Virus record (IMG/VR): IMGVR_UViG_3300032084_000352
Span: 1-25,170 of that record
Direction: 5' to 3' (one strand)
DNA from: a virus
Length of the DNA stretch: 25,170 nt
The notes beneath the pieces are model-generated. The model saw only the letters and a program-made list of their open reading frames with translations, did no database searches and was not told the origin of the DNA. Within the stretch, counting starts at the first letter, position 1; every line of letters begins with the position of its first letter. A program made the translations under genes and the position numbers. Below, piece by piece: positions 1 through 25,170 of this stretch.

Positions 1-50
1 TGGTTTGCATGGCGGCGCATACATAATATCAAATAGAAAGTGAAACAAAA

Positions 51-227
51 ATGCAACAGTTTATCGGATTATGGCAGATGCTGTCAGGCGTGGCCTGTGG
101 CATTATTGCAACAGTAATGATTATTCACAATGTCAATGGTGATATTGTGTATCATATGTTAGCCGCATGGCTGACTATATCTGGTATAGCCTTATCATGT
201 GTCGGGCTATATCTAGTTTCTAAATAG
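51..227 (+). CDS. Small two-TM membrane protein, unknown function
   Basis: This 58-residue reading frame encodes a small hydrophobic protein with two likely membrane helices, at about residues 10-26 and 36-55, joined by a short polar stretch (HNVNGDI). It starts at ATG 51 behind GAAAGTGA (36-43), a variant of the leader motif seen before the next two genes. Small two-helix proteins near phage early genes often sit in the inner membrane and can act in superinfection exclusion or host takeover, but nothing here identifies the function. It is shorter than most gene-calling cut-offs. Support comes from the clear hydrophobic pattern, the leader motif and the tight packing with the next gene. Confidence 0.55.
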   Translation: MQQFIGLWQMLSGVACGIIATVMIIHNVNGDIVYHMLAAWLTISGIALSCVGLYLVSK

Positions 228-235
228 GCACAAAC

Positions 236-251
236 TGAAAGTGAGTATATA
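236..251 (+). promoter_or_regulatory. Leader motif TGAAAGTGAGTATA, copy before gene at 252
   Basis: The 14 bases TGAAAGTGAGTATA at 236-249 lie immediately before ATG 252. They are repeated exactly at 505-518, immediately before ATG 521. A shorter version (GAAAGTGA) precedes ATG 51. The spacing to the start codon suggests a specialised ribosome-binding or translational-control sequence rather than a promoter, although its AAGTGAG core is only a partial Shine-Dalgarno match. Confidence 0.5.
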
Positions 252-455
252 ATGCGTATTAAATCTTTGAATGATAACACACAAGGCTTCCGCTTCAATA
301 TCGCTGGGGTTCAAGGTCTGTATCGCAAGCGTCAGGTTATCCGCCGCTATGGTGTGAAGCGTGGCGACAGCATGACTGCCCTACACTTAGGCAAGCGCAG
401 CCTGTATATTGAGGGCGGTATGTATCGCCGTGCCTTGCACAATCTGGCTGGCTAA
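252..455 (+). CDS. Small basic protein, unknown function
   Basis: A 67-residue, strongly basic protein rich in Arg, Lys and Tyr, with no recognisable domain. The basic runs around residues 24-37 (YRKRQVIRRYGVKRG) and the RR pair near residue 60 would suit contact with nucleic acid or another acidic partner, but this is inference from composition only. It starts at ATG 252 after the TGAAAGTGAGTATA leader motif. It is one of a series of small early genes read in the same direction, and its charge contrasts with the very acidic proteins further downstream. Confidence 0.6.
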   Translation: MRIKSLNDNTQGFRFNIAGVQGLYRKRQVIRRYGVKRGDSMTALHLGKRSLYIEGGMYRRALHNLAG

Positions 456-462
456 TCAGCTA

Positions 463-491
463 TTGACAATCACCTAGCCATGTGATAAAAC
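463..491 (+). promoter_or_regulatory. Candidate sigma70 promoter in the 456-520 gap
   Basis: TTGACA at 463-468 is a perfect -35 hexamer. After a 17-nt spacer comes TAAAAC (486-491), a weak -10; an alternative is GATAAA at 484-489, preceded by TGT, which resembles an extended -10. Transcription would begin near 497-500 and include the leader motif at 505-518 before ATG 521. It lies in one of the few real gaps of the early region. Confidence 0.4.
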
Positions 492-504
492 TGGCTACAT
501 AAAT

Positions 505-520
505 TGAAAGTGAGTATACA
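505..520 (+). promoter_or_regulatory. Leader motif TGAAAGTGAGTATA, copy before gene at 521
   Basis: This is the second exact copy of the 14-base motif (505-518), again directly before an ATG (521). The same placement relative to the start codon in two unrelated genes supports a role in translation initiation. The genes themselves share no similarity. Confidence 0.5.
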
Positions 521-691
521 ATGTCTAATATCTATTATGTAAAAAATGTATCTGAAGAATACGGCGGCACGCCTGCCTATGCCGTGGTGCATACGCATGA
601 GGGCGTGGTGTCTGTCTGGGATAGCCCCACCTTTGCCGATGCAATAGCTGAAGATTTAGAAATGGAGGCCGCTTATGGACATGGCATCTAA
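521..691 (+). CDS. Small acidic protein, unknown function
   Basis: A 56-residue frame starting at ATG 521 directly after the second leader-motif copy. The protein is acidic (EE, EDLEME near the end) with aromatic residues and no recognisable domain. Its alternating pattern (YAVVHTHEGVVSVWDSP, residues 20-36) suggests a small beta-strand fold. Its last 17 bases overlap the start of the next gene at 675, whose GGAGG ribosome site lies inside this frame, so the two are probably translationally coupled. Confidence 0.55.
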   Translation: MSNIYYVKNVSEEYGGTPAYAVVHTHEGVVSVWDSPTFADAIAEDLEMEAAYGHGI

Positions 692-944
692 TGTAAAAAT
701 TGTTTTGAATAAAGACTTTGTGTTTTCAATCTCGCAAGAAGTTGACAAGAAAAATCTTGTAGAAGTGGCTCTTATCGAACCCTCAAAGCACGTAGGCACA
801 CGCCTTGTCCCGTGCAGTAGGTGGGCTACGTATTGGGTTGGGGAAGATTATGACGATGATGTCATACGCTTTCTTGATGCCCATGATGTGGGCGACTTGC
901 TGCAAATGGCGAGAGAGTATGTTTTTGTAAAGGATAACAGATAA
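675..944 (+). CDS. Small conserved-looking phage protein, unknown
   Basis: An 89-residue protein with no family I recognise. It begins with a mixed region and ends with an acidic, helical half (VGEDYDDDVIRFLDAHDVGD, then an amphipathic helix). The start ATG 675 is supported by GGAGG at 664-668. The stop overlaps the next ATG by one base (TAATG at 942-946), a coupling used repeatedly in this window. It is probably a cytoplasmic early protein. The opposite-strand frame across the same bases is an antisense shadow. Confidence 0.65.
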   Translation: MDMASNVKIVLNKDFVFSISQEVDKKNLVEVALIEPSKHVGTRLVPCSRWATYWVGEDYDDDVIRFLDAHDVGDLLQMAREYVFVKDNR

Positions 945-1225
945 TGTATCACCACGATGAATATGATGTGCATGATGTGTTTGATGCGCTGGTAGAATTG
1001 ACAAGCCATGACAGCTTCGCTGAACGTGACCTTGAGATTTACTATGGCGATGACTATGAGCAGCATGTAACCGACGAGATGGTCACAGAATTATCAGACC
1101 AAACAGGTCTGGCGGTGTGGTATGTCCGTAACATACTGATAGATGATATACCCGAAGTGCGTGAAATGCGTGGCAAGTGGTGTCACCAAACGCCCTATGG
1201 CATGAAGGAGTTTGCCGATGTCTAA
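944..1225 (+). CDS. Acidic early protein, unknown function
   Basis: A 93-residue very acidic protein, rich in Asp, Glu, His and Tyr, with a His/Asp-rich start (residues 1-12). The middle holds a helix-turn-like stretch (MVTELSDQTGLAVWYVRNIL, about residues 46-65) that could be a small DNA-binding-like fold, but this is weak. The start ATG 944 overlaps the previous stop and has AAGGA about 10 bases upstream. The end overlaps the next gene, which starts at 1218. Strong negative charge is shared by several neighbours and is common in phage early proteins that mimic DNA or bind host proteins. No such target can be named here. Confidence 0.6.
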   Translation: MYHHDEYDVHDVFDALVELTSHDSFAERDLEIYYGDDYEQHVTDEMVTELSDQTGLAVWYVRNILIDDIPEVREMRGKWCHQTPYGMKEFADV

Positions 1226-1397
1226 TAAACAAATGGTAAGGGTGTCCTGCGAGACACTGATGGATTTACACTTGGCTGCGTATGAGCATGACCATGTGAA
1301 GTATCCGGCAACTGGTAGCACTATCAAAGCGGCGCAAGAAGAAGCCCGTGAGGCTTTGTATGCCTGTGGCTGGTGGCAACAAGGAGATGAAGACTAA
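1218..1397 (+). CDS. Small helical protein, unknown function
   Basis: A 59-residue protein from ATG 1218, chosen over the upstream in-frame TTG 1212 because AAGGAG (1205-1210) lies seven bases before the ATG. It has a probable alpha-helix near the end (IKAAQEEAREALYACGWW) and finishes with an acidic GDED tail. It overlaps the previous gene by 8 bases, and its stop overlaps the next ATG by one base (TAATG, 1395-1399). No family is recognised. Confidence 0.55.
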   Translation: MSNKQMVRVSCETLMDLHLAAYEHDHVKYPATGSTIKAAQEEAREALYACGWWQQGDED

Positions 1398-1558
1398 TGT
1401 TTACAATCCTTGCCACCATATTGGGTATCTTGTTTCTTGTGTTTCTCGCTATGACTATGTGGGAAGCAATCATGCAAGGCTTGATGCTGTTGATGTTAAA
1501 CCCCGCCACTTTATTGACGCTAATAGTTGTGTCAGTTATACTGGCAATTATATTTTGA
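1397..1558 (+). CDS. Very hydrophobic two-TM small protein
   Basis: A 53-residue protein that is almost entirely hydrophobic. Two membrane helices are likely, at residues 3-20 (ILATILGILFLVFLA) and 37-53 (TLLTLIVVSVILAIIF), linked by MWEAIMQG and NP. The start ATG 1397 is coupled to the previous stop and has AAGGAG at 1381-1386. It could be an inner-membrane early protein such as an exclusion factor, and a holin-like role is possible, but there is no specific evidence. A different, longer frame across these bases (1348-1587) has no plausible start and looks like a shadow. Confidence 0.55.
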   Translation: MFTILATILGILFLVFLAMTMWEAIMQGLMLLMLNPATLLTLIVVSVILAIIF

Positions 1559-1579
1559 AGGCAGCAAAGGAGATAACCA

Positions 1580-2110
1580 ATGCCTAATCATTGCAACAAC
1601 ACCCTGACTATCAAGTCAGACAACACAGGCTTTCTGCAAAGCCTTTTGAACGAATTAAAAGAAGCCGATGGGAGTATGCCTAAGTTTCTTGAGAAACTTG
1701 TGCCGTTTACTGCCGACATCAACTATGACTGGGACTACGACTGGTGCGTCAAACACTGGGGGACGAAGTGGGACATCTACGATGTAACCTATGCGTCCCT
1801 CGATGGCGATACACTAGAGGTAGTGTTCACGACTGCATGGTCGCCGCCCATTGAGGCACTGGTGACAGGCATGCTCAATCATGACTACACCTTCGACCTG
1901 TATTACGAGGAAGGCGGCTGCTGCTTTATCGGACACACCAAAGGTAATGGCGAGTCTCACCACGACCAAACGTGGGAAACCTACACTGACAATGCCCCGT
2001 CTACATATATCCCTGACGATGTGCTTGATGCATTCCCCTGGGTCGAGAGCGACTGGCGTGACTGGAAGCGTGAGCAAGCAGAGGAAGAACAGGAGTTGCA
2101 AGATGCGTGA
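1580..2110 (+). CDS. Api92-like / DUF1281 family protein
   Basis: A 176-residue protein with the hallmarks of the DUF1281/Api92-like family found in phages and plasmids. It opens with MPNHCNNTLTI, followed by a helix around residues 16-28, a GTKWD motif near residue 61 and a TAWSPP motif near residues 83-90. The later part (residues about 100-125) fits the ferredoxin-like domain placed at the end of such proteins. The function of the family is not known to me. The C-terminus is a highly charged tail (REQAEEEQELQDA). The start has AAGGAG at 1567-1572. The gene overlaps the next one by 8 bases. Confidence 0.72.
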   Translation: MPNHCNNTLTIKSDNTGFLQSLLNELKEADGSMPKFLEKLVPFTADINYDWDYDWCVKHWGTKWDIYDVTYASLDGDTLEVVFTTAWSPPIEALVTGMLNHDYTFDLYYEEGGCCFIGHTKGNGESHHDQTWETYTDNAPSTYIPDDVLDAFPWVESDWRDWKREQAEEEQELQDA

Positions 2111-2276
2111 TTACAAAGTAAGAATGACAATCGAGCAGTGGGTCGAAGCCCAAGACGAAAACGAGGCAATAGAAATTGCAAAGTTAAATTTTAATTATAG
2201 TGATTTGCACTATGCAGAATTAGACGTAGAGGAGCAGGACAATGAAACGATTAGCAGTAGACTTGGGAATGCCTAA
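2103..2276 (+). CDS. Small acidic protein, unknown function
   Basis: A 57-residue protein starting at ATG 2103, inside the end of the previous gene. A longer in-frame extension upstream lies wholly inside the Api92-like gene and is not credible. The pattern is a beta-strand (DYKVRMTIEQWVEA) followed by an acidic helix (DENEAIEIAKLNF), a layout common in small phage proteins of unknown role. AGGAG lies upstream at about 2091-2095. Its last 35 bases overlap the next gene and run through a 21-base sequence that also begins the DNA polymerase gene, so its final residues may be a recombination by-product. Confidence 0.5.
   Translation: MRDYKVRMTIEQWVEAQDENEAIEIAKLNFNYSDLHYAELDVEEQDNETISSRLGNA
2242..2262 (+). 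repeat. 21-base direct repeat, copy 1
   Basis: These 21 bases, beginning ATGAAACGATTAG and ending GTAGAC, are identical to 7368-7388. Both copies sit exactly at a start codon. The flanking bases differ on both sides. Confidence 0.85.
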
Positions 2277-2463
2277 GAAATACAGAGCATTAGCCGAAAT
2301 GAGTGTCGCTATGGAAGTTGAATTTGACGAAAGCGAAATCCCTGCAGGTATGGACGAGTGGGACTATGCCCACCAGCTTGCAGAGATGGGAGCTTTTGTT
2401 GAGAAAAAAAATGGCGGCGACTTTTTAATTTGTGATATTGTATCAGAAGGAGATGACGAATGA
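2242..2463 (+). CDS. Acidic protein starting with a polymerase-like sequence
   Basis: A 73-residue acidic protein ending in EGDDE. The start ATG 2242 is supported by GAGGAG at 2229-2234. The first seven codons (MKRLAVD) are identical at the DNA level to the start of the DNA polymerase gene at 7368. After that the sequences diverge, and this protein has no exonuclease motif. The rest (MEVEFDESEIPAGMDEWDYAHQLAEMG) looks like a small alpha/beta protein of unknown role. The stop overlaps the ATG codons at 2460 and 2463. Confidence 0.6.
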   Translation: MKRLAVDLGMPKKYRALAEMSVAMEVEFDESEIPAGMDEWDYAHQLAEMGAFVEKKNGGDFLICDIVSEGDDE

Positions 2464-2963
2464 TGCAAGCAATACTGATTGACCCATACACCCAGACCAT
2501 TGAAGTGGTCGAGTATTCGGGTGACTACAAAGACATCTATGCCTTGCTTGGGTGTGACTTATTTACAACAGTCTACACAGAAATGGCAGACACAATATAT
2601 GTAGATGACGAGGGCTTGTATGTCGAAGACCAACGATATTTCAAGCTCAAGGGACACCCGCAGCCTCTGGCTGGTAAGGGTCTGGTGCTTGGCAGCACTG
2701 ATGATGGTGACTCTACTGATTGTGTGTCTAGCCTACAGGATATACTAGATATAGTAGAGTTCTGCCCAGAAGGCACTCATGTTGAGCCGGTTATGACTGT
2801 GCTTCCGATTGAAGATGACGATGACTTTGACGTTGACATGCTGTCAGACAATGAATTGCTAGAGCATCTTGGTGTGTCGCAGGAAGAAGAACAGGTGATG
2901 CGAGCAATGGCAGAAAAAACTATGCTTCACATGTTGTATGGCGGAAAGGGGTATGAAAACTAA
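2460..2963 (+). CDS. Probable DUF3846-like acidic phage protein
   Basis: A 167-residue acidic protein. The first 80 or so residues (ILIDPYTQTIEVVEYSGDYK, then a predicted region of beta-strands ending in GKGLVLGS) resemble the DUF3846 layout: a short beta-strand with 'IDP', a helix after a glycine/aspartate turn, a central 'Y-x-D-x-E-G' element, then 'P-L-x-G-x-x-L-V-x-G'. The function of that family is not established. The second half holds an acidic linker (EDDDDFDVD) and a C-terminal helix. Two adjacent in-frame ATGs (2460, 2463) could both serve as start. The end is coupled to the next ATG (TAATG at 2961-2965). Confidence 0.6.
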   Translation: MMQAILIDPYTQTIEVVEYSGDYKDIYALLGCDLFTTVYTEMADTIYVDDEGLYVEDQRYFKLKGHPQPLAGKGLVLGSTDDGDSTDCVSSLQDILDIVEFCPEGTHVEPVMTVLPIEDDDDFDVDMLSDNELLEHLGVSQEEEQVMRAMAEKTMLHMLYGGKGYEN

Positions 2964-3064
2964 TGCTTGACATACCACTATCAATATCGTATATTGAAAT
3001 CGGAATCCTGATTGGCGTGTGGCTTAACACCTCAATCAACGTGTATAATTTTATGAAAGGATAG
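2963..3064 (+). CDS. Tiny single-TM protein (possible)
   Basis: A 33-residue frame with one hydrophobic segment (residues about 4-25) and a basic end (NFMKG). It is coupled to the previous stop (TAATG), and a weak GAAAGGGG lies 12 bases upstream. Its DNA also contains a very good sigma70 promoter candidate (2967-2995), so the bases may be kept for regulation rather than for the peptide. Treat it as possible only. Confidence 0.35.
   Translation: MLDIPLSISYIEIGILIGVWLNTSINVYNFMKG
2967..2995 (+). promoter_or_regulatory. Sigma70-like promoter before gene at 3068
   Basis: TTGACA (2967-2972), a 17-nt spacer and TATATT (2990-2995) give a consensus-like promoter. Transcription would start near 3002, leaving a leader of about 65 bases before GTG 3068. 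It would give the second half of the early cluster, including the SleB-like hydrolase, its own transcript. Confidence 0.5.
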
Positions 3065-3067
3065 CCT

Positions 3068-3322
3068 GTGGCTAGATATGAAGTATCGTTTGTGATTGAC
3101 ACAGACGTAGAAGATGCGGGGCAGCAGCCGTGGTGGCTAATGCTTGGGGAAAAGCCCATGCCTGTTGAGTGGCTTGAGTATGTTATGGTTCGTGACTTAC
3201 AGGCAGACGAACAGGTGTTGGATGTTGAGTTCATGCCCGACACAATTAATGTAATTGACATGGTTCACAAAGAAGAACCGAAACCCAAACTAGAATTGGT
3301 GATAAACAACGATGACGAATAA
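3068..3322 (+). CDS. Small acidic protein, GTG start, unknown
   Basis: An 84-residue acidic protein with a GTG start at 3068 supported by AAAGGA about 6-8 bases upstream. It opens with a beta-strand (YEVSFVIDTDVEDAG). The middle region has several Trp and Met residues (QQPWWLMLGEKPMPVEWLEY), and it ends with a charged tail (KPKLELVINNDDE). No family is recognised. The final codons share the ATGACGAAT junction sequence with other early genes. The next gene starts in another frame inside it at 3312. Confidence 0.6.
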   Translation: MARYEVSFVIDTDVEDAGQQPWWLMLGEKPMPVEWLEYVMVRDLQADEQVLDVEFMPDTINVIDMVHKEEPKPKLELVINNDDE

Positions 3323-3491
3323 ACACACGAAGATGTTTCGCCCGTGGTATGAGGACAATGTTCTTAGCCCGTGGCGTAAGGTAAAAACTGGTGACAAATC
3401 ATATGCTTACGAGAAAGTAAAGCACATACGTTCAAATAGGCACGACTGGCTTGGCCGTGAGTGGGAACATGAAAGGATTTGGAATGATTGA
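3312..3491 (+). CDS. Small basic protein, unknown function
   Basis: A 59-residue basic protein rich in Trp, Lys and Arg (MFRPWYEDNVLSPWRKVK near the start, WLGREWEHERIWND at the end). It overlaps the end of the previous gene by 11 bases and the start of the SleB-like gene by 8 bases, with GGTGAT at about 3297-3302 as a weak ribosome site. It may have a role in nucleic-acid binding, judged from charge only. No family is recognised. Confidence 0.5.
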   Translation: MTNKHTKMFRPWYEDNVLSPWRKVKTGDKSYAYEKVKHIRSNRHDWLGREWEHERIWND

Positions 3492-3921
3492 AACATTCTT
3501 CGCTAATGCACTGATGTGCATGGCAATCAACATCTATCACGAAGCACGCAACGAGTCTGTCATTGGACAGATTGCAGTTGGTCAGGTAGTAATGAACCGT
3601 GTTGACGATGCACGCTTTCCGAACACAGTATGCGAAGTTATTACACATGGCAAACACTACACAACCAAAGATGGCACAAGCCATCCGGCCAAAGACCGAT
3701 GCCACTTTAGCTGGTATTGCGATGGGCTGGCCGATGTGCCATTCAATAACAAAGCCTTCGAAGAATCGCAGGAGATTGCAGCGATGGTGCTGGAGGGCTG
3801 GACAAGCACGTTCCTTGAGGGTGCTACACACTATCACGCCGACTACGTGTTCCCCACATGGGCGGCACATCACACGAAGATTGTTAAGATTGACAGTCAT
3901 ATTTTTTACAGGTGGGACTAA
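3484..3921 (+). CDS. SleB-like cell-wall hydrolase
   Basis: A 145-residue protein of the SleB/Hydrolase_2 family, peptidoglycan hydrolases first known from spore cortex lysis and common in Alphaproteobacteria and their phages. The signature is clear: AINIYHEAR (residues 14-22, with E20 the likely catalytic acid), VGQVVMNRV (32-40), FPNTVCEVI (45-53) and CHFSWYCDG (73-81). It ends at the expected family length with no separate cell-wall binding domain. The start ATG 3484 is chosen because AAAGGA (3471-3476) is correctly spaced; earlier in-frame starts (TTG 3451, ATG 3469) are less well placed. It has no signal peptide, so it would need a holin or membrane damage to reach the wall. It lies in the early cluster, far from the M15A endolysin on the other strand, which is unusual. 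Confidence 0.85.
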   Translation: MIETFFANALMCMAINIYHEARNESVIGQIAVGQVVMNRVDDARFPNTVCEVITHGKHYTTKDGTSHPAKDRCHFSWYCDGLADVPFNNKAFEESQEIAAMVLEGWTSTFLEGATHYHADYVFPTWAAHHTKIVKIDSHIFYRWD

Positions 3922-3922
3922 G

Positions 3923-4105
3923 ATGACGAGTAACCTATGGGAAAAAGACCGCAAGCAACTCTTTAGAGAGTTGTATCACCAGTATATTGAAGAGGGCTAC
4001 AGCCAAAAGGAGGCCAAGAAGTTGGCACGGGAAGAGTCCACCGAAATATATTCAGATGGCGTAGAGTTTGCACTGGACGCAGCCGACATGGAGTTTGACC
4101 AGTGA
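3923..4105 (+). CDS. Small helical acidic protein, unknown
   Basis: A 60-residue mostly helical protein with a heptad-like start (KDRKQLFRELYHQYIEEG) and a second helix (SQKEAKKLAREESTEIY). It could form a small helical bundle or dimer. AGGTGGG lies just upstream of ATG 3923. A much longer in-frame extension back to 3599 lies within the SleB-like gene and is rejected. The stop overlaps GTG 4102 of the next gene. Confidence 0.55.
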   Translation: MTSNLWEKDRKQLFRELYHQYIEEGYSQKEAKKLAREESTEIYSDGVEFALDAADMEFDQ

Positions 4106-4302
4106 AGCCGACCCCGATTCGAAAGCTAAAGAAAATGCCGGACTTTCATGGTCGCCTCTTTCACGAGGAGAGTGAAGCATACAAGTGGATTGAACGTATG
4201 CAGAGGAAAATGTCAGCAGGCTACAGCTATGGGCATCAGCCGTGGAAGGCAGAGGACAACACCTACCTTACCCTGGCCTACATACACAAAGGAGAGGCGT
4301 GA
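4102..4302 (+). CDS. Small basic protein, GTG start, unknown
   Basis: A 66-residue basic protein beginning at GTG 4102, which overlaps the previous TGA (GTGA), with GGAG at 4090-4093. A later ATG at 4135 is possible but has no good ribosome site. The sequence has a basic N-terminal segment (RKLKKMPDFHGRLFHEE), a helix (YKWIERMQRKM) and an aromatic tail. No family is recognised. The stop overlaps the next ATG at 4302. Confidence 0.5.
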   Translation: MKPTPIRKLKKMPDFHGRLFHEESEAYKWIERMQRKMSAGYSYGHQPWKAEDNTYLTLAYIHKGEA

Positions 4303-4463
4303 TGAATGAGAAGCAGTTGAAGCGACACCGTGACTTGGTTCGCCGCCGCAAGCAAGAGCAACGGCAGACACCAGAATGGCATGAAAAAAAACGCTTGACA
4401 TTGGCAAGGGCATGGAGTAGGTTTCATCCAATGGAACTGACACGAAAGGACAATGACGAATGA
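4302..4463 (+). CDS. Small highly basic helical protein
   Basis: A 53-residue very basic protein (KRHRDLVRRRKQEQRQ, then EWHEKKRLTLARAWSRF). The start ATG 4302 follows GGAGAGG (about 4291-4297) and overlaps the previous stop. Longer in-frame versions reach into the preceding gene and are not supported. A single long basic helix would suit RNA or DNA binding, but this is inference. It ends in DNDE, encoded by the same ATGACGAAT junction found at two other early gene ends. Confidence 0.5.
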   Translation: MNEKQLKRHRDLVRRRKQEQRQTPEWHEKKRLTLARAWSRFHPMELTRKDNDE

Positions 4464-4594
4464 AACGACAGACCAAGAAGCAGAAGCTGCGTAGTATCCG
4501 CCGCCGTGCAATCACTATGCAGAACAATAGTTCTCGAAAGATAACGATAACTGAAGCAATGAAAGAGGTTCAGAATGTTCAGAATGATGTATAA
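4460..4594 (+). CDS. Tiny basic protein, unknown
   Basis: A 44-residue frame starting at ATG 4460 inside the previous stop (ATGA) and overlapping the next gene by 20 bases. The first half is strongly basic (KRQTKKQKLRSIRRR); the second half is polar with a possible helix. The overlap structure suggests translational coupling. It is too short for family assignment. Confidence 0.45.
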   Translation: MKRQTKKQKLRSIRRRAITMQNNSSRKITITEAMKEVQNVQNDV

Positions 4595-4772
4595 ATCAAC
4601 AGGCTTTTCCCCCGCCTTCATGGAAGAAGTGAAGGACAAGGAAGAGTTCTTTCGCCACCGTGAATTACTTGCCACAGGTATGGGCTTGACAACAGAGTTG
4701 GTGAACGACAAGCTGTTCTTGTTTGACAAGGGCAAAGAGTTTGGTGTCTACTATGTAGAGAAAGGCAAATAG
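4575..4772 (+). CDS. Small protein upstream of primase-helicase, unknown
   Basis: A 65-residue protein with a mixed-charge helix (EEVKDKEEFFRHRELLATG, about residues 17-35) and a beta-rich end (KLFLFDKGKEFGVYYVEKG). AAAGAGG sits about six bases before ATG 4575. It ends immediately before the primase-helicase ATG with no gap, so it is probably on the same transcript. No family is recognised. Confidence 0.55.
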   Translation: MFRMMYKSTGFSPAFMEEVKDKEEFFRHRELLATGMGLTTELVNDKLFLFDKGKEFGVYYVEKGK

Positions 4773-6413
4773 ATGAATACAGAAAAAGCAAACGTGGTCA
4801 GCCGTGGTGAATGCGGTAAGTGTGGCTCGTCCGATGGCAATGTTTTGTATGACAACGGGTCAAGCTACTGCTTCGTATGTGAGACATACACGGCAGCGTC
4901 AGGCTCTGACAATCTTGTCAGCGTCACAGAACGAAAGGTTCACACAATGAATACACCATTGAGCCAGGGGCAGTTCTCTGCCATTGAAGACCGTGGTATT
5001 ACTATTGATACTGCCAAAGCCTATGGCATCACTGTCGCAGGTGACAAGCAGATATACCCATACCATGATGTCAATGGGCAGCATGTGGCGAACAAGGTTC
5101 GTCATGTCAAGACCAAAGACTTCCATGCTGAAGGTCGATTGCCACAGGCAGGGCTGTTTGGTCAGCATTTGTTTCGTGATGGTGGCAAATATATCACAAT
5201 CACCGAAGGCGAGTTGGATGCTGCCTCTGCGTATCAGATGATGGGCAGCAAGTGGCCTGTCGTGTCCGTCCGTAACGGCGCACAGTCTGCGGTCAAGGAT
5301 GTCAAGGCACAGTTCGAATGGCTCAACAAGTTTGACAACATCGTTGTGTGTTTCGACAATGACGAGCATGGCAACGCAGCAGCCGCAAAGGTTGCGTCCA
5401 TCTTCGAGCCTAACAAGTGCCGCATCGTCAAGCTCAAGGCAAAGGATGCCAATGAGTATCTCAAGCATGGCAAGACCGAAGAGTTTATCAAGCGGTGGTG
5501 GGACGCAGCACCCTACACCCCAGCAGGCATCGTTAATCTGAAAAGCTTCGATGGCCTGTATGAAGATGACGACAGGCAGTCGGTAGACTACCCATACAAG
5601 GGCATGAATGAGTTGCTGTATGGTATGCGAACAGGTGAGCTTATCACGTTCACAGCAGGCACTGGTGCAGGTAAGTCTAGCATCATGCGTGAGCTTGAGC
5701 ATCACCTACTCAACAACACCGACAGCAACATCGGCATCATCAGCCTTGAGGAGAACGTCAAGCAGACTATCTTCCACCTGATGTCAGTCGAGGCAAGCAA
5801 GCGTCTGTATATCAAAGAGGTTCGTGAGCAAGTGCCACAGGAGCAGCTTACACAATACGAGGAAGCGACTGTAGGCACGGGGCGTGTGTTCGCCTTCGAC
5901 CACTTCGGTTCGATACAGACAGACGAAATCCTGGCACGTGTACGTTACATGGTCAAGGCACTTGACTGCCGCTACATCATCATCGACCACCTGTCGATAC
6001 TTGTATCGGGCTTGGAAGGTGAGGACGAGCGGCGCAACATCGACAAGATGATGACCCAGCTACGCTCACTGGTCGAGGAGACACAGTGTTGTATGCTGCT
6101 GGTATCACACTTGCGCCGTGCATCAGGTGACAAGGGGCAGGAGCAGGGAGCGCAGATTAGTCTGTCCATGCTACGTGGCTCACACAGCATCGCACAAATC
6201 AGTGACGCAGTGATTGCAATGGAGCGTGACCAGCAGGCATCTGACCCTGTGGCAGCTAACACCACTACCATTCGTGTCCTCAAGAACCGATATGCAGGTG
6301 AGACAGGCATTGCTACATACCTACTGTATGACCGTGAGTCTGGTCGTATGCAGGAGATTGATGACCCCAACGCAGAAGACTTTGACACGGTGGACGAGGC
6401 CACCTATCTGTGA
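4773..6413 (+). CDS. T7 gp4-like primase-helicase
   Basis: A 546-residue bifunctional replication protein like T7 gp4, which lays RNA primers and unwinds DNA at the fork as a hexameric ring. An N-terminal zinc ribbon has Cys14, Cys17, Cys33 and Cys36. The TOPRIM primase core shows EGE at 145-147 and FDNDEHG at 194-200. A linker near residues 245-270 leads to a RecA-like helicase domain, with Walker A GTGAGKS at 296-302, an SLEE motif at 324-327, Walker B YIIID at 401-405, VSHLRR at 444-449 and a LRGSHSIAQISD motif near 467-478. Length is close to T7 gp4 (566). All key residues appear present. It heads the replication block and its stop overlaps the HNH gene start. Confidence 0.95.
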   Translation: MNTEKANVVSRGECGKCGSSDGNVLYDNGSSYCFVCETYTAASGSDNLVSVTERKVHTMNTPLSQGQFSAIEDRGITIDTAKAYGITVAGDKQIYPYHDVNGQHVANKVRHVKTKDFHAEGRLPQAGLFGQHLFRDGGKYITITEGELDAASAYQMMGSKWPVVSVRNGAQSAVKDVKAQFEWLNKFDNIVVCFDNDEHGNAAAAKVASIFEPNKCRIVKLKAKDANEYLKHGKTEEFIKRWWDAAPYTPAGIVNLKSFDGLYEDDDRQSVDYPYKGMNELLYGMRTGELITFTAGTGAGKSSIMRELEHHLLNNTDSNIGIISLEENVKQTIFHLMSVEASKRLYIKEVREQVPQEQLTQYEEATVGTGRVFAFDHFGSIQTDEILARVRYMVKALDCRYIIIDHLSILVSGLEGEDERRNIDKMMTQLRSLVEETQCCMLLVSHLRRASGDKGQEQGAQISLSMLRGSHSIAQISDAVIAMERDQQASDPVAANTTTIRVLKNRYAGETGIATYLLYDRESGRMQEIDDPNAEDFDTVDEATYL

Positions 6414-6901
6414 TGCAGGCTGACCTCTTTCCAGAGCATCTGGAGCAGGCATACAGAGCAGAGGATTGCTTTGATATGTCTGCCCCACCGCTTCGTATTA
6501 AAGAGTGCGACAAGTTCTGGGTAAATCAAAATAAAAAGCGGATTGATTTTCTTCTTGACCTTCCGAAAGATTTGTATTATATTTTTCAGGACGTTGAGGG
6601 AAAGCCTGCTATCTTCAACAAGAAGCGGGGCAAATACTTGTCCCCTTCATACAGCAGAGACATCTACCCAGCGATTACAGTTAAGGGTAAGTTGTTTTAC
6701 ATACATACACTGGTTGGAATATTCTTTCTTGAGAATAATCTACCGCAAGTAAAGTGTATTGTAGACCACATAAATCACGACCCGTGGGATTACAGAGTTG
6801 CTAACCTTGAGTGGGTGTCAAGTTCTGAAAACATAAAGCGGGGCAGGCGTGAAGACAAACCCTTACACGGGTTCAACAGACAGACAGGGGAAACACTATG
6901 A
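6413..6901 (+). CDS. HNH endonuclease (homing-type)
   Basis: A 162-residue probable HNH nuclease. The C-terminal half carries the HNH_3-type pattern: HTLVGIFFLE (about residues 98-107), VDHINHDPWDYRVANLEWVS (about 117-136) with the paired D-H and the N residues, then SSENIKRGRR. Such proteins are usually free-standing homing endonucleases inserted between phage genes, and this one sits between primase-helicase and polymerase, a common position. It starts at ATG 6413 inside TGATG; GTG 6410 is a weaker alternative. The first 90 residues may hold DNA recognition. It overlaps the next gene by 4 bases, so it is either ancient or integrated without disturbing the operon. Confidence 0.8.
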   Translation: MQADLFPEHLEQAYRAEDCFDMSAPPLRIKECDKFWVNQNKKRIDFLLDLPKDLYYIFQDVEGKPAIFNKKRGKYLSPSYSRDIYPAITVKGKLFYIHTLVGIFFLENNLPQVKCIVDHINHDPWDYRVANLEWVSSSENIKRGRREDKPLHGFNRQTGETL

Positions 6902-7371
6902 AACTCAAACCAATACACGGCGCAGTGAACATCCCGTTCAGCCGCCAAAGATATGAACACGCTGACCGTCCGGCTAAAGACGTCATCATTGACTATCTGG
7001 TATCTAATGGTCACGAGATTCTTGATACCAAAGAAGATTTTTCTGTTGACATCAAGTCAAAGAAAGGTTATAATCGCTACTTCAGCGAGGTTGAGATAAA
7101 GTATGGATGGAAAGGAGATTGGAATCCGAATTGGAAAGAGATACGCTTACCATATCGTAAGCACAAACTTATCAACAAGGTTCAATCACTGGACATTGAC
7201 AATGCCTTCTTCAACTTCTACATCATACGACCTGACATGAAGGCGGCATGGCGAATCAAAGACAACGTAGTTGCAGAGTCAGAGGTGCGTGAGGCACAGG
7301 GACGTAACATTGTGAAGGGTGAACACTTCTTCCACATACCATATGAGAAAGCAGAGTTGATTGAACTATGA
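6898..7371 (+). CDS. Putative PD-(D/E)XK nuclease-like protein
   Basis: A 157-residue protein next to the polymerase. The segment DFSVDIKSKKGYNRYF followed by SEVEIKYGW (about residues 47-71) has the strand-turn-strand arrangement and acidic-x-Lys pair (E66, K68, with D51 upstream) of PD-(D/E)XK nucleases. The rest is a mixed alpha/beta fold. A helix near residues 25-37 precedes the motif, as in that fold. Family membership is inference from this pattern. It is distinct from the T7 endonuclease I homologue at 10843. ATG 6898 overlaps the previous stop by 4 bases and its own stop overlaps polymerase ATG 7368, so it is tightly coupled to polymerase expression. Confidence 0.5.
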   Translation: MKLKPIHGAVNIPFSRQRYEHADRPAKDVIIDYLVSNGHEILDTKEDFSVDIKSKKGYNRYFSEVEIKYGWKGDWNPNWKEIRLPYRKHKLINKVQSLDIDNAFFNFYIIRPDMKAAWRIKDNVVAESEVREAQGRNIVKGEHFFHIPYEKAELIEL

Positions 7372-7388
7372 AACGATTAGCAGTAGAC
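7368..7388 (+). repeat. 21-base direct repeat, copy 2
   Basis: This copy is identical to 2242-2262 and begins the polymerase gene. Here the encoded residues (MKRLAVD) run straight into the exonuclease DIE motif, so this is likely the original copy. Confidence 0.85.
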
Positions 7389-9035
7389 ATTGAAACAGAT
7401 GGCCTTGATGCCAAAGAAATCTACTGCGTAGTAGCACGAGACTTAGATGAAAAGAGAACCTATACATTTACACCCAAGACTATTGAGAATTGTAAGCAAC
7501 TCCTGGAGTCGGCTGACATTCTGGTGTTTCATAATGGCGTGTCTTTTGATGCTCCCGTTCTGAAGCGGCTACTCAATATCAACATACCCCTAGACAAGAT
7601 ACGTGATACACTTATCCTGTCACAGATGGCTAACCCTGTGCGTGAAGGCGGTCACTCGCTTGAGGCATGGGGTAAGTCTCTGGGCTACAACAAGATAGAC
7701 TTCAATGATTGGTCTGGCTATTCAGATACAATGTTAAAGTATTGCATACGTGATGTAGAGATTACAGAGCGTGTGTATAACATGCTTGTCCCAGAGATGA
7801 GACGATTCTCACCACGCAGCATACGCCTTGAACATCAGGTGCGTGCAATCATAGACCAGCAGGAGCGTAACGGCTTTGCACTCAACGTGCCTGCGTCAAT
7901 GCAATTGATGGCTAGGCTGTCGGACGAAGCCTCAAAGATTAAGGCAGAGCTACAAAGAAAGTTCCCGCCGATTGTTGAGATTCGTATATCCGAAAAGACT
8001 GGCAAGAGATTGAAGGACAAGGTTACCGTGTTCAACCCCGCATCACGCAAGCAGATTGCAGAGCGTCTGTCGGAGTTGGGTTGGAAGCCTCATGCCTACA
8101 CAGAAAAAGGTCAGGCCATTGTATCAGAGGATGTGCTGTCAAGGGTTGATATACCAGAGGCACAGATGGTCGCACGCTTTCTTCTCTTGGAGAAACGTGT
8201 CTCACAAATTAAATCTTGGATAGAAGCAGTCGGTGATGACGGGCGTGTACACGGCAAGGTGTGGACGCTAGGCACAATCACTGGTCGTATGACACACACC
8301 TCGCCTAACATGGCACAGTGTCCTGCTGTTTACTCACCATATGGAAAGGAATGTAGAGATGTCTGGACTACTCGAACCGTCACTGATAGCGTTGGTAATA
8401 GTGTACTTCTGGGTTGTGATGCGTCAGGGTTAGAGCTTCGTATGTTGGCACACTACATGAACGACAAAGACTTCACACGTGAGGTTGTGGACGGGGATGT
8501 ACATACTGCCAATCAGAAAGCAGCAGGGTTGCCGACACGGGACAACGCCAAGACATTTATCTACGCCTTCCTGTATGGTGCAGGTGCGGCTAAGATTGGT
8601 AAGATTGTAGATGGTACATCAAAAGATGGTAAGAAATTAATTGATAAGTTTCTATCCAACATGCCTGCACTTAAGGCACTACGTAGCAAGGTAGACAAGC
8701 TTGCATCACGTGGTTATGTGCTAGGTATTGATGGACGTGTGTTGCAGATACGCTCTGCACATGCAGCACTGAACTCCCTACTCCAGGGGGCAGGTGCAAT
8801 CGTCTGTAAGGAATGGCTCAAGCACATTATCATACAGGCAACAAAACGCAAGCTCGACTTCAAGCTCGTTGCGAGTATTCACGATGAGTATCAGTTCGAG
8901 GTTCGCAAAGACCACGCCGAAGAACTTGGCGAGGTTACAAAGCTGGCAATGAAACTAACAGAGCAATCGCTCAAGGTTCGTTGTCCTCTCGACAGTGAAT
9001 ACAAGGTCGGGAAAACGTGGGCAGAAACCCACTAG
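7368..9035 (+). CDS. T7-like family A DNA polymerase
   Basis: A 555-residue replicative polymerase with 3'-5' proofreading. Exonuclease motifs: DIE at 7-9, FHNGVSFD at 54-61 and YCIRD at 125-129. Polymerase motifs: A, DASGLELR (351-358); B, RDNAKTFIYAFLYGAG (391-406) with Lys395 and Tyr399; C, HDE (505-507). All catalytic acids are present. Tyr399 matches T7 Tyr526, which lowers discrimination against dideoxynucleotides. It is about 150 residues shorter than T7 gp5 (704). Only about 20 residues separate FPP (199-201) from VFNPASR (221-227), where T7 carries the thioredoxin-binding insertion. Its first 21 bases are repeated at 2242. Confidence 0.95.
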   Translation: MKRLAVDIETDGLDAKEIYCVVARDLDEKRTYTFTPKTIENCKQLLESADILVFHNGVSFDAPVLKRLLNINIPLDKIRDTLILSQMANPVREGGHSLEAWGKSLGYNKIDFNDWSGYSDTMLKYCIRDVEITERVYNMLVPEMRRFSPRSIRLEHQVRAIIDQQERNGFALNVPASMQLMARLSDEASKIKAELQRKFPPIVEIRISEKTGKRLKDKVTVFNPASRKQIAERLSELGWKPHAYTEKGQAIVSEDVLSRVDIPEAQMVARFLLLEKRVSQIKSWIEAVGDDGRVHGKVWTLGTITGRMTHTSPNMAQCPAVYSPYGKECRDVWTTRTVTDSVGNSVLLGCDASGLELRMLAHYMNDKDFTREVVDGDVHTANQKAAGLPTRDNAKTFIYAFLYGAGAAKIGKIVDGTSKDGKKLIDKFLSNMPALKALRSKVDKLASRGYVLGIDGRVLQIRSAHAALNSLLQGAGAIVCKEWLKHIIIQATKRKLDFKLVASIHDEYQFEVRKDHAEELGEVTKLAMKLTEQSLKVRCPLDSEYKVGKTWAETH

Positions 9036-9045
9036 AAAAAAAGTG

Positions 9046-9080
9046 TTGACATTTGATTCGAGATGTGGCACTATATAGTG
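9046..9080 (+). promoter_or_regulatory. Promoter with palindromic -10 region before SSB gene
   Basis: TTGACA at 9046-9051 is followed 17-20 bases later by CACTATATAGTG (9069-9080), a perfect 12-base palindrome that contains the likely -10 (TATATA or ACTATA). This lies in the 97-base gap between polymerase and SSB. The palindrome would let a dimeric repressor or activator bind over the -10. A likely start near 9084 leaves a leader of about 50 bases with GAAAGG (9118-9123) before ATG 9133. Confidence 0.45.
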
Positions 9081-9132
9081 GTCGTTGGCAATACCGCCAC
9101 GACATGACAACCAAAACGAAAGGTAAAACGAA

Positions 9133-9600
9133 ATGACAGTAGTAAAAGGTAAAGCCTATTGGGCATCAGTACAACAACCGAACACAACTTACGAGCCTGA
9201 ATGGGGCATTGACATCATGGTAGATGACAACAACCGTGCAGCGTTTGAGGCAGATGGTATTACTATCAAGAACAAAGATGACGAGCGTGGTGATTTTGTC
9301 CACATTCGCCAGAAGGTAGCACGCCGTGATGGTTCACAGAACGAAGCACCGTCAGTTGTAGATGCACAGAAGAACCCGTTCACGGGTCTTATCGGTAACG
9401 GCAGCGTTGTGAATGTAATGTACACACCGTTTGCGTGGGAAATGAATGGCAAGTCAGGTGTCTCGCCATTGCTCAAGAAAGTTCAAGTCGTTGACTTGGT
9501 TGAGTATAAAGCAGGAGAAGACTTCGATGTCGAAGATGGCTTTACTGCTGCACAAGCACCATCAACTAATGAAGCAATGAATGACGAAGTTCCTTTCTAG
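9133..9600 (+). CDS. Single-stranded DNA-binding protein (gp2.5-like)
   Basis: A 155-residue protein that fits a phage single-strand DNA-binding protein. It has beta-strand-rich sequence through about residue 120 (KGKAYWASV, WGIDIMV, FVHIRQKV, SVVNVMYTPF, KKVQVVDLVEY), consistent with an OB fold. A disordered acidic tail then ends in NDEVPF, the typical acidic-aromatic tip that contacts polymerase and helicase. It is shorter than T7 gp2.5 (232). It would coat template DNA at the fork and during recombination. It has its own promoter candidate upstream, which fits a protein needed in large amounts. Confidence 0.82.
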   Translation: MTVVKGKAYWASVQQPNTTYEPEWGIDIMVDDNNRAAFEADGITIKNKDDERGDFVHIRQKVARRDGSQNEAPSVVDAQKNPFTGLIGNGSVVNVMYTPFAWEMNGKSGVSPLLKKVQVVDLVEYKAGEDFDVEDGFTAAQAPSTNEAMNDEVPF

Positions 9601-9693
9601 GTAGTTGATAAGCACGGGGGCGGCATCTATATTTGGCCGCCGAAGATAGCTGCGAGGGTGGGAACGCTATCACTTATACAGGAGATTAATATT
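9601..9693 (+). other. Structured intergenic region with two hairpins
   Basis: Two stem-loops lie in the gap after the SSB gene. GGCGGC (9619-9624) pairs with GCCGCC (9636-9641) around an 11-base loop. GATAGC (9645-9650) pairs with GCTATC (9666-9671) around a 15-base loop. Neither is followed by a run of T, so a simple intrinsic terminator is not supported. The second hairpin lies just before the ribosome site (AGGAG, about 9679-9684) of the next gene. An mRNA processing or attenuation role is possible. Confidence 0.4.
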
Positions 9694-9897
9694 ATGACAG
9701 ATTTACCAGTACAACTGGTGTTGTTTTACTTCGCAGTCGCAGGCTTCTTCATCGGGTGGGCTTTCCCACGTGGTAAGTATCTAAAAGCCTTTCAATTGCG
9801 ACTATTTAAAGCACTTCACAACTTCTTCGCAGATGAAGAAGAATACATTGCACACAAAGCAGAGCGCCTTCGCAAGAGGGTGAGGCGCAAGAGCTAG
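9694..9897 (+). CDS. Small single-TM protein with basic tail
   Basis: A 67-residue protein with one membrane helix (residues about 5-25, LVLFYFAVAGFFIGWAF) and a long amphipathic, basic cytoplasmic tail ending in AERLRKRVRRKS. The start ATG 9694 is preferred over GTG 9658 because AGGAG lies about ten bases upstream. By the positive-inside rule the tail faces the cytoplasm and could bind DNA or RNA at the membrane. No family is recognised. The final base of its TAG stop is also the first base of the tRNA gene. Confidence 0.6.
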   Translation: MTDLPVQLVLFYFAVAGFFIGWAFPRGKYLKAFQLRLFKALHNFFADEEEYIAHKAERLRKRVRRKS

Positions 9898-9973
9898 GAC
9901 ACGTAGCTCAACTGGATAGAGCAGCAGACTTCTAATCTGCAGGTTGCAGGTTCAAGTCCTGCCGTGTTCGCCA
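9897..9973 (+). tRNA. tRNA-Arg, anticodon UCU
   Basis: A complete 77-base cloverleaf. The acceptor GGACACG (9897-9903) pairs with CGTGTTC (9963-9969). The D stem is GCTC/GAGC (9906-9909/9919-9922). The anticodon stem GCAGA/TCTGC (9924-9928/9936-9940) holds loop CTTCTAA with anticodon TCT at 9931-9933. The T stem GCAGG/CCTGC (9946-9950/9958-9962) holds loop TTCAAGT. The discriminator is G9970 and CCA is encoded (9971-9973). It reads AGA and AGG codons, which occur in the genes here. Base 9897 is shared with the stop codon of the previous gene, and the next gene starts 16 bases downstream, so release needs RNA processing from the mRNA. Confidence 0.95.
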
Positions 9974-9988
9974 ACGAAAGGATTTAAC

Positions 9989-10846
9989 ATGAGCAAAACA
10001 TTAGACACACTTATCCCAGACATTTATGACATGCTTGAACAAGGTACTGATGTTGAGCAGGCACATGTTAAGGAAGCCCTTGATGAGGTCGGCAGTCTTG
10101 TGCGAGAGGCTGTCGAAACCATACTCCGTGAAGGTCAGCGTGAAGGTGCATCACACCTACGTCTGTCTTCAATCGGCAAACCAGACCGTCAGATTTGGTA
10201 CGGAGTACAAGGCGAAGAGGGAGAGTCCATCAACGGGCAGACCAAGATTAAGTTCTTAATGGGTCATGTCCTTGAGGCTCTCCTGATTTGTCTCACTAAA
10301 GCATCAGGCCACAAGGTAGAAGAGGCGCAGGATACCGTAGAGGTTGAAGGCGTGATTGGACATCAGGACTGTGTGATTGATGACGTACTGGTTGACATCA
10401 AGTCGGCATCCTCATTCGCATTCAAGAAGTTTAAGGAAGGCAGGCTGTCAGACGATGACCCGTTTGGATACATCGCACAGATTAGTGCCTATGCCACAAA
10501 GAACAACCGCAAGGAAGCCGCCTTCTTTGCCATCGATAAAAACAGCAGTGAGCTTTGCATCTTACCCGTCCATGACATAGAGATGATTGATGCCCCAGCC
10601 AGGGTGCGACACCTTAAGAATGTAGTTAAGGGCGTACAAGCTCCTGCCCGTTGTTACAGCGATGCAAAGGACGGGGAGTCAGGAAACCGCAAGCTTGCGA
10701 TTGGCTGTGTGTTCTGTCCATATAAAAAGAAATGCTGGGCTGATGCCAATGGTGGTGCTGGCCTTCGTGCATTCAAATATTCTAACGGCGTAAGGTATCT
10801 AACGCAAGTAGCAAAGACACCTCAAGTCGAAGAACTGGAGTTATGA
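9989..10846 (+). CDS. RecB/Cas4-like PD-(D/E)XK exonuclease
   Basis: A 285-residue nuclease of the PD-(D/E)XK, RecB-like group. Motifs: GHVLEALL (92-99, metal-binding His93 and Glu96), GHQD (124-127), VDIKSAS (135-141, with the D-x-K pair at 136/138) and QISAYA (164-169, Q-x3-Y). Near the end, Cys240, Cys243 and Cys249 (CVFCPYKKKC) resemble the Cys triplet that holds an iron-sulfur cluster in Cas4/AddB-type nucleases; the fourth ligand may be Cys222 or Cys101. It probably degrades DNA strands for recombination and host DNA breakdown, filling the role of T7 gp6 exonuclease. ATG 9989 has AAAGGA at 9977-9982. It overlaps endonuclease I by 4 bases. Confidence 0.85.
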   Translation: MSKTLDTLIPDIYDMLEQGTDVEQAHVKEALDEVGSLVREAVETILREGQREGASHLRLSSIGKPDRQIWYGVQGEEGESINGQTKIKFLMGHVLEALLICLTKASGHKVEEAQDTVEVEGVIGHQDCVIDDVLVDIKSASSFAFKKFKEGRLSDDDPFGYIAQISAYATKNNRKEAAFFAIDKNSSELCILPVHDIEMIDAPARVRHLKNVVKGVQAPARCYSDAKDGESGNRKLAIGCVFCPYKKKCWADANGGAGLRAFKYSNGVRYLTQVAKTPQVEELEL

Positions 10847-11229
10847 AAAGAAAAAAATATAATCACGAATACAAATCCAATTCAGAATACGAGGCAGCAC
10901 AGCAGCTTCACAAACTAAAGATAGCTTTCGAGTATGAGCGAGACACGTTACCGTATGAGTGGCGTGAGGATAAGAAGTATACACCAGACTTCTTCCTACC
11001 CAATGGTATTGTGTTAGAAGTTAAGGGTCGCTTCATGGCAGAGGACAGGAAAAAACACCTGTTCATTAAGAGTCAGTATCCCGATGTTGATATTCGCTTT
11101 GTCTTTGACAACCCCTACCGCAAGCTATACAAGGGCGGCAAGATGACCTATGCAGACTGGTGTACGAAATACGGTTACCAGTTCTGTAAATTAAACGAGG
11201 GCATTCCAAAAGAATGGCTTGACAAATAA
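10843..11229 (+). CDS. T7 endonuclease I-like Holliday junction resolvase
   Basis: A 128-residue homologue of T7 gp3, which cuts four-way junctions and branched DNA before packaging and helps break down host DNA. It matches the family along its length: early acidic SEYEAA (residues 14-19), YTPDFFLPNG (46-55), LEVKGRF (58-64), DRKKHLFIK (68-76) and RKLYKGG near residue 95. The active-site set is Glu15 or Glu17, Asp49, Glu59 and Lys61. The size is close to T7 endonuclease I (149). The ATG overlaps the exonuclease stop by 4 bases, so the two nucleases are co-expressed. Confidence 0.93.
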   Translation: MKRKKYNHEYKSNSEYEAAQQLHKLKIAFEYERDTLPYEWREDKKYTPDFFLPNGIVLEVKGRFMAEDRKKHLFIKSQYPDVDIRFVFDNPYRKLYKGGKMTYADWCTKYGYQFCKLNEGIPKEWLDK

Positions 11230-11247
11230 GATGTCCAGTAGTAAAAT
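11219..11247 (+). promoter_or_regulatory. Candidate sigma70 promoter over gene junction
   Basis: TTGACA (11219-11224), a 17-nt spacer and TAAAAT (11242-11247) make a good promoter match. The predicted start near 11254 lies inside the gene at 11231, so it would serve the DUF3310/ThyX/NrdJ block downstream rather than that gene. It may be chance, since TTGACA is frequent in this genome as part of Leu-Thr and Phe-Asp codon pairs. Confidence 0.3.
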
Positions 11248-11563
11248 AACAATTCATCTGGACGAGTTTAGACCAGACTCTTCATCACCTGAACAGACAC
11301 TGTTTCTATGTGTCCTCCTTCAGGCGTTGCTAGATGCGACAAAGAAACCCTATAGGGGTGAGCCTTCAGAGGCACGCATCGAAAGGGACAGGGCAACAGC
11401 ATGGTTCTTTGCTTCAATAGGAACTACCGCATCAGACTTTGAAGAGGTCTGTACCAATGCAGGTGTTGACCCGAACTACATGAGAGACTTCGCCTATAAG
11501 GTGTTGCATACAGGAGAAATTGAATATGTCAGAAAACGAATTAACGCAATCCTTGGACACTAA
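11231..11563 (+). CDS. Conserved-looking phage protein, unknown
   Basis: A 110-residue mostly helical protein. It has a polar N-terminus (residues 1-20), a helix (EQTLFLCVLLQALLDATK), a basic segment (SEARIERDRATAWFFAS) and a C-terminal helix-rich half ending in RKRINAILGH. Proteins with this general form, a short acidic start and an 'ARxxRDRATAWF' helix, occur in many phages without an assigned role. I start it at ATG 11231 rather than TTG 11219. The ribosome site is weak. It overlaps the DUF3310 gene by 38 bases. Confidence 0.6.
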   Translation: MSSSKITIHLDEFRPDSSSPEQTLFLCVLLQALLDATKKPYRGEPSEARIERDRATAWFFASIGTTASDFEEVCTNAGVDPNYMRDFAYKVLHTGEIEYVRKRINAILGH

Positions 11564-11807
11564 GTTTGGATACACCCAGACACCAAGCGATGACCCAGTA
11601 AACAGCCCAGCACACTACAACCGCAAGGGTGTGGAGGCTATCCAAGCCATTGAGGCAAGCATGTCACCTGAAGAATATCGTGGCTACCTCAAGGGCAACT
11701 GCATGAAATATCTGTGGCGATACCAGTACAAGGGTAAGCCTGTGGAAGACTTAAAAAAATGTCAGTGGTATCTCGACAAGCTTATTGCTTCCCATGAACA
11801 ACTGTAG
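11526..11807 (+). CDS. DUF3310 protein (T7 gp1.7-like)
   Basis: A 93-residue DUF3310 protein. The family core is clear: VNSPAHYNRKGVEAIQAIEA (residues 25-44), then EEYRGYLKGNCMKYLWRY and KPVEDLKKCQWYLDKLI. T7 gp1.7, which contains this domain, is a nucleotide kinase acting on dGMP and dTMP, so a role in dNTP supply is likely. A separate enzymatic domain is not present in this short version, and a structural or regulatory role is also possible. ATG 11526 has AGGAG at 11513-11517. It lies directly before ThyX and the ribonucleotide reductase, matching a nucleotide-metabolism group. Confidence 0.82.
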   Translation: MSENELTQSLDTKFGYTQTPSDDPVNSPAHYNRKGVEAIQAIEASMSPEEYRGYLKGNCMKYLWRYQYKGKPVEDLKKCQWYLDKLIASHEQL

Positions 11808-11828
11808 TATAATTGGAGTCTTCGACTA

Positions 11829-12506
11829 ATGAAAGTATCATTGATTGATTTTATGGGCAGCGACCTCACTGTGGTAAACGCTGCCCGTGTTTCCTTTAAC
11901 AAGGAATCAGAGCGGGTCAAGGTAGGCAATCACCTAGACCTTTCAGAGAAAGACCAAAAGCTTATCAACTACTTAGCTGAACACGCCCACTGGTCGCCGT
12001 TCTCACACTGCTTCTTACAGTTTCGTATTGAAGCACCTCTCTTTGTAGCACGACAGCTAGTCAAACACCAAGTGGGGTTGGCCTGGAATGAAGTCAGCCG
12101 CCGCTATGTGGACTATGAGCCTAAATTCTACACACCTAAGATGTGGCGGAAGCGTGCAGACAATGTAAAGCAGGGCAGTGCAGACAAGAAGATACCGTAT
12201 GACATACGCCCCTTCATGCAAGAGGCATTGAAAACATACGACAACATGCTGAAAGAGGATGTAGCACCAGAGCTTGCACGCATGGTATTACCGCAGAACA
12301 TGTACACAGAATGGTATTGGTCTGGTTCTTTGTATGCCTTTTCCCGTGTGGTCAATCAACGGCTGCACGACACGGCACAGAAGGAGACACGTGCAATTGC
12401 TGATATGATTAGTCAAGAATGCGCACGATTTGATTTTAAACACAGCTGGAAAGCATTAACAGGACAGGAGCTATACACCGATGACAAACAATATGACTAT
12501 GACTAA
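11829..12506 (+). CDS. thyX: Flavin-dependent thymidylate synthase ThyX
   Basis: A 225-residue ThyX, which makes dTMP from dUMP using FAD, NADPH and methylenetetrahydrofolate. Family landmarks are an early NAARVS (17-22), HAHWSPFSHC (52-61), RIEAPLFVARQ (66-76), NEVSRRY (87-93) and a later YSFSR/NQRL-like segment (FSRVVNQRLH). The usual RHR-X7-S signature is altered here to Lys79-His80-Gln81 with one extra residue before Ser90, which may affect dUMP/FAD binding or simply mark a phage subgroup. GGAG lies upstream at 11815-11818. The gene overlaps nrdJ by 26 bases. Together with NrdJ and glutaredoxin it supplies dNTPs. Confidence 0.92.
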   Translation: MKVSLIDFMGSDLTVVNAARVSFNKESERVKVGNHLDLSEKDQKLINYLAEHAHWSPFSHCFLQFRIEAPLFVARQLVKHQVGLAWNEVSRRYVDYEPKFYTPKMWRKRADNVKQGSADKKIPYDIRPFMQEALKTYDNMLKEDVAPELARMVLPQNMYTEWYWSGSLYAFSRVVNQRLHDTAQKETRAIADMISQECARFDFKHSWKALTGQELYTDDKQYDYD

Positions 12507-14400
12507 TCACCTACCCACCGACTATCAAACATTTATTGCCACCTCACGATACGCCCGTTGGCTAGAAGACGAAGGCAGACGGGAGACATGGCCTGAAACA
12601 GTAGGTCGATTCATTGACTATATTGTACGTCCTTCGGACATTGACATCAAAACAATAGACGAGATTGAGGAAGCTATACTTAGCCTAGAGGTCATGCCTT
12701 CAATGCGTGCCTTAATGACAGCTGGTCCTGCGGCAGAGCGTGACAACACCTGTGTCTACAACTGTAGCTACCTACCCGTTGACCACCCCCGTGCCTTTGA
12801 CGAGGCTATGTTTATTCTTCTGTGTGGTACAGGAGTAGGCTTCTCTGTTGAGCGTCAAGCAATCCAGAAGCTGCCAACAGTTCCAGAAGAACTGACCAGC
12901 GTTGAGGATATGATTGTGGTACAGGACAGCAAAGAGGGTTGGGCAAAGGGCTTGCGTAAGCTTATCTCCCTGCTGTATACAGGAGACATTCCGAAATGGG
13001 ATTTGTCTAAGATTCGGCCAGCCGGTGCAAGACTTAAGACTTTTGGTGGTCGTGCCTCTGGTCCAGACCCGTTGAATGACCTGTTCAACTTTACTGTAGC
13101 CAAATTCAAAGGCGCAGCAGGCCGTAAGCTTAACAGTGTAGAGTGTCACGACATCATGTGTAAGATTGGTGAGGTAGTTGTGGTCGGCGGTGTTCGACGC
13201 AGTGCAATGATTAGCCTGTCCAACCTATCAGATGACCGTATGCGTCATGCCAAGTCTGGTCAGTGGTGGGAGAACGAGGGTCAACGTGCGTTGGCTAACA
13301 ACTCTGTTGCCTATACCGACAAGCCCGACATGGAAACATTCATGCGTGAGTGGACAGCACTGGTCGAATCTAAGTCTGGTGAGCGTGGTATCTTCAGCCG
13401 TGAGGCAGCAGACAAACACGTTGAGCGCAATGGTCGTCGTGAGATTGGCAAGGAGTGGGGAACGAACCCATGCAGTGAGATTATCCTGCGGCCTTATCAG
13501 TTCTGCAACCTGACAGAGGTTGTTGTTCGGCCTACCGACACAGAAAAAACCTTGACACGCAAGGTAAAGCTTGCTACAATCCTGGGTACAATTCAATCTA
13601 CGTATACCAACATGCCGTACCTACGGCCTGTGTGGCGGCGTAACACTGAAGAAGAAAGGCTGTTGGGTGTAAGCCTGACAGGTATTATGGACAATGAAAT
13701 CACTAGTAAACCGTCTGCAAAAACTCTTAACAAGCTTCGTGACGTTGCTGTACAAACAAACAACGAGGTTGCACAGCAGCTTGGAGTTGCTGCATCTGCG
13801 GCCATCACTTGCGTCAAGCCTTCGGGTACTGTCTCACAGCTTGTTGATTCTGCCTCTGGCATTCATGCTCGTCATAGCGAATATTATATCCGCACTGTAC
13901 GGGGCGATAATAAAGACCCGCTGACGCAGTTCATGCAGGACGCAGGCATCCCAGCAGAGCCGTGTGTAATGAAGCCAGACAGCACCACAGTATTTAGCTT
14001 CCCTACTAGGTCGCCCGACAACGCCGTAACACGTAACGACATGTCTGCGATTGAGCAGCTGGAGTTGTGGAAAACATACGCCCTTGAGTGGTGTGAACAC
14101 AAGCCATCCGTAACCATTACAGTTCGTGATGAGGAGTGGCTGAAGGTAGGAGCATGGGTGTTTGATAACTTTGACATCTGCTCTGGCGTATCCTTCCTGC
14201 CACACAGTGACCACACCTATGCACAAGCACCATATCAGGATTGTGACAAGGCCACATACACAACCGCCTTGAAGGAGATGCCTAAGAAGATTGACTGGTC
14301 AAAGCTTTCTGAATACGAGAAGGAAGACAACACCGCAGGGTCACAGACGCTGGCATGTTCTGGCGACAGTTGTGAAGTAGTTGACCTGACAGCAGCATGA
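12481..14400 (+). CDS. nrdJ: Class II (B12-dependent) ribonucleotide reductase
   Basis: A 639-residue adenosylcobalamin-dependent ribonucleotide reductase resembling the monomeric Lactobacillus type. It reduces ribonucleotides to deoxyribonucleotides without oxygen dependence. Active-site motif NPCSEI at 329-334 supplies the thiyl cysteine (331) and Glu333. Redox cysteines are probably Cys95 (or Cys91) and Cys342, and the C-terminal pair Cys626/Cys631 accepts electrons from thioredoxin or glutaredoxin. The CVKPSGTVSQLVDS loop (444-457) fits the family. No class I small-subunit or class III radical site is present. The host or environment must provide cobalamin. AGGAG at 12466-12470 supports ATG 12481. 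The stop overlaps glutaredoxin. Confidence 0.95.
   Translation: MTNNMTMTNHLPTDYQTFIATSRYARWLEDEGRRETWPETVGRFIDYIVRPSDIDIKTIDEIEEAILSLEVMPSMRALMTAGPAAERDNTCVYNCSYLPVDHPRAFDEAMFILLCGTGVGFSVERQAIQKLPTVPEELTSVEDMIVVQDSKEGWAKGLRKLISLLYTGDIPKWDLSKIRPAGARLKTFGGRASGPDPLNDLFNFTVAKFKGAAGRKLNSVECHDIMCKIGEVVVVGGVRRSAMISLSNLSDDRMRHAKSGQWWENEGQRALANNSVAYTDKPDMETFMREWTALVESKSGERGIFSREAADKHVERNGRREIGKEWGTNPCSEIILRPYQFCNLTEVVVRPTDTEKTLTRKVKLATILGTIQSTYTNMPYLRPVWRRNTEEERLLGVSLTGIMDNEITSKPSAKTLNKLRDVAVQTNNEVAQQLGVAASAAITCVKPSGTVSQLVDSASGIHARHSEYYIRTVRGDNKDPLTQFMQDAGIPAEPCVMKPDSTTVFSFPTRSPDNAVTRNDMSAIEQLELWKTYALEWCEHKPSVTITVRDEEWLKVGAWVFDNFDICSGVSFLPHSDHTYAQAPYQDCDKATYTTALKEMPKKIDWSKLSEYEKEDNTAGSQTLACSGDSCEVVDLTAA
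13552..13580 (+). promoter_or_regulatory. Promoter-like sequence inside nrdJ
   Basis: TTGACA (13552-13557), a 17-nt spacer and TACAAT (13575-13580) match sigma70 well (5 of 6 bases at -10). It lies inside the nrdJ coding region and could give extra transcription of the end of nrdJ, glutaredoxin and the genes after it. Chance is a real alternative because both hexamers fall on ordinary codons. Confidence 0.28.
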
Positions 14401-14615
14401 TTGAGATATACGGTCAGAAAGATTGTAAGTTTTGTAGGGATGCCAAGGTATTCTGTCGGATACGGAAGCTTCCCTACAAATACTACACTGTTCGTGAGGA
14501 CATCACGATAGAAGAGTTTAAGGAACTGTTTCCGCAAGCAAGGACAGTCCCGCAAATTGTAGTTGATGGTAAACACATTGGTGGTTACACAGAATTGGAG
14601 CATTATATATTATGA
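14397..14615 (+). CDS. Glutaredoxin
   Basis: A 72-residue glutaredoxin, complete in fold. The CKFC active site at residues 10-13, the cis-proline motif TVPQIV (50-55) and the end motif GGYTEL (63-68) are all present. It reduces disulfides using glutathione and would recharge the C-terminal cysteine pair of the ribonucleotide reductase encoded directly before it. ATG 14397 overlaps the nrdJ stop by 4 bases, which ties their expression. The size is at the short end for glutaredoxins, as in T4 and other phages. Confidence 0.93.
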   Translation: MIEIYGQKDCKFCRDAKVFCRIRKLPYKYYTVREDITIEEFKELFPQARTVPQIVVDGKHIGGYTELEHYIL

Positions 14616-14812
14616 ATGTATTACTTACAGCATTAATCAAAAAACTAGAGGGAGAGATTGCGGTAGCCGAAGCCAACGTAATGGTATACCTCAATCAAGC
14701 CGTAGGCATTGGGGAACATCCTGATGTTGTTGAGGCTATCGAAACGCAGATTGAAAAGATTGCTGCGGCTGATGAAAAGATTGAATCAATTAAGAAATCC
14801 TTCGGTGACTAG
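14612..14812 (+). CDS. Small coiled-coil-like protein, unknown
   Basis: A 66-residue helical protein. Hydrophobic residues recur at heptad-like spacing through LTALIKKLEGEIAVAEANVMVYL and again in EAIETQIEKIAAADEKIESIKK, so a helical hairpin or dimer is likely. No family is recognised. The ATG overlaps the glutaredoxin stop by 4 bases, and the end overlaps the following cupin gene by 8 bases, joining the nucleotide block and the carbohydrate block. Confidence 0.55.
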   Translation: MNVLLTALIKKLEGEIAVAEANVMVYLNQAVGIGEHPDVVEAIETQIEKIAAADEKIESIKKSFGD

Positions 14813-15323
14813 GGTACACAGACAGTGGGGCTACTACGACATCCTACTTGAGGGTGACGGATACCTTGTGAAAGAGCTTACAATTAATCCAGGCAAGTAT
14901 CTCTCTGACCAGAGACACAAGCATAGGAGCGAGGAATGGCTTGTAGTTGCTGGCTCTATACAAGTTGTATTACAGACAGATGGTGCATTGCAGCGCAGCC
15001 TTTGCTTTAGCAAGGGAGATAAACTTAATATACCCGCAAGAATGTGGCATCATGTTGGAAACAAAACAAACAAGCCAGCTAAGATTATTGAAGTATGGAT
15101 GGGAGATAAGCTCTTGGAAGAAGATATTGAAAGAAGAAGCCCGTGTAAGGCACACCTAGAAGCAAGGGTAGACAGTTGTGAGCTACACAATATACATGAC
15201 ATCTGTATACACTGCGGCAGAACAGAGCGTGACATAACGCACTGGCAAGAAATGACGCACGAAGAAAGAAAGCAAGCCAACCTATTGGCAAAGAAAAGAT
15301 TGCAGGGTGTTTGGCATAAGTAA
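14805..15323 (+). CDS. Cupin (mannose-6-P isomerase type) fused to DUF1289-like tail
   Basis: A 172-residue protein from GTG 14805; ATG 14772 (183 residues) is an alternative. Residues 1-110 match the type II mannose-6-phosphate isomerase/ManC C-terminal cupin: RQWGYYDILLEGDG (6-19), LTINPGKYLSDQRHKHRSEEW (metal His38 and His40, Glu44), GDKLNIPARMWH (71-82, His82) and IIEVWMGDKLLEEDI. Residues 125-165 resemble DUF1289: Cys125, Cys134, Cys137, then GRTERDITHWQEMTHEER. That small family may bind a metal or iron-sulfur cluster, though its function is unknown to me. The fusion is unusual. The cupin probably acts in mannose or GDP-mannose metabolism, matching the GDP-mannose dehydratase at 18898, but the isomerase reaction is not proven. 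Confidence 0.78.
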   Translation: MTRVHRQWGYYDILLEGDGYLVKELTINPGKYLSDQRHKHRSEEWLVVAGSIQVVLQTDGALQRSLCFSKGDKLNIPARMWHHVGNKTNKPAKIIEVWMGDKLLEEDIERRSPCKAHLEARVDSCELHNIHDICIHCGRTERDITHWQEMTHEERKQANLLAKKRLQGVWHK

Positions 15324-15331
15324 AAAAGTTC

Positions 15332-15360
15332 TTGACTTAACTAAATAAATTTTATATAAT
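15332..15360 (+). promoter_or_regulatory. Strong sigma70 promoter of the glycosyltransferase genes
   Basis: TTGACT (15332-15337), an AT-rich 17-nt spacer and a perfect TATAAT (15355-15360) form the best promoter in the window. Transcription would start near 15366-15370, exactly at the base of the hairpin that follows. It lies in a true gap of 111 bases. Confidence 0.72.
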
Positions 15361-15369
15361 ATAAGATAA

Positions 15370-15414
15370 GCGGTGGGCAGAGTTCTTCAGTCCTTTCTCT
15401 CATCTGTCCACCGC
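15370..15414 (+). promoter_or_regulatory. Long leader hairpin before glycosyltransferase gene
   Basis: GCGGTGGGCAGA (15370-15381) pairs with TCTGTCCACCGC (15403-15414), giving 12 pairs with one G-U, around a 21-base pyrimidine-rich loop. It begins about 10 bases after the TATAAT box, so it would form the very 5' end of the mRNA. No T run follows, which argues against a terminator. Likely roles are protection of the transcript from decay or a binding site for a regulator. GGAG (15426-15429) and ATG 15435 follow it. Confidence 0.6.
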
Positions 15415-15434
15415 ACCCTTATATTGGAGCAGTT

Positions 15435-16199
15435 ATGAACAGAAGACCAGTTATTTATGTCGGGTATGACGAGCGTGACCATCGAGCTTACGAGGTTCTG
15501 GAACACTCTATCCGCAAGTACAACAAAACATATGACATTATTCCCCTGCTTGAACCGGAGCTTCGCCGCATTGGTTTGTATCGCAGGGCTTCACGTGTGT
15601 TTGAACACGACCCACATCAACGGTATGATGTGTTTGACAACAAACCATTCAGCACAGACTTTACGTTTACTCGTTTCCTTGTCCCCGCATTAAACCAGTA
15701 TCAAGGATTGGCATTGTTTATGGATGCCGATATGCTTGTGCGTGGTGACATCGAAGGGATATTCGGTGTATATGGTAAGAGAACAGATTTTGCTGTCCAG
15801 TGTGTCAAGCACAAGTATGAGCCACCCGAAGGAGAAAAGATGGACGGTGTAGCCCAAACCCGCTATCGCAGAAAGAATTGGTCTAGCTTTATGTTATTTA
15901 ACTGCTCCCATCCTAGTAACAAAAAGCTTACCCTTGATGCAGTCAACCTGCAATCAGGTTCTTGGCTGCACTCTTTTGGGTGGCTTGACGATGACGAGAT
16001 TGGAGATATACATGAAGAATGGAACTGGCTTGATGGACATTCAAGCGAACATGTTGAAGCAAAGAATGCACACTTTACAACGGGCGGCCCGTGGTTTAAT
16101 AATTGGGAACCAAAGCGGCCTATTGACGAAGCATATGCAGAAGAGTGGCAAGCCGCCGAAAAAGAAATAACAACGCAGCTTATATTGGAGAACATGTAA
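15435..16199 (+). CDS. GT8-like glycosyltransferase
   Basis: A 254-residue probable glycosyltransferase of the GT-A, family 8-like kind. It opens with IYVGYDERDHRAYEVLEHSI (residues 7-26), a nucleotide-sugar-binding start. The metal-binding DxD motif is in LFMDADMLVRGD (94-105), followed by a mixed region with WLDDDE and a FTTGGPWFN motif near residues 215-224 that fits an acceptor/donor pocket. The donor sugar cannot be told from sequence. It has no membrane helix, so it acts in the cytoplasm. Its stop overlaps the start of the following three-domain protein, and both sit behind the promoter at 15332, implying a joint pathway. Confidence 0.78.
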   Translation: MNRRPVIYVGYDERDHRAYEVLEHSIRKYNKTYDIIPLLEPELRRIGLYRRASRVFEHDPHQRYDVFDNKPFSTDFTFTRFLVPALNQYQGLALFMDADMLVRGDIEGIFGVYGKRTDFAVQCVKHKYEPPEGEKMDGVAQTRYRRKNWSSFMLFNCSHPSNKKLTLDAVNLQSGSWLHSFGWLDDDEIGDIHEEWNWLDGHSSEHVEAKNAHFTTGGPWFNNWEPKRPIDEAYAEEWQAAEKEITTQLILENM

Positions 16200-18481
16200 T
16201 GTATACTTTTGTAACCAGCTTTCCAAAAAAATTTGAAAAAGACTACGGACTGCCAATGCTGGAGTCTGTTGTTAATAAATGGAAGCCAACAGATTTTAAA
16301 CTATACGTATACCTAGAAGGATACGAAGGTAATATAGACAGCCTCCCGCAGGAAAGCTTTATTACCTATCGTCACATCGAGGATGTGCAAGCACGTAACG
16401 ATTTTATCAAACGCAACGCAGACAAGAACGGCCGCTTTGCGGAAGCACCGTATAACTACAGGATGGATGCTGTGCGTTTCTGTAATAAAGTTTACGCATA
16501 CTCTGACCTAGCCCTTGAGTTAATGGGTGAAGAATACAAAGGCTGGTTAGCGTGGCTTGATGCTGACACTATAACAAAGAAACGATTTACTGCAAAGGAT
16601 GCAGCTAAGATTATGCTTGACGAAGTAGACATGGTACATCTTGGTCGTATTGACATTGACTATAGCGAGACAGGTTTTACTGCCTGGAACATGGCGTATC
16701 ATAATGCCTGCTCACATATTGTAGATATACGTGGCGCATACGATACCGATGAGGTCTTTGGCTATCGTGAGTGGACTGATTCATTTGTGTATACACGTCT
16801 GCTTAAAGTATATGAAGCACATGGTTCTAAAGTACGTAACTTGTCAGAGGGTGTTCGTGGCCTAGAGGTATTTGAAAACTGTATATTAAACGAACACTTT
16901 ACACACAACAAGGGTAATCGAAAGTTTGAAAAGAAGCAAGAAGTTTCCCCTGATGTTGTCGGACCCAAAAGATACAAGCAACTAGCAGACATGGTTCGCT
17001 TTTACTCCAAAGGCCGTGATAGCTTTACTATTGTAGAAACAGGAACATGGAATGGTGGCCGTGCTATTGAGATGGCTCTTGCTGCATTTGAAAATGTAGA
17101 TACTGTACATTATCGTGGCTTTGATTTGTTTGAAGAAGCTACAGATGAGACAGACAAGCTAGAGCTAAACATTAAGGCTCATAATTTAACAGAGGCAGTA
17201 GGACGCAGGCTTGCAGAGTTCACAGTTAAAATGACAGAGCAAGGTAAAAAATTTACACACACTCTTCACTGTGGAAATACTAAAGAAACAATGAAGGGCA
17301 AACGCTTTGATGATGTAGACCTTGCATATATTGATGGTGGTCATTCATATGATACAGTCAAGAGTGATTATACATTTTTGAAAGACGTTCCGGTTGTGGT
17401 ATTCGATGATTACTATTCACATAAAGACGAAGAGTTTTTAAACAATCCAGATTATAATGGTATTATTAGAACCTTTACAGAAATTAAAGACAAGAACAAG
17501 AACATCCTTCCGTCGGATGACCCGACTGCTTTTGGTGGCAAAGTACACCTTGGAGTTGCCTTGTCTAAAAAAGAAAAGCCATTACCCAAAGACTTAACAC
17601 GGGTTCCGATTATTGTTAAACCAAAAGACTCAATGCCAGCAGATGATATACATAAGAATATTATTTATAATGTAGAAAAAATAAATGATTTTGATTGGGT
17701 CAAGCAATATAAAACAAACAACAAGCATGTTATTATTGCTTCTGGTGGTCAGCTCGACATGAAAGAAATTAAAAGGGTACAAAAGAAATATAATGCAGAG
17801 ATATGGTGTGTTAAACATTCATACCCTCGCCTTCTTAAAGCAGGAATTAAACCTGATGCTTGTGTTATCCTAGACCCCCGCCCAGTTGACGGTGTAAGTA
17901 CCCATGGAATTAGACGTAAAGATTTATTTGAAACAGTAGACCCAAGCACCATGTTTATTATTGCAAGCATGACTGATATTTCTGCTGTCGATTACATTAT
18001 GTCAAAGACAAAAAATGTTAAAGGGTTTCATGCATTTACAGATGCAGTGCGTGACACAGAAAGAAATGATACGTTTGTAGTTAATCCTAAACTACCTATT
18101 CCTACGGGAACAGTCTTTATTTCTGGTGGCACAGCTTCAGCAACAAGAGCAATAGGACTGTTAGAAACATTAGGATATAGAAACATCCATATGTTTGGGT
18201 TTGATTCTAGCGTACCAGATAGTAAGGCAAACAAAGAAGACAAGGATGAAATGGGACAGCCCAAGTATATGCATGTAGAAACAGGCGGAATAAATTTCTG
18301 GACAACAGGAGAGCTTTTAGCCCTTGCGCAAGACCTGGAAAAAATGTTTGATAGAAAAGACCTGGCTCTTAATATAAACTTTTACGGAGAGAATACTTTA
18401 GCGGCTCAAGTATTTAAGCAATCATACTATAATACAAAGTTTCAAACCTTTGAGGAGTTTATGGATGACAGGGCAGCTTAA
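16199..18481 (+). CDS. Three-domain glycosyltransferase-methyltransferase-DUF115 protein
   Basis: A 760-residue protein that joins three carbohydrate-related modules. Residues 1-250 look like a GT-A glycosyltransferase, with DAD at 121-123 in GWLAWLDADT. Residues 273-460 form a class I methyltransferase of the Methyltransf_24 kind, with the SAM loop IVETGTWNGG (278-287), DLAYIDGGHSYD (374-385) and VVVFDDYY (399-406). Residues 508-740 resemble DUF115, the domain of Maf flagellin-glycosylation proteins: VIIASGGQLD, KAGIKPDACVILDP (547-560), SGGTASATRAIGLLETLGY (642-660) and MFGFDSS. One chain may therefore transfer, methylate and attach or sense a sugar. The start ATG 16199 has GGAG at 16187-16190; longer upstream forms overlap the previous gene. 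The target is unknown. Confidence 0.78.
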   Translation: MYTFVTSFPKKFEKDYGLPMLESVVNKWKPTDFKLYVYLEGYEGNIDSLPQESFITYRHIEDVQARNDFIKRNADKNGRFAEAPYNYRMDAVRFCNKVYAYSDLALELMGEEYKGWLAWLDADTITKKRFTAKDAAKIMLDEVDMVHLGRIDIDYSETGFTAWNMAYHNACSHIVDIRGAYDTDEVFGYREWTDSFVYTRLLKVYEAHGSKVRNLSEGVRGLEVFENCILNEHFTHNKGNRKFEKKQEVSPDVVGPKRYKQLADMVRFYSKGRDSFTIVETGTWNGGRAIEMALAAFENVDTVHYRGFDLFEEATDETDKLELNIKAHNLTEAVGRRLAEFTVKMTEQGKKFTHTLHCGNTKETMKGKRFDDVDLAYIDGGHSYDTVKSDYTFLKDVPVVVFDDYYSHKDEEFLNNPDYNGIIRTFTEIKDKNKNILPSDDPTAFGGKVHLGVALSKKEKPLPKDLTRVPIIVKPKDSMPADDIHKNIIYNVEKINDFDWVKQYKTNNKHVIIASGGQLDMKEIKRVQKKYNAEIWCVKHSYPRLLKAGIKPDACVILDPRPVDGVSTHGIRRKDLFETVDPSTMFIIASMTDISAVDYIMSKTKNVKGFHAFTDAVRDTERNDTFVVNPKLPIPTGTVFISGGTASATRAIGLLETLGYRNIHMFGFDSSVPDSKANKEDKDEMGQPKYMHVETGGINFWTTGELLALAQDLEKMFDRKDLALNINFYGENTLAAQVFKQSYYNTKFQTFEEFMDDRAA

Positions 18482-18920
18482 AGAAAGGCAAGAAAAGTTT
18501 TGTCAGGCATATCTTATTAGCAGAAATGCAACTTCTGCTGCAAAAGAAGCAGGGTATAGTGAACGCTCTGCATACAATCAGGGATATGAACTTTTAAAAA
18601 AACCTGAAATACAACGAAGACTTGAAGAACTTGAAGAAGAATACAGCACCGATGTAGATGTTGTATCAGAACTTGAGAAGCAATACGAGCAAGCCAAAAC
18701 AAACGGCAATGGACAGACCGCACTTAAAGCTCTTGAGTTGCTGTCTCGTGTACGTGGTAACAATGCAGAAGACGAGGGACCGCAGGACGTAGCAGGCCTT
18801 GAAGGAAAGATATGTGCATCAATGCAAATCATAGGTAAAGAAAAAATGTACGAACTATTTATGTCTACATGGCCTGAAGATTTTGAGGACGAAGAAGATG
18901 AAGTTGTCTCCGATGAATAA
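18465..18920 (+). CDS. Terminase small subunit
   Basis: A 151-residue small terminase subunit of the Terminase_2 type, which recognises phage DNA and starts packaging with the large subunit. The typical N-terminal helix-turn-helix reads KERQEKFCQAYLISRNATSA, then AKEAGYSERSAYNQGYELLK and PEIQRRLEEL. A helical oligomerisation region and a very acidic end (EDFEDEEDEVVSDE) follow. ATG 18465 is supported by GAGGAG at 18452-18457. It overlaps the preceding gene by 17 bases and the following one by 23. No large subunit is visible in the window, so the small subunit is separated from it or it lies outside. Confidence 0.87.
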   Translation: MTGQLKERQEKFCQAYLISRNATSAAKEAGYSERSAYNQGYELLKKPEIQRRLEELEEEYSTDVDVVSELEKQYEQAKTNGNGQTALKALELLSRVRGNNAEDEGPQDVAGLEGKICASMQIIGKEKMYELFMSTWPEDFEDEEDEVVSDE

Positions 18921-19941
18921 ATTTACAGAAAAAACTGCACTTGTTACTGGCGTAACGGGACAGGACGGTGGCTATCTTGCAGAGCTACTGCTTGATAAAG
19001 GATATATTGTACACGGTCTACAGCGGCGTGTATCTTCTGAACCATCAAGGCGTATTGCACACTTGATTGACCAGCCTAACTTTCATTTACACTACGGTGA
19101 TTTGACTGATACAGGTAGCCTAATGCAGCTGTTTGACACTCATTTATTTGATGAAGTTTACAACCTTGCGGCGCAGTCTCACGTGCGTGTCTCATTTGAT
19201 GTCCCAGAATACACTGCTAACGTGGATGCTATGGGGGTTTTAAGGCTCTTAGAGTGCATTCGCACACTTGGCTTGACTGAACACACCAAATTTTATCAAG
19301 CGTCTACGTCAGAGCTATATGGAAAGGTTTTAGAAACACCTCAATCAGAGGTCACACCCTTCTATCCACGCAGTCCATACGGGGTATCTAAGCAGTTTGC
19401 ATTCTGGACTGTAAAGAACTACCGTGAGGCGTATAATATGCACGCATCCAATGGCATCCTATTTAATCACGAGTCTCCCTGGCGGGGCAAAGAGTTTGTT
19501 ACACAGAAAATTGTGCAGGGCGTAGCTGATATTGCACGTGGCAAACTGTCGCACATAGAGCTAGGCAACCTAGATGCAGAGAGAGACTGGGGACATGCCG
19601 AAGATTACGTTGAAGGTATGTATCTTATGCTGCAGCAGCCACAGGGCGACGACTACGTGCTTGCTACTGGTGAGCTACATTCTGTACGTGAGCTTGTTGA
19701 GAAGTGTTTTGCCGCAGTAGATATGCGAATCAGGTGGGTGGGTGATGTCGGCCTAGATGAAACTGCCATAGACGAGAATGACAACACAGTAGTAAAGATT
19801 AATGCCCAGTTCTATCGTCCTGCAGAGGTAGACCTATTGCTTGGTGACTCAACCAAAGCTCGTGAAGTTCTGGGTTGGAAGCCTAAATATACGTTTGATT
19901 CTATGATTGACCAGATGATGCAGGAAGCTATTGCTTCTTAG
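18898..19941 (+). CDS. gmd: GDP-mannose 4,6-dehydratase
   Basis: A 347-residue short-chain dehydrogenase family enzyme that turns GDP-mannose into GDP-4-keto-6-deoxymannose, the precursor of fucose, rhamnose and perosamine-type sugars. NADP-binding GVTGQDGGY (18-26), VHGLQRR (38-44), the STSELYG motif (136-142, catalytic Thr/Ser and Glu139) and SPYGVSK (159-165, Tyr161 and Lys165) are present, as is NHESPWRGKEFVT. The length fits Gmd. The start ATG 18898 has GAGG at about 18885-18888; ATG 18913 is possible. The product needs a further enzyme (reductase, epimerase or aminotransferase), which is not in the window. Its last bases overlap the convergent gene. Confidence 0.9.
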   Translation: MKLSPMNKFTEKTALVTGVTGQDGGYLAELLLDKGYIVHGLQRRVSSEPSRRIAHLIDQPNFHLHYGDLTDTGSLMQLFDTHLFDEVYNLAAQSHVRVSFDVPEYTANVDAMGVLRLLECIRTLGLTEHTKFYQASTSELYGKVLETPQSEVTPFYPRSPYGVSKQFAFWTVKNYREAYNMHASNGILFNHESPWRGKEFVTQKIVQGVADIARGKLSHIELGNLDAERDWGHAEDYVEGMYLMLQQPQGDDYVLATGELHSVRELVEKCFAAVDMRIRWVGDVGLDETAIDENDNTVVKINAQFYRPAEVDLLLGDSTKAREVLGWKPKYTFDSMIDQMMQEAIAS

Positions 19942-20137
19942 CAAAGCCGAAGTATGCAGCAACCACCGCAGATAGCGAGCCATACATCATCATTAAAATA
20001 GCTTCGGCAGACTCGAAGCGGGCAGGTGAAGCGAGAACAGCAACGGTACTAATAACCATCATACCTAAACAAGTCCATGCCATATAGCGGCGGTTTTTTT
20101 GATAGGCCGTTTTATCTACAATATTATTATCTTCCAT
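19928..20137 (-). CDS. Small two-TM holin-like membrane protein
   Basis: A 69-residue membrane protein with two helices, at about residues 19-36 (MAWTCLGMMVISTVAVLA) and 45-65 (AILMMMYGSLSAVVAAYFGF), a charged N-terminus and a short basic end (AKKQ). Size and layout fit a class II holin or an antiholin, and it closes a lysis gene block, but two-helix proteins have other roles. AGGAGAA is well placed upstream of its ATG. The stop end overlaps the convergent gmd gene by 14 bases. Confidence 0.65.
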   Translation of the reverse strand: MEDNNIVDKTAYQKNRRYMAWTCLGMMVISTVAVLASPARFESAEAILMMMYGSLSAVVAAYFGFAKKQ

Positions 20138-20146
20138 TGTCTTCTC

Positions 20147-20542
20147 CTATTGAAGTGGGTTAGACAGTGCGTCCATGCCCCGCCATAAGTCCTCAATTTC
20201 TTTTTGTACTCTGCCAACGTTCTCTGCTTTTTCTGCTGCTTGGTTTACCTTCAACACAGCCTCTGCCATTGTTGTTTCCATATCGGCAACTTTGTCACGC
20301 AGGTCAAGAAGCTGCTCTTGGTTTTTCATAATGCTATCCAGGTTAGCGCCTAGCTCAATTAACTTATCGGACGCATCAGGCAACGCTTGCACGGCTGACT
20401 CTACCTTTTCTATGCGACCGTAGAACTCTGCTACTGCCCAAATACCACCAGCTATTGTCGTGGCAATTGACACAACAATAGCAATCCATATACCCTTGAA
20501 ATTAACACCCCCTATTTTTAATTCTGTATCTTCGAGTGCCAT
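20147..20542 (-). CDS. Membrane-anchored coiled-coil protein (spanin-like?)
   Basis: A 131-residue protein with one membrane helix near residues 17-37 (GIWIAIVVSIATTIAGGIWAV) followed by a long helical, coiled-coil-prone region (residues 40-120, with ESAVQALPDASDKLIELGAN and KVADMETTMAEAVLKVNQAA). This is the shape of an inner-membrane spanin (Rz-like), which would link inner and outer membranes during lysis, but no outer-membrane partner with a lipobox is visible. The ATG overlaps the previous stop (TAATG). Confidence 0.55.
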   Translation of the reverse strand: MALEDTELKIGGVNFKGIWIAIVVSIATTIAGGIWAVAEFYGRIEKVESAVQALPDASDKLIELGANLDSIMKNQEQLLDLRDKVADMETTMAEAVLKVNQAAEKAENVGRVQKEIEDLWRGMDALSNPLQ

Positions 20543-21330
20543 TAGTTTAAGCTTTCCTGTTCGTCATAGATTGTTTGCCCCATGCCCATTACATCTTCCA
20601 CACTTACCGTCACATTGTTGTATGTAAAAAAGTTATGGAAAGAATGTGTAAAACCAGTGGTTGACCAAGCAAATTTTATAGCCTCATTTGCAGAATCATA
20701 TGTAGCAATAGCATCAGACATATTTACATTAAATTCTTGAGCATTACCATCAACAGAATCGGTAATAGTTTCTATACGTGATGCAGCAAGAAAAGCAGAG
20801 GCCTCAATAGATAACTCTTCAACATCTCCTAATGCATCGTTGTAAGCATTTACATCTTGCTGCTCTAAAGCAACATCATTTTGCTGAACAAAATCTTGTA
20901 GCTCTTCTTGAGATGCCACATCATTTTGGTCGGTAGTTTCTGCTTTGTCAGCCACCTCTACAGCTACAGCAATAACTGTTGTTGCATCAACAAATGTATC
21001 AATTGCCCCCTCCAACTTTACCATAGTGTCTTCATATTGGTCTTCAAGCATCATTTGCGTATTATAGTAGATACGCTGGGACACATCATCGACAGAATCA
21101 TTATATGCCTGCACGTCCGAAGGTGTAATAAAAGCAGATAGAACAGTACCATCAGGCGCAACCTTACCATCTACTGCGTAGTAAGCCAGACCACCAACAG
21201 CATTACGTCCTTGTTGTATCTTGCCAGCAATAATTTTACTGGCCGCTACTAGCCTATCTATTTCAGTCTCTGCGTGTGCTTGTCCTAAAGCGCTCGCTAA
21301 TAGACAGGCCGCTATCAGTATCTTCTTCAT
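20542..21330 (-). CDS. Secreted/periplasmic protein, unknown
   Basis: A 262-residue protein with a clean signal peptide (MKKILIAACLLASALGQAHA, likely cut after AHA at residue 20). The mature part is very acidic and helix-rich, poor in cysteine, with Asn/Asp-Val repeats (QQNDVALEQQDVNAYNDAL). The end (residues about 225-262) looks more globular. No family is recognised. A strong ribosome site (GGGGGAGAGGA) precedes ATG 21330. Its first 68 bases overlap the C-terminal coding part of the upstream gene. The position in the lysis block suggests a periplasmic role during late infection. Confidence 0.65.
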   Translation of the reverse strand: MKKILIAACLLASALGQAHAETEIDRLVAASKIIAGKIQQGRNAVGGLAYYAVDGKVAPDGTVLSAFITPSDVQAYNDSVDDVSQRIYYNTQMMLEDQYEDTMVKLEGAIDTFVDATTVIAVAVEVADKAETTDQNDVASQEELQDFVQQNDVALEQQDVNAYNDALGDVEELSIEASAFLAASRIETITDSVDGNAQEFNVNMSDAIATYDSANEAIKFAWSTTGFTHSFHNFFTYNNVTVSVEDVMGMGQTIYDEQESLN

Positions 21331-21934
21331 TTGAATCCTCTCCCCCTATGTTAAGAATAGTATCGTAATGTTCTTGACGTTTCTTATAGTCTGGTATAAA
21401 TTTAGATGGGTTTCTTTTCATAGTCATGTAGGCACTTCTTCCTACTATTAGTTTTCCATTAATAGTTAATGGACAAGGCGTACCAGAATCAAACATAGAA
21501 ACCCATATGCTTTTTTTCTGACACATTAACGCCACGGCTGCGATGTTCATGTTAAGGTCTTTTAATATCTTTGCATCACGCCGCCTATTACACTCCTCGT
21601 CTTGCCTATAACCGCCTAGAGAAAGCCCAAACAAGTTAATCTGCGCTCCTGCACTGCGACCAACAAGACATGTATCCTGTCCGTTAGACATGTATGACGG
21701 GGCAATAGCAGAAGGTGGTGGTGTTTCCCTTGAGGCAGCGCCTGCGCCATTGTAGTTGTTAGTTGTAGATGGGTTGTTACTGCTAACAGTACTCTGCGTG
21801 TTTACAGTGCTAGTGTTTAAGTCACCCGTTTGTTCATTAGCCTGTGCATTTACAATCCCTGACATAAATGCCAAAGAAAAAATAATTAATGATGCTGTCC
21901 TTGCATTACTTTGTAATACCCTTAAACTTCTCAT
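21263..21934 (-). CDS. Secreted protein with signal peptide, unknown
   Basis: A 223-residue protein with a signal peptide (basic start MRSLRVLQSNARTA, core SLIIFSLAFMSGIV, cut near NAQ-A). A Ser/Thr/Asn-rich low-complexity linker follows (residues about 36-70). The folded part has four cysteines (about 88, 114, 137 and 153) that could pair in the periplasm. It ends in a charged tail. Two phages of the same group might differ mainly in the linker, but that cannot be seen here. No family is recognised. It overlaps the holin gene by 29 bases and the next gene by 68. Confidence 0.6.
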   Translation of the reverse strand: MRSLRVLQSNARTASLIIFSLAFMSGIVNAQANEQTGDLNTSTVNTQSTVSSNNPSTTNNYNGAGAASRETPPPSAIAPSYMSNGQDTCLVGRSAGAQINLFGLSLGGYRQDEECNRRRDAKILKDLNMNIAAVALMCQKKSIWVSMFDSGTPCPLTINGKLIVGRSAYMTMKRNPSKFIPDYKKRQEHYDTILNIGGEDSNEEDTDSGLSISERFRTSTRRD

Positions 21935-22313
21935 ATGTTCTCATCCCACCTAGACCTAACATGCCTAGCAATACAGTCATTAAGCTTTCCATATCAAACT
22001 GTGGAAGTTCTGGTATGTCTGCTCCAATCCATGCCGCCACAAATAATGTGATAGGCACACCCACAAAATGCCAAGCCATGGCGACACCACAAGTCCACCC
22101 AATAAAGGGTCGCCAGCCTGCTACAAATATACTCCTATGTCCTGCTTCTACCTTGTTAATCTCTAGCTGTGCCAGGTTAGCCTTGGTAGCAGCCTTAATC
22201 ATCTCTGCCTCTAGCTCTTGCTTTGCTTTTGCTGCAGCATTCTTGTCAGGTACAAGGCGGTCAATCACCTTACCTGCAGAGGGCAACAATGCACTTACAA
22301 TACTACTAATCAT
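21906..22313 (-). CDS. Holin, GTA-type 3TM family
   Basis: A 135-residue protein matching the GTA_holin_3TM family of holins from gene-transfer agents and related phages. It has a soluble, charged N-terminal helical part (residues 20-55, DKNAAAKAKQELEAEMIKAA) and the typical AGHRSIFVAGWRPFIGW motif (57-73), then membrane helices at about 68-90 and 85-97 and a third near 112-124. It would make the inner-membrane lesion that lets the M15A endolysin, encoded directly upstream, reach the cell wall. AAGGGA lies before ATG 22313. A 3-base gap separates it from the endolysin. Confidence 0.85.
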   Translation of the reverse strand: MISSIVSALLPSAGKVIDRLVPDKNAAAKAKQELEAEMIKAATKANLAQLEINKVEAGHRSIFVAGWRPFIGWTCGVAMAWHFVGVPITLFVAAWIGADIPELPQFDMESLMTVLLGMLGLGGMRTYEKFKGITK

Positions 22314-22316
22314 ATT

Positions 22317-22760
22317 TTACAATCCCTTTGTGTAGTTTTTGCCATCATAACAAAGCACAGAACCACGCTTTCTATTTGAATAACTACAATGAATCCACCC
22401 TGATGTAGGCTCACCGTCTTTATAAAACTCTAGTATCAGCTGGTCAAAGTCTAGATTGTCTCTAATCCACTCTGCCACAACCTTATTGTCTACACCCAGC
22501 ACCTCAAAGTCTGCTGCCTCACCCTTAGCGTGCTGACTATTTTCGCTACTGCCAATGGCGACACACAACTCTGGTGAACGATAGCCGCTGTTAATAGTAA
22601 CAGGACGCTCAAAATATTCACGCACTGGCTGCAGTATATTATCGCACAACATATGTAGGTTATACAAGTCCTCTGGCTGCGGCTCGTTAAAAATATCTAG
22701 GCGCAACGCAGTCTGACTCTTGGTCAGCTCACCCAATGAAAAGTTTTTACTTATTTGCAT
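22317..22760 (-). CDS. Endolysin, peptidase M15A family
   Basis: A 147-residue zinc peptidase of the M15A kind, acting as an L-alanyl-D-Glu or D-Ala-D-Ala type peptidoglycan peptidase. Motifs are TINSGYRSPEL (55-65), SQHAKGEAADFEV (75-87, with zinc ligands His77 and Asp84), and GWIHCSY (121-127, zinc ligand His124). No signal peptide or binding domain is seen, so it relies on the holin next to it. The ATG overlaps the previous stop (TAATG) and has GAGGA upstream. It cuts peptide cross-links, whereas the SleB-like enzyme of the early region attacks the glycan. Confidence 0.9.
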   Translation of the reverse strand: MQISKNFSLGELTKSQTALRLDIFNEPQPEDLYNLHMLCDNILQPVREYFERPVTINSGYRSPELCVAIGSSENSQHAKGEAADFEVLGVDNKVVAEWIRDNLDFDQLILEFYKDGEPTSGWIHCSYSNRKRGSVLCYDGKNYTKGL

Positions 22761-25170
22761 TATTCATCCTCTTCAATAGGCTCTATTTCTTTTAGCTTCA
22801 TGCCAAGAAGTTCATTATAAATATTTACCATAGCTTGCCAAGGTATATCAGTTCTATTTAAGTTGCTAACAACATCTTGTCTTTTATAAGTATAAGGAAC
22901 AAATTGATTACGTATTGCCTCTCTTATATATAGTTCTTCATCAGCAGTAATCTCTCTTGTATTATCTCGTGACAAACCAAAGCCAAACTCTTTTTCAAAA
23001 TCCTCCCCTAGAATAGCCTGATAATCTTCAATCAAACTTTGTAGTTGTTGCTGACCATCAAGAGCCAACATCTGTGAATTTTTATATCTCTTAATAATAT
23101 TTTCTTGCTCATCTAATAAGTTGGGGTCAGAAAGATATTGTGTCATTGCTTTATTTGAAAGTTTAATATCACCAATAACAGGAGAAATAGCAAATGGAAT
23201 ACTAGCAGTAACATCTAACTTCTTACTGCTTAATCCAATTGCAGCAGGCCACCATACTTCTCCTTCAGAAAAAGCATAGCCACCTTTTTTTCTTTCCATT
23301 CCTTTACCAAATTTTTCACGACTTTTTTCAAACTCATTTCTTTTAACAAAATAATCTACAGTTCCAGGAGTTACAACATCAATAAGAGGCTCAATAAATT
23401 TTTGAATCTTACCAGTCATTGTTGCCTCTGAATCTAATCTACCAGTATCCATAAGTTTTAAACCAGCTTCAGTAATCATAGATGGTAATAAAAACGAACC
23501 AACAGAATTTTCAAATGTAGCCATTGCCATTTTACTATAATCAGCAGGAGACATTTCCTCTCCACTAAACACACTAGTATGTATGCCTTTAGCTGCCTGC
23601 TTAATAAATGAAAACGGGTCAATAGGACCAAGGTTAACATAGTCAGCTGTTACATGTCCACGAGCATCTTTTTCAAGGGGAGAAAAATATATTCTGTCTT
23701 GATTAAATTCCCAAGAAGGTACTACAGAATTATTAATTGCGTCTTCTTGTTCGCTTGTAATTCCGTTTGCTGCCATAGAATAGGCCATTAAGGAAGACGG
23801 AACAATTGCAGCTGCGGTAGTTCCTGCAGCCCTTTTAGCTGCTGCTGCTTGTAATACAGCATCCCCACTTTTTAAATCATCCATTGTATACTTAACTAAG
23901 TTTTTAGATATACGGCTCATTTCTGCAGGAAAAGATATAAAGTCACCAACAGGTAAGCCACGCATCTTTTTAACAAACTTTGGAACAAGGTCATAGTTAG
24001 GCATTAAGTCACGAGTTCTCTGTGCTGCAAGCTCCTCTTGTTGACGCAATGGTAGCTCATTATACTTTTTACCTATAAACTGGGCATCTACAGGGTCACC
24101 TTTCTTTACAGCAGCATTAGACTTTTTAATAACATCCAGTGTTTTTTCAAAGTGTATAATTTTAAACAGGTCATCTTCAGCCTGATAAGTATCTAAAACT
24201 TTTTTGTTAGCGCCTTTAAATTTTCTAGTCAGTACACTATTTGTCCAGGCTTCTGGATTGTCTGCAAAAGCTTTATAGTTTTGTCTAATTAAATTAATTG
24301 CCAAGCCACTGTTTGCTATGTTAAGCTCAAGGTATCTACCATATCGTTCTCCAGATTCTTTTGTAGACTTGTCAAGAAGTTTTTTTCCAACATCTTTAGC
24401 TGCTTGATTTAACTTAGAGGGACTTGCCATACCATTTGCAATCAGCATTATCATGTTACCCATGACGTTACGACCATGTGTCTGTGTGCTGTATGCAGTT
24501 TTAGTTGTTTGTGTCAAGGCTTTACTTTTCATAAAAGCTCTACTAAGCCAACCAGTAGGAGTAGCAACCTCTAATCCATCACGCAACATATTCAAATAAT
24601 TTTCATCTACATATAAATCCTCAAGAGGATTAAGAACCTTTGCGTTAAATTGGTTTTTAATACGACCTCTAATTTCTGATGCAGCCTGCGGAGACACACC
24701 TGACACTTCATCAAGAAAGGCAGTGTTAGGGCCACGACCATCTTTACTTACACCGTAGCCCCATATCTTAGCAAGCCTGTCTTCGCTTACATTTTTCAAA
24801 GCATTAACTCTACCTGTTGCCTTGTCTACTGTTGTACCGCCTATACCACTATCAAGAAGATGCTGTCTAACATCTTTTAGAAATTTTTGTTCTGCATTTA
24901 AAACAGACAGGTTAGAAAATGTTTTAGCAAAGTTTGCATATGGGTCATCTATTTCACCCAGTAATTCTTTTACTTGTTTAGGAATATCTTTACGTGCATG
25001 ACCGCTTTTTGTTCTTCCTGTTTTATTATTATAACCAGCAAACGAATCAAATATATTAGCAAGACCTGTATCCTTGTCAGCACGTACCACCCTGCCTAAC
25101 AACAAATCAATTTCATCATCAGTTAAATCTTTATTAAATTTTTTGATTGCTCTTTTAGCGGATGTAAATA
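22760..25170 (-). CDS. Very large probable virion protein (5' end outside window)
   Basis: At least 803 residues, open to the right edge. The first internal candidate start is a TTG (25103-25105), but the frame continues without a stop to 25170, so the true start is beyond the window. The sequence is mostly helical and low in cysteine. A segment near 23895-23955 (PVGDFISFPAEMSRI) resembles the region of the LPD38 domain of large phage polyvalent and internal virion proteins. A hydrophobic stretch (AAAIVPSSLMAYSMA) follows. It may be an injected internal core protein such as T7 gp16 or a DNA-ejection protein. Assignment rests on size, position before the lysis genes and this partial match. The AT content looks higher than in the replication block. 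Confidence 0.5.
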   Translation of the reverse strand, partial: FTSAKRAIKKFNKDLTDDEIDLLLGRVVRADKDTGLANIFDSFAGYNNKTGRTKSGHARKDIPKQVKELLGEIDDPYANFAKTFSNLSVLNAEQKFLKDVRQHLLDSGIGGTTVDKATGRVNALKNVSEDRLAKIWGYGVSKDGRGPNTAFLDEVSGVSPQAASEIRGRIKNQFNAKVLNPLEDLYVDENYLNMLRDGLEVATPTGWLSRAFMKSKALTQTTKTAYSTQTHGRNVMGNMIMLIANGMASPSKLNQAAKDVGKKLLDKSTKESGERYGRYLELNIANSGLAINLIRQNYKAFADNPEAWTNSVLTRKFKGANKKVLDTYQAEDDLFKIIHFEKTLDVIKKSNAAVKKGDPVDAQFIGKKYNELPLRQQEELAAQRTRDLMPNYDLVPKFVKKMRGLPVGDFISFPAEMSRISKNLVKYTMDDLKSGDAVLQAAAAKRAAGTTAAAIVPSSLMAYSMAANGITSEQEDAINNSVVPSWEFNQDRIYFSPLEKDARGHVTADYVNLGPIDPFSFIKQAAKGIHTSVFSGEEMSPADYSKMAMATFENSVGSFLLPSMITEAGLKLMDTGRLDSEATMTGKIQKFIEPLIDVVTPGTVDYFVKRNEFEKSREKFGKGMERKKGGYAFSEGEVWWPAAIGLSSKKLDVTASIPFAISPVIGDIKLSNKAMTQYLSDPNLLDEQENIIKRYKNSQMLALDGQQQLQSLIEDYQAILGEDFEKEFGFGLSRDNTREITADEELYIREAIRNQFVPYTYKRQDVVSNLNRTDIPWQAMVNIYNELLGMKLKEIEPIEEDE

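Follow-up and report, generated by a model that had tools for sequence, protein, structure and literature searches.

A covarying leader hairpin with a conserved pyrimidine-rich loop behind an operon promoter in relatives of the HMO-2011-type phages

Our analysis describes a hairpin that directly follows a sigma-70-type promoter at the head of a glycosyltransferase-containing operon in uncultured marine relatives of the HMO-2011-type phages. As read from the compared sequences, its stem is a genuine RNA pairing that is under selection, and the role of the element is probably protection of the message or help in ribosome loading. The window, that is, the whole stretch of DNA analysed, is a virus record of 25,170 bases. 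Its DNA polymerase is nearest to those of pelagiphages HTVC104P and HTVC103P (46%) and its ribonucleotide reductase to those of Roseobacter phages (75%), and on the basis of these nearest relatives the phage was classed as a relative of the HMO-2011 type, presented in PMC9038755 as a dominant marine phage group. The element and the genes behind it are arranged as follows:

15332 to 15360, plus strand: sigma-70-type promoter TTGACT-17-TATAAT, by consensus match
15366 to 15368, plus strand: transcript start as predicted 6-8 nt downstream of the -10 box
15370 to 15381, plus strand: 5' arm of the stem, from fold, stem scan and alignment
15382 to 15402, plus strand: pyrimidine-rich loop of 21 nt with the conserved UUUCUCUC tract
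15403 to 15414, plus strand: 3' arm of the stem, from fold, stem scan and alignment
15415 to 15434, plus strand: linker and Shine-Dalgarno (SD) sequence (GGAG), unpaired in the predicted hairpin
15435 to 16199, plus strand: glycosyltransferase-like protein, first gene in the window (PF01501, E 1.6e-4, just under the Pfam cut-off)
16200 to 18481, plus strand: methyltransferase/MptE-like protein, second gene of the presumed operon (the listed open frame from 16145 overlaps the glycosyltransferase)
18450 to 18920, plus strand: terminase small subunit
18883 to 19941, plus strand: GDP-mannose 4,6-dehydratase, last plus-strand gene ahead of a convergent block

The 12-pair stem of the original prediction (15370-15381 with 15403-15414) is present, begins 9 nt after TATAAT and comprises 8 G-C pairs, with one G-U among the 12. 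It has no equal in shuffles of the window: stems of at least 12 pairs, at least 8 of them G-C, with loops of 3-30 nt occur once on the plus strand and in none of 40 dinucleotide shuffles. That it would be the strongest hairpin holds for this window when stems of 10 or more pairs with loops of up to 40 nt are considered. The 75-nt leader has a predicted fold of -23.6 kcal/mol (z -3.7; 1 of 200 shuffles was equally low), in which the SD and the start codon are unpaired. The loop, described earlier as pyrimidine-rich, has 17 pyrimidines in its 21 nt, a content reached by 114 of the 25,149 21-mers on the plus strand. No U tract was found directly after the stem, and this, together with the long loop, agrees with the earlier view that the structure is not an ordinary terminator. 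The perfect TATAAT reported at 15355-15360 was also found, with TTGACT (15332-15337) 17 nt upstream, the two boxes matching 11 of 12 consensus positions. The promoter had moreover been called the strongest one, which was not sustained when judged by consensus, as TTGACA-17-TATAAT at 7046 scores 12/12 against 11/12.

Relatives were obtained by a protein search of viral contigs, from which the best 80 of 132 glycosyltransferase loci were taken and scanned for a promoter of at least 11/12 and then a stem, the sequences of loop and stem being left free. Promoter and hairpin occurred together in 51 of these best 80 loci; the rest were 20 loci with a promoter and without such a hairpin, 7 below the promoter threshold and 2 with too little flank. 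Further members came from pattern scans (35 of 37 stretches in one scan, 37 of 50 in another), and 24 of 88 pattern matches in newly gathered loci carried the tract in the loop; the stems of L218 and L255, where the tract sits in the stem, were left uncounted. Several element loci share a contig, and after collapsing there were 25 distinct hairpins, 22 in stem-sequence groups A-G, which belong to this phage type and represent seven lineage-specific stem sequences, and 3 in group H (the A-H grouping is our own). All element-bearing relatives have a promoter at 11-12/12 consensus with a spacing of 17. A covariance model found exactly one strong copy (E <=2.5e-11) in 22 of 30 records, weak hits only in three and no hit in five. 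Six weak hits were inspected and none was a second promoter-linked copy, one of them being the known group H element of its own record and another a hairpin that has a pyrimidine loop and no promoter.

The stem alignment was built from 18 of the 22 A-G hairpins, four near-copies being omitted. Of its 231 aligned cells, 93.9% are paired, a percentage that arises partly by construction since the groups were recognised by their stem, which does not apply to the double changes or to the shared genomic place. Changes on both sides that preserve pairing are found at 8 of the 13 pairs, so that the covarying pairs which the original prediction looked for in related phages do occur. Covariation amounts to 0.531 compared with 0.277 in shuffles; of 500 shuffles, none was as high as the alignment on four of the five measures used, and 13 were on the remaining one. 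On the same alignment, RNAalifold found 10 of those pairs, 7 with double changes. G-U states occur alongside the compensatory changes, and the predicted hairpin energy stays between -20.0 and -23.9 kcal/mol across groups A-G with differing letters.

The loops of groups A-G measure 19-30 nt with 16-27 pyrimidines, are C/U-rich and G-poor, and their tract is better conserved than the letters of the stem. UCUCUC is present in the loop of every distinct hairpin. CCUCCUU is additionally found in the loops of B (variant L250 excepted), D, F and G, and A, C and E are without CCUCC. In most B loops, and in G, the sequence ACCUCCUUUCU equals the alphaproteobacterial 16S 3' end. Of 76 genomes from this class, 11 contain GGATCACCTCCTTTCT, representing that 16S end, and the one occurrence that was checked was confirmed as a 16S gene end.

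Six carrier records were compared with the window. In each of them the element is found between the end of the ribonucleotide reductase gene and the glycosyltransferase/MptE-like/terminase-small block, at the junction of a nucleotide-metabolism block and a glycosyltransferase/terminase block. The first gene behind it encodes the glycosyltransferase in 32 of 51 loci. In the other 19 at least one gene intervenes, so the earlier assignment of the hairpin to the glycosyltransferase mRNA proved too narrow and the element is better described as an operon leader. The intervening gene often encodes a protein of 55-64 residues; in several lineages (L083 1741-1914 and relatives) the first protein behind the hairpin is of this size and has a 'GLGELPAK'-like stretch, and the one copy tested had no PHROGs match.

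A tree was built from 45 distinct glycosyltransferases; those of carriers, 36 in number, form one clade (100/96), and each group with at least two rows is itself one clade. A single origin followed by joint change of the stem letters is the simplest reading of these sequences. A sister clade has kept the promoter and dropped the hairpin (the 20 loci mentioned above among the best 80), which indicates that the hairpin is dispensable. Sequences upstream differ right up to the promoter, and for this reason a mobile promoter-hairpin cassette was considered; it was dropped, given that the element keeps a syntenic position across the carrier records that were compared and that all carriers fall into a single clade. 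A source in bacterial genomes was also looked for: the A/B pattern gave 60 stretches in genome contigs of very varied taxa, taken as chance, of which 3 have a -10-like word within 60 nt upstream and none joins a promoter to such a stem (folds judged by eye).

A similar layout is found in a second phage type. The L239, L265 and L280 records, which constitute group H, have TTGACA-17-TATAAT followed after 6 nt by a stem of 13-14 pairs, with loops of 24-26 nt containing TTCTCTCTC or TTTTTTCTCTCTCTC; this group was found with a pattern that demanded the tract and not the stem. Two of these records were examined and have terminase, tail and adaptor genes by PHROGs, and 20 window proteins gave no match against them. 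Also in a group H phage, L320 (G023:4545-4599) is a hairpin with a TTTCTCTC loop that lies directly after a stop codon and has no strong promoter.

A possible explanation, which we advance tentatively and to which we give somewhat less than an even chance, is that the element constitutes a 5'-terminal leader hairpin that protects the message and whose loop docks a host factor. In this sense, host sigma-70-type RNA polymerase would read the operon from the conserved promoter, and transcription from 15366-15368, a start placed by the rule of 6-8 nt after the -10 box, would yield an mRNA that starts with the stem and whose 5' end is thereby kept out of reach of RppH/RNase E decay. The loop would hold the pyrimidine tract single-stranded just 5' of the ribosome binding site (RBS), where it may serve as a docking site, most likely for the 30S subunit via protein S1, the net outcome being a long-lived and well translated operon message. 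Stem-loops at the 5' end are known to stabilise mRNAs, as reviewed in PMC3997798 and PMC7509114. The stem of each of the 25 distinct hairpins begins 2-9 nt downstream of the -10 box, so that with the usual start the mRNA 5' end would be paired or nearly so, which is the layout of protective 5' stems; if +1 is the 7th base after the box, all 25 would have 0-3 unpaired 5' bases. Two observations count against the explanation: the sister clade does without the hairpin, and protection of the 5' end does not appear to be a general need, since other strong promoters of the carriers lack such a hairpin. Of the 39 promoters scoring 11/12 or better in seven carrier records, a strong stem follows 7 only, the element promoters, and the stems after the others have at most 10 pairs and at most 4 G-C. 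A binder of the loop is called for because 5'-end protection alone leaves the conserved loop unexplained, and docking of the ribosome or S1 by the loop is our best guess.

That same conservation may instead mark the target of a regulator, of phage or host origin, that binds the RNA and acts on the operon as repressor or activator at a particular stage of infection, a possibility that we consider unlikely. The loop tract outlasts the stem letters, each strongly matching record has a single site, and a few small early proteins occur in four carrier records but in neither of two non-carriers. However, these co-occurring proteins have no RNA-binding assignment and the comparison covers two non-carriers, and the loop length ranges from 19 to 30 nt.

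It is more doubtful that the CU-rich loop forms part of a Rho-loading (rut) site, with the stem setting access and thereby controlling premature Rho-dependent termination. The loop is C/U-rich and G-poor, and in E. coli cfa, as described in PMC12691595, a CU-rich tract in a stem-loop governs Rho access. Nevertheless, the rut sites of that source comprise about 80 nt of C-rich, G-poor, unstructured RNA, whereas here a pyrimidine-rich stretch of 19-30 nt is enclosed in a very stable hairpin and translation begins only some 20-25 nt downstream.

The likeness to the 16S 3' end allows two further readings, both improbable. In one, about as doubtful as Rho loading, the leader hairpin would display a copy of the host 16S 3' end (anti-SD and UCUCUC) that engages the translation machinery or the RBS of other mRNAs; the layout of such a ribosome-mimic leader, a strong promoter, a stem at +1 and a UCUCUC loop, is seen in the unrelated phage type of group H as well. 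The other, which we rate slightly lower still, takes the loop as an anti-SD mimic pairing with the SD of its own or other mRNAs. The ACCUCCUUUCU identity in B and G and the CCUCCUU of B (one variant excepted), D, F and G are in line with it, as is the use of UUUCCUCCCU by alphaproteobacterial sRNAs described in PMC12559287. Still, loop-to-SD pairing exceeded that of shuffled loops in 3 of 6 sets and was no better in the other 3, and UCUCUC is all that is common to every group, A, C and E having no CCUCC. A loop-SD pseudoknot in cis is disfavoured, since the 2-nt linker in group D would make it sterically difficult. Very unlikely, finally, are a DNA operator palindrome, which the position next to the promoter would suit but which was rejected because the arm spacing varies between 19 and 30 nt and the compensatory changes and G-U states favour RNA, and an attenuator or intrinsic terminator, rejected for its long loops and missing U tract, the window leader moreover having no ATG ahead of the gene start.

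The proposed protective leader would share with those of E. coli ompA and papA and B. subtilis aprE a stem at the 5' end, few or no unpaired bases before it, and an open SD. In those stabilising stem-loops the stem matters and the loop letters are not known to; the element described here differs in being a phage operon leader whose pyrimidine loop is conserved over diverged stems. The E. coli cfa leader also shows a CU-rich tract in a stem-loop, but there it is located some 85-102 nt down a long leader that has sRNA sites (PMC12691595), and in the phage element it falls in roughly the first 40 nt from the predicted start and the stem is far more stable. Caulobacter SisA-D and the alphaR8 sRNAs have a comparable pyrimidine string resembling the anti-SD. 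They are, as described in PMC12559287, separate sRNAs with a single-stranded 10-mer, whereas the phage string belongs to the loop of an mRNA leader, and UCUCUC within it is not anti-SD. In the standby-site leader of E. coli tisB, the RBS is sequestered and about 100 nt away, in contrast to the predicted open and adjacent RBS of the phage leader.

No Rfam family matches the element, a blastn search with the leader as query gave no match in 50,697 phage records, and the element was not found on the plus strand of 12-20 kb around the ribonucleotide reductase or polymerase gene in ten named cultured phages. A search of the literature by title found no paper on such a phage leader, and a term search of PMC9038755, which deals with the HMO-2011 type, returned no promoter, terminator, RNA polymerase or hairpin. 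An RNA element that is clade-wide and strongly covarying offers a concrete way to study how these phages determine the output of a single operon, and its natural variants are at hand for testing what a pyrimidine loop conserved at the start of an mRNA does.

Other features were observed in these genomes. About 360-370 nt without annotated genes directly follow the ribonucleotide reductase gene in HMO-2011 (L357 6942-7303), CRP-345 (L361 6933-7302) and CRP-1 (L365 6903-7272). HTVC104P has a +1 hairpin of another kind upstream of its primase gene (L366 7126-7190), where TTGACA-17-TATAGT is followed after 4 nt by a 9-pair stem with a 4-nt loop. The window contains a tRNA-Arg (TCT) gene at 9897-9973 in the replication region. 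Its 12/12 promoter (7046-7074) lies within ORF 6898-7371, just 5' of the DNA polymerase gene, and record G005 has a 12/12 site at 45854 with similar downstream sequence. Within the ribonucleotide reductase gene, at 13552-13580, there is a promoter-like site of 11/12; records G001 and G002 have corresponding sites that are followed by similar sequence, a resemblance that coding conservation alone may explain.
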